Shown: one piece after another, positions 1-64,000 of the stretch
Position numbering within the stretch: the first letter of the stretch is position 1
Layout: every line of letters starts with the position of its first letter
From: Bacteroidales bacterium
GTDB taxonomy: Bacteria > Bacteroidota > Bacteroidia > Bacteroidales > GWA2-32-17
DNA: 64,000 bases
Assembly: GCA_026416095.1 (NCBI GenBank)
Contig: JAOAFV010000061.1
Span: forward strand, 1 to 64,000
Direction of reading: 5' to 3'
Program-made: the position numbers and the translations under genes
Notes under the pieces: generated by a model
Databases searched by the model: none
The model's input: the letters and a program-made list of their open reading frames with translations, nothing else
What the model was told of the DNA's origin: nothing

Positions 1-19
1 AGATGTGTATAAGAGACAG
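1..19. other. Tn5/Nextera mosaic-end adapter (artefact)
   Basis: The first 19 bases read AGATGTGTATAAGAGACAG, which is exactly the Tn5 mosaic end used in Nextera library preparation. It is a library adapter left on the contig end, not genomic DNA. The genome sequence therefore starts at about base 20, and the coding frame that runs through this point is only real from there. Confidence 0.95.
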
Positions 20-21
20 TA

Positions 22-519
22 ATAGTGCAGACGCCGTTATTAAAGAGCAAGCGTCGCAACGACATAGAGATAGCGTTATCGATATTTGATGAGAGCAGGG
101 GTCACGAGTTAAGTATAGATGAGGAGCAATACCCACCGAAATATAGAGATGTGATACGACTTTTGAATAAAGCGATAGTGGACAGTGAGATAAGGAAGCA
201 GATGGAATTAGAGGACGAGATAATAGAGGAGTTTCGGATATGGGAAAGGACACAGATGGAGTTAAAAGAAATGGTGAAGCAAAAAGAGGAAGAATTAGAG
301 CAAAAAGAGAAAGAACTTGAACAAGAACGACAACGTGCCGACCAAGAACGACTTGCAAAAGAACAAAAAGAGAAAGAACTCGAACAAGAACAGTTACGGC
401 TCATAGCAATAATTAAAAACCTACATGCTCAAAACTTTACACCCCAGCAAATTGCATCTATTGTTAATTTGCAAACCGAACAAATTAATAAGATTTTAGA
501 AAATCTAAATAATACGTAA
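22..519 (+). CDS. Rpn-family nuclease/transposase, C-terminal fragment
   Basis: The reading frame enters from the adapter junction and is open to a TAA at 519, so this is a 5'-truncated gene. The GTG at 25 is probably an internal valine codon, not a start. The peptide begins with a segment rich in K, R and D (QTPLLKSKRRNDIEIALSIF), continues with a YRDVIRLLNKAI motif, then a long E/K/Q-rich coiled coil (about residues 55-125), and ends in a short helix-turn-helix-like stretch (QQIASIVNLQTEQINKI). This matches, from memory of the family, the C-terminal part of Rpn recombination-promoting nucleases (PD-(D/E)XK transposase-like proteins), which are often present in many copies in Bacteroidota. 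The PD-(D/E)XK catalytic part would lie in the missing upstream portion. The first 300 bases are clearly more GC-rich than the rest of the window, in keeping with a mobile origin. Confidence 0.7.
   Translation: MVQTPLLKSKRRNDIEIALSIFDESRGHELSIDEEQYPPKYRDVIRLLNKAIVDSEIRKQMELEDEIIEEFRIWERTQMELKEMVKQKEEELEQKEKELEQERQRADQERLAKEQKEKELEQEQLRLIAIIKNLHAQNFTPQQIASIVNLQTEQINKILENLNNT
298..393 (+). repeat. Two imperfect 33-bp direct repeats inside the coiled coil
   Basis: Bases 298-330 and 361-393 are near-identical 33-bp units, both encoding EQKEKELEQE followed by R or Q. They are spaced 63 bp apart and keep the reading frame. Such in-frame repeats are common in the variable coiled-coil region of Rpn proteins and can change copy number by slippage. 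Confidence 0.75.
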
Positions 520-1189
520 ATACGTTACATGAAAATTAAGATATTAATTTAATTCTAAAATTATAGCACATAAACGAAAAATTTATTTTATAATAGTTTT
601 TCTTTCTGTTCAACTAAAAACAGCAATAATAAAAAACACAATACGAAAAACTATTACCTGCAAGCATTGATTCTCTCAAACAGCTTATTTGTAATTAACC
701 ATTATCAATATTCTTAAAATGCAAATTTTTGACAACATAGCAAAAATATAAATAAGCGTTAGTTTAACGCAAAATTAAAATATTTAAATTTAACAATCAT
801 TAAAAACTACATAATAAAGAAAATTACCTCTGGAATATAAAACTGCTAAAAAACAAAACAAATATCTTGTAAAGCAAAAATTATATATTACAATACAACC
901 AAAGCAAATATAATTAAGCTTAAGTTTCAAATATTTTTTCAAAAAAAATATTAGTACAGTTTTAAACAACATTGAAATATTGAAATATTTTACGCTTATT
1001 ATAAATGCATTCTAAGAATATTAATGTTATAACAAAAAATTAAAAATTTTTGAAATACCTGTGAATTTTTTCTCTAATGTTTACTTTGCACATGTAGTTT
1101 TAAAAATTAATTAGTCATATTACTATATTTAAAAAATAGTAATTTTGCAATACAATTAAGTTTCTTAAACATTATTAATAATTTAAAGC
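520..1189. other. AT-rich intergenic region
   Basis: About 670 bases without a supportable gene. It is very AT-rich and low in complexity. A 60-codon minus-strand frame (790-972) has no family resemblance and looks like chance. A tandem TGAAATAT repeat lies at 974-988. The only regulatory signal I can suggest is the -7-like element at 1140-1147 in front of queE. No tRNA-like or terminator-like structure was recognised. Confidence 0.7.
1140..1147 (+). promoter_or_regulatory. Bacteroidota -7 element candidate for the queE operon
   Basis: TAATTTTG matches the Bacteroidota -7 consensus TAnnTTTG and sits 42 bases before the queE start codon. No convincing TTTG -33 element is present at the expected 19-23 base spacing, so this is only a partial match in AT-rich DNA. 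Confidence 0.35.
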
Positions 1190-1789
1190 ATGCAAGTATT
1201 ACCTGTAGTTGAAACTTTTTACTCAATACAAGGAGAAGGTTTTTACTGTGGAAAAGCAGCTTTTTTTATTCGCCTTGCAGGTTGCGATATTGTTTGCCAT
1301 TGGTGCGATACACCCTACTCATGGAATATTAATAATGGTAAAAACATATCTATAAAAAAATTATTAAATATAGCCAAGGAATATAAAAGTAAACACATTG
1401 TCGTTACTGGAGGTGAACCTTTTACTTATAACTTAGAAACTTTCACTAAACTGTTTAAAGAAAATAAATACTACTTACAAGTTGAAACAAACGGAACAAA
1501 ACTATTAACAGGTAATTGGGATTGGATTGTTTTTTCACCAAAAAAATGGACACAACCACTTGATTGTTATTTCAAATTAGCAAATGAATTAAAAATAATA
1601 GTGGCCGATACTTCCGATTTTCAATGGGCACAATATTGTAAAACAAAAATAAATAGCTTTGCTAAATTATACTTACAACCTGAATATTCCGTTAAAAATA
1701 AAATTATACCCGAAATTATAAACTTCATTAAAAATAATCCCGAATGGAATATATCTTTGCAAATACATAAAATATTAAATATACCTTAA
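1190..1789 (+). CDS. queE: 7-carboxy-7-deazaguanine synthase QueE
   Basis: Radical SAM enzyme that converts 6-carboxy-tetrahydropterin to 7-carboxy-7-deazaguanine in the queuosine/preQ0 pathway. The 199-residue length fits the family. The N-terminus carries the substrate-binding SIQGEG motif (12-17), then the [4Fe-4S] ligand motif CxxxCxxC at C32, C36 and C39 in the context GCDIVCHWCDT, and the SAM-contact motif TGGEP at 73-77. It is the first gene of a tight set: its TAA shares one base with the ATG of the following PorE-like gene. No other queuosine genes are in the window, so the operon partners are functionally unrelated. The start ATG at 1190 is the natural choice because the conserved region starts within the first ten residues. 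Confidence 0.93.
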   Translation: MQVLPVVETFYSIQGEGFYCGKAAFFIRLAGCDIVCHWCDTPYSWNINNGKNISIKKLLNIAKEYKSKHIVVTGGEPFTYNLETFTKLFKENKYYLQVETNGTKLLTGNWDWIVFSPKKWTQPLDCYFKLANELKIIVADTSDFQWAQYCKTKINSFAKLYLQPEYSVKNKIIPEIINFIKNNPEWNISLQIHKILNIP

Positions 1790-3708
1790 TGAAAAACAAA
1801 GTTTTACTTTTATTATTATTGTTCGTTTTTAATCTCCATTCACAATATACAACAAAAAGTAAAAAAGCTATAAAAAATTTTGAAAAAGCTTTACAATATT
1901 ACAATATAGGCAACCTTTTAGATGCTCAAAAATATGCAAAACAATCAATAAAAATAGATTCATTGTTTATTGAACCATATTTGTTACTTGCCGATATCTA
2001 TAACGAAAAAAAACAATACAAAGAAGAATCAATTGTAATTGAAAGAATTTTAAGTTTAAACCCCAATTTTAATACTAAGCTTTTCTATAAGGCTGGTATG
2101 GCTTATAAAAATCAATATAATTTTGAAAAAGCGATATATTACTTTACAAAATTTTTAGAAACAGATACCCAACACAGAAGTATACATGTTGAAGCTAATA
2201 ATTTACTAAAAAAGTGTAAATTTGCCGATTCTTTAGTAAAACACCCTGTACCTTTTAACCTTTATTCACTCATTCCAATAAACTCTAATTTCAAAGAATA
2301 TTGGCCTTCTCTTACTGTTGATGGTAACGAATTCGTATTTACACGACAATTGCCATCCCAACATTTAAATATTGATGGCAGTACGGCATTTCAAGAAGAT
2401 ATTTTTATGTCGTATTATAACAAAGAAAAAGGATTCTCAACACCTATTCCACTCGCAATAGTAAATACCCCCGACAACGAAGGTTCATCGCATTTATCGG
2501 CAAATGGTAAATATTTATTTTACGTAGCTTGCAATAGAAAAGAAGATTATGGTTCATGCGATATTTATGTTTCTACAAGAAAAGGTAATACGTGGAGCAA
2601 AGGTAAAAATTTAGGCCCTCCCATAAATTCATCTTATTGGGAAAGTAATCCTGCAACTTCGGCCGATGGTAGAATATTACTTTTTTCTTCGGACCGACAA
2701 CCCTCTTTAGGAGGAAAAGACATTTTTATTGCATTTCAAAAAGATGATGGCTCATGGACAGAACCAGTAAATATTGGCAATAGCATTAACACTCAAGGCA
2801 ATGAATATGCTCCTTATTTACACCCAGATGGTAAAACATTGTATTTTAGCTCCGATGGCTGGCCAGGTATTGGTGGACAAGACATTTTTGTATCCTTCTT
2901 AAATGATGATAGTTGCTGGACTACCCCACTTAATTTAGGGTACCCTATTAATACTCCATTCGATGATTTTGGTCTTATTGTTGCTTCCGATGGAAAAACC
3001 GCTTACCTCTCTTCTAACCGCGAAAATAAAAACGATTGGAATATTTACACATTTGAACTATACCCACAAATAAGACCGTCCCCCGTAAATTATATCAAAG
3101 GTAATATTGTAGATGCAAAAACAAAAAAGCCTATTGCTGCTACTGTTACAATTTACGATATTGAATCAAATAAATTAATTTATAAAACAAAAACTACTTA
3201 CGACGACAATTCTTATTTAGCTATACTACCTTTTCGAAAAGAATATCTAATGAATGTTTACTCTGACGGGTATATCTTCTACAGCGACAATTTTGTTGTA
3301 AAAGATACTTCAACTATAAACATTCCTTTTATTAAAAATATCGAACTCCAACCTATTGAAGTAGGAGTAACAACAATTTTGCGAAATATTTTTTATGAGT
3401 CCGATAAATATGAATTACTTCCTAAGTCTAAAAAAGAATTAGAAATAGTTGTTAACTTTTTGAAAAAAAACCCATCTTTAAAAGTTGAAATTGGTGGACA
3501 TACCGACAATATTGGCTCTTATGAATACAATTTAAAACTATCTGAAAAACGGGCATTTAAAGTCTATGAATATCTTATAAATAATGGAATCCCTGAAGAA
3601 AGAGTTACTTACAAAGGTTATTCTTTTTCTGTACCTATAGCTACTAACGATACAGAAAACGGAAGAAGCCAAAACCGAAGAACAGAACTTAAAATTATAA
3701 GCAAATAA
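1789..3708 (+). CDS. PorE-like OmpA-family protein (TPR, beta-propeller, CRD, OmpA)
   Basis: 639 residues with an N-terminal signal peptide (hydrophobic run at 4-16). Domains in order: TPR-like helices (about 25-140), a WD40-like/PD40 beta-propeller (about 170-420, with repeated blades of the form FSSDRxxxGGxDIF), a carboxypeptidase-regulatory-like beta-sandwich (about 435-510, starting IKGNIVDAKTKKPI), and a C-terminal OmpA-like peptidoglycan-binding domain (about 530-639, with GGHTDN and NRRTEL motifs). This order is that of PorE, the T9SS-associated protein of Porphyromonas gingivalis that links the machine to peptidoglycan. No lipobox cysteine is visible here, unlike a typical PorE lipoprotein. 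It overlaps queE by one base and is followed 3 bases later by the DUF364 gene. A paralogue with the same architecture is at 61002-63056, so which of the two is the true PorE is open. Confidence 0.8.
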   Translation: MKNKVLLLLLLFVFNLHSQYTTKSKKAIKNFEKALQYYNIGNLLDAQKYAKQSIKIDSLFIEPYLLLADIYNEKKQYKEESIVIERILSLNPNFNTKLFYKAGMAYKNQYNFEKAIYYFTKFLETDTQHRSIHVEANNLLKKCKFADSLVKHPVPFNLYSLIPINSNFKEYWPSLTVDGNEFVFTRQLPSQHLNIDGSTAFQEDIFMSYYNKEKGFSTPIPLAIVNTPDNEGSSHLSANGKYLFYVACNRKEDYGSCDIYVSTRKGNTWSKGKNLGPPINSSYWESNPATSADGRILLFSSDRQPSLGGKDIFIAFQKDDGSWTEPVNIGNSINTQGNEYAPYLHPDGKTLYFSSDGWPGIGGQDIFVSFLNDDSCWTTPLNLGYPINTPFDDFGLIVASDGKTAYLSSNRENKNDWNIYTFELYPQIRPSPVNYIKGNIVDAKTKKPIAATVTIYDIESNKLIYKTKTTYDDNSYLAILPFRKEYLMNVYSDGYIFYSDNFVVKDTSTINIPFIKNIELQPIEVGVTTILRNIFYESDKYELLPKSKKELEIVVNFLKKNPSLKVEIGGHTDNIGSYEYNLKLSEKRAFKVYEYLINNGIPEERVTYKGYSFSVPIATNDTENGRSQNRRTELKIISK

Positions 3709-3711
3709 ACT

Positions 3712-4464
3712 ATGTACGATTTGTTTTTTAATAAATTAAAATATTTTCTAAATAACGACGTTAAAGTAACAGAAATATTTTCAGCAAAAAACTTTTGCTA
3801 TGTCGAATTAAATAACCACACTCTTGGATTATCACTGAATTTTTCCAATCTAAATGTAATGAATAATAATGTAAATAGTATAGAATCGGTTTATTATAAT
3901 TATCCTGTAGAAATTAAAATTGCTCTCCTAAACGCTATAAGTAATTACATTCTTAATAATTTGAATTATGAATTAAAGTTTCCCAAATTTTATTGCGATC
4001 CAATTGATTTATTTTATTTTAAGAATAAAAAAGTCTTACTTTTTGGTTATTTTAAAACGTATGTAGAAAAATTATTACCTCTTACCGAAGCTTTAAAAGT
4101 AATAGAATTAAATCCAAATATTATTTTACCCGAACATAAACATTTATTTGTGGAATATAATTCTTTTCGTAATATTTTTTCTAATTTTAATTTTTTTATT
4201 ATAACTGGTTCGTCGCTTGTAACACTTAAATACTTTGAAATTGTTGAAACAATTAAAAATAAAGGAATAAAAATATTGGTAGGCCCCACTGCTGGAATTC
4301 TACCTAACTTATTATTCGACACAGGCATCGATGCAATTGGTGCTTCGCAAATACTTGATACTAAAAATATCAAATTATATATTAAAGATGGCTATTGTTT
4401 TGCCGACTTACATAAAAAAGGATTAGTTAAAAAAATAACATATAAAAAAATTGGAGAAACATGA
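3712..4464 (+). CDS. DUF364-type Rossmann-like protein
   Basis: 250 residues. The C-terminal half reads like the DUF364 'putative heavy-metal chelation' domain: a Rossmann-like VLLFGYF strand, the ITGSSLV segment, and the family-typical GPTAGILPNLLFDTGIDAIG motif followed by a short strand-rich tail. The N-terminal third may correspond to the small enolase-like DUF4213 domain usually fused to it. Related proteins are suspected to handle metals or cofactors, but no reaction is established, and nothing here identifies a substrate. It starts 3 bases after the PorE-like gene and its TGA overlaps the rarA start (ATGA), so it is co-transcribed with both neighbours. Confidence 0.6.
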   Translation: MYDLFFNKLKYFLNNDVKVTEIFSAKNFCYVELNNHTLGLSLNFSNLNVMNNNVNSIESVYYNYPVEIKIALLNAISNYILNNLNYELKFPKFYCDPIDLFYFKNKKVLLFGYFKTYVEKLLPLTEALKVIELNPNIILPEHKHLFVEYNSFRNIFSNFNFFIITGSSLVTLKYFEIVETIKNKGIKILVGPTAGILPNLLFDTGIDAIGASQILDTKNIKLYIKDGYCFADLHKKGLVKKITYKKIGET

Positions 4465-5729
4465 ATTTAGCAGAACGAATGCGACCTAAAACTTTAAATG
4501 AATTTGTAGGGCAAAGCAAAATTCTTGGCGAAAATGGTATGTTAAGAAAAATGATAGAAAACAAAAATATAAGTTCAATGATATTTTGGGGGCCTCCTGG
4601 TTGTGGTAAAACTACGCTTGCTCTTATTATTGCCAATTCTCTAAACAGACAATTGTTTCATTTAAGTGCTATCAATGTTGGCGTAAAAGAAATAAAAGAA
4701 ATAATAGAAAAAATAAAAAAAGAACCAATGTTATTTCCAGAACCTCCAATAGTTTTTTTAGATGAGATTCATCGCTTCGCTAAAAATCAGCAAGATTCTT
4801 TACTTCATGCTGTAGAAAAAGGAATATTTATTCTTATTGGAGCAACCACAGAAAATCCTTCTTTCGAAATTATAAATCCTCTTCTTTCTAGATGCCATAT
4901 TTTTATACTTGAACCACTGGAATATAACGAATTGAAATTTCTTCTTGATAAAGCAATAAAAGAAGACATTATACTTAAAAAAAAGTATATAGAAATAAAA
5001 GAATACGAAGCCCTTATTACTTACAGTGGCGGAGATGCACGAAAAATGTATAACATTCTAGAATTAATTGTAAATGCCACATCTTCCAATAAAGTAATAA
5101 TTGATAATTCAACTGTCGAAAATTTTTTAAACAAAAATATTTTAAAATACGATAAAAAAGGAGAATATCATTACGATATAATTTCAGCATTTATAAAATC
5201 AGTAAGAGGGAGCGATCCAAATGCGGCCCTATACTATCTTGCACGTATGCTTGATGCCGGCGAGGATATTGAATTTATTGCCAGACGTTTAGTTATCTTA
5301 GCTGCCGAAGATATAGGGCTTGCAAATCCAAATGCATTACTTATTGCTAATGCCGCCTTCGATGCAATTCACAAAATAGGCATGCCAGAAGCAAAAATTA
5401 TTCTTTCAGAAGCAACAATATATCTTGCTTCATCGCCAAAAAGTAATAGTGCCTATGTGGCAATAGAAAAAGCAATTGAAGCCGTTCATACCTATGGCGA
5501 TTTACCTGTTCCATTACATCTTAGAAATGCTCCAACTAAACTCTTAAAAGAAATAGGGTACCACAAAGGATATAAATACCCTCACGATTACGATAATAAT
5601 TTCGTTGTGCAAGAATATCTTCCACAAAAAATTAAAAATCTAGTATTTTACGAACCTCAAAATAATCCTCGTGAAAATGAAATTAGAAAATATCTTAAAA
5701 ATTTTTGGAAAGAAAAATATGGTTATTAA
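4461..5729 (+). CDS. rarA: Replication-associated recombination protein A (RarA/MgsA)
   Basis: AAA+ ATPase related to clamp-loader subunits that acts at stalled replication forks. The 422-residue length is typical. Walker A is GPPGCGKTT at 44-52, Walker B is FLDEIHRF with D101/E102, followed by the sensor-1 region (GATTENP) and an SRC arginine-finger-type motif (LLSRCHIF). The C-terminal half carries the RarA-specific oligomerisation region, with the motifs SVRGSDPNAALYYLARML and HLRNAPTKLLKEIGYHKGYKYPHD. It is translationally coupled to the preceding gene through a 4-base ATGA overlap and ends the operon. It is convergent with porU, only 44 bases away. Confidence 0.95.
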   Translation: MNLAERMRPKTLNEFVGQSKILGENGMLRKMIENKNISSMIFWGPPGCGKTTLALIIANSLNRQLFHLSAINVGVKEIKEIIEKIKKEPMLFPEPPIVFLDEIHRFAKNQQDSLLHAVEKGIFILIGATTENPSFEIINPLLSRCHIFILEPLEYNELKFLLDKAIKEDIILKKKYIEIKEYEALITYSGGDARKMYNILELIVNATSSNKVIIDNSTVENFLNKNILKYDKKGEYHYDIISAFIKSVRGSDPNAALYYLARMLDAGEDIEFIARRLVILAAEDIGLANPNALLIANAAFDAIHKIGMPEAKIILSEATIYLASSPKSNSAYVAIEKAIEAVHTYGDLPVPLHLRNAPTKLLKEIGYHKGYKYPHDYDNNFVVQEYLPQKIKNLVFYEPQNNPRENEIRKYLKNFWKEKYGY

Positions 5730-5773
5730 CCCAAGTTTTTAATCGGGTAAAAAAGATTTAACTACCAACATAA

Positions 5774-8700
5774 TTATATTTTAACAACTTTACCGTACTT
5801 TACGCAGCTTCCATTGTTCGTTATAACTCTTAATCTATAAAAATAAACCCCATTTCCAACTCTATCGCCATAAGTATCGGTGCCATCCCATTCAATAAAA
5901 TTGCTTCTAAAACTATCGGAATAAAATTCTTCAATTATAGTTTTTATTACCTTACCTGTCATTGTTAAAATCTCAAGGTGAACTAATACATTATTGTTCA
6001 ACTGGTTATGCTCAAAAAAGAATCTTGTTTTAGTAGTAAAAGGATTAGGATAATTATACACACGATCTATTACCAGTTCTTTTTCTTTGTACACTGTAAA
6101 CGAAATTTGCTTTATCGATTTATTATTTAAAATATCTGAAGCTTCTACGGTAATTGTATGTTTTCCTTCTGAAAGATTTTCAAATTTATATTCCACTTTT
6201 CCTTTTTGATAGTTATCGATTTCAGCCGAAAAATAATCATTAAGTTTAATTTTATTATTGCTATTATCAAGATAAGCAAAAATTCCATTACCAATTGAGT
6301 TAGAAGTTATATTTATTCCACTTTCATCTTGAAGCAAAACAATTAATGTTGGGTTCTCATTGCATATACTACCGTCTGTAAATTTTTCATCATTTATATA
6401 TAAATTAATATCAGGTCCTTTATTATCTGAAACATTAAAATAATCGCCACCTAAAATCAATTTACTGTAATTACCTGCAGCATCTTTATTGTTAGTTTTA
6501 TCTTCAGCATATAAACTAATTTTTCCATATCCTTCGGAATAATTAATATATTTTGGAATAGGAAACGAAAATTTAAATAATCCATTTTTTACTGTTGCTT
6601 TACCTTTAAACAAAATATTATTTTGAATTTTAAAAAAAACTGGTGTTCCTCCATCATTGGCTAATGTTGATGTACTATTGGGTTTATCGTAAACTGTAAT
6701 ATATAATGTTCCATTAAAATTAGAACAAATACTTTCATTATCTTTAATTTTTCCACTTATAGTGACAATAGATAAGGGCCTAATTGTATCGGAAAAAACG
6801 TCAACAGGTTTATGGTTTATGCTATCGATAGTTATGATGTAATCTGGGAAATCAAGTGCTAAAGCTGGATCGCCTATAAGTGTGAAATTTCGTTTGTTAA
6901 TATCGGCAGGACCTCCTGTATTGTTTTTAGATATACGATAAATATCTCCAACTTTTAACCTTTTTTTAATACTCTCAGGTTTCAACATTGCATAAAATAT
7001 TTGTTTATTAAGAGCAAAATTGGAATTTGCAAAAACGGCCCTAGTTGTTGAATATTCAACAATTGCACCACCATTTGGATTAATAAAAGCATATTCACCA
7101 GCAGATGTTCTTTCATGATCATCCCATCTACTAAATTCGCACGTGGCGGTAATAAAGAAAAAAAGCTTGTTATAATTTTTCCAATTTAAAATATCAGATA
7201 CAATTATAACATGCTCATGAGTCAAACCATATTCATTACCATGTCCTATATAATTTATTATAAACGACCCTTTTTCTACCTTATTTTTAATGGCATCGTG
7301 TGCATCAGGGTAACGATTACCAGTTGGCGTGCTTATTTGTTTATAAGCATCTAAGTAAATTTTCTCAGTATTAAAATTTTTCCAAACACTATCCAGATAC
7401 GAAGATAAATACTCTGATTCAACAACATACTCATTCCCATCTTCATCGTCGGCAATAAAAGTAATCACATTTTTCCAATCACCAAGTGAATTAGTAGAAT
7501 AATAATTTTTTATTTTATTAAGAATTATATGTGCTTCGTTAATGTTATTTACTGGAATTCTTCCTACTCCAACTTCTAAAGTTCCAAAATACTCGTATTC
7601 ATTATCATCAAGCATCCCATAATAGTCGTCGGTGGTGAAACCACTTAAAGCATCTGGACTTGAATTATTTGCTTGATAGGTTGGTATAATATTATTCATT
7701 AGCCTTTTGTTATCGTAAGAACCATCGCCCAATAGTAATAAATACTTAGGTGAGGTTGTAGAATCAGAGGCTTTGTCGTATAACATTTTCATAAAAAAAC
7801 GTATTGCCGTAATATCTGGTATACCAGAAGAAAATTCATTATATATTTTATCGGGGGTTAATACAACAACATTCAAATTATCTTTTTCGTTATGTATTTT
7901 TGCAATTTCGTTTGCCACCGGAGTTAATTCTGGTAATGTAACTATTACCATATCAATATTAGATAAAGCATGTAAATTCTGATTTGGCACATCACCAACT
8001 ATTTCTGGAACAAACATTGTTGTTTCGTCAAATATTACAAATTCTCTTAATGTGTCGGTTTTTGCAATATAACTTATACCCGTTCCCTCATTATTGTACA
8101 CAATTAATAAAGGATTGAAAAAGTTTGTAACGTCGAGTATTCGTGTATTGGTTTTTGTAGTTGATATAAAAAACTTTGTTATATTTCCATTTCCACAAGT
8201 ATTTATATTCCTAAAAATAAACTGCTTATTTGTAAACTCAAGAAGTTCTTTTACATTTACTACAATAAAGTCTAGATAAGCAACACCTCCAACTACGGGC
8301 TTATTATATGTAAGCTTAAAAGTCACAACATTACTCGAATTAGTAATTGTTTTTTGCAATGTGTTTAAGATAGCATAATTTTGATTTATTGAAGACCCAA
8401 TGCCTGGAAATGAAATATTATCGATAAAATTATTGTTAACATAAACCGATAGAGTGTTTTGAGTTGTAGACGAAGCCCCTGCTCTTATTAAAAATTTCAA
8501 TTCGCTTAATGGTTTCACTTTATTAAAATAAAAGCTATATGTTTTTGTTAATTCATATTCAAAAGATTCTGAAAAAAACAGTCGACCTCCTTTCGACAAG
8601 TTTATGTGTTCCTTTTCGTAAAAACCATAATTATCGTATTCATTAACATAAATATTTGGAGTCAAATTATTTTCATCGATTTCTTCAATTTGTTTTGGAG

Positions 8701-9526
8701 TATCGCCATAATCGGTTATGAAATAATAAGCATAATCGGAATAATTATGCAGCTTATGTAAAAACATTCCTTTTTGATTATCGTAATACCATTTTGTTGT
8801 TCCACTTAAAAAACAAAAAATATAATCTCCTGAATTAAATATGTTATCGACGCCCTTTTCATAGTATATTGGTATTTCTTGCAAATCGTCAATCCAGTTT
8901 CCTGCATTATTGAATGGTAACTGATTACCTCCATTACCATATATTTTTATATTGTTCAGATTTGTAAATCCCATCGATACCAATTGATCATATGTAATTT
9001 TATAAACCCCGGAGTTATTTATTCTTATTTTTTTCCACTTACCATTAGCCAATATTGAATTTTGTACATAAGACCTTTTAATTTTCTTAAAATCGCTATG
9101 CGCAGGAATAAAAGTGATTGTAAATTCACTAAGAATTTTTATTTTTCCATTTTCATTTATTAAAGGACATATTTCTACATTATACGTTGTTCTTTTGTTT
9201 GTAAATAAAATATTCCAAGAGTATGTAAAACTTTTGGGTATCATATTCATAACTTCATTACAAAAGCTATAATTTCTAACTTCCCATTTTTGGTTTGTTA
9301 TTTCAACCTTTAAGTCTTTATTAGAAATGTTAAAATTTTCTGAATAATAAGGTAAAAAGTCACCTTTAGGATAAAATGCACCTTGAAAATATGGAATAGA
9401 TACTTGAGTATTATTAACGACTACTTTTTTTTCGCTTTCCCAAAATATTCTCCTTTCAAAACTATATTGGGCAATGGCTTTTAAAAAATAGATTAATAAA
9501 AATATAATAAAAGATATCCTCATCAT
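5774..9526 (-). CDS. porU: T9SS sortase PorU (C25 gingipain-family peptidase)
   Basis: PorU is the outer-membrane-associated cysteine peptidase that removes the C-terminal signal from T9SS cargo and joins it to the anionic lipopolysaccharide anchor. Numbered from the ATG at 9526 (1250 residues), there is a signal peptide ending AIA-Q, a long N-terminal beta region with the PorU-typical 'W+KI+I...GVYKITYDQL' segment, then the C25 catalytic domain with His762 in NYIGHGNEYGLTHE and Cys796 in TATCEFSRWDDHER. The last about 80 residues form a type-A T9SS sorting domain (NYPNPF and a G-VYFYRL strand). The open frame extends to 9565, but M at 9535, 9526 or 9523 gives a cleaner signal peptide; I prefer 9526/9523. 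It is divergent from porP-gldJ, 139 bases apart. porV, commonly next to porU, is not adjacent. Confidence 0.93.
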   Translation of the reverse strand: MMRISFIIFLLIYFLKAIAQYSFERRIFWESEKKVVVNNTQVSIPYFQGAFYPKGDFLPYYSENFNISNKDLKVEITNQKWEVRNYSFCNEVMNMIPKSFTYSWNILFTNKRTTYNVEICPLINENGKIKILSEFTITFIPAHSDFKKIKRSYVQNSILANGKWKKIRINNSGVYKITYDQLVSMGFTNLNNIKIYGNGGNQLPFNNAGNWIDDLQEIPIYYEKGVDNIFNSGDYIFCFLSGTTKWYYDNQKGMFLHKLHNYSDYAYYFITDYGDTPKQIEEIDENNLTPNIYVNEYDNYGFYEKEHINLSKGGRLFFSESFEYELTKTYSFYFNKVKPLSELKFLIRAGASSTTQNTLSVYVNNNFIDNISFPGIGSSINQNYAILNTLQKTITNSSNVVTFKLTYNKPVVGGVAYLDFIVVNVKELLEFTNKQFIFRNINTCGNGNITKFFISTTKTNTRILDVTNFFNPLLIVYNNEGTGISYIAKTDTLREFVIFDETTMFVPEIVGDVPNQNLHALSNIDMVIVTLPELTPVANEIAKIHNEKDNLNVVVLTPDKIYNEFSSGIPDITAIRFFMKMLYDKASDSTTSPKYLLLLGDGSYDNKRLMNNIIPTYQANNSSPDALSGFTTDDYYGMLDDNEYEYFGTLEVGVGRIPVNNINEAHIILNKIKNYYSTNSLGDWKNVITFIADDEDGNEYVVESEYLSSYLDSVWKNFNTEKIYLDAYKQISTPTGNRYPDAHDAIKNKVEKGSFIINYIGHGNEYGLTHEHVIIVSDILNWKNYNKLFFFITATCEFSRWDDHERTSAGEYAFINPNGGAIVEYSTTRAVFANSNFALNKQIFYAMLKPESIKKRLKVGDIYRISKNNTGGPADINKRNFTLIGDPALALDFPDYIITIDSINHKPVDVFSDTIRPLSIVTISGKIKDNESICSNFNGTLYITVYDKPNSTSTLANDGGTPVFFKIQNNILFKGKATVKNGLFKFSFPIPKYINYSEGYGKISLYAEDKTNNKDAAGNYSKLILGGDYFNVSDNKGPDINLYINDEKFTDGSICNENPTLIVLLQDESGINITSNSIGNGIFAYLDNSNNKIKLNDYFSAEIDNYQKGKVEYKFENLSEGKHTITVEASDILNNKSIKQISFTVYKEKELVIDRVYNYPNPFTTKTRFFFEHNQLNNNVLVHLEILTMTGKVIKTIIEEFYSDSFRSNFIEWDGTDTYGDRVGNGVYFYRLRVITNNGSCVKYGKVVKI

Positions 9527-9664
9527 AAAAAACATAAAAATTAAATTTGAAAAAACGAAAGACATTCATTAATATTGTATTAAATTTTTAAAAAATTTTT
9601 TATCAAAACATTATTTTTTGAAAAAATATTTGTAATATTGCAACTTGAAGAAAAATTTTTATTG

Positions 9665-10645
9665 ATGATAAAAAAATTTATTGTTCTATTATGTACAATA
9701 ACATTGAAATTCAGCTTATTAGGACAAGACCCTCAATTCTCTCAATTCTATGCAAGCCCAATATATCTTAATCCTGCACTTACAGGGTCAATAAAGTGTC
9801 CACGTTTAACTTTAAATTATCGTAATCAGTGGCCTGCGTTAGGGTCGACTTATATTACTTATATGGCATCTTACGATCAAGGAGTTAGAGCTTTAGAAGG
9901 TTCACTTGGTGGATATGTTTATCAAGACATTCAGGGCGACGGTGCAATACACACATTCAATGTTAGCATTGCATATAATTACACTTTTGTGATCGATAGA
10001 TTTTCTAATGTAAGTATTGCATTGCAACCTTCTTTTATTCAGAAAAAATTAAACTGGGACTATATTTTCCCCGATATGATACATCCTCTTTATGGTGTAA
10101 TTTATCCAACAGGCGAAACAAACGTTCCTACCAAAGAAACCCGCGTTCACTTCGATGTATCAACAGGTGTTGTTTATTCAAGAAAAGAATTTTTTGGAGG
10201 TATTGCAGTGCATCATATTACCCAACCTACCGAATCATTCCGTAATAACGACGATGCAATTTTACCACGAAAATATACATTGCACGCTGGAATGAATATT
10301 CCCCTTTCAGGACTTGGTGTTAAAAAAGGAGAATTAGTCCTCTCTCCAAATTTACTATTTCAACAGCAGCAAGACTTTCAACAAATGAATTGGGGGCTTT
10401 ACTTAAATAGAAAGGGCATTGTAACAGGTATATGGTTCAGACAAAACTTATCTTTTCATTACGACTCTTTTATTATTTTACTTGGGTATTTACAAAACAA
10501 GTACAAACTTGCTTATAGCTACGACCTAACAATTTCTGAGCTTAAAAACCAAACATTAGGTGCGCACGAAATTTCTTTTTCAATGAATTTCCCTTGTAAA
10601 GAAAAAAAACAGAAGTTTAGAACAATAAGTTGCCCTTCTTTTTAG
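9665..10645 (+). CDS. porP: PorP/SprF-family T9SS outer-membrane protein
   Basis: 326 residues from the ATG at 9665. The frame extends to a TTG at 9638, but the ATG gives a proper signal peptide (MIKKFIVLLCTITLKFSLLG). The mature start QDPQFSQFYASPIYLNPALTG is the hallmark of the PorP/SprF family: outer-membrane beta-barrels that work with PorK/N rings or with specific type-B cargo. The C-terminus is strand-rich with an aromatic alternation, as expected for a barrel. It lies 27 bases upstream of gldJ and reads as an operon with it. This is one of three PorP/SprF proteins in the window; unlike the other two it is not next to a giant adhesin, so it may be the housekeeping member. Confidence 0.9.
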   Translation: MIKKFIVLLCTITLKFSLLGQDPQFSQFYASPIYLNPALTGSIKCPRLTLNYRNQWPALGSTYITYMASYDQGVRALEGSLGGYVYQDIQGDGAIHTFNVSIAYNYTFVIDRFSNVSIALQPSFIQKKLNWDYIFPDMIHPLYGVIYPTGETNVPTKETRVHFDVSTGVVYSRKEFFGGIAVHHITQPTESFRNNDDAILPRKYTLHAGMNIPLSGLGVKKGELVLSPNLLFQQQQDFQQMNWGLYLNRKGIVTGIWFRQNLSFHYDSFIILLGYLQNKYKLAYSYDLTISELKNQTLGAHEISFSMNFPCKEKKQKFRTISCPSF

Positions 10646-10672
10646 TTATATATATAATAAAAATTATAAAAC

Positions 10673-12262
10673 ATGAAAGTAAAAAAATTTAGTTTATTAA
10701 TAAGTATAGTTCTCGCAAGTGGTTTAATACTATTATTATCATCTTGCGAACGAAAACGATCTGCAACCACTGGCTGGGAATATAACAATGAAAAATTTGG
10801 AGGATTTGAATATGTTTTCTACGATGAACAAGAAACAGGGCCAGGATTAGTATTTATTGAAGGTGGTACATTTGTAATGGGAAGAGTAGAACAAGATGTA
10901 CTTTACGAATGGAACTCAACACCTCGTAGAGTAACTGTTTCATCGTTTTACATGGATGAGACTGAAATTAGAAACGTAGATTATAGAGAATACTTATATT
11001 GGTTAAAACGTGTTTTTGTTGATTACCCCGAAGTACATAGAATGGCATTGCCCGATACATTAGTTTGGAGAAGAAAGTTAGCATATAACGAACCATATGT
11101 AGAATATTATTTTCGCCATCCAGCTTATCAAGAATATCCGGTTGTAGGAGTAAATTGGCGCCAAGCTAACGACTATTGTGCATGGCGAACCGATCGAGTA
11201 AATGAATGGATAATGGTACGAGAAGGTCTATTGTATCTTGATCCAACAGGCCAACAGGGTGAAAACAATTTTAATACCGAAGCATATTTAGCCGGACAAT
11301 ACGAAGGATCGGTACGTCAGCAATTACCTGATCTTGATCCTAACAACGATTTTAGAAGAGTAAGAATGGAAGACGGAATATTACTGCCAAAATACCGTTT
11401 ACCAACCGAGGCAGAATGGGAATTTGCTGCTCTCGGCCTTATTGGTAATATGTTAGCTCAAGAAAGAATTTTCAATCAACGAATTTATCCATGGAATGGA
11501 CATTATATAAGAATCGACGACCGTTCGGGATTTAAAGTTACCGACGTTGGTCAAATTAGAGCAAACATTATGCGAGGCAGAGGTGATTACATGGGTATGG
11601 CTGGTGCCCTTAACGATCATAACGATATTCCGGGTCCTGTTACATCTTATTGGCCTAATGATTATGGGTTATATTGTATGGCCGGTAATGTGAATGAATG
11701 GGTAATGGATGTTTATCGTCCTCTTACTTATGAAGATGCTGAAGATTTCAGGCCTTTCCGTGGAAATGTTTTTAAAACTCAAGTAAGAGACGAAGAAGGT
11801 AATATAGCCGAAAAAGACAGCTTGGGCCGCATCCGTTATCGTAATGTCACAGACGATGAAGCTTTCAACAGAAGAAATTATAATACAGCCGACAATATTA
11901 ATTACTTAGATGGCGACTTTGAATCAAGTATTGAATATAGCGAAGAAGAAGCTGATAAAGATAATACACACTCGAAACGTATGTATTATACGGGTAAGCC
12001 AATAATAGGTGAAAATGGTAAGCCCTTAATAAGAGGTGGCGATAAAATGACATCTATGATTGATAATAGAGCACGAGTTTATAAAGGAGGTAGTTGGCGC
12101 GATCGAGCATATTGGATGTCACCAGGTACAAGAAGATTTCTTGACGAAGAACAAGCAAGAGACGATTTAGGGTTTCGCTGTGCAATGCATCGCGTAGGAT
12201 CAAGCGAAGAAGGTATTTTTGGTAAAAAGAAAAGCAAAGGCAAAGCCAAAAAAAAGAAATAA
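10673..12262 (+). CDS. gldJ: Gliding-motility/T9SS lipoprotein GldJ
   Basis: 529-residue lipoprotein with lipobox LLSSC (Cys25). The body is an FGE-sulfatase-like fold: GGTFVMGRVEQDV near the start, SFYMDETEI, HPAYQEYPVVGVNW, RLPTEAEWEFAA, GLYCMAGNVNEWVMDV, and at the end the GldJ-typical YKGGSWRDRAYWMSPGTRRF followed by LGFRCAM. The insertion pattern and these end motifs fit GldJ rather than GldK/PorK, whose C-terminal motif differs. GldJ is required for T9SS function and stabilises GldK in Flavobacterium. The C-terminus is lysine-rich (KSKGKAKKKK). The link to porU on the other strand recalls the Flavobacterium porU/porV/gldJ neighbourhood, with porV absent and porP in its place. No gldL, M or N follows. 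Confidence 0.88.
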   Translation: MKVKKFSLLISIVLASGLILLLSSCERKRSATTGWEYNNEKFGGFEYVFYDEQETGPGLVFIEGGTFVMGRVEQDVLYEWNSTPRRVTVSSFYMDETEIRNVDYREYLYWLKRVFVDYPEVHRMALPDTLVWRRKLAYNEPYVEYYFRHPAYQEYPVVGVNWRQANDYCAWRTDRVNEWIMVREGLLYLDPTGQQGENNFNTEAYLAGQYEGSVRQQLPDLDPNNDFRRVRMEDGILLPKYRLPTEAEWEFAALGLIGNMLAQERIFNQRIYPWNGHYIRIDDRSGFKVTDVGQIRANIMRGRGDYMGMAGALNDHNDIPGPVTSYWPNDYGLYCMAGNVNEWVMDVYRPLTYEDAEDFRPFRGNVFKTQVRDEEGNIAEKDSLGRIRYRNVTDDEAFNRRNYNTADNINYLDGDFESSIEYSEEEADKDNTHSKRMYYTGKPIIGENGKPLIRGGDKMTSMIDNRARVYKGGSWRDRAYWMSPGTRRFLDEEQARDDLGFRCAMHRVGSSEEGIFGKKKSKGKAKKKK

Positions 12263-12656
12263 AAGCATATTACACTTTTATCTAATAAATATAAGCATAT
12301 ACACCTAATAATTTAAAAACACTTAATAAAATAAGAGAGAGGTGAAATATTTTATGATAGTTTTTTTTATAAAAGCTATTTTTAAAATTTTTTTTCTCTA
12401 ATTTTAGAGATGAAAAATTGAGACTTTTGCAAAATTTGCTAAAAATAATTTTTTTCAATCATATATAATTGAAAATCAATACTTTTCAAAATACTTAGAG
12501 ACCTTTACAAAAGAATATGTAAAGTTCTCAAATTATTATTTACTCTGATACACAAATAACTTCCTTTAATTTAAAGCCATAAATTAAGGGGAATTATTCA
12601 AGATTCTAATAAAGAAGTGAAATACTGTATTAAATTTTTAGTACTTTATCTTGCTA
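12263..12656. other. Intergenic region between convergent gldJ and rluB-type gene
   Basis: 394 AT-rich bases with no supportable gene. It contains a perfect inverted repeat at 12395-12410 (7-base arms TCTCTAA/TTAGAGA with two bases between), and directly after it one copy of the 94-bp dispersed repeat (12420-12513). The inverted repeat is not followed by a T-run on either strand, so it does not look like a standard intrinsic terminator. Confidence 0.7.
12420..12513 (+). repeat. 94-bp dispersed repeat, copy A
   Basis: This stretch aligns with the reverse complement of 23710-23803 over the full 94 bases with about 14 differences and two compensating one-base indels (about 85% identity by hand). 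Features shared by both copies are a G(A/T)GAC(C/T)TTTGCAAAA start, a run of seven T, an invariant core AATTGAAAATCAATA containing the small hairpin ATTGA-AAA-TCAAT, and a GAGAC(C/-)TTTACAAAAG end. The two end motifs are direct, not inverted, repeats of each other, 78 bases apart. It lies in an intergenic gap. It could be an IS or MITE remnant, or a small mobile RNA/DNA element. Confidence 0.8.
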
Positions 12657-13448
12657 TTATTCATATGCCCCCATTTTTAACATGTTTATTTCTTGTTCAG
12701 TTAAAAACCTCCATTTTCCTCGTTCTAAACCTTTTTTTGTTAATCCTGCAAAATATACTCTATCAAGCTTTTTAATTTTATAACCTAAAGCCTCAAACAT
12801 TCTTCTAATAATATGGTATTCGCCATGAGTAAGTTCAATACCTACTTGTTTCCTATCGTTACCAACAAACTCAATAGCATTAAATTTATACTTTTTTCCA
12901 TCGTCAAGTTTAATGCCATTTACTAATGAACTTGCGTGCTCGGGTTTTAAATTTTTATCGAGAAATGCATGATAAATTTTCTTTTTATTATACTTCGGAT
13001 GTAATAATTTATTAGCTAATTCTCCATCGTTTGTAAGTAACAAAACACCTGTTGTATTTCTATCTAAGCGACCAACCGGGAAAACCTTTTGCTTAACTTT
13101 TTTACTTATGATATCAATAACAGTTTTTCTGCCTCTTTCGTCGTGCGTTGTTACTATGCAATCTTTGGGTTTATTAAGTAAAATATAAACTTTTTTTTCG
13201 GGCAAAATTTTTTGGCCATTAAATCTTACATCATCGGTTAATTTAACCTTTACACCTAATTTTGTAACAACATTACCATTAACGCTTACAAGTCCAGCTT
13301 TTATGTATTCATCGGCTTGTCTTCTACTACATATACCTGCTAACGACAAAAAACGATTTAACCTTATATACTCAACCTTTTGTTTAGTAGAATTTTCACT
13401 CTTATAATTAGGCTTTTTAATACTCAAATTTTTCTTTGCTTTTTTCAC
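12657..13448 (-). CDS. rluB: RsuA/RluB-family pseudouridine synthase
   Basis: 263 residues. The N-terminus is a basic tail followed by an S4 RNA-binding domain (RLNRFLSLAGICSRRQADEY). The catalytic domain carries the family motif GRLDRNTTGVLLLTNDGELA with the active-site Asp in RLDR, plus the later ELTHGEYHIIRRMFEALGY motif. These enzymes isomerise a uridine in ribosomal RNA; sequence alone favours RluB (23S rRNA) over RluE/RluF/RsuA, but the exact site is inferred. The start is the GTG at 13448: the preceding in-frame codon is a TAA stop, and no ATG occurs before the S4 domain. It lies 53 bases downstream of the T9SS cargo gene and converges on gldJ. Confidence 0.88.
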   Translation of the reverse strand: MKKAKKNLSIKKPNYKSENSTKQKVEYIRLNRFLSLAGICSRRQADEYIKAGLVSVNGNVVTKLGVKVKLTDDVRFNGQKILPEKKVYILLNKPKDCIVTTHDERGRKTVIDIISKKVKQKVFPVGRLDRNTTGVLLLTNDGELANKLLHPKYNKKKIYHAFLDKNLKPEHASSLVNGIKLDDGKKYKFNAIEFVGNDRKQVGIELTHGEYHIIRRMFEALGYKIKKLDRVYFAGLTKKGLERGKWRFLTEQEINMLKMGAYE

Positions 13449-13501
13449 TTAATGTTTATTTTAATAGTTTCAGAAAAAGGAAAAAAATACTTAATTAAAA
13501 C

Positions 13502-16282
13502 TTATTTTTTCAATATTATACCATATGATTTTTCTTTCCCAGAATTTACAATCATTATATAACTTCCGCTCGACAAATCAAATAAAGGTAATGTTACAAC
13601 TTTTAGCCCTGCTTTATATCTTTCAATATTATAATTTCTTATTTTCTTTCCATTTATTGTGTATATAGAAATATTAACATTACAATCATAATTAATGTTT
13701 AACCATACATTTAATATATTAGCAAAAGGATTAGGATAAGCTAAAAAAACATGCCTATTATTTAACGAAGATAAATGAGGTACAAAATCTGGGCCTTTAT
13801 AATTATCGCACCTAAAAATTCCTCTTCCGTGAGTTGCAGCATATATAATTCCATGATTTTCTATGCCTGTTTGAATACCGCCAAATACATGTCCTGGTGC
13901 TTCTAACCATCCATTTAACTTAGTCTGTTGTCTAATTTGCATTACAGGCACATTTTCAAAATAATTACTTTTTATCCAATTCGGATTATTAATATCATCT
14001 GTTATATAAAGTCCATTAGAGGTGCCAACCATTACAACATTAGCAATACTATCGGGTTTCCATGGTATTAGTGCACAATAAACATCATATTCTGAAGGTA
14101 AATTTGCTTGTTTCTTTATAAAATTCAATGTGTCACTATTTGTTGTTGCAGCATTTTCTGAATAATATACTTTACAAGAATCAGGTGTATTTGATAAAAC
14201 AACAATAATTTTATTATTATCGAATGGATCTATAGCAATACCCGATACCTTACCATTAAAAGTTCCAATTTTCTGAGTTTCTATTACGCAAGTAGGAGAG
14301 TTATAAATTGCTGTGGCACTATCGCGTGCTTGTTGTAAATTTTTAGATCTGTAAACTTTACTTTTATTGGTTGTGCTATCATATCCAGCAAAATAAATAA
14401 TATCACCATCGTTAGTAAATTCTAAAACATTTACTTTGCCAATTGTATTATCTTTTACAATTTGGAACCATTGTGCTGAATCGCCACTATTAACCTTCGA
14501 CGGATCTAATGCTTCCCACGAAATCCATACACTATTATTTAAACCAATGGCAGTAAGAATTTGATAAGTATTTTTTATTTTAATAATGCTATCTTTATGT
14601 AATACAGTACCACCATGTAAATCTTCGGGTTTTAAAATATGAAATAAGAAAGTTTCCAAATAAGTTGAAGCTACTATTGTATCGCCAACATTAAAATTTT
14701 TTGGCGCTTTATATTCAACGTACTGAATAGAATTTGTATCGTAAAAATTCTCAAATATTCTTACTGGTGCAAATAATGGTTCTTTATAGCTACCTACATT
14801 TTGGCCCGACTTAGAGTTTGTAGGAAAAATTGTAGAAGGTCCTTCGAATGTTAAACCGTTATGAGTTCTGTACAAACTTCCATATTGTGTTGTTAATATC
14901 ATATATTTTGGATTAATTGCCGACCTTTCAATACTACCTACAATTGAGTCGAAATATAATTGCTTGAAATCGGTTATTTCTGTAAATTTTAAGTCATTGT
15001 ATATTAAACCATCGTAAAGAGTGCCACCATATAATTCATTATTCTTCGAAACACTAATACTTAAAAAAGATCCTGTTGAATATTTTTTATTTATTGCATA
15101 CCATGAATTTCCACCATCAACAGATTTATATATACCACCATCGGTTGCTAAAAATATGGTTTTATTACTCTGATAATTTGGACTAAAAGTTATACAATGA
15201 ATATTCCTATGAACATATTTTGTGGAATACTCAGGAATGTTACAAGAAGTTAAATCAATTACTTCTGTGTTAGGGCTATATTTGTGTAAATTAATACCTC
15301 CTATGTATATTGTATTTTCATTCACAGGATCTACATTAATACTGCAATGATAAAATCCTTGTTTATCTTTTCTTTTTCCGAAGGGCTGAAATTGTTCTGT
15401 TACTGTTTGATAAAGAGGGGTCCAATTATTTCCTTTATCGGTTGAGTAATAAATATTTTTAAAACGGCCTTTCGAATTAACTGCTAAGCAGTAAATGTAA
15501 TTAGAATTTGAGGGTGCAATTGCTAATTCTAAACGAATTATATCGGAAACAGGTACAAGATTGTTATCATTTCCAGATTTTTTACTAAAATTATTTCCGC
15601 CATCAATAGAAATATACACATTATTATTAATGACAGCAGCAACAACAGTACCATCGGAACTTACTTCAACATCGGTTGCAGGTAAGTTATAATTTTGATC
15701 GGTATCAGGAATTGGATTAATCCAAGAATTACCTTCATCGGTAGATACTCTTAATCCTTTCCAAGTTGCTGCAAATATTTTACTTCCATAACCAGCAATT
15801 TTCATTACATAAGTAAAATCATTATTATTAGTAGAAGGTATTTGGACCCAATTTTCGGCTTTATCGGTAGATTTAAAAATTCCATTACCTTTAAAGCTAA
15901 GACCACCATCAAAGCCAAAATATTCGCCTGTGCCAGCATATAAGGTACCATTGCCTGACTGATACAAAGTAGAAATAATATAATTACTTAATCCGTTGCT
16001 TTTTTTGTACCAAGAAGCGCCTTCATTGTAAGAAACCCACACACCTCCACCAATAGAACCAGCATAAAGTATATTCGATGAAAACTTATCTACAATTATT
16101 GTTCTCGTTCTGCCTCCACGATTTCCCGGTCCATATTCTTGCCATGTAAGATTTTCAATAGGTGTAAGGTTACTGAATTGAGAAAATACACAAATAGCTA
16201 ATAAACATAAACTTCCGCAGAGGATAGTTTTATATGAATTCATACTAAAATTTTTTCGCAATTTATACATATTTTTTTTCAT
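13502..16282 (-). CDS. T9SS-secreted BNR/VPS10-like beta-propeller protein
   Basis: 926 residues with a signal peptide (hydrophobic CGSLCLLAICVFSQ after the start; M14 at 16243 is an alternative start). Most of the protein is built of sialidase/BNR-type and VPS10-like propeller blades, with recurring asp-box-like pieces such as STDKGNNWTPL, SVDGGNSWYAI and STDEGNSWINP. The last about 80 residues are a type-A T9SS sorting domain (LAYPNPFANILNVWL, then SSGSYIMIV), so the protein is exported by T9SS and processed by a PorU-type sortase. Asp-boxes here are structural and do not prove sialidase activity; no catalytic set was identified. It is divergent from ispD with a 50-base gap. Function beyond surface or secreted propeller is unknown. 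Confidence 0.85.
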   Translation of the reverse strand: MKKNMYKLRKNFSMNSYKTILCGSLCLLAICVFSQFSNLTPIENLTWQEYGPGNRGGRTRTIIVDKFSSNILYAGSIGGGVWVSYNEGASWYKKSNGLSNYIISTLYQSGNGTLYAGTGEYFGFDGGLSFKGNGIFKSTDKAENWVQIPSTNNNDFTYVMKIAGYGSKIFAATWKGLRVSTDEGNSWINPIPDTDQNYNLPATDVEVSSDGTVVAAVINNNVYISIDGGNNFSKKSGNDNNLVPVSDIIRLELAIAPSNSNYIYCLAVNSKGRFKNIYYSTDKGNNWTPLYQTVTEQFQPFGKRKDKQGFYHCSINVDPVNENTIYIGGINLHKYSPNTEVIDLTSCNIPEYSTKYVHRNIHCITFSPNYQSNKTIFLATDGGIYKSVDGGNSWYAINKKYSTGSFLSISVSKNNELYGGTLYDGLIYNDLKFTEITDFKQLYFDSIVGSIERSAINPKYMILTTQYGSLYRTHNGLTFEGPSTIFPTNSKSGQNVGSYKEPLFAPVRIFENFYDTNSIQYVEYKAPKNFNVGDTIVASTYLETFLFHILKPEDLHGGTVLHKDSIIKIKNTYQILTAIGLNNSVWISWEALDPSKVNSGDSAQWFQIVKDNTIGKVNVLEFTNDGDIIYFAGYDSTTNKSKVYRSKNLQQARDSATAIYNSPTCVIETQKIGTFNGKVSGIAIDPFDNNKIIVVLSNTPDSCKVYYSENAATTNSDTLNFIKKQANLPSEYDVYCALIPWKPDSIANVVMVGTSNGLYITDDINNPNWIKSNYFENVPVMQIRQQTKLNGWLEAPGHVFGGIQTGIENHGIIYAATHGRGIFRCDNYKGPDFVPHLSSLNNRHVFLAYPNPFANILNVWLNINYDCNVNISIYTINGKKIRNYNIERYKAGLKVVTLPLFDLSSGSYIMIVNSGKEKSYGIILKK

Positions 16283-16332
16283 AATAAAATAATTTTTTAT
16301 TTTTTTAAAATTTTCATTTCTTTGTAGTAAAC

Positions 16333-16992
16333 ATGAATAATCTCTCCTTTATAATAGTTGCTGGTGGTTTAGGAAGGAGAATGAAGCATAAAATACCTAA
16401 ACAATTTATTGAAATTAACAATAAACCTATTTTGTTGTATACTTTGGAGAAGGTATTTAGTTACTTAAAACCAAAACAAATAGTTGTTGTTATTCCTGAA
16501 AATTATTTGGAATATTGGAGCAACATAATAAAAAAAAATAACATAAAAATTAAACACGACATTGTAAAAGGCGGCAAAGAAAGATATTATTCTGTAAAAA
16601 ATGGTTTAAAAAAAATAAGAAAAACAGAAATTGTGGCTATACACGATGGTGTGAGGCCTTTATTAACAAAATCCTTTTTAAAAAAACTTTATCTTGCAGC
16701 AATTAAAAACGGCAACGCTATTCCTTACTGCGAAATATACGACACATTAGTAAAAGTAAATAAAAATACTTCATATGAAAATAGAAATGAATTTATATGT
16801 ATTCAAACTCCACAATTTTTTAGATACGACATTATTAAAAAAGCATATGAACTACCATATGAGCAAAATATCACAGACGATTCTTATTTAGTGTATAAAT
16901 TAGGATATAAGCTACATTTTGTAAAAGGTTTAAAATATAACTTAAAAATAACTACACAAGAAGATTTAAGGATTATTAAATCATTATTATAA
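16333..16992 (+). CDS. ispD: 2-C-methyl-D-erythritol 4-phosphate cytidylyltransferase
   Basis: 219 residues, normal length. The enzyme transfers CMP from CTP to methylerythritol phosphate in the non-mevalonate isoprenoid pathway. Visible motifs are the nucleotide-binding loop VAGGLGRRMKHKIPKQF at the N-terminus, the HDGVRPL motif, QTPQ in the middle, and TDDSYLV plus GLKYNLKITTQEDL near the end. In the TDD motif the usual following residue is often A; here it is S, a mild change. The gene is followed after 12 bases by the AlbA_2 gene on the same strand. Confidence 0.95.
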   Translation: MNNLSFIIVAGGLGRRMKHKIPKQFIEINNKPILLYTLEKVFSYLKPKQIVVVIPENYLEYWSNIIKKNNIKIKHDIVKGGKERYYSVKNGLKKIRKTEIVAIHDGVRPLLTKSFLKKLYLAAIKNGNAIPYCEIYDTLVKVNKNTSYENRNEFICIQTPQFFRYDIIKKAYELPYEQNITDDSYLVYKLGYKLHFVKGLKYNLKITTQEDLRIIKSLL

Positions 16993-17004
16993 AACCTATT
17001 GATT

Positions 17005-17709
17005 GTGAATTTTGAACGACATAAACCAACACAAACATCGTTAGAAGAACTTTTTGAATTAATTAGAAAAGGTGAAAATGAATATTTAGATTTTAAGCAC
17101 AGGATTGACGATGCAAGAAAAATTGCTAAAACACTTTCTGCTTTTGCTAACACACATGGAGGAATATTACTAATTGGAGTTAAAGATAATGGAAAAATTA
17201 TTGGAGTAGAAAGCGATGAAGAAATATTTGTATTAGACGCTGCAGCAAACTATTATGCACGTCCTAAAATTCCATATTCAATTCGCCTATGGCAAGTAAA
17301 GGATAAAATTGTTGTTGAAGCTTTAATACAAAAGTCTAATCTTGCTCCACATTTTGTTAAAAACGAAAAAAATACTTGGTGCGCTTATGCAAGAGTTGGC
17401 GATAAGAACATTGCTCTTGAATCAATAATTATTCACATAATGAAAGCAAGCAAACAAAAAAGCACTTACAAACTACAATACGGGCACGACGAGTATACTG
17501 TTTTATCTGTAATTAACAACAAAAAAAATGTATACTTTTCACAAATTACCGAACTTACATTACTTCCACATAATAAAATTATAAATATTCTTACTACTTT
17601 AATTTTATTAAAAGTTGTTAGTTACACTCTAACTGAAAATGGTGCAGTATTTACCATTAACGAGAAGTTTGATTTTGAAGAATATAATAGAAATCGTAAG
17701 CGCTTTTAA
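17005..17709 (+). CDS. Schlafen AlbA_2 domain protein
   Basis: About 234 residues. The N-terminal half is an AlbA_2 (Schlafen-type) domain: ENEYLDFKHRI, ARKIAKTLSAFANTHGGILLIGVKDNGKIIGV and the later YARVGDKN piece. The C-terminal third looks like a winged helix (YFSQITELTLLPHNKIINIL). AlbA_2 proteins bind nucleic acid and often act as regulators, but the target here cannot be read. There is no ATG near the domain start; candidates are GTG at 17005 and TTG at 16999, and I chose the GTG. The last 53 bases overlap the 3' end of aroC on the other strand, an unusually long convergent overlap. Confidence 0.78.
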   Translation: MNFERHKPTQTSLEELFELIRKGENEYLDFKHRIDDARKIAKTLSAFANTHGGILLIGVKDNGKIIGVESDEEIFVLDAAANYYARPKIPYSIRLWQVKDKIVVEALIQKSNLAPHFVKNEKNTWCAYARVGDKNIALESIIIHIMKASKQKSTYKLQYGHDEYTVLSVINNKKNVYFSQITELTLLPHNKIINILTTLILLKVVSYTLTENGAVFTINEKFDFEEYNRNRKRF

Positions 17710-18673
17710 TTAGTTTAAAGTCTGCAATAACACATTCGGTAATAGAAGTTAAAACAACTTGTACACGGTCAACAATACAACTATCATGATTCCCTTCAAT
17801 TATTAGTGTTTCGACTTTATGAGTTTGCCAATTATATGTTTGTTGAGGTTTTTTGATACTTGGTGGGGCTTTTACAACTACTCTGAAAACGATGTCGTTT
17901 CCATTGGTTATTCCACCATTTATACCACCGTTATTATTGGTCAAAGTTTTTCCATCTTTGTTAATAAAAACGTCGTTAGATTCTGAACCTTTTAATTTTG
18001 AAAAAGTAAATCCAGCCCCGAACTCAATTCCTTTAATAGCTGGTATTGAAAATACCGCATGAGAAAGAACCGATTCGAACGAATCAAAAAAAGGCTCACC
18101 AAGTCCTACTTCGGCATTTTCCACTCGACATTCAATAATGCCTCCCACCGAATCATTTTCTTCTATTGCCATCGAAATAATTTTTTCAAAATTTTGTTTT
18201 TGACCACCTATCTCAATTATTTTAGTCTTTACGGTTATAGGATCTATAATTTTTTGTGCAAAATACCCAGCAACAATAATTGGCAAAGTTAAACGGCCAG
18301 AAAAATGTCCACCACCTCTTATATCATTAAATCCTTTATATTTAGTATAAGCTGTAAAATCGGCATGTCCTGGTCGAAAAAACAAATTGTTAGTTTCGTA
18401 CCATGAAGAGTCGTGATTTAAGTTTTTAAAAATAACTGTAACTGGGGCACCTGTAGTAAATCCTTTATAGATACCACTTAAAAATTCTGGAATGTCATTT
18501 TCTTTTCTTGAAGTGTTATGTATTTCTGTAGGTTTTCGTTTTTTAATAAGTTCATTTAGTTCTTCGTCTACTATTTTAATACCAGGAGGAACGCCATCAA
18601 TACAAGCTCCCACACAAATTCCTTGTGATTCACCAAAAATGCTTACCCTAAATAAACGTCCAAAACTATTCAT
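17657..18673 (-). CDS. aroC: Chorismate synthase
   Basis: 338 residues. The enzyme makes chorismate from EPSP, using reduced FMN, as the last step of the shikimate pathway. Clear family signatures are the N-terminal SFGRLFRVSIFGESQG, the central RPGHADFTAYTKYKGFNDIRGGGHFSGR block, and the third signature near GGINGGITNGNDIVFRVVVK. The C-terminus is slightly short compared with about 350-360 residues in relatives, and lies inside the overlap with the AlbA_2 gene. It is the last gene of a minus-strand run, 53 bases after the response regulator. Confidence 0.95.
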   Translation of the reverse strand: MNSFGRLFRVSIFGESQGICVGACIDGVPPGIKIVDEELNELIKKRKPTEIHNTSRKENDIPEFLSGIYKGFTTGAPVTVIFKNLNHDSSWYETNNLFFRPGHADFTAYTKYKGFNDIRGGGHFSGRLTLPIIVAGYFAQKIIDPITVKTKIIEIGGQKQNFEKIISMAIEENDSVGGIIECRVENAEVGLGEPFFDSFESVLSHAVFSIPAIKGIEFGAGFTFSKLKGSESNDVFINKDGKTLTNNNGGINGGITNGNDIVFRVVVKAPPSIKKPQQTYNWQTHKVETLIIEGNHDSCIVDRVQVVLTSITECVIADFKLIKSAYDFYYILQNQTSR

Positions 18674-18726
18674 TAATTTGCATTCTTAATAAACAATATG
18701 TAGGGTTCAAAACAACTTCAAATCTA

Positions 18727-19419
18727 TTATTCATTAATAATTAACTTAAACCCCTTGGAGTGAACATTTTTAATTTCTAAGTTTGGATCGCTGCTAAGTA
18801 TTTTTCTAAGGCGTGTTATATAAACGTCCATGCTACGGGCGTTGTAGTAGTTTTCTTCGCGCCATATTCTTTTTAAGGCATAGGATCGATCAAGATAAGA
18901 GTCTTTGTGTTGATATAGTAACTCAAGAAGTTCTGTTTCGCGAGTAGTTAGTTTAATTGTTTTAGTGTCGTCGGTAAGTTCTTGCTTTTGAACGTTAAAG
19001 GTAAACTTGCCAAGTTTAATTATATTTTGTGGTTCAGGAATAGTTTTAACTCTTTTTAAAATGGCATCAATTCTGTAAGTTAATTCTTCCATACTAAAAG
19101 GTTTTGTGATATAATCATCGGCACCAATTTTAAAGCCTTCAATAACATCTTGCTTTAGGGTTTTAGCAGAAAGGAAAATAATAGGGACATTAGAATTAAT
19201 GACTTTAATCTCTCGTGCGAGGGTAAAACCATCCATAGCAGGAAGCATAATATCAATAATACAAAGATCGAAGCTTGAATTTTTAAAAGCATTTAGGGCC
19301 GATTCTCCATTAATGTATAAACTTGCATTATAGCCCTTAGAATTAAGATATTCCTGGAGCAATAAACCCAGGTTTTCGTCGTCTTCTACTAATAAAATAT
19401 TAGGTTTAAATTTTTCCAT
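18727..19419 (-). CDS. rprY: OmpR/PhoB-type response regulator (RprY-like)
   Basis: 230 residues: a receiver domain with acidic pocket E12/D13/D14, phosphoacceptor Asp56 (IIDIMLPAMDGF), Lys106 (DDYITKPFS), and an OmpR-type winged-helix DNA-binding domain at the C-terminus (TTRETELLELLYQH, then SMDVYITRLRKIL and GFKLIINE). It begins 4 bases after the sensor-kinase stop codon, so the two form an operon pair. The resemblance to RprY of Bacteroides and Porphyromonas is judged from memory; the gene name is therefore tentative. Confidence 0.9.
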   Translation of the reverse strand: MEKFKPNILLVEDDENLGLLLQEYLNSKGYNASLYINGESALNAFKNSSFDLCIIDIMLPAMDGFTLAREIKVINSNVPIIFLSAKTLKQDVIEGFKIGADDYITKPFSMEELTYRIDAILKRVKTIPEPQNIIKLGKFTFNVQKQELTDDTKTIKLTTRETELLELLYQHKDSYLDRSYALKRIWREENYYNARSMDVYITRLRKILSSDPNLEIKNVHSKGFKLIINE

Positions 19420-19423
19420 AGCT

Positions 19424-20998
19424 TTATTTTTTTTGATGGTTAACTATCGGTAGTATAATTTGAAATTCGCTTCCTTTGTTAAGTTCACTTTTTACTTTAA
19501 CTTCTCCGTTATGTTCTTTAGAAATTAATTTTACATAAGAAAGCCCTATTCCAAAGCCTTTTATATTATGAACATTGCCTGTGGAAACACGGAAAAAAGA
19601 ATCGAAAATATGTTTTTGATCTTTTTTACTTATACCTATTCCATTATCTTTTACTGAAATCACAATTTTATTATCCACATTATATGTTAAAATATTTATT
19701 TGAGGATTCTCTTTACTGTACTTAATAGCATTATCTAAAAGATTTATGATGCAGTTGCTAATGTGCAATTCATCGCCATAAATTGTATCGTTTTGAGCTT
19801 TTAAATCTAATGTTAGTTTGCCGTTTTTACTTTTTACTTGAAATTCAAATATATTGTAAATATTTTTAATAATATCATTTACATTCAACAATTGTTTTTT
19901 AAAATGATACTGGCCTTTTTCAAACAATGCTACTTGCAAAATTTTTTCAACAAGACAATTTAGGCGATTAGATTCTTGTTTTAATATTTCAGAAATTTTT
20001 TTTGTTTTGTTTGCGTCCTGACAAATTGTCGCATCTGAAATCATTTCAGAAGCCAAGATAATAGAAGATAAAGGTGTTTTTAATTCATGGGTCATATTAT
20101 TAACGAATTCTGTTTTCATTTGCGACAATTTTTTTTGTTTAAAAATAACATATACAGTAAAGATAAATGTAAAAATAACAATTAATGCAATAAAAATATT
20201 TATTACGCTCATTAATCCAAAAGATTTATAAATATATTTTTGTTTTTCAGGAAAATATAAAACAAGAAAATTTTGAGTTAAGAAAAAATCTTGTGGAAAT
20301 AGCTCGAATTTGTATATATCGTAATAATTTTCGTTATATTTTGGAGTTTTATAAATAATGTTGCCTTTATCGTCTTTGACAGCATATTCATATTTTAAAT
20401 TTATACCATATTGTTTAAGTGATTTATCGAGTAAGCTAGAAAATGTTTGGTAGTCTACTCTGTTTTTAAAATTATCGTAATAATTAAACATTTTATTAAT
20501 AATCTTTTCAATAAATAATGTTTTATTAGTAAGTCGTTTAACAATTTCTTTGTTAATATTAAAATCATCATTTTTATTATTAGTAAATATAAAATAAGGT
20601 TTATCTTTTTTAATTGTTTTTGAAAAAATTACAGAATCGCCTTTTAGTATGTCTATTTGAGTAGAAGAAATTATTGTATTTGTATCTCTTATACTTATTT
20701 GTCGCTTATCGTAATAAAAATCGTTATTTTTTTCATCTTTTTGTAAGTAACTATAAAAAAAAGGGATATCGCGTACATTATATTTTAGCGAAAAAATTTC
20801 TCGGTTTATTTCTACAACTGTTTCTCTTGCTTCAAGAGATCTATTGAAACTATTAATTGCAGAGGTTACATTTTGATTAAACCTTTCTTCTTGAATTTTA
20901 TATTCTTGCTGTATCCAATATAACTGGTATAAAATTAGTAGCAAAGTAGATGATGAGATTAAAAGAATAATAAACCATATAAGTTTTTTATTAAGCAT
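19424..20998 (-). CDS. rprX: Sensor histidine kinase (RprX-like)
   Basis: 524 residues: N-terminal membrane helix (about 8-27), a periplasmic sensor region of about 230 residues with no domain I recognise, a second membrane helix (about 262-286), then HisKA with His304 in NMTHELKTPLSSI and HATPase_c with N (ISNCIINLLDNAIKYSK), G1 (VKDNGIGIS) and G2 (KGFGIGLSYVKLI) boxes. There is no HAMP domain. Layout and partner match the RprX/RprY pair of Bacteroidales, but the signal is unknown. It lies 21 bases downstream of the aminotransferase-like gene and 4 bases upstream of its response regulator. Confidence 0.9.
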   Translation of the reverse strand: MLNKKLIWFIILLISSSTLLLILYQLYWIQQEYKIQEERFNQNVTSAINSFNRSLEARETVVEINREIFSLKYNVRDIPFFYSYLQKDEKNNDFYYDKRQISIRDTNTIISSTQIDILKGDSVIFSKTIKKDKPYFIFTNNKNDDFNINKEIVKRLTNKTLFIEKIINKMFNYYDNFKNRVDYQTFSSLLDKSLKQYGINLKYEYAVKDDKGNIIYKTPKYNENYYDIYKFELFPQDFFLTQNFLVLYFPEKQKYIYKSFGLMSVINIFIALIVIFTFIFTVYVIFKQKKLSQMKTEFVNNMTHELKTPLSSIILASEMISDATICQDANKTKKISEILKQESNRLNCLVEKILQVALFEKGQYHFKKQLLNVNDIIKNIYNIFEFQVKSKNGKLTLDLKAQNDTIYGDELHISNCIINLLDNAIKYSKENPQINILTYNVDNKIVISVKDNGIGISKKDQKHIFDSFFRVSTGNVHNIKGFGIGLSYVKLISKEHNGEVKVKSELNKGSEFQIILPIVNHQKK

Positions 20999-21019
20999 TA
21001 AAATATTTTATAAAAATTT

Positions 21020-22174
21020 TCACTTATTTTTAGACAAAAACAATGCCAAACAATTAATAAAAACATCAATTTCATAATTTGTGTTAAAAATATTTAACGA
21101 AATTCTTACATAATTATTGCGAAGTGCTGTTATAATTTTGTATTTTTTTAAATATTCAACAAAGTCCTTATTTTTTTTATCAATTAGATTAATAGCTAAA
21201 ATAGCTGAACGTTCGTTATAACGAGCAATGGGGCTTATAATTTCAACATTTTGAAACTTTTTAAGCTTTTTAATAAGGTAATCGGACAAATCGAAAATTC
21301 GTTTTATAATATTTTTACTACCATAATTATCAATAAAATCAAATGTTCTATTAAGAATAAGTTTGTTTTTTATGTTACTACTTCCAAAAGTAAATTGATT
21401 TGCATTTTTATAAAGGTTAAACGGAACATTTTTTCCGGTATGAATAAAATCGTTTGAATTTGAAGTATCTACCGAAAGCCAGCCAGCAATGGGGCTTCTA
21501 AAGTTGTTAAAAAAATTACTATTAAATGCTATCATTGTTCCAATATGAGCACAAAATGTCCATTTATGAAAAGAGCATGTTAATATATCAATATTCATTT
21601 CTTTCATATCAATGTTAAATATAGGAAATGCTTGAGTAGCATTAACAATAAATAATATATTCCTGTCTTTTAAAATTTTCCCAAGTTCTTTTAAATTATG
21701 TCGATAGCCTGTACAATATTGCACATAAGAAATAACGATTGCTTTAGTATTTTTGTCGCACATTGATAGTATATCTTCGTTTAGATATCTGTGATTTTTA
21801 TGTCTTACGTAACGCATTTCAATTCCAAGATATTCAAAAGGTACTGTATTTGAAGGGAATTCTTCTTCAAAACTAACAATATTAAAGTGTTTGTATTTTT
21901 CTTTTAACATTAAGCCTATTAACGACATGGCAAGCGAATTGTTTTCCAGAAAGTTTATATTTTCCCCTTCACAATTGATCATTTTACCAATTCTATGTTT
22001 CAATTCATTTAGTTTTTGAAAATCTTTTTCCCAGTTTATATCGGCCGATAGCAAGTATTCTTTGTAATTGTTCAAAAAAGATTTGTAATTAAACACTGTA
22101 ATAGGACTCATTCCGGCACTTTGAAAATAAATGTATTTCTTTGTAATAGGAAATAGATGCTTTATATTTTTCAT
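21020..22174 (-). CDS. Class-V aminotransferase-fold PLP protein
   Basis: 384 residues with the overall layout of cysteine-desulfurase-like/class-V aminotransferases. The PLP-binding lysine is Lys204 in CSFHKWTFCAHIGT, and an N-terminal YIYFQSAGMSP segment and the GKNVPFNLYKNANQFTFGS region fit the family. At the position that normally holds the Asp pairing with the PLP pyridine nitrogen (VDAxQ), the sequence is VNATQ with Asn178. No loop with a catalytic cysteine of SufS/IscS type is evident, so cysteine desulfurase activity is doubtful. Substrate unknown. It follows the SpoU methyltransferase gene after 1 base and precedes the sensor kinase by 21 bases. Confidence 0.8.
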   Translation of the reverse strand: MKNIKHLFPITKKYIYFQSAGMSPITVFNYKSFLNNYKEYLLSADINWEKDFQKLNELKHRIGKMINCEGENINFLENNSLAMSLIGLMLKEKYKHFNIVSFEEEFPSNTVPFEYLGIEMRYVRHKNHRYLNEDILSMCDKNTKAIVISYVQYCTGYRHNLKELGKILKDRNILFIVNATQAFPIFNIDMKEMNIDILTCSFHKWTFCAHIGTMIAFNSNFFNNFRSPIAGWLSVDTSNSNDFIHTGKNVPFNLYKNANQFTFGSSNIKNKLILNRTFDFIDNYGSKNIIKRIFDLSDYLIKKLKKFQNVEIISPIARYNERSAILAINLIDKKNKDFVEYLKKYKIITALRNNYVRISLNIFNTNYEIDVFINCLALFLSKNK

Positions 22175-22175
22175 T

Positions 22176-22937
22176 TTATAGTTTTTTTCTGAATTTCATT
22201 ATTTCATAAAATATTATTGATGCTGATACAGACACATTTAGCGAATCAAAAACGTTATCTTTATGTGATGGTATATAAATAGTATCGTGTACATATTTAA
22301 AAATTTCTTTATTAACTCCCTTCGACTCGTTACCAACAACTAATATACCATAACTTTTAAAATTACAATAATCATTAAGCGATTTACCCTGAAGGTGAGC
22401 CACATAGATTGGAATATCATTTTTGATATTTTTAATTAATTCAATATAATTTTTACATTCAAAAACATTAATTTTTGCAATGGCCCCCATCGAAGCTTGT
22501 ATGAGTTTAGGGTTATATAAATCTACAGAATTTTCGCTCAATATAACATAATCAATACCAAACCACAAAGCCGACCGTATTATTGTTCCGGCATTTCCGG
22601 GGTCTTGAATATCGGCTAAAATAACTCCCCATTTATTTTTGTATTCTTCTGCATTAAAAATTACTTTCTTTTGTTTAAATATCCCTATAATAGGTTGAGG
22701 CGTAACTTGCGTTGATAATTTTTTTATATTGTCATAGTTAGTAATTATTAAGTTATTATTATAAAAACAATTGTCTTTACACCATTGTTCTGTTGATACA
22801 GCAAAAACAAGTTCCCACCCAGCATTGAAAAATTCTTTGAAAACTTTTGTTCCTTCAGCTATGAAAAGCCCTTCTTTTTTGCGATACTTTTTCTGATAAA
22901 GTTGTTTTATAATTTTAACTTTACTTTTACTAAGCAT
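22176..22937 (-). CDS. SpoU/TrmH-family RNA 2'-O-methyltransferase
   Basis: 253 residues from the ATG at 22937; an in-frame TTG at 22946 lies inside the previous gene and is not preferred. The N-terminal domain is the substrate-binding type (LYQKKYRKKEGLFIAEGTKV). The C-terminal SPOUT domain has the three motifs: ILADIQDPGNAGTIIRSA (motif 1), VVGNESKGVNKE (motif 2) and IPSHKDNVFDSLNVSVSASI (motif 3), which form the knotted SAM site. Length and N-domain suggest an rRNA ribose methyltransferase similar to RlmB or TsnR-type enzymes; the target nucleotide cannot be read. It is 2 bases after the DUF4468 gene. Confidence 0.92.
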   Translation of the reverse strand: MLSKSKVKIIKQLYQKKYRKKEGLFIAEGTKVFKEFFNAGWELVFAVSTEQWCKDNCFYNNNLIITNYDNIKKLSTQVTPQPIIGIFKQKKVIFNAEEYKNKWGVILADIQDPGNAGTIIRSALWFGIDYVILSENSVDLYNPKLIQASMGAIAKINVFECKNYIELIKNIKNDIPIYVAHLQGKSLNDYCNFKSYGILVVGNESKGVNKEIFKYVHDTIYIPSHKDNVFDSLNVSVSASIIFYEIMKFRKKL

Positions 22938-22939
22938 TT

Positions 22940-23488
22940 CTACCAATTGTCGGTTTTTTTATTCTCTTTCTTTTTCATATATTGTTCATAATTATCTATA
23001 AGCGATTTCATTTCTTTGTCAATTTGTTCTAGGTAAAAATAGTTTTTGGGAGTAAAGTAAACCGACGATTTATCGAGCCAACGTTCCAACGGAAAATAAG
23101 ATGTTTCTTTTAAGTTAAAGTCGGTTAGTGTAATTTTGGTTTTATTATCTTTAAATTGTGTAATTATTGTATATTGTACTATACCTTTCATTGATTGAAT
23201 TCCCTTTTTGTCGGGTGGATTAAGAATCCTAATCTGATGTTTTCCAGTAATTTTATATTCACTTTTGTTTTCTTCTCTTATTACACCAGAAGGATTTTTA
23301 AAGTAATAAAAATACCATTGTCTACCTTTCCTATAAAGAGAATCTTTATTTGCACCAGCAACTTCAATAACTTTGCTATATGTTATAAGTTTGGTAGAAG
23401 AATCTATAGGAACGTTAATCTCTTTATATTCTTGTGAATGTATTTTAAGATAAGCCATTAAAACTATGAGTATAACTACTTTGTTCAT
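22940..23488 (-). CDS. DUF4468 domain protein, secreted
   Basis: 182 residues from the ATG at 23488 (the TTG at 23494 is less likely). A signal peptide (NKVVILIVLMAYLKIHS) is followed by a domain typical of DUF4468: a VAGANKDSLYRKGRQWYFYY segment and strands ending with a lysine-rich tail. These Bacteroidota proteins have a TBP-like fold, are presumed periplasmic or surface located, and have no known role. It is the first gene of the six-gene minus-strand run that ends with aroC. Confidence 0.75.
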   Translation of the reverse strand: MNKVVILIVLMAYLKIHSQEYKEINVPIDSSTKLITYSKVIEVAGANKDSLYRKGRQWYFYYFKNPSGVIREENKSEYKITGKHQIRILNPPDKKGIQSMKGIVQYTIITQFKDNKTKITLTDFNLKETSYFPLERWLDKSSVYFTPKNYFYLEQIDKEMKSLIDNYEQYMKKKENKKTDNW

Positions 23489-23513
23489 AAACAATCTTAT
23501 TTTATTGTATTTG

Positions 23514-23521
23514 CAAAGGTA
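23514..23521 (-). promoter_or_regulatory. -7 element for the DUF4468-to-aroC operon
   Basis: On the minus strand the sequence is TACCTTTG, a full match to the TAnnTTTG consensus, 25 bases before the ATG at 23488. A TTTA (one mismatch to TTTG) lies 19 bases further upstream at 23541-23544, giving a near-consensus pair. Confidence 0.55.
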
Positions 23522-23709
23522 TATAAAATTAGTTTTTTTGTAAAATATATTCTCATAAATGTTAATAAATTTTAGTTTATATTAATTTAAGAACAAAAAA
23601 TTTGTATTCAATTTTTGAGCATTTTTTTAAGAATAAACAAATAAAGAAATTCATAACTATTGTTTTATTCTTTAATTTGGAACATTTAAGATTTAGATCG
23701 TTGCAAAAC

Positions 23710-23803
23710 CTTTTGTAAAGTCTCATAGTATTTTGGAAAATATTGATTTTCAATTATATTTAATCGTAAAAAAATTATTTTCAGCTAGTTTTGCAAAGGT
23801 CAC
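23710..23803 (-). repeat. 94-bp dispersed repeat, copy B
   Basis: Reverse-complement partner of 12420-12513, same length, about 85% identical by hand alignment, with an unchanged TATAATTGAAAATCAATA core. It sits 171 bases beyond the 3' end of the DUF262 cassette and upstream of the DUF4468 promoter. On the minus strand the unit begins GTGACCTTTGCAAAAC and ends CTTTACAAAAG. Confidence 0.8.
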
Positions 23804-23974
23804 ACAATATTATTTAAAAATACAAAAGTTAAAAAATAATTTAAATAATTCTGACAACTTATAAATAGTTTACCAATTTTAATGTTTTAAAATAATTCTA
23901 ACTTGCAAAACAAACCATTCTTTCGAGAAAATACAAGCCTTTTTAACTTACGATGTTTTATAAATGAAACAAGT

Positions 23975-26509
23975 TTATTTTATATTTATTTTGTTTGAAT
24001 TAATTCGTTTGATTAAAGATTTAATTGTATCATACAATTTTTTGTAATCTGTTCCTAACATAAAACCATTCTCAAATTCTTCAAAACCACAATCTTTTAA
24101 AATAGAAGATATAAATTTAACATCTTCGTCTCCTAAACGTGATAGCTTAAAATCAATAACAAAATTTTTATTCTTAAAAATTAAATACAAATATTTTTCA
24201 TTATTATTTTCTACTTTATTATTATATAAAATTTTTATTCCTGGATAATCCTCTATACTTCTTACCTTGTTATAAATAAATTGATCGTGCTCATCATATT
24301 CGTTATTAATAAATTTTTCAGAAGTAGACAAGTATTTTATGAAAAAGTAGGAGGTGTACAATTCGGCATGATATTGATTACTTTGAGAAGCACAATAAAG
24401 ACGTATATTATCTTTGCTTTCAAATCTGATAAAACCATATTTACAAAAACTAATAAGCTCTGCATTGTTTATAAAATAATCTCTCCAATCTTCAAGTTTA
24501 TCTTTTCTTTTATTTATAATATTTTCTAAAGCTTTTTTAACATTTTCTACTTTGCTTATATCTAAAGAATTTTCTTTGCTGAAACTTATTATATCGTCAA
24601 ATACTTCTTTAACAAATAAACGCTTATTTTTCATTTGAATATTATCTTCCACCCTTAAAAGTCTTTTCCACGAATGATCCCTTTTTATGTGATACCAAAC
24701 AACATTTGATGACAACAAATTTTTTCTAAAAGAAGAAGCTTCTGTAAGATAATCGCCTTTAACTAAAACTGCTCTTTCAAATATATAGTTTTCATTGTTT
24801 TTTCTATTTTCATAACTTTCGTCGAAAATGATTTTAGCAATAGTAGCATAATTGCGAAATTTTTCATAATAATCATCGTCTAATTCTTTTCCCCAATTTA
24901 AATTTCTATTTTTACTATAGTACTCCCATATACCTGAAAATTCAAGAATAAATCCAATTTGACCATTAAAGTAACGATGTTGTTCAGTTTCTTCGACTAG
25001 TTTTTTCCAACGTTCATTCCTAGATATTAAATGTGCCTTAATTCTTTCTTCGGTAATTTGCCAAGAAGAAAATTCAGTTATTTTATTATTTTCATTCTTA
25101 AGGTATTCCAATATATCGTTATTTAGTAACTTGTCTAATATATCTTTTAACATTTTTATAGCCCTTGCATATTCAAAAACAGATTCTATTCTTGAGTTAT
25201 CTCCATGAGATAAATTATGAACAACTCGTATCCATTGACTTAATTTATTTTTATCAAAATTTAACTTAGTTTTCATTAAAAAACTTAAATAGGCATAAAA
25301 CATTAACCTTTTATGATAGCTCTTAAAATTATTTTTAATAACTTCATCGATAAAAGTATTTTTTTCGTCAAAATAAAAAGCATAGTCATTATCAAGTTGT
25401 TCTATGTTAGATTTAGTAATAATATCTAATGCATCAATTAAATAATTAATTCTATCTTTTATTATTTCATCTTTGTCATTTATTTCTGCAGGAAGAATTT
25501 CCACCTCTTGATATTTATATAATGATATATCTTGAAAGCTTTGTAAAAGTAAGTTTAAAATATTATAATTCACATAAATATCATAGAATTCTTCATTTTC
25601 AATATAGTGGTGCGTTAAAACAACTCTAAAAAAATTCATTAATTCATCGTCAAATAAGTTATTTTGTGTATTTCTAAATTTCCAAAAAAAATCAGCCCAC
25701 TCTGTATCTATTTTATATGAAAAATATTTAGAAACCTCTATTTCTTTGCCATCAAGCTGCTTTTTACATTTTATTTTACTTAAATAACCTTCAAATTGAG
25801 CTTTAAAATTTTCAAAATTTGTTAATAATCTTCCTCTTGAGTTCATTCTAATATACAAATCATCAGACAAATGAAAATCCATAAGATTTAAAAACTTAAA
25901 TGTTATAATAGGATTTTCGTCTTGCAATAAAAGTTCAAAAAAGTGCTTACTATCTTTAAACTTTTTATGAATACTATCGAGCATTACTAAAACACCCTGA
26001 ATAGTAGAATCATAATTCCATGACAAATGATACCACGAACAATTTTTTATTATGCTTGATAACGAATTATTTTCTAATTCTTTTAAATCAAATTGAAATT
26101 TTACAATTTCATTAAAAAAATCTGTTGAACTAATCCGTGTTTCGTAAATAAATCTTGATTTATTATTATCTTGAATTGCTTTTTTAAACGCTTCCTTAAG
26201 TTTGTTATTATCAGATATGTTATATAAGTACCAATGTAATAAAAATAAAGTTGTTAACCTTTGTTGGCCATCTAGTGGTATAAATTCACTATCATTATTT
26301 CTTAAATAACCATAAATGAAATCCAAATCTCTATAAGGTATTTCTTCATCCAAATACACATACAAGGCATTTAAAAAATTTTCTCTAATTTCTTTCTCTT
26401 TTTCTCTTCCTTGGGCATAATCTCGCTGAATTATTGGTATTAAAATTTTATATCTTCTAATAAGTTGATAAAAAGTTAATGTTTCACCAGATTTAATATT
26501 ATGTTCCAT
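23975..26509 (-). CDS. DUF262 protein, large partner (844 aa)
   Basis: 844 residues. The N-terminus is a DUF262 (ParB/Srx-like NTPase) domain: IPIIQRDYAQGR at about 28-39 and PLDGQQRLTTLFLLHWYLY with Asp80, followed by the family's YIRMNSRGRLLTNFENFKAQ segment near 220. The remaining C-terminal about 450 residues are mixed helix, rich in K, E, N and Y, and I see no HNH/DUF1524 motif or other known domain. DUF262 is the GmrS-type domain of modification-dependent restriction systems (GmrSD, BrxU, SspE). The gene begins 13 bases after its 591-residue DUF262 partner, so the two are surely co-expressed. The function as an anti-phage module is an inference. Confidence 0.85.
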   Translation of the reverse strand: MEHNIKSGETLTFYQLIRRYKILIPIIQRDYAQGREKEKEIRENFLNALYVYLDEEIPYRDLDFIYGYLRNNDSEFIPLDGQQRLTTLFLLHWYLYNISDNNKLKEAFKKAIQDNNKSRFIYETRISSTDFFNEIVKFQFDLKELENNSLSSIIKNCSWYHLSWNYDSTIQGVLVMLDSIHKKFKDSKHFFELLLQDENPIITFKFLNLMDFHLSDDLYIRMNSRGRLLTNFENFKAQFEGYLSKIKCKKQLDGKEIEVSKYFSYKIDTEWADFFWKFRNTQNNLFDDELMNFFRVVLTHHYIENEEFYDIYVNYNILNLLLQSFQDISLYKYQEVEILPAEINDKDEIIKDRINYLIDALDIITKSNIEQLDNDYAFYFDEKNTFIDEVIKNNFKSYHKRLMFYAYLSFLMKTKLNFDKNKLSQWIRVVHNLSHGDNSRIESVFEYARAIKMLKDILDKLLNNDILEYLKNENNKITEFSSWQITEERIKAHLISRNERWKKLVEETEQHRYFNGQIGFILEFSGIWEYYSKNRNLNWGKELDDDYYEKFRNYATIAKIIFDESYENRKNNENYIFERAVLVKGDYLTEASSFRKNLLSSNVVWYHIKRDHSWKRLLRVEDNIQMKNKRLFVKEVFDDIISFSKENSLDISKVENVKKALENIINKRKDKLEDWRDYFINNAELISFCKYGFIRFESKDNIRLYCASQSNQYHAELYTSYFFIKYLSTSEKFINNEYDEHDQFIYNKVRSIEDYPGIKILYNNKVENNNEKYLYLIFKNKNFVIDFKLSRLGDEDVKFISSILKDCGFEEFENGFMLGTDYKKLYDTIKSLIKRINSNKINIK

Positions 26510-26522
26510 AAAACTAAAAATT

Positions 26523-28298
26523 TTAAGATAAAAATTCTTTTAATGTTTCTTTAATTGCATTTAAATAATCTTCTGCATCTTCGTTTGTCCAATAAATGTA
26601 ATTCTTTGGTTTTCTCGAATAGTACTTTAAAAATAAGTTTTTTGTAGCAATAGGTATAAACTTACCTTTTTTATCGTTTTCTATAATTTTCATTCTTTTT
26701 ATTGCAAAAAAAGAATTTCCATAACTTCTATTAGTTTCTGCGTCCAATAAAGCAAGATTTGAAATATTATCAACAAATGAATCATCTTCTTCATGAAAAT
26801 ATTTTCTGGCCATATTAAATAAAGATTCAAATTCGATATTGTTTATTTTTTCATCATTTTGCATTTGCTTAATTTTTTTCAGAATCTCTTTTTTTGATTC
26901 TTCATTTTCTTTTTCTATATCTTCATCGGTTACCATATCAGAATCTATTAAAAAGAGTGCTAAATCTTTTAAAAACTCTCTTTGTTTTTTTTCGCTTGTT
27001 ATAAACTTATCTGATCTTGAACGTACGTGCTCAATTTCAAAATTAGCATTTTTGTAATGACTAAAAGAAAATGATAATGCAAAATTTCCTGAATTTATTA
27101 TTGTTTGAATATTAAACAGTAACAAAATTTTTTTTACTTTCGAAGTTCCATAAGTTAATTCTACTAATTTCTCTTCTGTGCAATTTATTAATTCTTTTAT
27201 TTTTTTCTTTAAACAATCTCTAAATTCATTCTTTGTTTTGTTTTTGTATTCTTCTATTATTTCATTTATTGAATACTCACACGTAATTAAATATCCTATG
27301 TAATGATAAAACTCAAAATCATTGAACCATTCTTCCAAAATTAAATAATGACTCTTTATATACCACCATATGTCGTCGATATTTTCCTTTTCATTTACTA
27401 ACTTACTATAAAAAAATAAAAAAGTATAATAATGGTCACTAGTTTTATTCTTCTTTGAAATTAAATCTAAAATATATTCTATTCGAACATCATATTTTTT
27501 ATCTGTGCCATTATAAATAAAATACCAAAAATTATCATTTTGCAACGATTTTTCTATAGAATACCATTCTGTTGCAATTTGTATTTGTTTAATATTAACA
27601 ACATTTTCTGGAAAATTTTGACTTTTTAAAAGAAGTGCCTTCACGAGTTCAGCGTTTGTTAATGGAATTTTACCAATGTTTAAACGAGTGAAAATATCAA
27701 CAACATTTTTACTTGAATCATTAATTTCATACCAAATAACCACAACAGGGTGAGAAGTGGGTTCGTTTAACTCACCCAAAAATACTTGTAAAAATTGTTC
27801 CTTTTTATTTCTGTTTAAATTAGAAAACCATTTTTCAATAACTTTAAATGCTTCATTAATAAAGTAAAAATCAATATTATCGTTTTGTTTATTTTGATAC
27901 TCAATTTCTGTAATATTTTGCAAAAATTCTTCACTTTTAGGTCGAGTAACATATTTTATTGTAAATTTTTCTTTAAAGTATACATCTTGAAGAGTACTTT
28001 TTAAATGAAATTTTTCAATAAAAGATAAAATTAAATGTATAGTTGTTAATCTTTGCTGACCATCTATAACTTCATAAGCTCTATTTGTTTTCTTAACCAC
28101 AATAGGTTGCAAACAATAAAACTCACCTTGCTTTTTATTTTCTTTTCTTGTAAAATCCCAGATATCATTTAATAATTGCTCTACTTCACTTTTTGTCCAT
28201 CTAAAACCTCTTTGATACGAAGGTATAACAAAATTATAACCTAGCAAGTCAAATATAGATTTTAGCTCAAGGTTTGTTATACTGGCACAATTATTCAT
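26523..28298 (-). CDS. DUF262 + DUF1524 (HNH-like) protein, 591 aa
   Basis: 591 residues. The N-terminal DUF262 domain has IPSYQRGFRWTKSEVEQLL at about 25-43 and VIDGQQRLTTIHLIL with Asp79, then VDIFTRLNIGKIPLTNAELV, the family's second conserved block. The C-terminal part has DUF1524/HNH-like signs: His424 in NFEIEHVRSRSDKF, later ISNLALLDAETNRSYGN and FAIKRMKII, which fits the H-N-N pattern of GmrD-type nucleases. The proline of the usual EHxxP motif is replaced. It is the first gene of a two-gene cassette with the 844-residue DUF262 protein downstream. A plausible role is DNA restriction of modified or phage DNA; substrate unknown. Confidence 0.86.
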   Translation of the reverse strand: MNNCASITNLELKSIFDLLGYNFVIPSYQRGFRWTKSEVEQLLNDIWDFTRKENKKQGEFYCLQPIVVKKTNRAYEVIDGQQRLTTIHLILSFIEKFHLKSTLQDVYFKEKFTIKYVTRPKSEEFLQNITEIEYQNKQNDNIDFYFINEAFKVIEKWFSNLNRNKKEQFLQVFLGELNEPTSHPVVVIWYEINDSSKNVVDIFTRLNIGKIPLTNAELVKALLLKSQNFPENVVNIKQIQIATEWYSIEKSLQNDNFWYFIYNGTDKKYDVRIEYILDLISKKNKTSDHYYTFLFFYSKLVNEKENIDDIWWYIKSHYLILEEWFNDFEFYHYIGYLITCEYSINEIIEEYKNKTKNEFRDCLKKKIKELINCTEEKLVELTYGTSKVKKILLLFNIQTIINSGNFALSFSFSHYKNANFEIEHVRSRSDKFITSEKKQREFLKDLALFLIDSDMVTDEDIEKENEESKKEILKKIKQMQNDEKINNIEFESLFNMARKYFHEEDDSFVDNISNLALLDAETNRSYGNSFFAIKRMKIIENDKKGKFIPIATKNLFLKYYSRKPKNYIYWTNEDAEDYLNAIKETLKEFLS

Positions 28299-28654
28299 TG
28301 TTTATTTTTTTAAGTATTAATTATTCTTTAAAAGTTAATAAATTTAACTTCTTCTAGTTTTCAATAATAGTAAAAAAATTAAAAACAAGAAAATAAATAA
28401 ATAAATGCTTATTTTAAACTTAAATATTAATCTGCCACTTATACTTTTGAATTTAAACTTAAACAATTTCTCTTTATATAGTTAAAACTTTTTTGAATTT
28501 TATTACGCCATAATAACTTTTCTCTTTTTAAATACATTTATTTGATATCTTATACTTGCCTTATAAAACTTATAATTTTGAAATTTAATGGTTATTTTTT
28601 TACAAACAAAAAAAAATTTAAGGATATTTAATACTTTTGCTTTATAAAGATTTT
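28299..28654. other. Divergent intergenic region
   Basis: 356 AT-rich bases between the divergent DUF262 cassette and the Gate-domain gene. A TTTAAACTTAAA-like sequence occurs twice (around 28415 and 28453). I found no clear -7/-33 pair for the DUF262 side and no copy of the 94-bp repeat. The Gate-domain gene has a -7 match at 28632-28639. Confidence 0.6.
28632..28639 (+). promoter_or_regulatory. -7 element candidate for Gate-domain gene
   Basis: TACTTTTG fits TAnnTTTG fully and lies 15 bases before the ATG at 28655, implying a very short leader. No TTTG is present at the expected -33 distance. Confidence 0.4.
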
Positions 28655-29581
28655 ATGAAAGACGTACTTCTAATAAGTTTTAAATATTCCATTACTACAG
28701 GATGGAAGTTGTTACGAATTTATTTTCCTTTGGCAATTTTATCGACTATTTTAAAACAAATTGGATTTTTCGAATGGCTTAGCCCATACATAGCACCAGT
28801 TATGGAAAATTTTGGGCTACCTGGTAAAGCATCGATTACTTTAATATCGGCTTACATTGGTAATATGTATGCTGCTATTGCAACTATACCTGCATTAGAT
28901 CTAACCCCACGCGAAGTTACTATATTAGGTATAATGACTGGCTTGTGCCACAACTTGATATTAGAAACTGGAATACTTATAAATTTAAAATTTGCCACCA
29001 TTAGAATAGCTATATTCAGGCTTTTTTTATCTATTACAGCTGGCTTATTGGCAAATGCAATTTTACCTGCATATGTTAATGGACAGGTTTTAAATCCATT
29101 CTTGCAATCGTCCGACAAAGTAAATTGGGTTAATACTATAAGTGGAATTTTAACAACGGCCTTACAAATTATTACAATAATATTTACTCTACAATTAATA
29201 TACGAACTATTAAAGAAAACTCCTTTTAAAGAAAAATTAAAACAAATATTATCATTTATTGGTAAGATTTTTGGAATATCAAAAGGGGGTATAGTACCTT
29301 TACTAGTTGGTTTATTTTTTGGTATTGTATATGGTTCTGGAATAATGTTACAGTTTCGAAAAAATAATTCAATTACCGATAAAGATTCTGCACTAATTGC
29401 TGTTTTTTTAATTTTGGCTCATGCAATTATAGAAGATACAATGTTGTTTGTAATTGTTGGAGGAAATTTTTGGATAATTTTTATTTTGCGAGTATTTGTA
29501 GCTTATGCTTTTATAAGAACATTTTCGCTTGGTAATTTATATAGAAAATTATATCTAGTAGGTTCAGTAAGGGTAAAGTAA
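28655..29581 (+). CDS. Nucleoside-recognition (Gate) domain membrane protein
   Basis: 308 residues from the ATG at 28655; the TTG at 28637 lies inside the promoter element and is rejected. The protein has about eight hydrophobic segments and two Gate-type halves, seen in GKASITLISAYIGNMYAAIA and GIVPLLVGLFFGIVYGSGIM. Gate-domain proteins include nucleoside transporters and SpmA/SpmB-like membrane proteins; the transported substrate is not known. The 3' end overlaps the LuxE-like gene on the other strand by 18 bases. Confidence 0.78.
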   Translation: MKDVLLISFKYSITTGWKLLRIYFPLAILSTILKQIGFFEWLSPYIAPVMENFGLPGKASITLISAYIGNMYAAIATIPALDLTPREVTILGIMTGLCHNLILETGILINLKFATIRIAIFRLFLSITAGLLANAILPAYVNGQVLNPFLQSSDKVNWVNTISGILTTALQIITIIFTLQLIYELLKKTPFKEKLKQILSFIGKIFGISKGGIVPLLVGLFFGIVYGSGIMLQFRKNNSITDKDSALIAVFLILAHAIIEDTMLFVIVGGNFWIIFILRVFVAYAFIRTFSLGNLYRKLYLVGSVRVK

Positions 29582-30544
29582 ACTACAGCCTCTTTCAACA
29601 GAATAATCTAACCTGCCAACCACTTCGAAAGTATTATCATGATGTTTAATCCCCACATCATCTGTTGCAATAAAAGAACAAGAATAATAATTAGCAAGGT
29701 CAATAATATTAATAGCACCATATTTTTCGAGCAAACTTAAGTCGGTTGGTTCATTCACATCGCGTATTAGTACTCTCATCCACTTAGGAGCCCTAAAAAT
29801 TCCATTTCCTTTTGAATATGCTTGCGATAAAAGTTCGGTCATTCCATATTCGCTATGTATAGTTTCAACCTTAAATGAATTGCATAGTATTTTATGCAAT
29901 TCATTTCTTGTAATTTCTTTTCTTCGACCTTTCATTCCTCCTGTTTCCATTACTATTAACTTATCATATTCTGGCAACGAAAACTTTTCGGCAAAATTGA
30001 GCAAAGCAAAACTTACTCCAAATAAAATTATTTTTTTATCATTCTCAATACAATAAATTAATTTCTTATATAACGACTCATAATCGTTTAAGTAAAAACC
30101 ACTTTCCGAATGAATAGAATTTTTTATAAAATACTCAATCATATATACCAGCGAAGAATTTGGTCTTTCAAGATACGATGGTAACAATGCAAGCCATACA
30201 TAGTCTTTATAATTACCATAAAAATAATTAAAAGAAGTAGTAAAGCTTCTAATATAAAGATCTGACGAGTAGACATAATGTTTCGAAACATTTTTACCCG
30301 TAGTTGCGCTGCTTTCAAAAAGTAACTCATAACTATCGGTACATAATATTTTGTGATTTTTAAAAAAAGAAATTGGTAAAAAAGGAATATCTTCTAATTT
30401 TACAACATTATCTGGATTTTTTTTTAGCACATCACAGAACTTACGATATATAGAATTATTGGTATATTGAAATTTAAAAACCTCTAAAGTATAACTTATA
30501 AACTCAACATCAGTTAAGGTGCTAAAAATTTTGAATATTTCCAT
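29564..30544 (-). CDS. LuxE-like acyl-protein synthetase / acyltransferase
   Basis: 326 residues, similar to LuxE-type acyl-protein synthetases of the adenylate-forming (ANL) superfamily. Visible are the ATP-loop-like ESSATTGKNVSKHYV segment, the HSEYGMTELLSQAYS block (equivalent to the YGxTE motif of ANL enzymes) and a TDDVGIKHH region followed by EVVGRLDY near the end. It is shorter than full acyl-CoA synthetases, lacking the large C-terminal lid domain, as LuxE does. No luxCD partners are present, so the acyl substrate and acceptor are unknown. It follows gap by 23 bases on the same strand. Confidence 0.75.
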   Translation of the reverse strand: MEIFKIFSTLTDVEFISYTLEVFKFQYTNNSIYRKFCDVLKKNPDNVVKLEDIPFLPISFFKNHKILCTDSYELLFESSATTGKNVSKHYVYSSDLYIRSFTTSFNYFYGNYKDYVWLALLPSYLERPNSSLVYMIEYFIKNSIHSESGFYLNDYESLYKKLIYCIENDKKIILFGVSFALLNFAEKFSLPEYDKLIVMETGGMKGRRKEITRNELHKILCNSFKVETIHSEYGMTELLSQAYSKGNGIFRAPKWMRVLIRDVNEPTDLSLLEKYGAINIIDLANYYSCSFIATDDVGIKHHDNTFEVVGRLDYSVERGCSLLYPY

Positions 30545-30567
30545 TAATTTAAAATGGAAATAGGTAA

Positions 30568-31626
<1,059 letters not shown>

Positions 31627-32925
31627 TTATCGTTTAGGCAAAGGTAACATTTTTTGCAATTCTTCTATAAACTTAACAAGTTCTCTATCTATTTTCCTTT
31701 TATCTTCTTTTATTATTTGATAATCTTTTTCGAGTTGGGTAAAATCGACACGTAATTTATTGTATTTTTCTTGTAATTCAGCAAAGTCTTTACTTAACCA
31801 TTCATTCTCTGTTTTTAAGTGAATAAGTTCTTTATTAATTTCTCTCAATTTTAATTCTTGAGTTTCTTTTTCGTTTCTAATCTTAGCTATCTCTTCGTTA
31901 AGTATTTTTATTTGAGTATCAGTTTCTCGTGTTCCAATATTGATATGCTTTTCTAAATCTTCAATTTTTTTCTTTAAATAATAATTTTCGTCGGAAATCT
32001 TTTTATAAATTTCAGATTCCATTATATAACGTTCTGACGACTTTTTTTCTATTTCTTTTTTCAGCATCTCATTTTCTTCAAGTAACCTTTTGTATTCAGT
32101 ATCATCGTAAGTTTGAAATTGTGTTGCTTTTTCTGCAATCTCTTGCTTTAATTTAGATATTGTGTTTTCATACTCAGAAATTTGCAATTTAAATTGGGCT
32201 TCTTGCTGTTTAAGTTGTTCTAAAGTCTCCGATTTATTTTTAAGATCAAATATCTGCGCTTTATAATTTTCTATTTCTTTATTAAGATTATTTATAGTAT
32301 TTTTCAATTCATTTTCATTATTGTAATAACGATTAATGTTCTCTTGTAATTGATTTAATTGAAGTTTAAGATTATTATTCTCATTAACGTATTCTAACAG
32401 AAGTTTTGAATTTTCGTTTTTAACTTTCTCAATTTCTAATTCATATTTTTTCTTCTCCGAAGCTATTTCATTATTTAAGATATCTATCTTACTTTTTAAT
32501 TGCTCTATTTCAGAGATATAATTCGTTGTATCCTTTGTTATTTCGTTTATTCGTTGTTTTAACTTTCCAGTAAAGAGAATTTTAATAATAAATAAAACAA
32601 TAAAGATTAAAGATATTAACGATAAACCTATAATAAAATAAAAATATAGTCTTTGGTTTGCCTGATAAATACGAATCTGTGCATTTAGTTTTTCTTTTTC
32701 ATCTTTTAGAGCATTATTTTCATTAATTAATGCCTGATTTGTTTGTTTGTAATCTAATACAATTTCTTCGAGTGCACTTCCATAAAGGGCACCTACAGTG
32801 GTTGTATCGTATTGTATAGAATCTAAAGCCTTACGTATTTTCAAGAAATTTTCAAAACTACTTTGAGAAAAACAATTTAATTCTTTAACTAATAGTAGTA
32901 TTAAAATAAAACACTTAGTTTTCAT
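31627..32925 (-). CDS. Membrane-anchored coiled-coil protein
   Basis: 432 residues from the ATG at 32925. The frame is open to 32982, but that start lies inside the upstream PorP gene. An N-terminal signal-like helix (TKCFILILLLVKELNC) is followed by a region of about 65 residues, one transmembrane helix at about 93-118 (LYFYFIIGLSLISLIFIVLF), and then a continuous coiled coil of about 300 residues rich in E, K, Q, L and N. I do not recognise a family. It is the third gene after the giant adhesin and PorP genes, 19 bases downstream of PorP. If the signal is cleaved, the coiled coil would lie in the cytoplasm. A structural or scaffold role is possible but not shown. Confidence 0.7.
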   Translation of the reverse strand: MKTKCFILILLLVKELNCFSQSSFENFLKIRKALDSIQYDTTTVGALYGSALEEIVLDYKQTNQALINENNALKDEKEKLNAQIRIYQANQRLYFYFIIGLSLISLIFIVLFIIKILFTGKLKQRINEITKDTTNYISEIEQLKSKIDILNNEIASEKKKYELEIEKVKNENSKLLLEYVNENNNLKLQLNQLQENINRYYNNENELKNTINNLNKEIENYKAQIFDLKNKSETLEQLKQQEAQFKLQISEYENTISKLKQEIAEKATQFQTYDDTEYKRLLEENEMLKKEIEKKSSERYIMESEIYKKISDENYYLKKKIEDLEKHINIGTRETDTQIKILNEEIAKIRNEKETQELKLREINKELIHLKTENEWLSKDFAELQEKYNKLRVDFTQLEKDYQIIKEDKRKIDRELVKFIEELQKMLPLPKR

Positions 32926-32944
32926 AAATAAAATTTTATTAGTT

Positions 32945-33862
32945 TTATAATAATCGCGATCCTTCGTATTTCTTCTTTTCAAGAATATTATAACCCAAAG
33001 TTATTTCATGGCTCCCTTTGCAATACTTTTTTATTTCATAAAATGAATAATCGAAAGAATAACCAAAAAATAAACTTCCTACTTTAGCACCCAAAACAAT
33101 AACTAAATCGTTACTTGTTCTGTAAGAAATTCCAGCCCAGTAATCTGATTTATAATAACATTTTAAATTAAAATCGAACTGATTAGGGCTATTAAAAGTT
33201 ATTTTTCCGAATAATGATGGTTCAAAAGCGAATTTTTCTCCTGCATCAATTTTATAACCTGCTAAAAAGAAAACATGTCTTACAATATAATTTTTATCGA
33301 CATTTTGGGCTTTAAAATCAATCTTATATTGAAGAATATTTGCTATCGATAAACTTAAAAAATGCTTTTTTCCGTAAAAATATAAACCAAAATCTGATTC
33401 AGGACACCATTGGGAAATAAGATTATAAGAAAGTGCCGGATCGTTTTTTTCAATAGGAATGAATGATGTTTGGTCGTATTTGTATTGGTATAATTTTATT
33501 CCTAATCCAACAGACATCTTAGATTCGATGTTATGTAGTGGCATATGATAAGCAAAATTAAATTGACAACCAGTACGAGATAAAGGGCCATATTTGTCGT
33601 TGAAAAAAAATCCCCCATACCCTATTTTTAGCACATCCGAATAAATATGTGCACTTAAAGCCTGAGTTGATGGAGCATCTTTAAAACCAAGCCATTGTTG
33701 TCGAACTGTTAAAACAACTGGTAAATATTCACTTGATCCCGCTATAGCTGGATTTAAAAGAAAAGAATTTAAAAAATATTGAGAATACAAAGGTAATTGT
33801 TGAGATATTAAAATCTTTAAAGATAAATAAAGAAAAATTAATAAAAACAAAGATCTCTTCAT
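32945..33862 (-). CDS. PorP/SprF-family protein paired with the type-B adhesin
   Basis: 305 residues: signal peptide ending near LKILISQ, then the hallmark QLPLYSQYFLNSFLLNPAIAG, followed by strand-rich barrel sequence and SHEITLGYNI near the C-terminus. SprF/PorP proteins encoded next to a type-B sorting-domain protein are needed to secrete or attach that specific cargo in Flavobacterium (SprF for SprB). It starts 12 bases after the 1344-residue adhesin gene. Confidence 0.9.
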   Translation of the reverse strand: MKRSLFLLIFLYLSLKILISQQLPLYSQYFLNSFLLNPAIAGSSEYLPVVLTVRQQWLGFKDAPSTQALSAHIYSDVLKIGYGGFFFNDKYGPLSRTGCQFNFAYHMPLHNIESKMSVGLGIKLYQYKYDQTSFIPIEKNDPALSYNLISQWCPESDFGLYFYGKKHFLSLSIANILQYKIDFKAQNVDKNYIVRHVFFLAGYKIDAGEKFAFEPSLFGKITFNSPNQFDFNLKCYYKSDYWAGISYRTSNDLVIVLGAKVGSLFFGYSFDYSFYEIKKYCKGSHEITLGYNILEKKKYEGSRLL

Positions 33863-33874
33863 ACATTAAGCATT

Positions 33875-36800
33875 TTAATAAATAATAGAAACATACCCTT
33901 TTATTGGTGCTAAATTGTCAAGGTAAATAATGTACAAATATGGTCCGGAAGGCAAATCATTACCTTTAAATTTACCGTTCCATCTTTTTGTTTTATCTAC
34001 ATATTCAATACCTTTTCCATTAAACTCAAAGACATTGTTCCCCCATCTATCAAAGATTTCAATTATAACCTTTTCGAATGCTTGAATACCAATAATTTCA
34101 AAATCATCATTAATATTGTCGTTATTAGGAGTTATTACATTTGGTATTTTTAATGATATATCTACAAAGAAAACAGCAGTAACCTTACATCCATTATAAT
34201 CGGTAACAGTAACAAAATAATTGCCCCCTCCTAAATTACTAACATCTTCTGTAGTCATACCATTCGACCATTGGTAAGTAAAAGGTGGTGTACCTCCATA
34301 AACATCAATATTTATAGTTCCATATCTGTTATCAATTATATCTACTTGACCTGTTACTGCCATGTTAGGGGGATACTTAATTGAATCTGAAACAATAAGC
34401 ATACAATTATTTTTATCAATAACTGTAACAAAATATACACCTTCACCTAAATTACTTGCTTGTGGAAGAGTATCGCCTGTTGACCAGTAAAATTTGTAAG
34501 GAACAGTACCCCCACTAACACTAATGCTTATAGTTCCTGTTTTTTCATTATAACATTTTGGGTTTTGTACAACAGTAGTAGCTTCCAATTTTGGAGGTGT
34601 TATAAAAATAAATGGTCCGTAAACTCTTGAACATTGATAACTATCTGTAACAGTGACAAAATAATTACCATCTGGCACATTCAAGAGATAATGTAAGGTA
34701 TCGCCATTTGACCATTTATAGTGGTAAGGCGGCATACCTCCATTTACATTCATTACAATATAATTTAAAGTGTCGTAACTACATTCTTTAGGTTTGATGG
34801 TAAACGTTGCTTCAATTTGAGATGGTTGCCCAAGAACGATAGTATTTACAGCCGAACATCCGAAATTATCAACCACTGTAACATAATATACTCCAGCAGG
34901 CAAATTTGTTTGAATAGCATTAGTATCATTTGTATGCGACCAGAAAATGTGATATGGTGGCTGAACATTTGAAACATTAAGAATTATTGAACCACTCATT
35001 TCGCCGTAACATTTTATATTTGTAGCTTGGTAAGTAACCACTGGGGTAGAGCCTTGGTATGCGATAGTTGCATTAAATACTTTCGTACATCCATTTACAT
35101 CGGTTATAGTTACAGTATATGTTCCATGAATCTGGGTTATTGTATTTGTTGTTTCGCCACTCGACCATTGATAAGTATAAGGAGGAGTACCACCAAATGG
35201 AGTAACTGATGCTGTGCCCGGTATTAAACATGTTTCGGGTGTTGTTTGAATATTTACCGAAATATCTTGAGGTGCTAATAGTGTTATTGTATCGGAGCTT
35301 ATACAATTAAGATTATTCTTAACAAGAATTATATATTGACCTGCAGGTAAATTATAAAAGCTTGAAGACGATGACCATGTATTTCCATTATCTATACTAT
35401 ACATAGTTGCATTTGACGCATATATTAAAATGTATCCGTTATTTACTCCAAAACACTTCGCATCAGCATATATTACACTATCAATCACTGGAGTACCTAT
35501 AGAATTTATTTGAGCATTAAAAGTTTTTGTGCATCCGTTTGCATCGGTAACTGTTACACTATAAATTCCCCCGTATAGATTATTTAAAACTGAATCTGTA
35601 GAACCGTTATTCCATAGCAATGAATAAGGTGGAGTGCCGCCGGTAATATGTATTATTATGTTACCAAGTGAATCACAAACTTGATCGTGTGTGATAATTG
35701 TTGCATTAATATCAGGAGGTTGGTTAATTTGAACATATCCAGCAGCCTGACAGTTTCCAGCATCTTTTACAACGACAGGATAAAAGCCTGCCGATAAACC
35801 TGTAAAGATATTAGTTGAAGAATAAGTTTGCCCGTTGTTAATGCTAAACTGTGTTGCTCCTGCTGAATATATTGTAATAGACCCATTACTGCCCCCATAA
35901 CAAGTCACGTTTGTTGTAACTATACTATCGATTGTAAGGCCAGTAGCGCCCGATATTGTTATATTATTTTGTATAGCTTGACACCCATTAGCATCTTTCA
36001 CCACAACGTTATAAACAGTAGCTGGTAAATTTGTAAAAGTATTTGACGATTGAAAAGGTCCGCCATTAAGAGAGTATTGATAAGGTGGAGTTCCACCTGC
36101 TGCCGATATAGTTATAGTACCGTCGGGTGTTCCTTGGCAAACTGTAACAGGTGTAGTTGTAATATTGTTAATTATGGGAGATGGATTTATAGTTACATTT
36201 AGATTTATTGGTGAGCTATTACATCCATTTGCGGTTGCTTGAATGGTATATATAACAGAAGCAGGATTATTGTTAGTTGTTATTAAGGTTTGCTGAATAG
36301 TGTTGCCTGTCCCAGAACTATATCCGCTAGCATTATTTGAACCACTTGCAGTCCATGTAAATTGAGACGATGAAACATTTGACGAAATAGTGATATTAGT
36401 TGTATTTCCGCTACATATTGTAAGTGACGAAGGAGATGCAAAAACAGATGGGACAGGATTAACAATAACAGTTGTTTGCGCTGTACTAGTGGCTCCACAT
36501 GCTTCGGTAACAGTAACAACGTATGTAGTTGTATAGCCAGGATTTACAGTAATAGGATTTGTGTTTTGCCCTGTATTCCATTGAAAATTAAGTGGTTGTT
36601 GCCCTCCATTAACGGTTACTGATATTGTTTGGCTTTGTCCAAGACAAATATTATAAGATGGTTGTAATGACAATGAAAATGGAGTAGAATTATCAATAAT
36701 ATTAATTGCTCCCGTAACAATTGAAGACGGATCACAAAGATGAGTTTGAATACTATAGTTTATACTTTCTGTCCCTTCGTTTGTTCCATCTAGTATTGGT

Positions 36801-37909
36801 ACTATTGTTAATGTTATTGATTGTTGGCCTTGTGGAATGGTAACATAATAATTATTGGGTGGTGAGTAACTGCCAGAAATATCGGGGATAGTATAATAAT
36901 CTACACCAAATTGAGCAGTTCCTCCAAGAGTAAAATTAATATTTCTGTTTATAGGGGTAGGAAAGTTTAATGCAAACGTAATTATTGCATTACTACAACC
37001 TTCAACAGCATTAGTGCCTCCACCAGCATTAGCGTTGCTAAATGAAATAGTAACATCATCTAAGACAGGGCTAATAAAGCTATTTTCTTCAAGAAATACG
37101 CCACTATCGTACCACGGATCCCCAACATCGGCAATAGCGATTTTCATTCTATACCTTTTACATGGAGTTACTTGACAGCCAGCAGTAAGTACGGTTGTTA
37201 ATCCATCGTATTCTACTTGTCTTATGGTAGGCACATTACTTATGTAATAAGCACAATTAGTGCACCCTCCAGGTGGAGAACCACAAGCAGAATTTCCTTT
37301 ATTTACGTTATTTATTGTTATCGGAGTAGATGTGCCTGGTATTTTAGCAATATTAAGGTTGTTATAATTATACCCATCTGCTTCCAGACTTGTAACAAAA
37401 AAACCAAAAATATCATTATAAATATCGCCAACATACTCATCATATTCGTCTGATCCAAAAACATATCTAAATTGTATGTAATTAGACTCTGGTATAAATT
37501 CAAAAGTAAGTACAGCTGCATTATAAGTTTGCGATCCAGCAATAGAGGTTAACAAAGCATCGCCACCTAAGCCATTATCAGTACTAAAATAACAATAAGA
37601 GTTTGCACTCGCTAAAAACTTATTAGGATCGTACCACCATTGACCAGCTTGACCTGTAGTAAGCACTATTCCTTTGTCGATACCTAATGCTTGAGCTCCA
37701 TTAATAAAAAAACCCGCATTCCCAGAGTTGGTGCCCTGATAACTTCCTGTAAATGTGGGATTAAAATACTGAACACCTGTTCCTACAAGGGCATTTACCA
37801 AAGTATTAGCATTTGTTGCAGCTTGAAAATTGTAAATAGTAAATTGAGAATAAAGATTTAAACTCACAAAAAAAATTAAAACCTTACTTAAAATCTTTTT
37901 TAAACTCAT
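33875..37909 (-). CDS. Giant T9SS type-B adhesin with SprB repeats
   Basis: 1344 residues. After a signal peptide comes a choice-of-anchor-L-like domain (ANTLVNALVGTGVQYFNP, then GIVLTTGQAG and YIQFRYVFGSDEYDEYVGD). A Calx-beta-like region (about 290-410), two PKD/Ig-like units, and nine SprB-type repeats of about 75 residues (GGTPPYxYxW...GxYxVTVTDxNGC) follow. The C-terminus is a type-B gliding-motility-associated sorting domain (NVITPNNDNINDDFEI, IFDRWGNNVFEF, WNGKFKGNDLPSGPYLY). It should be exported by T9SS and kept at the surface with the help of the adjacent PorP/SprF. Its function is probably adhesion or surface motility. A strong promoter candidate lies at 37932-37963. Confidence 0.9.
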   Translation of the reverse strand: MSLKKILSKVLIFFVSLNLYSQFTIYNFQAATNANTLVNALVGTGVQYFNPTFTGSYQGTNSGNAGFFINGAQALGIDKGIVLTTGQAGQWWYDPNKFLASANSYCYFSTDNGLGGDALLTSIAGSQTYNAAVLTFEFIPESNYIQFRYVFGSDEYDEYVGDIYNDIFGFFVTSLEADGYNYNNLNIAKIPGTSTPITINNVNKGNSACGSPPGGCTNCAYYISNVPTIRQVEYDGLTTVLTAGCQVTPCKRYRMKIAIADVGDPWYDSGVFLEENSFISPVLDDVTISFSNANAGGGTNAVEGCSNAIITFALNFPTPINRNINFTLGGTAQFGVDYYTIPDISGSYSPPNNYYVTIPQGQQSITLTIVPILDGTNEGTESINYSIQTHLCDPSSIVTGAINIIDNSTPFSLSLQPSYNICLGQSQTISVTVNGGQQPLNFQWNTGQNTNPITVNPGYTTTYVVTVTEACGATSTAQTTVIVNPVPSVFASPSSLTICSGNTTNITISSNVSSSQFTWTASGSNNASGYSSGTGNTIQQTLITTNNNPASVIYTIQATANGCNSSPINLNVTINPSPIINNITTTPVTVCQGTPDGTITISAAGGTPPYQYSLNGGPFQSSNTFTNLPATVYNVVVKDANGCQAIQNNITISGATGLTIDSIVTTNVTCYGGSNGSITIYSAGATQFSINNGQTYSSTNIFTGLSAGFYPVVVKDAGNCQAAGYVQINQPPDINATIITHDQVCDSLGNIIIHITGGTPPYSLLWNNGSTDSVLNNLYGGIYSVTVTDANGCTKTFNAQINSIGTPVIDSVIYADAKCFGVNNGYILIYASNATMYSIDNGNTWSSSSSFYNLPAGQYIILVKNNLNCISSDTITLLAPQDISVNIQTTPETCLIPGTASVTPFGGTPPYTYQWSSGETTNTITQIHGTYTVTITDVNGCTKVFNATIAYQGSTPVVTYQATNIKCYGEMSGSIILNVSNVQPPYHIFWSHTNDTNAIQTNLPAGVYYVTVVDNFGCSAVNTIVLGQPSQIEATFTIKPKECSYDTLNYIVMNVNGGMPPYHYKWSNGDTLHYLLNVPDGNYFVTVTDSYQCSRVYGPFIFITPPKLEATTVVQNPKCYNEKTGTISISVSGGTVPYKFYWSTGDTLPQASNLGEGVYFVTVIDKNNCMLIVSDSIKYPPNMAVTGQVDIIDNRYGTINIDVYGGTPPFTYQWSNGMTTEDVSNLGGGNYFVTVTDYNGCKVTAVFFVDISLKIPNVITPNNDNINDDFEIIGIQAFEKVIIEIFDRWGNNVFEFNGKGIEYVDKTKRWNGKFKGNDLPSGPYLYIIYLDNLAPIKGYVSIIY
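34160..36180 (-). repeat. Nine SprB-type tandem repeats (coding)
   Basis: Approximate limits. Nine units of about 74-76 codons, each with a cysteine near the start, a GGTPPY-like turn, a W or F in the middle strand and a final NGC. Units differ enough (many substitutions) that they are old duplications, with the last one the least cysteine-conserved at its start. Confidence 0.8.
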
Positions 37910-37931
37910 AAAAACTTTGTAAAATTAAATA

Positions 37932-37963
37932 CAAATATAAAGAAAAAAATAAATTGTGACAAA
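37932..37963 (-). promoter_or_regulatory. Consensus Bacteroidota promoter for the adhesin operon
   Basis: On the minus strand TTTG (37960-37963) is followed after exactly 20 bases by TATATTTG (37932-37939), a full match to the TTTG-N19-23-TAnnTTTG promoter. The -7 element ends 22 bases before the ATG at 37909. It is the best promoter in the window. Confidence 0.7.
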
Positions 37964-37975
37964 AAAAATAATTTT

Positions 37976-38002
37976 TTTGTGAATTTTTTAATAGTATTTT
38001 TG
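37976..38002 (+). promoter_or_regulatory. Promoter candidate for dsbD
   Basis: TATTTTTG at 37995-38002 matches TAnnTTTG, with TTTG at 37976-37979. The 15-base spacing is shorter than the usual 19-23. The element ends 21 bases before the dsbD ATG. Confidence 0.45.
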
Positions 38003-38023
38003 CAAAATTTTTAACCATCAAAG

Positions 38024-40066
38024 ATGAAATTGCTTTTATTAATATTAATTTTTTTCATTTCACGTTCATTAACTTCACAAATTAAAAATCACGTAGAATG
38101 GAATTACGAGATAAATTATAAAAACGATTCTATTTATGAAATAAAACTAAAAGCAGTTCCTGAAAACGACTGGCATTTCTATTCTTTAACAGATAAATTA
38201 AATCCACTAATAATAAGTTTTAAAAGAAACAATAACTATGAACTAATTGGAAAAATAATAGAACAACCTCAACCTATAAAAGAATACGACGAGATACTTG
38301 AAACAGAAAGAACATATCAGAAAAAAGAGTGTACATTTTCACAATTTATAAAACTTAAAACAAATAAAAATTTTAACATAGAGATAGACCTTGAATATCA
38401 AGCTTGTTACAAAAACGGAATGTGTGTAATGGAAACAAAAAACATTCAAGCAACAATAGATATTCAAAAAAAAACAATACCAGAAAAAACAATTACCACA
38501 GATACATCAAATATTGTTGAACCACCAAATAATAATATTTCAAACAATGTTAAGCTTACAACTAATGTTCAAAGCAATATAAGTGAAGGTAAAACAAATC
38601 TTTTATTGTTTTTCTTTTTTTCTTTTTTAGCAGGACTTGCAGCAATAATAACTCCATGCGTTTTCCCTATGATACCTATGACTGTATCCTTTTTTTTACA
38701 CAATACAGAAAATCGCAAAAAGGCTAAGTTTCAGGCAATAGTTTTTGGAATAAGTATTATACTAATTTATACAACTATTGGCACAGTAGTTACAATTACA
38801 TTAGGAGCTAATTTTGCAAACTTTCTAAGTACTCATTGGTTACCAAATATATTTTTCTTTTTAATTTTTATGATATTTGCTGCATCCTTTTTTGGAATGT
38901 TCGATATTGTTTTACCTTCATCTTGGATAACCAAAATTGACTCAAAGTCTGAAAAAGGGGGAATAGTAGGTTCGTTCTTTATGGCTTTTACTCTTGTATT
39001 AGTCTCTTTTTCATGTACAGGGCCAATAGTGGGCTCGATTCTTGTTAAATCTGCAGGTGGACATATTCTTGAACCAATAATTGGAATGTTTGGATTTTCA
39101 TTAGCCTTTGCAATACCCTTTACATTTTTTGCTTTTTTCCCCCATTTAATGCAAAAACTACCAAAATCGGGAGGTTGGTTAAATAATGTAAAAATAACCT
39201 TAGGTTTTCTTGAATTGGCTTTAGGATTAAAATTTTTAAGCATAGTAGACCAAACTTACCATTGGAGAATATTAGATAGAGAAATTTATCTGTCTTTGTG
39301 GATAATTATTTTTACTCTTATGGGTTTTTATTTTCTTGGTAAATTAAAATTTCCACACGATTCTGAAGTTAAAGAAATTGGCTTCTTACGGTTAATTTTA
39401 GCAATTATAACATTTTCTTTTGTTGTTTATATGATTCCTGGATTGTTCGGTGCACCTTTAAAAGCATTATCTGGATATCTACCACCACAAACAACTCAAG
39501 ATTTCGATATTAATGAAATAGTTAGACAAAATATAGAAACATATAGTAAAATATTTCAAGCAGATGAAAAATATAATTTATGCGAAAAACCAAAATATTC
39601 TGAATTTTTACATTTACCTCATGGTTTAAAAGGATATTTCGACATTGAACAAGCAAAAGAATGTGCTAAAAAGTTGAATAAACCAATATTTATTGATTTT
39701 ACAGGTCATGGATGTGTAAATTGTCGCGAAATGGAGATAAAAGTATGGAGCCATCCTCAAGTTTTAAAACGCCTTAGAGAGAATTTTATTGTAACAGCTT
39801 TATATGTAGACGATAAAACAATTTTACCAGAAAATGAGTGGATTATTTCAAAGATAGATGGAAAAGTAAAAAAAACACTTGGCCAAAAATATGCCGATTT
39901 TCAAATATCAAACTTTAAAGTAAATGCACAACCATATTATGTTATCATAGACTACAAAGGAAATTTACTTGCACAACCTAAAGCCTACGACTTAAACGTA
40001 GAGAATTTTATTAGATTTCTTGACGAAGCTTATTCAAACTTTAAAAAAATTTATAATAAACAATAA
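38024..40066 (+). CDS. dsbD: Thiol:disulfide interchange protein DsbD
   Basis: 680 residues: signal peptide, N-terminal periplasmic DsbD-alpha-like domain (about 20-160), a low-complexity N/T linker, a membrane core of about eight helices, and a C-terminal thioredoxin-like domain. The redox cysteines are visible: Cys212 in IITPCVFPMIPMTV and Cys331 in SFSCTGPIVG in the membrane core, and the CVNC pair (Cys564, Cys567) in DFTGHGCVNCREME at the C-terminus. It carries electrons from cytoplasmic thioredoxin to periplasmic proteins. The gene is 17 bases upstream of the PgpH-like gene, so the two may be co-transcribed. Confidence 0.92.
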   Translation: MKLLLLILIFFISRSLTSQIKNHVEWNYEINYKNDSIYEIKLKAVPENDWHFYSLTDKLNPLIISFKRNNNYELIGKIIEQPQPIKEYDEILETERTYQKKECTFSQFIKLKTNKNFNIEIDLEYQACYKNGMCVMETKNIQATIDIQKKTIPEKTITTDTSNIVEPPNNNISNNVKLTTNVQSNISEGKTNLLLFFFFSFLAGLAAIITPCVFPMIPMTVSFFLHNTENRKKAKFQAIVFGISIILIYTTIGTVVTITLGANFANFLSTHWLPNIFFFLIFMIFAASFFGMFDIVLPSSWITKIDSKSEKGGIVGSFFMAFTLVLVSFSCTGPIVGSILVKSAGGHILEPIIGMFGFSLAFAIPFTFFAFFPHLMQKLPKSGGWLNNVKITLGFLELALGLKFLSIVDQTYHWRILDREIYLSLWIIIFTLMGFYFLGKLKFPHDSEVKEIGFLRLILAIITFSFVVYMIPGLFGAPLKALSGYLPPQTTQDFDINEIVRQNIETYSKIFQADEKYNLCEKPKYSEFLHLPHGLKGYFDIEQAKECAKKLNKPIFIDFTGHGCVNCREMEIKVWSHPQVLKRLRENFIVTALYVDDKTILPENEWIISKIDGKVKKTLGQKYADFQISNFKVNAQPYYVIIDYKGNLLAQPKAYDLNVENFIRFLDEAYSNFKKIYNKQ

Positions 40067-40083
40067 ATAAACCAACCAAAGCA

Positions 40084-42075
40084 ATGAAAAAAAATATTAT
40101 AGGCTTCTTATTACACAACAAAATAATATTTATTGCATTAATTTTTACTTTTTTCTGGTTATTAATATATAAGTTAATTTATAATAAAAGAGTTTATTTT
40201 CCTTATGAGTACGAAATTGGCAAAGTATGGAAATATAAAAATTTAATTTCTGAATACGACTTTTATATATTTAAAGATAATATTTCATATAAAAAAGAAA
40301 TAGATAGCATAAAAAATTATATTCCACTCTATTTTATATTTGATGAAAATGCAAATCAAAGTATTTTGAATAAAATAAAAGCTCTAAAAAAAGACAGTGT
40401 TAGCAGCAAATATAATAAATTAGAAACAATAATTTCTCAATATATTTTACCCGATAGCTTCGAATACATTAAAAAAACTCCTTCTTTAATTACTATAATA
40501 AATGACAATAAAAGTATAAGAGAAGAAAAGTTATCATACGAATTAGAAACATTAAATGAAGTTAAAAAGAATATTTTAGCCGATACAACAATAAAAAAAC
40601 ATATTTCTACCGCTATAATAAAAGATTTAAAGCCTAATTTAATATTTTACAAAGATCTTTACGACAGCATTTATAATGAAAGTATAAAATTAATCTCAAA
40701 CATAGATAAAGTATTTAAAAAAGGTGATATAATAATTTCAAATGGTGAAGTTATAACTCCTGAAAAACATAAATACATAAGTCAATACAAACAAAGTTTA
40801 AATAATATTAAAAACAAATTTGCTGTATTAGGTGGTCTACTATATTTACTTGTGCTTTTTATTTTTATATTTCTATTTTTATTTTATTACGAACGAGAAA
40901 TATTGCTGCATATAACAAAATCACTTTTTATAATGCTTATAATTACGCTATTTGTATATATTTCTACTTTTTTTTCTGAAGCCGAAAATATTTATTTAAT
41001 ATCTTTTACCCTAATTCCTATTATTATTAGATCTTTTTATGATTCACGAACAGCACTCTTTATTTACATTATGACAATCTTAATTATTGCTCCTGTTGTT
41101 ATAAGCAGTTTAGAATTTATATTCACGCAATTTATAGCTGGTGTTACTGCCACTCTTTCTTTAGTGAATGTTAGAAAACGAGGCCAGCTTTTTATTACAG
41201 CACTCCTTATTTTTCTTTCATACTCCGTAAGTTATACCTGTTACGAATTGCTTACGGGTAACAACATAATAAATATTATAAAGAATAAAACATATCTATT
41301 TTTTGCCGGAAACGCTGCAATTGTATTAGCTTCTTATCCTATTATATATATTTTTGAAAAATTTTTTGGTTTTGTTTCAGAAGTAACTTTAATAGAATTA
41401 ACAAATACTAATCATCCATTGTTAAGATTACTTGCCGAAAAAGCTCCAGGAACATTTCAACACTCGCTTATGTTGGCTAACCTTGCCGAAGAAATTAGTT
41501 ACAAAATACATGCAAATCCGCTGCTAGTTAGAGCTGGTGCTCTTTTTCATGATGTTGGGAAAATAGGGCTTCCAATGTATTTTACAGAAAATCAAATTCA
41601 GAATATCAATCCCCACAAAGACCTTCAATACGATAAAAGCATCGAAATAATTACAGGTCACGTAAGTTATGGTGTTGAACTAGCTCGTAAGTACAAATTA
41701 CCACAACCAATAATAGATTTTATTGAAACTCATCACGGTACTTCTATTATGTTATACTTTTATAAAACATATAAATCGGATCACATTGATGAATATGTCG
41801 ATGTTAATAATTTTAGATATAAAGGAAGAAAGCCACAAACAAAAGAGCAAGCGCTTATCATGTTAGTTGATGCTGTTGAAGCTGCTTCGCATACTTTAAA
41901 AGAATTTACACCAGAAAACATAGAAAAGCTTGTTGAAAATATAATTAAAAATAAACTTGAAGATCATCAACTAGACGAAGCAAATATAACTTTAAAAGAA
42001 ATCAACACTATTATTGAAATGCTTAAAATACGTTTACTTAACATTTATCATAACCGCATAATTTATCCTGAATAG
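40084..42075 (+). CDS. pgpH: 7TMR-HDED / HD-domain phosphodiesterase (PgpH-like)
   Basis: 663 residues. One N-terminal membrane helix, an extracytoplasmic 7TMR-HDED domain (about 50-250), a cluster of about seven membrane helices (about 255-440), and a cytoplasmic HD domain with H489/D490 in GALFHDVGKIGLPMYF, plus TGHVSYGVELAR, IDFIETHHGT and LVDAVEAASHTL as the other metal and active-site blocks. Homologues (PgpH) degrade cyclic di-AMP; the exact substrate here is inferred by architecture. It ends 4 bases before the 3' end of the convergent PorP gene. Confidence 0.88.
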   Translation: MKKNIIGFLLHNKIIFIALIFTFFWLLIYKLIYNKRVYFPYEYEIGKVWKYKNLISEYDFYIFKDNISYKKEIDSIKNYIPLYFIFDENANQSILNKIKALKKDSVSSKYNKLETIISQYILPDSFEYIKKTPSLITIINDNKSIREEKLSYELETLNEVKKNILADTTIKKHISTAIIKDLKPNLIFYKDLYDSIYNESIKLISNIDKVFKKGDIIISNGEVITPEKHKYISQYKQSLNNIKNKFAVLGGLLYLLVLFIFIFLFLFYYEREILLHITKSLFIMLIITLFVYISTFFSEAENIYLISFTLIPIIIRSFYDSRTALFIYIMTILIIAPVVISSLEFIFTQFIAGVTATLSLVNVRKRGQLFITALLIFLSYSVSYTCYELLTGNNIINIIKNKTYLFFAGNAAIVLASYPIIYIFEKFFGFVSEVTLIELTNTNHPLLRLLAEKAPGTFQHSLMLANLAEEISYKIHANPLLVRAGALFHDVGKIGLPMYFTENQIQNINPHKDLQYDKSIEIITGHVSYGVELARKYKLPQPIIDFIETHHGTSIMLYFYKTYKSDHIDEYVDVNNFRYKGRKPQTKEQALIMLVDAVEAASHTLKEFTPENIEKLVENIIKNKLEDHQLDEANITLKEINTIIEMLKIRLLNIYHNRIIYPE

Positions 42076-42079
42076 TTTA

Positions 42080-43108
42080 TTATAATAACCTACTCGATTT
42101 ATTTGAAACCTGTGGCATGTATCTTAGAGCTATTTCCCACGCTCCCCTGCCTTTACTCAATTTAGTAAGAGAAGAAATATTAACATCGTAAGAAACACTA
42201 CAAACTATCTTTTCCCATTCAATCTGAAACATTAATACAAAAGCATCGCCAACTTTGACAAAAATACCTGTATTTATTAAACGTGCTTGTACATAATCGG
42301 TATATTTAGACGACTCTTGTATCATGTATTTAAATAAATTTCCCAAATATATAAGTCTATGCGCTCCTTGCTTAATAAACAAAAACATTGGAGTAAGTTG
42401 TATATTTGAGTTTTTTATACCATAAGAAATAGCCGAATTAATAGTGAATTTTGTAAAATTCCTATCGCTTATAATAAAATACTTATTTGGTTTATTAAGA
42501 TGCGATATACATAAACCTACTTGTGCGCCAAAAATATCATTCGACGATAATGTGCTAGCTCCTCGTCCATAGTTCCATGTTACACCTGTGCCTATATCAA
42601 AAAAACTGTAACTATTAGTATTATAAGATTCACCGGTAGGCAAACTAGAATCGTAATATAAACCGTTATATTGCTTATCCCATTTTAAGCCAGAAAAATC
42701 AATTTTTCTTTGATTAAAAGAAGGAGCAATACCTATCGATATATATTGGGTATTATCAATTATTACTTTAGTTCCAACATTAGTTGTAACATTAAGATAC
42801 GATAATTTACTATCGCCCGATTTATCATTTAAAATAAGCAATCCAGCACAAATTGGATTACTGCTCATATTTAATTTTACTCTTCCATCAATTCCTGCTG
42901 TGGTTGTTGTAAATGGCGTGGTTATACTTTTCCATTGATTACGATATTGCATGCATATTCTTATATCATTCAACAAGCCCGCATTTGCAGGATTTACTAT
43001 TGTGGGGTTTTCAAAAAACATCGAAAAAAATGGGTCCTGACACAGAATCTTTTTATTTGTAATAAATAAAAATAATACAATTATTGATATTTTTAGTAAA
43101 GTTTTCAT
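42080..43108 (-). CDS. PorP/SprF-family protein paired with the second adhesin
   Basis: 342 residues: signal peptide (ISIIVLFLFITNKKILCQ), then DPFFSMFFENPTIVNPANAGLLND, the PorP/SprF start motif, then barrel strands. Its ATG overlaps the stop codon of the 1528-residue adhesin gene by 4 bases (43105-43108), showing translational coupling to that cargo. Confidence 0.9.
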   Translation of the reverse strand: MKTLLKISIIVLFLFITNKKILCQDPFFSMFFENPTIVNPANAGLLNDIRICMQYRNQWKSITTPFTTTTAGIDGRVKLNMSSNPICAGLLILNDKSGDSKLSYLNVTTNVGTKVIIDNTQYISIGIAPSFNQRKIDFSGLKWDKQYNGLYYDSSLPTGESYNTNSYSFFDIGTGVTWNYGRGASTLSSNDIFGAQVGLCISHLNKPNKYFIISDRNFTKFTINSAISYGIKNSNIQLTPMFLFIKQGAHRLIYLGNLFKYMIQESSKYTDYVQARLINTGIFVKVGDAFVLMFQIEWEKIVCSVSYDVNISSLTKLSKGRGAWEIALRYMPQVSNKSSRLL

Positions 43109-46100
43109 CTTATTAAAGTTATGTTACCTTTTGTGGTAAATTTTGTACCGTTGTAGTATTCAGCTTTAAGGTAATATACATATACACCAGAAATAGCTTC
43201 TTTACCATTATAGGTACCATCCCATGGTATTTCTGGATTATTCGAAGTAAAAACTTTATTCCCCCAACGATCGTAAATCTCGAATTGCATATTTTTTATA
43301 CATTTACCACGCACATACAATAAATCATTATTACCATCATTATTAGGACTAAAGGCCGAAGGCACAAAAATTTCTCCACATTCTTTATCTACCAGTATAG
43401 TAACACAAGCAGTATCTAAACAGTCGTAAATATTTTTACCTATTACACAATATGTTATACTATCGGACGGTGTGGTAAGAGGATTGGCACATGTTACACA
43501 CGATAAATAAGTTGGAGGATTCCAAAAATACGAAGATGCTCCAGATGCATTTAAATACAAGCTCATTCCAATAATTATTGTAGTATCTGTAGTTATTGTA
43601 AGAGTTGGTTTAGGTTTTACTATTACTGTAAAAGTTGTTGTATCGTAACAAATATCTTTTCTTACAATTAGAGAATAATTTGTTGTAACAGCAGGTGAAA
43701 CAGTAATTTGATTTGTAGTGTCGCCGGTACTCCATAAATATTCGTCGCCACCAGAAGCCAATAAAGTTATATTATCACCATAACATATTTCATTATTACC
43801 TGTAATCGATGCCAATGGAATATCAAATACATTAATTATAAAGGTAATTGTATCTTTACAACCATTTACATCGGTTCCTATTACAGTATATTCTGTAGTA
43901 TTAATAGGACTTAATACATTAACAGGACCACTTAAATTTTCAGGTAACCATGAATATAGCTGTGCTCCACTTACTGTAATAATAGTACTATCGCCTCGAC
44001 ATATATCTTGTATACCATTTATCTGTAATGTAGGCAAAGGATAAACTTCTATAAAGGCCGTATCTGAATTAACACAATTGTTGTTATCAGTTCCTATAAG
44101 TATAACCATAAGATTATTTTGTGGTGAAACGGTTATTGAATCTGTATTATAATTCCAAGGTAACCACACATAGTAATTTGCACCAAGGCCAGTTAATGTT
44201 ATACTATCGTAAAGGCATATGTTATGTACTCCTCTAATTTCTACAGTTGGTAATGGATAAACAACAATATAAACACTATCAACATTTTTACAGCCATTAT
44301 AGTCGGTACCTGTAACGTAATAATAGGTATTATATTGTGGAATTACGTTAATATATTGAGTATTTTCCCCTGTATTCCAGGAATAACTAATTGCATTTAT
44401 TGCGGTTAGGGTAATACTGTCGCCATAACAAACAGGATGTGCTCCTAAAATTTGTACATCAGGAAGCGGATTTACTATAACAGTTGCCGTGTCATAATTT
44501 TTACATCCGTGAATATCTGTTCCTATTACAATATATTGAGTTGTGTCGGTAAGATAAAAAGTATTTTGGTTACCATAAATGCTATCGGGTAACCAAAGAT
44601 ACGACAAGGCTCCTGTGGCCATTAATGTTATGCTATCGCCATAACAAATAGCATGAACACCTGTTATTTCTACATCGGGTAAGGGAAAAACTACTATAAG
44701 TGTAGTATCATAATTTTTACAATTATTAGTATCTGTACCAATAAGATAATAATAAGTAGTTGAAGATGGATACACCGTTATAGAAGTTGTTGTTTCGTTT
44801 AAAGGCAACCATAAATATGAAGAAGCTCCATTAGCATATAATGTAACAGAATCGCCATAACAAATTGGATGTGCTCCCGTTATCGTTACATTTGGCAATG
44901 AATAAACTACAATTGTTGTTGAATCTATATTTTTACAATTATTTGAATCTACACCAAGAACATAATAAGTAGTTGTTATTTGTGGCGATACTATGATACT
45001 ATCAGAATTAATATTTCCTGGAGCCCAAGTGTAAAATTGACCACCATTGCCAAACAATGTTAACGAATCGCCAAAACATATTGGATGAGCTCCAGTAATG
45101 TAAATATTAGGTAAAGGATAAACAATAATCTTAACAGTATCATAATTTTTACATAAATTTGTATCAATTCCAAGTAGGACAAACGTAGAATCAGATATTG
45201 GATATACTGTTATAAATTGAGCCGTATCGCCAGAATTTAACCAAATATATGTGTTAGCACCTGTTCCATGTATAGTTATTGAATCATAAATACATATAGG
45301 GTGTGCCCCAATAATATTAACATTAGGCAATTGAAACACTGTTATTTGTATTGAATCGGTATTGGTACAATACATGTCGTCAGTTATTGTTACATAAAAA
45401 GTAAAAGTTGAATTTGGCGAAACGATTATTGTATCGTTTTGTTGGCCTGTATTCCATACATAAGATATACCACCTGTTGCCGAAATTAAAGTAGAATCGT
45501 ATTTGCAAATTTGTGTTTTTACCGAAGTCACATCAACCTGAGGTATTACGCATTTATCAAATTGAATAATATAAGAATCGTACATTCCACCTTGAAAGGT
45601 ATTCTGAAAATAAGCTCCATTGCCAGGATTAGTAAGAATGTTGTTTAATGTTCCGTAAGTGTTCCCGATTAAATAAAGGTAATAATTATTTACAGTGATC
45701 TTCCTTACTTCTGTAGGTGCAACTTTTGTTAACCATTGAACATATAAATTGTTTAATTTAAGTTTTCCAACAAAAGTACTTCCAGAATTACTAAAATAAG
45801 TAGGGGTTAGTGGATTAACAAGTGGAAAGTTATTACTTCCAGAAGATCCAGCAAACCACAAGCCAAGTGTATCGGCTGCAAGAGCTGTTATTCTATCGGC
45901 ACCAGAACCACCAATATACGAAGAATAAATACATTGATTATTTTCATCAAAATAAGCAATGAAAGCATCGGAAAAACCGGCAAAATTTGGTTGAAAATAC
46001 GCATCGGAGAAAGAAGTATAAGTATAAAAACCATAATTCGATGTAGTTTCGCCTCCAATGAATAGTTTATTATTTACGACACATATACCTCTTGAAACAT

Positions 46101-47691
46101 CATTACCTGTACCCCCAAAATATGTTGACCATAACAATTCGTTATTAAAACTAAATTTTGCTATTATAACATCTTTTCCTCCTTTATTGGTTGGTTGAAA
46201 ATATGCTCCACCACCTGAATTAAAAACAGGAAAATTAGTAGAAGTAGTAGCCCCTACTAAAAATAAAAGACTATCGGTACATTGAATATTATGCCAACTC
46301 TCGTCCGATCCATTAGTACCACAAAAATATGTTGACCAAACAAGTGCATTAGTTTCTAAATTGAATTTACTTATAGCGTACTTTACATAATTATTATTAG
46401 GGGAATTTTGAACATATTCGCTTCCACTCCCTACAATTGGATAATATTTTGAAGTTGTAAGAGCAAGAGTATAAACATAATTTGTATTTGCTGTTATAGC
46501 AAGTATTTCGGTTTCGCCTGTATCGCCTTTCAAAAACGTAGCCCACATAAGAGTTCCATCGGCAGAAAACTTAGCAATAAAACCTTTATTAGAAACATAA
46601 ACATTAGTATCAACATCACCAGACGTGTTATCGAAATAAGAAATTCCACCAGGATTAAGCAATGGCAAATTTAATGAACGTGTTTGTCCTCCTACGTAAA
46701 TAAAATTGTCATTTGCCCAAATTCTTCCTTTATCGTCGTATCGTGAGCCACCATAATAAGTTATCCACACAGGAACTCCATTAGAAGTAAATTTAGCTAT
46801 AAAAACATCGTAATCGCCATTATTTGTTCCTTGAAAAAATTCTGATCCTCCCGTGTAATAAACAGGGAAATTAGCCGATAAAGTTGTACCACTTAAAAAT
46901 AAAAAATCATTTGTAGAAAAAGCCGAGTAGGCAGCATCGAAGCTTGAACCTCCAAAATATGTACACCATATAATAAACGGGTCTATTATTAAAGTATCAT
47001 TGAGATCATAATTATCAACTTTAAATGTTATAATGCTATCTTCACTCAAAACCCAATTAATATTAATATTCTTACACTTTTGAAAACCAATAGGCTTGTC
47101 TTCTATTATATTTCCTATAGAAGCATTAACTATTAATTGCCCTGTTTCGTTTATAATTAGCGATTCATAATGCTTATATGTAATTTTAATGTCATTAGGA
47201 TTTCCACCCGGTTTTATTATAAAATCGTATTTAATAGCATTTCCTTTTATATTTATACACCAATCAATATTTTTATAGATGTTTTTAAAAATTATTTTCT
47301 TATAACCCTTAATACCTTTTATTCCAGTTATGTTACCATTTAAATAAAAATTATAATAAAAATTTGAACTATCAAATGTACTAATAATTGGTTCGGATGT
47401 TTCTATGCCTACTAATTTATAATCTACTCTATGCCACTTGAATTTTATGGGTTTATTATCTACTGTATCAAATTCTATAGGTTGATATAAAATAAATGAA
47501 ATACCATCTTTAAGAATGTAAACATTTGCTTTTTCAAATGTCGCATAATATAATACTTTTGTATTTTTTATGCCTTGTATCTGACCTTTGTTAGGTATGA
47601 AATATAATAAATTTTCGGGCGTTTTTAAATCTTTATTTCCAGCAAAGGCAGCTTTTATAAGTAAAGTTAATATAAGTACAATAATTTGCAT
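43105..47691 (-). CDS. Giant T9SS type-B protein, SBBP propeller plus ten Ig-like repeats
   Basis: 1528 residues. Signal peptide, then an N-terminal domain of about 200 residues (PENLLYFIPNKGQIQG) typical of DUF7948/SBBP proteins, followed by about seven SBBP beta-propeller blades, each with a variant of FIAKFxxNGxxxWxTYxGGSxxD (about 240-700). Ten Ig-like repeats of about 72 residues, each with ICxGDSITL and NCKNYDT-like cores, form the stalk (about 715-1430). The C-terminus is a type-B sorting domain (IFVPSAFSPNNDGNNDLLYV, IYDRWGNKVF, WDGTYNGKEAISGVYVYYL). It is presumably a long surface adhesin exported by T9SS with the co-encoded PorP. Confidence 0.9.
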   Translation of the reverse strand: MQIIVLILTLLIKAAFAGNKDLKTPENLLYFIPNKGQIQGIKNTKVLYYATFEKANVYILKDGISFILYQPIEFDTVDNKPIKFKWHRVDYKLVGIETSEPIISTFDSSNFYYNFYLNGNITGIKGIKGYKKIIFKNIYKNIDWCINIKGNAIKYDFIIKPGGNPNDIKITYKHYESLIINETGQLIVNASIGNIIEDKPIGFQKCKNININWVLSEDSIITFKVDNYDLNDTLIIDPFIIWCTYFGGSSFDAAYSAFSTNDFLFLSGTTLSANFPVYYTGGSEFFQGTNNGDYDVFIAKFTSNGVPVWITYYGGSRYDDKGRIWANDNFIYVGGQTRSLNLPLLNPGGISYFDNTSGDVDTNVYVSNKGFIAKFSADGTLMWATFLKGDTGETEILAITANTNYVYTLALTTSKYYPIVGSGSEYVQNSPNNNYVKYAISKFNLETNALVWSTYFCGTNGSDESWHNIQCTDSLLFLVGATTSTNFPVFNSGGGAYFQPTNKGGKDVIIAKFSFNNELLWSTYFGGTGNDVSRGICVVNNKLFIGGETTSNYGFYTYTSFSDAYFQPNFAGFSDAFIAYFDENNQCIYSSYIGGSGADRITALAADTLGLWFAGSSGSNNFPLVNPLTPTYFSNSGSTFVGKLKLNNLYVQWLTKVAPTEVRKITVNNYYLYLIGNTYGTLNNILTNPGNGAYFQNTFQGGMYDSYIIQFDKCVIPQVDVTSVKTQICKYDSTLISATGGISYVWNTGQQNDTIIVSPNSTFTFYVTITDDMYCTNTDSIQITVFQLPNVNIIGAHPICIYDSITIHGTGANTYIWLNSGDTAQFITVYPISDSTFVLLGIDTNLCKNYDTVKIIVYPLPNIYITGAHPICFGDSLTLFGNGGQFYTWAPGNINSDSIIVSPQITTTYYVLGVDSNNCKNIDSTTIVVYSLPNVTITGAHPICYGDSVTLYANGASSYLWLPLNETTTSITVYPSSTTYYYLIGTDTNNCKNYDTTLIVVFPLPDVEITGVHAICYGDSITLMATGALSYLWLPDSIYGNQNTFYLTDTTQYIVIGTDIHGCKNYDTATVIVNPLPDVQILGAHPVCYGDSITLTAINAISYSWNTGENTQYINVIPQYNTYYYVTGTDYNGCKNVDSVYIVVYPLPTVEIRGVHNICLYDSITLTGLGANYYVWLPWNYNTDSITVSPQNNLMVILIGTDNNNCVNSDTAFIEVYPLPTLQINGIQDICRGDSTIITVSGAQLYSWLPENLSGPVNVLSPINTTEYTVIGTDVNGCKDTITFIINVFDIPLASITGNNEICYGDNITLLASGGDEYLWSTGDTTNQITVSPAVTTNYSLIVRKDICYDTTTFTVIVKPKPTLTITTDTTIIIGMSLYLNASGASSYFWNPPTYLSCVTCANPLTTPSDSITYCVIGKNIYDCLDTACVTILVDKECGEIFVPSAFSPNNDGNNDLLYVRGKCIKNMQFEIYDRWGNKVFTSNNPEIPWDGTYNGKEAISGVYVYYLKAEYYNGTKFTTKGNITLIR
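43395..45535 (-). repeat. Ten tandem Ig-like repeats (coding, about 215 bp)
   Basis: Approximate limits. Units 2-8 are closely similar, both in protein (xVxITGxHxICYGDSITL...GTDxNxCKNYDT...VYPLP) and DNA. Each carries a conserved pair of cysteines likely to form a disulfide. Unit 10 has lost the first cysteine pattern. The similarity of the central units suggests recent expansion and potential copy-number variation between strains. Confidence 0.8.
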
Positions 47692-47793
47692 TATTGATTT
47701 TTAGACGCAAATTAATAATTTTGGTTGCAAAAAACTAAAAACACATTTTAATTAAAATGTTAAACGTAGCATAATGACATATTTACAGGGAAT

Positions 47794-47838
47794 TTGTTAA
47801 TAAGTTTGTTAATAAAATTGTTAATAAATTGTTAAAAA
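47794..47838 (+). repeat. Four TTGTTAATAA-type direct repeats upstream of nrdJ
   Basis: TTGTTAATAA occurs exactly at 47794-47803, 47806-47815 and 47818-47827, followed by TTGTTAAAAA at 47829-47838. The period is 12, 12 and 11 bases, about one helical turn, all on the same strand. It lies in the 237-base divergent gap between the giant adhesin gene and nrdJ, about 90 bases before the nrdJ ATG. The spacing and orientation look like a multi-site protein-binding array rather than simple low complexity, but AT-rich chance cannot be excluded. Confidence 0.65.
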
Positions 47839-47928
47839 AAACAAATAAAAAATTTTATAGTATTAATTAAAAACCTTGTAATTTAGTGAAAAGGATATTT
47901 TTTTACTAAAAAACTGAAAATTAGTACT

Positions 47929-50508
47929 ATGAAAGTTATGATTCAGGGAAAGCCAAAAGAAGGATTATCGTATTCAAAAGAAGAAGTGAAAGTTTACACA
48001 TTCGAAGAAGCATACCAAGGAGCCTTAGAATATTTCAAAGGCGACGATTTGGCAGCTAAGGTATGGGTTACAAAATATGCCCTAAAAGATTTTGCTGGTA
48101 ATATTTATGAAAGAACACCCGACGATATGCATCGAAGAATAGCAAAAGAAATAGCAAGAATTGAAAAACGCTACCCTAACCCACTTTCAGAAGAAGAAAT
48201 TTATAATCTTTTGAAAGAATTTAAATATATAGTACCACAAGGGAGCCCCATGGCCGGAATTGGTAATAATTTTCAAATTTCTTCGTTGTCTAATTGTTTT
48301 GTAATTGGTATTGAAGGCGAAAGCGATTCGTACGGAGGCATAATGAAAATCGATGAAGAACAAGTACAATTAATGAAAAGAAGAGGTGGTGTAGGTCACG
48401 ATTTAAGTCACATAAGGCCAGCAGGTAGCCCAGTAAAGAATTCAGCCTTAACTTCAACAGGGGTTGTATCGTTTATGGAAAGGTATAGTAATAGTACACG
48501 CGAAGTAGCGCAAGATGGAAGAAGAGGTGCCTTAATGCTCACACTTTCAATAAAACACCCCGATGCTGAAAAATTTATCGACGCTAAATTGGAACAAGGT
48601 AAAATTACAGGTGCTAATATATCGGTTAAAATAGACGACGAATTCATGGAAGCAGCTTTATCGGGAAAAAAATATAAACAACAATATCCTATTAATTCTC
48701 CTAATCCAAAAGTTGTTAAAGAAATTGATGCTGCAGCATTATGGAAAAAAATTATTCATAACGCTTGGAAATCGGCTGAACCCGGTATATTGTTTTGGGA
48801 TACCATTATAAGAGAATCTGTTGCCGACTGTTATAAAGATTATGGGTTTAAAACAGTTTCAACAAATCCGTGTGGAGAAATACCATTATGTCCATATGAT
48901 AGTTGTAGGCTATTAGCAATTAACCTTTATAGCTATGTTATAAATCCATTTACAAAAAACGCATATTTCGACTTTGATTTATTTAAACAACATGTTCATT
49001 ATGCTCAACGCATAATGGACGATATAGTTGATCTTGAACTAGAAAAAATCGACACTATTTTAGAAAAAATAGACAGCGATCCAGAAAGCGACGACATTAA
49101 AAGGACCGAAAGAGAGTTATGGGAAAAAATTAAAATAAAAGCTATTCAAGGCAGAAGAATTGGAATTGGAATAACAGGTGAAGGAGATATGTTGGCTGCC
49201 TTAAATTTAACTTATGGCAGCGAAGAAGCAATAAATTTTTCTGTAAAAGTACACAAAACACTTGCTATAGAAACATATCGTTCGTCGGTTAACCTAGCAA
49301 AAGAACGTGGACCTTTCCCAATTTATAACACTGAACTCGAAAAAGACAACCCATTTATAAACAGGATTAAAAAAGCCGATCCAGAATTGTACAAAGAAAT
49401 GTCAATTTATGGTAGACGAAATATTTCGTTATTAACAATTGCACCAACAGGATCTACGAGCATAATGACTCAAACTACTTCTGGTATTGAACCAGTTTTT
49501 AGGCCTGTATATAAAAGAAGAAGGAAAGTTAATCCTAACGACAAAAATGTAAAGGTTACATTTGTCGATGAAGTAGGCGATGCATGGGAAGAATACACAG
49601 TCTTTCATCATAAATTTCTTGAATGGCTTAAAGTCAATAAATATCAAATTGATGAAGTAATGAAATATACCGATGAACAAATTAACGAACTTGTTAAAAA
49701 ATCGCCTTATTATAAGGCAACGGCAAACGATGTAGATTGGGTGGCAAAAGTTAAAATGCAAGGTGAAATTCAAAAATGGGTCGATCACTCAATTAGTGTT
49801 ACTGTAAATTTACCAGAGAATGTTTCTGAAGAGTTGGTTGCCAAAGTCTATGAGACAGGTTGGAAAAGTGGTTGTAAAGGAATTACAGTTTACAGAGAAG
49901 GTAGCCGTTCAGGTGTACTTATATCTACAAATAAACAAAAAACTGAAACCTTACCAAACGAAGTAAAAAAACGTCCAAAGGTACTTGAAACAGATGTTGT
50001 TAGATTTCAAAACAACAATGAAAAATGGATAGCTTTTGTTGGATTATTAGACGGGCGTCCTTATGAAATATTTACAGGTAAAGAAGATGACGACACTTTT
50101 GTTTTACCCAAAAACTTAAAAAAGGGCTATATAATTAAAAACAAAGACGAAAAAGGCGAAACACGATACGATTTTCAATACATTGATAAACATGGATATA
50201 AGCACACTTACGAAGGTTTATCACGTAAGTTCGATAAAGAATACTGGAATTATGCAAAATTAATTTCTGGTGTATTACGATATGGAATGCCCATTACCGA
50301 TGTAATAAACTTGGTATCTTCGCTCCAACTCGACAACGATAACATTAACAATTGGAAATCTGGTGTCGTAAGGGCCTTAAAACACTATATTCCCGATGGT
50401 GCAAAACCAAAAAAAGGTACTCTATGCCCAAATTGTGGACATGATGCTTTAGTATATAAAGAAGGCTGCCTAACATGCCAAAATTGTGGTTACTCTAAAT
50501 GCGATTAA
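47929..50508 (+). CDS. nrdJ: B12-dependent class II ribonucleotide reductase
   Basis: 859 residues; reduces ribonucleotides to deoxyribonucleotides using adenosylcobalamin. Visible are the LSNCFVIG segment with Cys123, the radical cysteine region NPCGEIPLCPYDSC (Cys315 as the expected thiyl site, Cys326 as the paired cysteine), the ISLLTIAPTGSTSIM loop, and a C-terminal TSCPD-like and zinc-ribbon-like tail (CPNCGHDALVYKEGCLTC, then CGYSKCD). No cobalamin riboswitch is visible upstream. The methyltransferase gene overlaps its 3' end by 10 bases. Confidence 0.94.
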   Translation: MKVMIQGKPKEGLSYSKEEVKVYTFEEAYQGALEYFKGDDLAAKVWVTKYALKDFAGNIYERTPDDMHRRIAKEIARIEKRYPNPLSEEEIYNLLKEFKYIVPQGSPMAGIGNNFQISSLSNCFVIGIEGESDSYGGIMKIDEEQVQLMKRRGGVGHDLSHIRPAGSPVKNSALTSTGVVSFMERYSNSTREVAQDGRRGALMLTLSIKHPDAEKFIDAKLEQGKITGANISVKIDDEFMEAALSGKKYKQQYPINSPNPKVVKEIDAAALWKKIIHNAWKSAEPGILFWDTIIRESVADCYKDYGFKTVSTNPCGEIPLCPYDSCRLLAINLYSYVINPFTKNAYFDFDLFKQHVHYAQRIMDDIVDLELEKIDTILEKIDSDPESDDIKRTERELWEKIKIKAIQGRRIGIGITGEGDMLAALNLTYGSEEAINFSVKVHKTLAIETYRSSVNLAKERGPFPIYNTELEKDNPFINRIKKADPELYKEMSIYGRRNISLLTIAPTGSTSIMTQTTSGIEPVFRPVYKRRRKVNPNDKNVKVTFVDEVGDAWEEYTVFHHKFLEWLKVNKYQIDEVMKYTDEQINELVKKSPYYKATANDVDWVAKVKMQGEIQKWVDHSISVTVNLPENVSEELVAKVYETGWKSGCKGITVYREGSRSGVLISTNKQKTETLPNEVKKRPKVLETDVVRFQNNNEKWIAFVGLLDGRPYEIFTGKEDDDTFVLPKNLKKGYIIKNKDEKGETRYDFQYIDKHGYKHTYEGLSRKFDKEYWNYAKLISGVLRYGMPITDVINLVSSLQLDNDNINNWKSGVVRALKHYIPDGAKPKKGTLCPNCGHDALVYKEGCLTCQNCGYSKCD

Positions 50509-51323
50509 AAAAAAAGATTCCTTACTTTATAAGGATTATAAGTCTATTAATAAATCTTTTACAAAAGAATTTTTATGTTAGTATTCACAAAAAAGATAAG
50601 TTTTGCCCTGTTTGTGATAAAAAATCATATTTTAAACCTATCGACGAATATTTTTTAAAACAATGGCAAAAGTATCAATTTCAGTATTCAATATTTTGCT
50701 TCGAAACATATAATATTGTTGAATATAGTTGTTGTAACTGCAATGCTAACGATCGTTATCGATTAATTGCCTTGTACTTAAAATACTTTTTTGAATATAA
50801 AAATGCAGAATACCACTTACTCGAGGTAGGATTTTCTCCCTTTACTTTTAATATAATTAAGGCATTAAATAAAAGAAAAAAAATAATCTATTATATACTC
50901 GATAAATATTATACAAAAGCAGATTTTATAAACGACATTGAAAATTGTAAACAACTCAAAGATAACTTTTTCGATATTATTATTTGCTCTCACATTTTAG
51001 AACATCTTGAAAACCCTGTAAATGCAATAAAAGAAATATACAGAATACTTAAATTCGGAGGAATAGCAATATTTCTTGCACCTATCTTAACAACAATAGA
51101 AAAAACAATAGAGAATTCTGAATACAAGACCCCAGCATTAAGATGGAAATATTTTGGGCAAAATGATCATTTAAGAATATTTTCAAAAACAGATTTCATT
51201 AACTTATTAAGTATTGCACCCTTTAGTATTTCACAACTCGATGTTAATTATTTTGGTACAGCAAAATTTAATGAATTTGGTATAGATGAAAGAAGCATTT
51301 TATATGTTTGCAAAAAAATTTAA
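50499..51323 (+). CDS. Class I SAM-dependent methyltransferase
   Basis: 274 residues. The N-terminal part has two Cys pairs (CPVCDKK and YSCCNCNANDRYR), probably a small zinc site as in related methyltransferases. The Rossmann region shows LLEVGFSPF (motif I variant), then the conserved FDIIICSHILEHLENPVNAIKEIYRILKFGG block of Methyltransf_11. Substrate unknown; Bacteroidota relatives are often near polysaccharide genes, but here it is coupled by a 10-base overlap to nrdJ. Confidence 0.82.
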   Translation: MRLKKKIPYFIRIISLLINLLQKNFYVSIHKKDKFCPVCDKKSYFKPIDEYFLKQWQKYQFQYSIFCFETYNIVEYSCCNCNANDRYRLIALYLKYFFEYKNAEYHLLEVGFSPFTFNIIKALNKRKKIIYYILDKYYTKADFINDIENCKQLKDNFFDIIICSHILEHLENPVNAIKEIYRILKFGGIAIFLAPILTTIEKTIENSEYKTPALRWKYFGQNDHLRIFSKTDFINLLSIAPFSISQLDVNYFGTAKFNEFGIDERSILYVCKKI

Positions 51324-51387
51324 AAGTACATAGACAAAGAATTTTTCAATTTTTATAATTAAAAACTTTTGCGTTTAAGAAAATATG

Positions 51388-52359
51388 TTAAAAAGTTTTC
51401 TTTTCAATAATGTATTTATTTCTTTCTGGCGAAGTTCTGCTAATTAACTCGGCAATAAAACCCGCTAAAAACAACTGAACCCCTATTATTATTGCAGCTA
51501 TAGCCAAATAAAAATGAGGTTTATCGGTTACATCTCTAGTTGGCAAATTATTTAGTGATTTATAAACCTTTTCGGCAAGTAAATAAACAGTTAAAACTCC
51601 TCCTAAAAAAAACATTATTAGCCCCCATACACCAAAGAAGTGCATTGGTCTTTTACTGAAATGAGTAATAAACATAACAGTCATTAAATCTAGTGGGCCT
51701 CTAATAAACCGTTCTACACCAAATTTAGATGTACCATATTTTCTTTCATAATGCTTAACAACTTTTTCGCCTATACGTTTAAATCCGGCATTTTTAGCAA
51801 GCACTGGAATATATCGATGCATTTCGCCATATACCTCAATACTCTTTACAACAATATTCTTATAAGCTTTTAATCCACAATTCATATCGTGTAAATATAT
51901 ACCACTAATTTTGCGCACAACGAAATTGTATATTTTACTAGGAATTCTCTTTGATATTAATGGATCGTAACGTTTTAGTTTCCATCCCGATACAACATCA
52001 AAATTTTCTTCTTTTATCATTCTATATAATTCCGGAATTTCTTCTGGACTATCTTGTAAATCGGCATCCATAGTTATTACAACTTCGCCTTCGGCATGGG
52101 TAAAACCAACTTGTAAAGCTGCAGATTTACCGTAATTTCTAATAAATTTTATTCCTTTTATTTCTTTGTGTTTTTGTGAAAGTTCTGTAATTACTTTCCA
52201 CGAATTGTCTGTACTTCCATCGTCTATCATAATTATTTCGTAATTGCACATAAGAGGTTCTACACTTCTCTTGATCCATTCAACAAGCTCTACTAAAGAT
52301 TGTTCCTCGTTGAATAAAGGAATAACTATTGAAATATCAATTTTTTTATTGTTGTTCAT
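51388..52359 (-). CDS. Family 2 glycosyltransferase (DPM1/GtrB-like)
   Basis: 323 residues. GT-A fold with SIVIPLFNEEQSLVELVEWI, IDDGSTDNSW, and the metal-binding DADLQDSPEEIPEL motif, followed by the ERKYGTSKFG segment and two C-terminal membrane helices (about 236-260 and 280-302). It probably transfers a hexose to undecaprenyl phosphate for envelope glycan or lipid A modification; the sugar is unknown. Its start overlaps the DUF4199 gene by 14 bases. Confidence 0.9.
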   Translation of the reverse strand: MNNNKKIDISIVIPLFNEEQSLVELVEWIKRSVEPLMCNYEIIMIDDGSTDNSWKVITELSQKHKEIKGIKFIRNYGKSAALQVGFTHAEGEVVITMDADLQDSPEEIPELYRMIKEENFDVVSGWKLKRYDPLISKRIPSKIYNFVVRKISGIYLHDMNCGLKAYKNIVVKSIEVYGEMHRYIPVLAKNAGFKRIGEKVVKHYERKYGTSKFGVERFIRGPLDLMTVMFITHFSKRPMHFFGVWGLIMFFLGGVLTVYLLAEKVYKSLNNLPTRDVTDKPHFYLAIAAIIIGVQLFLAGFIAELISRTSPERNKYIIEKKTF

Positions 52360-52915
52360 TATTTTGAGTTGTATTATTATTTTCTTCTATTTCTTTAATA
52401 ACTCTCTGAAATTCAGGTTCATTTTTTTTAGTAAATGCCCCAATTATTAGTGAAAACAATGTTCCCAGTAATATATAATTTAAAATAGTACCAATAGCAA
52501 GAGTGGTAGGTGTTGTAAATTTGCTTATTATTTCAATCGATTTTTCAATTTCATCTTCTGGTAATCCTCGTTTATATAATTCTTCTTCTTGGAGTTCAAT
52601 TATCTTTTCAAGCGAATGTGGGTCTAGCTTATAAAAAGTAAAAACATAAAAAGCAATAATTACTGAAACACACAAACTTATTAAAACTCCCGAAGCTACT
52701 GATTTGCCATATGAAATATAACCTCCAAGCATATTATCTCTTAAAAACTTCGTACCAATAAAAATCATTACAATTAAAACTATATAAGTAAGTATACCTA
52801 GCAATGTTTGCTGGGTAGGAAAAATTACATAAAAAATAAGATTAAAAATAACTAACACCAATGCAGTAATCAAACCAAAATTCATGCTATTTTTTAAAAG
52901 TGGATTTTTTAACAT
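52346..52915 (-). CDS. DUF4199 integral membrane protein
   Basis: 189 residues with four membrane helices (about 14-31, 40-55, 75-94, 135-160) and a central E-rich loop containing HSLEKIIELQEEELYKRGLPE, a DUF4199 feature. The C-terminus is polar (N/E/Q-rich). Function unknown; the neighbourhood with a family-2 glycosyltransferase recurs in Bacteroidota and suggests a role in envelope glycan export or modification (inference). Confidence 0.8.
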   Translation of the reverse strand: MLKNPLLKNSMNFGLITALVLVIFNLIFYVIFPTQQTLLGILTYIVLIVMIFIGTKFLRDNMLGGYISYGKSVASGVLISLCVSVIIAFYVFTFYKLDPHSLEKIIELQEEELYKRGLPEDEIEKSIEIISKFTTPTTLAIGTILNYILLGTLFSLIIGAFTKKNEPEFQRVIKEIEENNNTTQNNEQQ

Positions 52916-52927
52916 ACTTACTAAATT

Positions 52928-54133
52928 TTATTCCAGACCTAGCAAATAATTCCTTAAATATTCAAATTTCGGTGTTAATTTACCGTTTTTAAGAATTGTT
53001 GCATTCTCAATTATTTTGTTTTTATCGCCATTTAATATTTCAGGCAATACACGATTATAAAAAACATTAGCAAAATCTTCAGACGAACTACGAGGTAATT
53101 CGCTTGGCAAGTGATCGATAGCAGTAACAGCTATATTTCCATCCTTCCATGGATCATCTTCTTGTTGAGTATGAGGATTATAACCGTAAATTGGATCTTC
53201 TATTGTTGAAGCCCTAATTGTAGAAGCAATAGGTTTTTTAATATCGCAGCTAATGTCAGAAATTACCTTAACCTTAAATTGTGGGTGCAGGTAATCTTCT
53301 GGTTTTAAAAATTCTGGCGAACGCGGATCCCAATAATGACACGGAATATAAACGTCTGTCTTGAGTATGTATGGCATAAACGATGAAACATATTCTTCAG
53401 GATGTTCTGTAAAATGCTTAAAATCGAAGGGCATAAAATTTTTATGTTTTACATAATAGCAAGGATCTAACCTACAAAATACAGGCTCATTATAATCATT
53501 CAACAAATAATCTTCCGGATATACTTCTTTTATAGGAACTTGCCTAAAAACTTCAATGGCACCATTTGCTACCCTTCCTCCTCCCGTTAATAATATTTTT
53601 ATTGGTGGCAACTTTAACCCCTTAATATAACGAAATAAATCGTTATGATCGTAAAATTCGTATGCCCTCTTTATTTTATAAGCATTATATTTTAAGCCAA
53701 TTGTATAAAGAGCATTATAAGCACCAACTATTCCAGCCCATTTGCCAAAAGCAATTATTCTTACATTATTTTCATCAACCAGATATTCGTAGTCAATTAG
53801 GGTTATGTTAAGTTCACTACATTTCTGTAACAACAATCTATTATGTGGCTGTTTTTTACCTGTATGCGAAAAAAACATATACACTTTATTTGCAATCAAG
53901 GCATTAATATTAACTTCTTTTATACCAACTAATAAGTCGCATTCTTGCATTCGGTCTTCAACAGGTATACCCAAAGCAATATATTCTTCGTCTTTTATTG
54001 CCCTAATTTCGCTAGGCTGTACAATAATTTCACATTGAGGATAATTTGTAATAATCTTCTTTGCCACTTCGGGAGTTATAGCAACCCTCCTATCTATAGG
54101 TATTTTTGTTTCTTTTATTACTCCTATTTTCAT
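52928..54133 (-). CDS. Alanine/saccharopine dehydrogenase-like oxidoreductase
   Basis: 401 residues from the ATG at 54133; the longer frame to 54190 has no N-terminal similarity. The N-terminal AlaDh_PNT domain has KIGVIKETKIPIDRRVAITP and ECDLLVGIKEVN. The NAD-binding region is KILLTGGGRVANGAIEVF. The last third carries DISCDIKKPIASTIRAST and FANVFYNRVLPEIL-like pieces seen in the LYS1-type saccharopine dehydrogenase branch. So it is an NAD(P)-dependent amino acid dehydrogenase family member; alanine versus saccharopine or another substrate cannot be decided. A -7 match is just upstream. Confidence 0.8.
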   Translation of the reverse strand: MKIGVIKETKIPIDRRVAITPEVAKKIITNYPQCEIIVQPSEIRAIKDEEYIALGIPVEDRMQECDLLVGIKEVNINALIANKVYMFFSHTGKKQPHNRLLLQKCSELNITLIDYEYLVDENNVRIIAFGKWAGIVGAYNALYTIGLKYNAYKIKRAYEFYDHNDLFRYIKGLKLPPIKILLTGGGRVANGAIEVFRQVPIKEVYPEDYLLNDYNEPVFCRLDPCYYVKHKNFMPFDFKHFTEHPEEYVSSFMPYILKTDVYIPCHYWDPRSPEFLKPEDYLHPQFKVKVISDISCDIKKPIASTIRASTIEDPIYGYNPHTQQEDDPWKDGNIAVTAIDHLPSELPRSSSEDFANVFYNRVLPEILNGDKNKIIENATILKNGKLTPKFEYLRNYLLGLE

Positions 54134-54146
54134 TCTATTTTTTTTA

Positions 54147-54154
54147 CAAAGATA
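54147..54154 (-). promoter_or_regulatory. -7 element candidate for the dehydrogenase operon
   Basis: On the minus strand TATCTTTG matches TAnnTTTG and lies 13 bases before the ATG at 54133. This also supports 54133 over the longer frame as the start. No TTTG at -33. Confidence 0.45.
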
Positions 54155-54352
54155 TAAAATGTTTAAAAAATTTATTATTCTTTGCTTCAATGCAATTTAT
54201 AATTTTAAGCAAATCTTTAAATGATATTAGTTTTACAACAGTTTTTAATAATTACTCTTTGTAAAAAAACAAATTATCACTTTTATTATAACAAGGATTT
54301 TCGTTTAACTTAATAAACAAAACTATACAACTTTACTTATAAATAAAATTTC

Positions 54353-54360
54353 TAAATTTG
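54353..54360 (+). promoter_or_regulatory. -7 element candidate for leuS
   Basis: TAAATTTG fully matches TAnnTTTG and ends 23 bases before the leuS ATG. The -33 region has TTTA at 54332-54335 (one mismatch, 17-base spacing). Confidence 0.5.
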
Positions 54361-54383
54361 CAATTTGAATGTAAAGAAATACT

Positions 54384-57170
54384 ATGGAATATAATTTTAG
54401 AGAGATAGAACAGAAATGGCAAAAAAAATGGGAAGAAAGTAAAATATTTGAAGTATCAAACACATCTAACAAACCAAAATATTACGTTCTCGACATGTTT
54501 CCTTATCCGTCGGGGGCAGGATTACATGTTGGACATCCCTTAGGATATATTGCCAGCGATATTATTGCACGATACAAAAGGCAGAAAGGATATAATGTAT
54601 TACATCCAATGGGGTTCGATGCATTTGGATTACCAGCCGAACAATATGCAATTCAAACAGGTCAGCATCCACAAGTAACAACTGAAAAAAATATAGAAAG
54701 ATATAAAAAACAACTAAAACAAATTGGACTTGCATACGATTGGTCTAGAGAAGTAAAAACTTGCGATCCAAAATACTATAAATGGACCCAATGGACATTT
54801 TTACAACTTTTTAAACATTGGTACAACAAGAATAGCGATAAAGCCGAACCCATAGAAAAACTCATTAAAATTTTTGAAAAAGAAGGTAACACATCAGTTA
54901 ATGCAGCAACAAACTGTAATATTAAATTCACAGCTAAAGAATGGAATAATTTTTCGGAAATTGAGCAACAACAAATACTATTAAAATACCGTTTAGCTTA
55001 TATCGACGACACATATGTAAATTGGTGCCCAGCATTAGGCACAGTACTTGCAAACGACGAAATAAAAGATGGTTTTTCTATTAGAGGCGGACACCCTGTT
55101 GAGCAACGAAAAATGAAACAATGGTTTTTACGTATTACGGCTTATGCCGAGCGGTTACTTGAAGGACTCAATAGAATTGAGTGGAGCGATTCATTAAAAG
55201 AAATGCAACGTAATTGGATTGGTAAATCCGAAGGTGCTGAAATTTACTTTGAAATACTAGATAGCAATAAAAAATTACTTGTTTTCACTACACGTCCCGA
55301 TACTATATTTGGAGTAACATTTATGGTACTTGCTCCCGAACACCCACTAGTTGAAGAAATCACTACTCCAGAACATAAAAACGATGTTTTAAAATACATT
55401 GATTATGCTAAACACCGCACCGAACGTGAGCGCATTGCTGAAGTCAACAAAGTTACGGGCTGTTTTACTGGTGCCTATGCAATTCACCCATTTACTAATA
55501 AAAAAATACCTATTTACGTTAGCGATTATGTGCTAATTAACTATGGTACTGGTGCTATAATGGCAGTCCCAGCTCACGACGAACGAGATTTCCGATTTGC
55601 ACGCCAATTTAACTTACCAATAATACCTGTCATATACAACCCAGATGAAATAAAAACTACCGATCCTTTAACATGGGAACGTGCTTACGATTCAAAAAAT
55701 GGGATATGCATAAATAGCGATTTTCTAAACAACTTGGACGTCTCCGAAGCTATTAAGGTAGTAATAAACGAAATAACTAAAAGAAAAATTGGATGTTATA
55801 AGATTAACTACAAAATGCGAGATGCAATTTTTAGCCGTCAACGATATTGGGGCGAACCTTTTCCAATTTACTACAAAAACAACATTCCCTACCCTCTCGA
55901 TGAAAAAGAGCTTCCACTTATATTACCCGAAGTAAATAATTTCTTACCATCTGCCGATGGTCAACCTCCGTTAGCAAGAGCAAATAATTGGAAAACAAAA
56001 GAAGGCTATCCGCTCGAAACAAGTACAATGCCCGGTTTTGCTGGCTCCAGTGGCTATTATTTTCGTTACATGGATCCACACAACGACAATGAATACTTTT
56101 CAAAAGAAGCAGTTAATTACTGGCGTAGCGTTGATTTATATATAGGAGGAGCAGAACACGCTACTGGTCATCTAATTTATGCTCGATTCTGGTGCAAATT
56201 TTTATACGATATTGGAATTTCTCCTATCGACGAGCCTTTTCAAAAACTCGTAAATCAAGGTATGATACTCGGACGTTCTAATTTCGTTTATCGAATAAAA
56301 AATACTAATACATTCGTATCGTACGGCTTAAAAGATAATTACGATACGCAACAAATACATGTCGATATAAACCTCGTAAAAAACGACATATTAAATATTG
56401 AAAAGTTTAAACAATGGAGACCCGAATTTAGCAACGCAGAATTTATTTTAGAAAACGACAAATATATTTGTGGCTGGGCTATTGAAAAAATGTCTAAATC
56501 GATGCACAATGTTATAAATCCAGACGATATTATTGAAAACTATGGTGCCGATACGCTAAGAATGTACGAAATGTTCTTAGGGCCTTTAGAACAATCGAAA
56601 CCATGGGATACCAACGGAATTGAAGGTGTTTTTAGATTCCTAAAAAAAACATGGAGATTATTTTTTAACGAAAAAGGAGAATTTTACCTTTCTGACGAAG
56701 AACCAACAATTACCGAACTTAAATTGCTTCATAAGTTAATAAAAAAAATTGAGAACGACATAAATTCAATGTCGTTCAACACAGCAGTTAGTGCTTTTAT
56801 GATTTTTGTAAATGAAATATCAAACCTTAAATGCAACAAAAGAAAAATCCTTGAGCCATTCTTAATTTGCTTATCTCCATTTGCTCCTCATATATGTGAA
56901 GAATTATGGCACTTGGCAGGTAATAATTATTCTATATGCAATGCAAAATTCCCAGAATATAACGAAAAATTCACAATAGACGAAGTTAAAAATTATCCGG
57001 TTTCTTTTAATGGTAAAGTTCGTTTTCAAGTAGAAATACCAACAAATTTAACAGAAAAAGAAATAGAAAATATAATATTAAACGACGAAAGAACAAAGAA
57101 ATATTTGAATGGCATAACACCTAAAAGAGTTATTGTGGTTTTAAATAAAATTATTAATATTGTAACTTAA
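54384..57170 (+). CDS. leuS: Leucyl-tRNA synthetase
   Basis: 928 residues, normal for bacterial LeuRS. The class I signatures are HVGH at 48-51 (in [16 protein letters not shown]) and KMSKS at 702-706. The editing domain (CP1) is present with [13 protein letters not shown] and [15 protein letters not shown]. The anticodon-binding region follows ([18 protein letters not shown]). It charges tRNA-Leu. An insertion of about 50 residues after the early catalytic motifs (ending [14 protein letters not shown]) is seen in Bacteroidota LeuRS from memory. mutS follows after 10 bases. Confidence 0.97.
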
Positions 57171-57180
57171 AAATCACCTA

Positions 57181-59784
57181 ATGAAGGAAAAAACTTCTGA
57201 ACTAACCCCATTAATGAATCAATATGCTAGCATTAAAAGTCAATACCCTGATGCTATTTTACTTTTCAGAGTTGGCGATTTTTACGAAACATTTGGAGAA
57301 GATGCTATAAAAACATCTTCTATTCTTAATATTGCATTAACTTCAAGAAATAATGGTAGCTCCGATGTGCCATTAGCTGGCTTCCCTTATCATGCCTTAG
57401 ATGTTTATCTACCTAAACTTGTTAGAGCAGGACAACGAGTTGCCATTTGCGAACAACTCGAAGACCCAAAATTCGCTAAAACTATAGTAAAAAGAGGTGT
57501 TACCGAAATTATAACTCCCGGCACTGCTACAACAGAAAATATTATAAATAACAAAGATAACAATTTTTTAGCAGCTGTTTACATAAATAAAAATATATTG
57601 GGTATTGCTTTTTTAGACATCTCAACGGGCGAATTCCTTGCTACAGAAGGAAACAAAGATTATATTGAACGTTTAATTCAAAGCTTCAATCCAAAAGAAA
57701 TACTTTACGAACGTAGCAAACACGAATTTTTTTTCAATTGGCTTGGCAATAAATTTTACCTTTATAAATTAGACGACTGGTTATTCAATTACAATACTTC
57801 TATAACAAGATTATGCAAACATTTTAACACCACAACTTTACGTTCTTTTGGCATCGGAGAAATGACTAATGCAATTATAGCTGCAGGCGCCATTTTTCAG
57901 TACCTCGATTTAACTCAACATGAGCGCTTATCTCATATCAGTAAAATATCTCCTATACCTAACGAAAACTACATGTGGCTAGACAAGTTTACAATCAAAA
58001 ATCTTGAAATAATATATTCTCCAAATGAAAATGCAACTACATTAATAGACGTTATTGACAAAACAGCAACACCAATGGGTTCTCGCCTTTTAAAGCGCTG
58101 GATTACATTCCCCTTAATCGATATTAACCAAATTAACAATAGATTAAATTTCGTTGAATTCTTTTATAAAAACAGCTTTATTATCGATGAAATACTTCCT
58201 TTGTTAAAACCAATAGGAGACCTAGGACGACTCATATCTAAAATAAGCATTGGTAAAGCAAACCCTCGCGATATATTACAGCTATCTCTTGCTCTCGAAA
58301 ACATAAAAAAAATAAAAGCATTGTTTAACAAAAACGATATCATTTATAACTTATCTAGTCAACTAAATCCATGTGAACAACTTATCGATTTAATAAAAAA
58401 AACAATAAAACCCGATTGTTCATTGGTTGTTGGTAAAGGCGATGTTATTCAAGAAGGTGTTTCCCAAAAACTTGATGAATACAGATTTATTTTAATCAAC
58501 AATAAAAAATATTTACAAGAATTACAAAACAAAGAAATCCTAAAAACCGGTATATCATCATTAAAAATAAGTTTCAATAATGTTTTCGGATATTACATTG
58601 AAGTAAGAAATACACACAAAGATAAAGTTCCTCCCCATTGGATTCGCAAACAAACACTAGTAAATGCAGAAAGATACATTACCCCCGAGTTAAAAGAATA
58701 CGAAGAAAAAATACTAATTGCCGAAGAAGAAATAAGTAAACTTGAAAATGAATTGTTTCAGAACTTGATAAGTGAAGTATTAAAATACATACAAACTTTA
58801 CAACTTAATGCCGAAATAATTGCCCAACTAGATTGCTATCAATCGGCCGCAAAAGTTGCACTAGAAAATAACTACACAAGACCAGAAATAAACGACAGTT
58901 TAATAATCGACTTAAAAGATAGTCGTCATCCTGTAATAGAAAAACAGCTTCCGCCCGAGGTACCCTTTGTACCAAACGACATTTACATTGACCCATCTTC
59001 ACAACAAATACTCATTATTACTGGTCCTAATATGTCGGGGAAATCGGCAATCTTACGACAAACTGCTTTAATTGTTATACTTGCCCAAGCAGGTTTATTC
59101 GTACCAGCAAAAGAAGCAAAAATTGGAATGGTCGATAGAATTTTTACAAGAGTTGGAGCAAGCGATAATATAACCCAAGGCGAAAGCACCTTTATGGTTG
59201 AAATGATTGAAACAGCCTTAATACTAAACAATCTCTCCGAACGCTCACTAATACTACTCGATGAAATTGGTCGTGGCACTAGTACTTACGATGGAATTTC
59301 TATTGCTTGGGCTATTGCTGAATACTTACATGAATATCCTTATGGTAAACCACGTACCTTGTTCGCAACTCATTATCACGAATTAAATGAAATGGAAAAG
59401 CAATATAAAAATATAAAAAATTACCACGTAAGTGTTAAGGAAATCGACGATAAAATTATTTTTCTACACAAACTAATGCCAGGTGGAACAGAACACAGTT
59501 TTGGCATTCATGTAGCCGAAATGGCAGGACTACCTAAAAGTATAATTAAAAGAAGCAAAGAAATATTAAAACAACTAGAAGCAGTCGATGCAAACCAAAA
59601 ATTATCGCGCCACGTTAGCAATATTAACAAAAATCGCGAAGGTTATCAGCTAACAATTTTTCAGCTAGACGACCCTACACTTTCCGAAATAAAAAAACGA
59701 ATAGAAAAAATCGATATAAACAAAATTACACCAATTGAAGCTATAAACATACTCTACGAATTAAAAAAAATTACAGGTTATTAG
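57181..59784 (+). CDS. mutS: DNA mismatch repair protein MutS
   Basis: 867 residues. The N-terminal mismatch-recognition FxE motif is in GDFYETFGEDA. The ATPase has Walker A GPNMSGKS at 615-622, Walker B LILLDEIGRGTSTYDG and the ATHYHEL motif, followed by the C-terminal helix-turn-helix and a short tail with ITPIEAINILYELKKI, typical of MutS. The SGKSA in Walker A replaces the more common AGKST, as often in Bacteroidota. It recognises base mismatches after replication. It is 10 bases downstream of leuS. Confidence 0.97.
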   Translation: MKEKTSELTPLMNQYASIKSQYPDAILLFRVGDFYETFGEDAIKTSSILNIALTSRNNGSSDVPLAGFPYHALDVYLPKLVRAGQRVAICEQLEDPKFAKTIVKRGVTEIITPGTATTENIINNKDNNFLAAVYINKNILGIAFLDISTGEFLATEGNKDYIERLIQSFNPKEILYERSKHEFFFNWLGNKFYLYKLDDWLFNYNTSITRLCKHFNTTTLRSFGIGEMTNAIIAAGAIFQYLDLTQHERLSHISKISPIPNENYMWLDKFTIKNLEIIYSPNENATTLIDVIDKTATPMGSRLLKRWITFPLIDINQINNRLNFVEFFYKNSFIIDEILPLLKPIGDLGRLISKISIGKANPRDILQLSLALENIKKIKALFNKNDIIYNLSSQLNPCEQLIDLIKKTIKPDCSLVVGKGDVIQEGVSQKLDEYRFILINNKKYLQELQNKEILKTGISSLKISFNNVFGYYIEVRNTHKDKVPPHWIRKQTLVNAERYITPELKEYEEKILIAEEEISKLENELFQNLISEVLKYIQTLQLNAEIIAQLDCYQSAAKVALENNYTRPEINDSLIIDLKDSRHPVIEKQLPPEVPFVPNDIYIDPSSQQILIITGPNMSGKSAILRQTALIVILAQAGLFVPAKEAKIGMVDRIFTRVGASDNITQGESTFMVEMIETALILNNLSERSLILLDEIGRGTSTYDGISIAWAIAEYLHEYPYGKPRTLFATHYHELNEMEKQYKNIKNYHVSVKEIDDKIIFLHKLMPGGTEHSFGIHVAEMAGLPKSIIKRSKEILKQLEAVDANQKLSRHVSNINKNREGYQLTIFQLDDPTLSEIKKRIEKIDINKITPIEAINILYELKKITGY

Positions 59785-59880
59785 CACTTTACCATTCCTA
59801 ATACAAAAAAGTAAATTAAATAAAATAACGAACAATAATATTTTCATTAATATGGTAACTTAAAATAACTTTATTAAAAA

Positions 59881-59912
59881 TTTGAACATTATAATAATTT
59901 TTTTTTTATTTG
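59881..59912 (+). promoter_or_regulatory. Promoter candidate for the TPR/PorE-like/gmd operon
   Basis: TTTG (59881-59884) and TTTATTTG (59905-59912, one mismatch to TAnnTTTG) are 20 bases apart, the right spacing. The -7 element ends 15 bases before the ATG at 59928. This placement argues against the in-frame TTG at 59910 as a start. Confidence 0.5.
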
Positions 59913-59927
59913 CAAAAACTACAAGAT

Positions 59928-60995
59928 ATGTTAACTTCAAAAAAAATTATAATAATTATCATCTATTGTTTTTTATACAATTTTATTTCATTTTCTCAGG
60001 TACAAAACGATTCTACATTGGTAATACTTGAAAATCAAGAAGCAGAACTCGCATACAATAAAGGAATAGAATTTTATCAGAATAAACAATACAACGAAGC
60101 TATTAATAGCTTTACCGAAGCAATAAAATACAAATCAAACTTTACTAAAGCTTATTACAATAGAGGTAATGTATATTTCGATATGCAAAATTATACTAAG
60201 GCACTGGAAGATTTTCTTGTTGTTATTGAACTCGATGAAAATGATGTGAATGCTCTTTATTTTGCCGGCAGATGTAATCAGCTATTAAATAAAAACGAAG
60301 AAGCTATTAACTTTTTTTCAAAAGCTATTGAAAAAGGAAGTAAAGATGCTCGTGCTTACTATTTTAGAGGTCAAATTTACTTTATACAAGGAATGTTTGA
60401 AAAATCTCTTGAAGATTTTAATAAAGCCATAGAAATCGATAAAAACAATGCATATTACTACAACGACAGAGGAAGTACTTACAGAAAACTTAATAAAATC
60501 GATGAAGCAATTTTAGATTACCAAAAAGCTATAGAAATTAACGATAAAGTCGATTATTTTTATTCTAACCTTGGCTCTGCATTACGAAAAAAAGAAAAAT
60601 TCGACGAAGCAATCGAAGCATATACAAAAGCAATAAAACTAAATCCAAAAAATTACATAGCATATAATAACAGAGGGAATGCCAAATTTGAAAAAAAAGA
60701 TTATGATGGTGCTATTAAAGATTTTCAGGAAGCATTAAAACTTAAACCCGATTATATATATGCCCTAAATAATCTTGCAGCTACAAAAATTAAACAAAAA
60801 GATTATCAAGGGGCAATAGCAGCCTTTACCGAAATAATTCAAAAAAATCCCGATTATGCCCAGGCTTACTTAAATAGAGGAATTGCATACGAAGAATTAA
60901 GACGCTTTAAAGATGCCTGCAACGATTGGCAAAAAGCAAAAGAATTAGGAATTAAAGAAGCTGATACCTTTTTACAAGATTGTGAAAAAAAATAA
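59928..60995 (+). CDS. Exported protein with nine TPR repeats
   Basis: 355 residues from the ATG at 59928. The signal peptide is very hydrophobic (KKIIIIIIYCFLYNFISFSQ). The rest is nine 34-residue TPR units, from EAELAYNKGIEFYQNKQYNE to the last AQAYLNRGIAYEELRRFKDA, with typical A/G/Y positions. Such periplasmic TPR proteins are protein-binding scaffolds. It is 6 bases upstream of the PorE-like gene, so it may assemble with it at the envelope (inference). Confidence 0.85.
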   Translation: MLTSKKIIIIIIYCFLYNFISFSQVQNDSTLVILENQEAELAYNKGIEFYQNKQYNEAINSFTEAIKYKSNFTKAYYNRGNVYFDMQNYTKALEDFLVVIELDENDVNALYFAGRCNQLLNKNEEAINFFSKAIEKGSKDARAYYFRGQIYFIQGMFEKSLEDFNKAIEIDKNNAYYYNDRGSTYRKLNKIDEAILDYQKAIEINDKVDYFYSNLGSALRKKEKFDEAIEAYTKAIKLNPKNYIAYNNRGNAKFEKKDYDGAIKDFQEALKLKPDYIYALNNLAATKIKQKDYQGAIAAFTEIIQKNPDYAQAYLNRGIAYEELRRFKDACNDWQKAKELGIKEADTFLQDCEKK

Positions 60996-61001
60996 TTTAT
61001 T

Positions 61002-63056
61002 ATGAAACATATATTTTTTCTTCTGTTTCTTTCTACTTGTATTTATAGCTACACCCAAGAAGTAAATATAAAAAAAGAAGATTTTGCAAACAAAAATGAT
61101 TACAAGCTTGCTAAAGACTACTTAGACGAAGCAGAAAAGTATTTTTTGCTTGGTAGAGGTGGCTATAGACAAGCTCTCGATTTATATCTAAAAGTGTATA
61201 AATATGTTCCTAATAACGCAATGCTTAATTACAAAATTGGCGTTTGTTACTTGCGCTCTATTCAAAGAAATAAATCTCTCGACTATTTTAAGAAAGCTTA
61301 TTCTTTGAACCCTGCAATAACCGACGACCTTGTGTTTCTACTTGCTACCGCTTATCACTTAAATTACGAATTCGATAAAGCAATTGAATTTTACAATAAA
61401 TATAAAAATATGCTTAGCCCTTCCGACTTACAATTAAAACGAAAAGAAATTGAAAAGAGAATAACAGAATGTAATAACGGGAAAGAGCTCGTAAAAAACC
61501 CAGTGCGAGTTTTTATCGACAATCTTGGTCCGGCAATAAATACTCAATACCCTGAATATAGCCCATTAATTACTGCCGACGAATCAATGCTACTTTTTAC
61601 TTCTAGAAGGCCAGATACTTACGGCGAAGGCAAAGACCCAGAAGATAATCTTTATTTTGAAGATATATATGTGTCGTACAACTACGGACAAGGTTGGCTT
61701 CAAGCAAAAAATGTTGGTAAACCATTAAATACTAAAAATAACGATGCAACTGTTGGACTTTCGCCCGATGGTAGAAAATTATTTACTTTTAATGGCAAAG
61801 AAAACAACGGCGATATTTTCATGTCAGAACTTAAGGGCTCAGAATGGGAAGAGCCAAACGATAAAACCCTAAAAAAATACATTAATACTCCTTACCACGA
61901 AACTACAGCAAGTTTTTCTTTCGATGGTAAAATTATGTATTTTGTGTCTGATCGACCAGGTGGTTACGGAGGTCACGATATATGGATGTCTAGATGGGAT
62001 TCTGAAAAAAAACAATGGGGGCCTCCTGTTAATCTCGGACCAGTAATAAATACAGAATACGACGAAGAAGGCGTTTATATGCACCCCGATGGAAGAACCT
62101 TGTATTTTAGCTCGCGTGGACATAACAGCATGGGCGGATTCGATGTTTTTAAAAGTACACTAAAAGACGACGGCACATGGTCTGAACCCGAAAATTTGGG
62201 ATATCCTGTCAACACACCCGACGACGATATGTTTTTCGTTATGGCCGGAAGTGGCAAACATGCCTATATTAGCTCTGTGCGAGAAGAAGGCTACGGCGAT
62301 TTAGATATTTACATGATAACATTTAGAGGCCCAGAAAAACCACCACTATTACATAGTGAAGATCAATTACTTGCCAACATTGCCCCCGTAGGAGAAAGCA
62401 ATATTTCTGAAAAAGTAGAAATAAAAACTATGCGCCTTACAATTGTTAAAGGTATTATCTCCGATGGCTTTACTCAACAACCTATAGAAGCAAGTATAGA
62501 AATTATCGACAATGTTAAAAACGAAGTGGTTTTCGTTACTCAATCGAATGTTCAAACTGGCAGGTATATAGTTACTCTCCCTTCAGGACGTAATTATGGC
62601 TTCAACGTAAGAGCAGAAGGCTACTTATTCCATTCCGAAAATTTCGATATTCCACCTGCAACTGGTTATCAAGAAATAATAAAAGATATTAAACTCAATA
62701 AACTAAAAGTTGGCGAAAAAGTTATTTTAAGAAACATTTTCTTTGACTTTGGCAAAGCCACACTCCGTCCAGAATCTTATGCAGAACTTGATAGGTTGGT
62801 AAAATTATTAAACGATTATCCTACTATGAGAATAGAAATAGGTGGGCATACCGACAATGTTTCTTCTTTACAATTTAATCAAAAATTATCAGAAGCACGT
62901 GCAAAAGCTGTTGTAGATTATTTGATTAGCAAAGGTATTGCTCCTAGCAGATTAGAATACAAAGGCTATGCCTTTTTACAACCTATTGCTCCAAACGATA
63001 CAGAAGAAGGTAGACAACAAAATAGAAGAGTCGAATTTAAAGTATTACAACAATAA
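61002..63056 (+). CDS. PorE-like OmpA-family protein (second copy)
   Basis: 684 residues with the same domain order as the protein at 1789-3708: signal sequence, TPR-like helices (about 30-150), PD40 propeller (about 170-430; blades such as [20 protein letters not shown] and [19 protein letters not shown]), a CRD-like beta-sandwich (about 480-560) and an OmpA C-terminal domain (about 574-684; [27 protein letters not shown]). A possible lipobox is LSTC with Cys13, atypical at -1 (Thr). The better OmpA motif and length near PorE (about 670) make this the slightly better PorE candidate. It is 6 bases after the TPR gene and 5 bases before gmd. Confidence 0.82.
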
Positions 63057-63061
63057 TTTAT

Positions 63062-64000
63062 ATGAAAAAAGCGCTCATAACCGGCATTACTGGGCAAGAT
63101 GGAAGTTACCTTACCGAAATTCTCTTAGAAAAAGGATATGAGGTTCATGGTATTATAAGGAGAAGTAGCTCATTTAATACTGGCAGAATAGATCACTTAT
63201 ATAATAACCCTGAAATTTTAAACAAAAAACTTTTCTTACATTATGGCGACTTAGTTGATGTTTCTAGTTTACACAGAATACTTGAAAAAGTTCAACCCGA
63301 TGAAATATATAACCTTGCTGCCCAAAGCCATGTTAAAGTTTCTTTTGAATTGCCCGATTACACTGCTCAAGTAGATGCATTAGGTACTTTACGCTTTATA
63401 GATGCTATTAAAGAAATGAAAATGAATACTCGATTTTATCAGGCTTCTACTTCAGAATTATATGGTAAAGTACAAAAAATTCCACAAGACGAAAACACTC
63501 CCTTTTACCCTCGTTCCCCATATGGAGTAGCTAAACTTTATGCTTATTGGATAATTGTTAACTATCGCGAAGCTTACAATATATATGCATGTAATGGGAT
63601 ATTATTTAACCACGAAAGTCCACGCAGAGGCGAAACATTTGTTACTCGAAAAATAACAAGAGGTGCTGCAAGAATAGTTTTTCAACTTCAAGATAAAATT
63701 TTACTTGGCAACTTAGATGCAAAACGCGACTGGGGCTATGCTCCCGAATACTGCGAAGGAATGTGGAAAATATTACAACAACCCGAGCCAGACGATTACG
63801 TACTTGCTACTGGCGAAACTCATAGTGTTAGAGAATTTGTAGAATTAACTTTTAAGGAGCTTGGCATTGAAATAGATTGGATTGGTAAAGGCACAGATGA
63901 AAAAGCTTATGTAAAAAATGTTTTTGACAACGGTTACGAAATTAAAAATCATATAAAGAAAGATAAAATTGTAGTAGAAGTTGATCCTCGTTATTTCAGG
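63062..64000 (+). CDS. gmd: GDP-mannose 4,6-dehydratase, cut by the window end
   Basis: 313 codons are present and the frame is open to the last base, so the C-terminal end is missing. The extended SDR enzyme makes GDP-4-keto-6-deoxy-mannose, the precursor of GDP-fucose and other deoxysugars. Visible are the NADP-binding [13 protein letters not shown] loop at the N-terminus, Y154xxxK158 in [10 protein letters not shown], the [20 protein letters not shown] block, [14 protein letters not shown] and [12 protein letters not shown]. It begins 5 bases after the PorE-like gene, which places a surface-sugar gene in the same operon as a T9SS-type envelope protein. A GDP-fucose synthase (fcl) is likely just downstream (inference). 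Confidence 0.95.

Follow-up and report, generated by a model that had tools for sequence, protein, structure and literature searches.

The two adjacent DUF262 genes described here form a real restriction cassette that, by prediction, very probably functions and whose architecture was published in 2025 for the GrwAB system; we consider it likely that they encode a two-subunit restriction system of the modification-dependent (type IV) class, resembling GrwAB. They lie in the window, the 64,000-nucleotide stretch of a Bacteroidales contig that was analysed, and encode the sole DUF262 proteins detected in the 2.46-Mb genome to which it belongs (completeness 96.9%). The preliminary description had taken the arrangement for a design with no named equivalent and possibly a new restriction type, while allowing that an already characterised system built in the same way would speak against this; such a system exists, because the design of GrwAB, as reported (PMC12137116), matches. 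The nuclease-first architecture with two DUF262 proteins is thus already known, and the window pair is not a new kind of system. Its interest is that the GrwAB architecture, tested so far only from V. cholerae, proves to be a strictly paired family that crosses phyla and whose pairing escapes the 2023 PADLOC models.

The gene pair and its surroundings

Gene A lies upstream of gene B on the same (minus) strand, and the adjacent 591- and 844-residue DUF262 genes, 13 bases apart as first described, are both intact:

26523..28298, minus strand: gene A (GrwA-like), 591 aa, ATG start, intact ORF
26510..26522, minus strand: A-B intergenic gap, 13 nt
23975..26509, minus strand: gene B (GrwB-like), 844 aa, ATG start, intact ORF
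27626..28260, minus strand: DUF262 (GmrSD_N) domain of A, from Pfam
25793..26467, minus strand: DUF262 (GmrSD_N) domain of B, from Pfam

The 13-nt gap is consistent with a single transcript. Both proteins match Pfam GmrSD_N (DUF262), with E values of 9e-32 for A and 6e-19 for B, and the DGQQR motif was confirmed in both sequences at the positions first given, Asp79 in A and Asp80 in B. Neither an Rfam family nor a tRNA was detected in the window.

The neighbouring genes encode a two-component kinase, an aminotransferase, an rRNA methylase, a DUF4468 protein, a nucleoside-gate protein, a LuxE-like protein and GAPDH; by appearance these are common chromosomal genes rather than part of a defence island. 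PADLOC gave no match for the neighbours tested except the class-V aminotransferase, weakly as DndA/SspA; Pfam places this protein in the general Aminotran_5 family. A search for B in three congeners of the window genome found it absent, and the pair is therefore regarded as accessory; the genes that flank it in the window are on separate contigs in the congeners.

Protein A, the nuclease-bearing subunit

The layout and motifs of A are as follows:

N-terminal DUF262, helical linker, C-terminal DUF1524/HNH nuclease (from motifs, Pfam and model)
DUF262 motifs: QR 29-30; DGQQR 79-83; FxxxN 203-207
Nuclease motif in the C-terminal DUF1524/HNH domain: E423-H424, N514, N523

The match of A itself to GmrSD_C (DUF1524/HNH, PF07510) is weak (E 0.0075), but the HNH assignment is secure because 41 of 51 A homologues match PF07510. 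E423, H424, N514 and N523 are kept in all 96 A homologues of the alignment, as is FxxxN (96/96), and QR with DGQQR is present in 94/94, two further rows being gapped. The nuclease motif is found in the first protein only, as had been noted from the sequence. In PADLOC (2023 models) A matched single-protein models only, the best being HEC-06.

The AlphaFold2 model of A (pLDDT 89.9) aligns with DndI over its full length (Foldseek 8e-9; VIA Z 14.7 over 449 residues) and with SspE at a VIA Z of 16, the value for BrxU being lower (Z 7.9). The rmsd between the model and the known structures is large, probably through differing domain orientation.

DndI is reported to sense phosphorothioate (PT) through Y25, the equivalent of SspE Y30, in a P-x-Y-Q context (PMC11662687). 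A has Tyr28 (P-x-Y-Q-R) at this position, kept in 50 of 51 A homologues, and B has Ile there, with Ile, Val or Leu in 55/55 B proteins; this B set includes the proteins of alignment A1 and two divergent pairs that were found by other routes. Since the tyrosine is kept in A and replaced in B, the two DUF262 domains would seem not to be equivalent. We found no mention of this difference in the passages of the literature consulted, and it is possibly unreported. The pocket tyrosine is not specific to phosphorothioate, because TgvA and TgvB both keep it as well.

Protein B and its C-terminal part

The corresponding features of B are:

N-terminal DUF262; SspE-like helical linker ending near residue 484; a remainder of about 360 residues without an HNH motif
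DUF262 motifs: QR 28-29; DGQQR 80-84; YxxxN 219-223 (Y219-N223)

The first position of YxxxN is Y in 92 and F in 4 of 97 B homologues, and QR and DGQQR are invariant among the homologues except for one Gly. This conservation is partly by construction, because homologues from the genome contig scan were picked with the patterns IP[IL]IQRDY and DGQQRLTT; the same invariance was found in the 16 B proteins of alignment A1, which were collected without patterns.

In the AlphaFold2 model of B (pLDDT 88.5), residues 6-484 align with SspE (Z 14.4 over 398 residues), DndI being matched too, and this part may be described, on the model, as an SspE/DndI scaffold of DUF262 and helical linker minus the nuclease. 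The preliminary description had pointed to a large C-terminal region of unknown fold. That it has no confident match holds, but its length does not: with residues 6-484 aligned to the DUF262 and linker of SspE/DndI, the unmatched part comprises about 360 residues (485-844), not about 450. Foldseek searches of the PDB with the full-length model gave nothing beyond SspE/DndI at a meaningful score, and for residues 714-844 VIA-align returned weak rows for Csm1, Spa15 and SH2, with Z below 5 and within background. Searches of BFVD gave nothing below 0.001 for B, the 2023 PADLOC models gave no match to the window protein, and Pfam, run on B and 54 homologues, gave only single-member matches beyond DUF262. 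Sequence conservation drops along B to a minimum in residues 721-844, as would be expected for a region under diversifying pressure.

Pairing, co-evolution and distribution

We assembled 108 loci that hold a B gene, comprising 10 on plasmids, 6 from Bacteroidota genomes, 80 on contigs of named genomes, 11 on IMG/VR viral contigs and the window itself, a few of these being duplicates of one locus. An A homologue lies directly upstream and on the same strand in 104 of the 108, so that the co-occurrence proposed as a check on the pair is borne out; the median A-B gap in these relatives is -4 nt, that is, mostly an overlap of a few bases. The four exceptions are three contig ends (L032, L079 and L101) and one locus, in a Victivallis MAG (L095), where A and B are fused into one reading frame of roughly 1142 aa. 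Searches that started from A agree. Leaving out the window genome, seven A matches with E below 1e-30 came from 296 Bacteroidota genomes, each of them adjoining a B and one belonging to a divergent pair; on plasmids, an A match that covers at least 80% of A occurs in 15 records, and a clear B occurs in exactly these 15. In a mirror-tree comparison the A and B distance matrices correlate with r 0.83 (the maximum of 1000 permutations being 0.11), a value partly raised by shared species history. A and B are a genetic unit, and their pairing is obligate.

The A-B family, whose distribution is patchy, spans Bacteroidota, Bacillota, Pseudomonadota, Actinomycetota, Spirochaetota, Campylobacterota and others. 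Its members occur on plasmids and IMG/VR viral contigs as well as within defence loci, and in about 12 of the latter a type I hsdR gene follows B at a distance of less than 200 nt; this setting agrees with the original proposal of a candidate defence system. A WYL regulator lies within about 6 kb in 23 loci, and a DnaQ-like 3'-5' exonuclease gene within about 50 nt upstream of A in eight. A GrwB-like locus was sought in Vibrio plasmids and phages and none was found. In 369 genomes from the class to which an Acinetobacter locus belongs, a profile search added only two genomes with a B, and a search of the same 369 for a Vibrio 16S signature found no Vibrio.

Proposed mechanism and alternatives

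A and B most likely assemble into one complex, in which each subunit would contribute a ParB-like DUF262 NTPase. Modified phage DNA would be recognised by the complex as non-self; hydrolysis of NTP by the two DUF262 domains would link this recognition to activation of the HNH nuclease, and this nuclease, present in A only, would cut or nick the phage DNA. Tyr28 of A is the counterpart of the pocket residue with which DndI and SspE sense modified DNA, and B, with Ile at this place, is probably a licensing, DNA-binding or target-recognition partner, acting through its long, fast-diverging C-terminal region. We infer the sensing of modified DNA by this pair, which modification this may be and how the labour is divided. 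More speculatively, and with considerable doubt on our part, B could have given up the sensing tyrosine and kept the NTPase motif, making the pair an asymmetric sensor-switch in which the fast-evolving C-terminal part of B serves target recognition; if true, this would be a heteromeric type IV system whose specificity module can be exchanged. Why two DUF262 subunits are needed can be approached by tests that start from the obligate pairing, the fused ORF and the replacement of Tyr by Ile across the B clade.

The structural matches would also suit a system of the SspE/DndI type, in which A reads a host phosphorothioate mark placed by Dnd/Ssp proteins and cuts PT-free phage DNA: DndI and SspE are the closest solved structures to A, and Tyr28 sits where DndI Y25 and SspE Y30 sense PT. 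We regard this as very improbable, because CysD, CysH and GMP synthase (GuaA) account for all three matches to the PAPS-reductase family in the genome and none is of the DndC/SspD type; moreover, neither SspE nor DndI needs a second DUF262 subunit, and the tyrosine recurs in TgvA and TgvB. At 96.9% completeness of the window genome, a dnd/ssp cluster may have been missed. It is also improbable, if a little less so, that B restrains A as a regulator or an immunity-like partner, which would make the pair a guarded nuclease or a module of abortive infection. DndI, to which A is closest among solved structures, is reported to be toxic without the self-mark (PMC11662687), B has no nuclease, and the obligate pairing would fit such an arrangement, but A and B can occur as one fusion ORF, and in the published account of GrwAB (PMC12137116) GrwB R86 is needed for protection and infected cultures showed no typical abortive-infection kinetics.

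The least probable reading is a system of the TgvAB type, with a DUF262-only subunit encoded first and a DUF262+DUF1524 subunit second. TgvAB, described in 2024 from VPI-2 of V. cholerae as a member of the GmrSD family with two DUF262 subunits, both required (PMC11411939), resembles the window pair in having two such subunits of which only one carries DUF1524/HNH, and some loci of this type lie within a type I RM locus. However, the gene order is the reverse of that in the window: in five Tgv-type loci (L179-L183), including one on a Vibrio plasmid (L179), a DUF262 gene of 446-533 aa comes first and a DUF262+HNH gene of 625-710 aa second. The non-nuclease partner is thus about 450-530 aa long as against 844 aa for B, the Tgv-type and window proteins are similar mostly in DUF262, and the pocket tyrosine of TgvA is missing from B. 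On gene order, partner length and this DUF262-limited similarity, the window pair is GrwAB-like rather than TgvAB-like.

Comparison with known systems

Among single-protein systems, DndI (PDB 9JFL; PMC11662687) is the best full-length structural match to A and shares its DUF262-linker-HNH layout and pocket tyrosine; it differs in being one DUF262 protein that works with Dnd PT-modification genes, none of which was found in the window genome. Of B, the first 484 residues are structurally closest to SspE, which also matches A strongly; SspE is, however, a single, PT-dependent protein, and B has neither its nuclease nor its tyrosine. GmrSD, Eco94GmrSD, BrxU and HEC-06 have the DUF262 and DUF1524 domains of A, but as single (or split S + D) proteins with no second full DUF262 subunit; on genomic grounds A does not behave as a single-protein GmrSD, its strong matches always lying beside a B. 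Beyond GrwAB and TgvAB, we found nothing further in the literature on paired DUF262 systems.

GrwAB, from the VSP-II LAT-1 region of the V. cholerae WASA lineage, was published in 2025 (PMC12137116). By that account GrwA, the product of the first gene, is a DUF262+DUF1524 protein and GrwB, that of the second, carries DUF262 and unknown C-terminal domains; protection requires both genes and is abolished by GrwA R81A, H431A, N521A and N530A and by GrwB R86A, both NTPase motifs and the nuclease thus being needed for activity. Escape phages carried changes in the 7-deazaguanine-inserting enzyme DpdA, activity being dependent on phage DNA modification (PMC12137116). The window pair differs from GrwAB in its phylum and its chromosomal site without an obvious defence island; B of the window has YxxxN, and the paper names FxxxN for GrwB.

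By architecture, motifs and spacing, with GrwA and GrwB compared through their published description, the window pair appears GrwAB-like. The two share the same two-gene operon order, with the nuclease-bearing DUF262 gene first, DGQQR in both proteins with the nuclease triad in the first only, QR and FxxxN in the DUF262 domain and a C-terminal DUF1524 nuclease of the His-Me kind in the first protein, and a second protein in which an N-terminal DUF262 domain (QR, DGQQR) is followed by a long C-terminal part without DUF1524. The H-N-N residues are spaced by 90 and 9 residues in both GrwA and A; in the A family the 9-residue spacing is near-universal and 90 is the upper quartile (quartiles 77-90), so that with this varying range the 90-residue match gives mild support and is perhaps in part chance. 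The residues on which GrwAB protection depends have their counterparts here, GrwA R81, H431, N521 and N530 corresponding to R83, H424, N514 and N523 of A, and GrwB R86 to R84 of B.

Variation among A-B pairs

The family formed by the GrwA-like gene A (DUF262 with DUF1524/HNH) and the GrwB-like gene B (DUF262 with a long C-terminal part) reaches well past the close relatives of the window pair, as illustrated by a divergent A-B pair at L165:2614-6485 (L-numbers denote relative loci elsewhere, with local coordinates), which is about 27% identical to window A and about 23% to window B, and adjoins a large DEAD-helicase-like gene. The sequence of an 818-aa DUF262 protein of recently solved structure (PDB 20yv/20yw) matches the A profile at 1e-15.

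A Victivallis MAG carries A joined head-to-tail to B in a single 1142-aa open frame (L095:2238-5663), which may be a genuine gene fusion or may instead result from an indel sequencing error in the short stretch where A and B usually overlap. Other copies are apparently decaying:

L019:2932-8218, IS3 transposase separating A from B; B split
L015:4204-8181, A split
L079:601-2804, B split

Neighbouring genes

A short gene for a DnaQ-like 3'-5' exonuclease lies no more than about 50 nt upstream of A at eight loci (the two below and L045, L066, L070, L080, L081 and L099), and is a possible third component in one sub-branch of the family.

L012:3646-4125, DnaQ-like exonuclease, just upstream of A
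L036:4707-5180, DnaQ-like exonuclease, just upstream of A

The window itself also contains:

29564-30544, LuxE-like acyl-protein synthetase gene (Pfam match)
32945-33862, ORF resembling PorP/SprF-type outer-membrane proteins (judged by eye)

Association with type I restriction-modification loci

The A-B pair directly precedes hsdR in L024, L025, L026, L027, L030, L040, L072, L073, L085, L086, L100 and L118, often with hsdM/hsdS on its opposite side; TgvAB of V. cholerae is embedded in the same way as these pairs.
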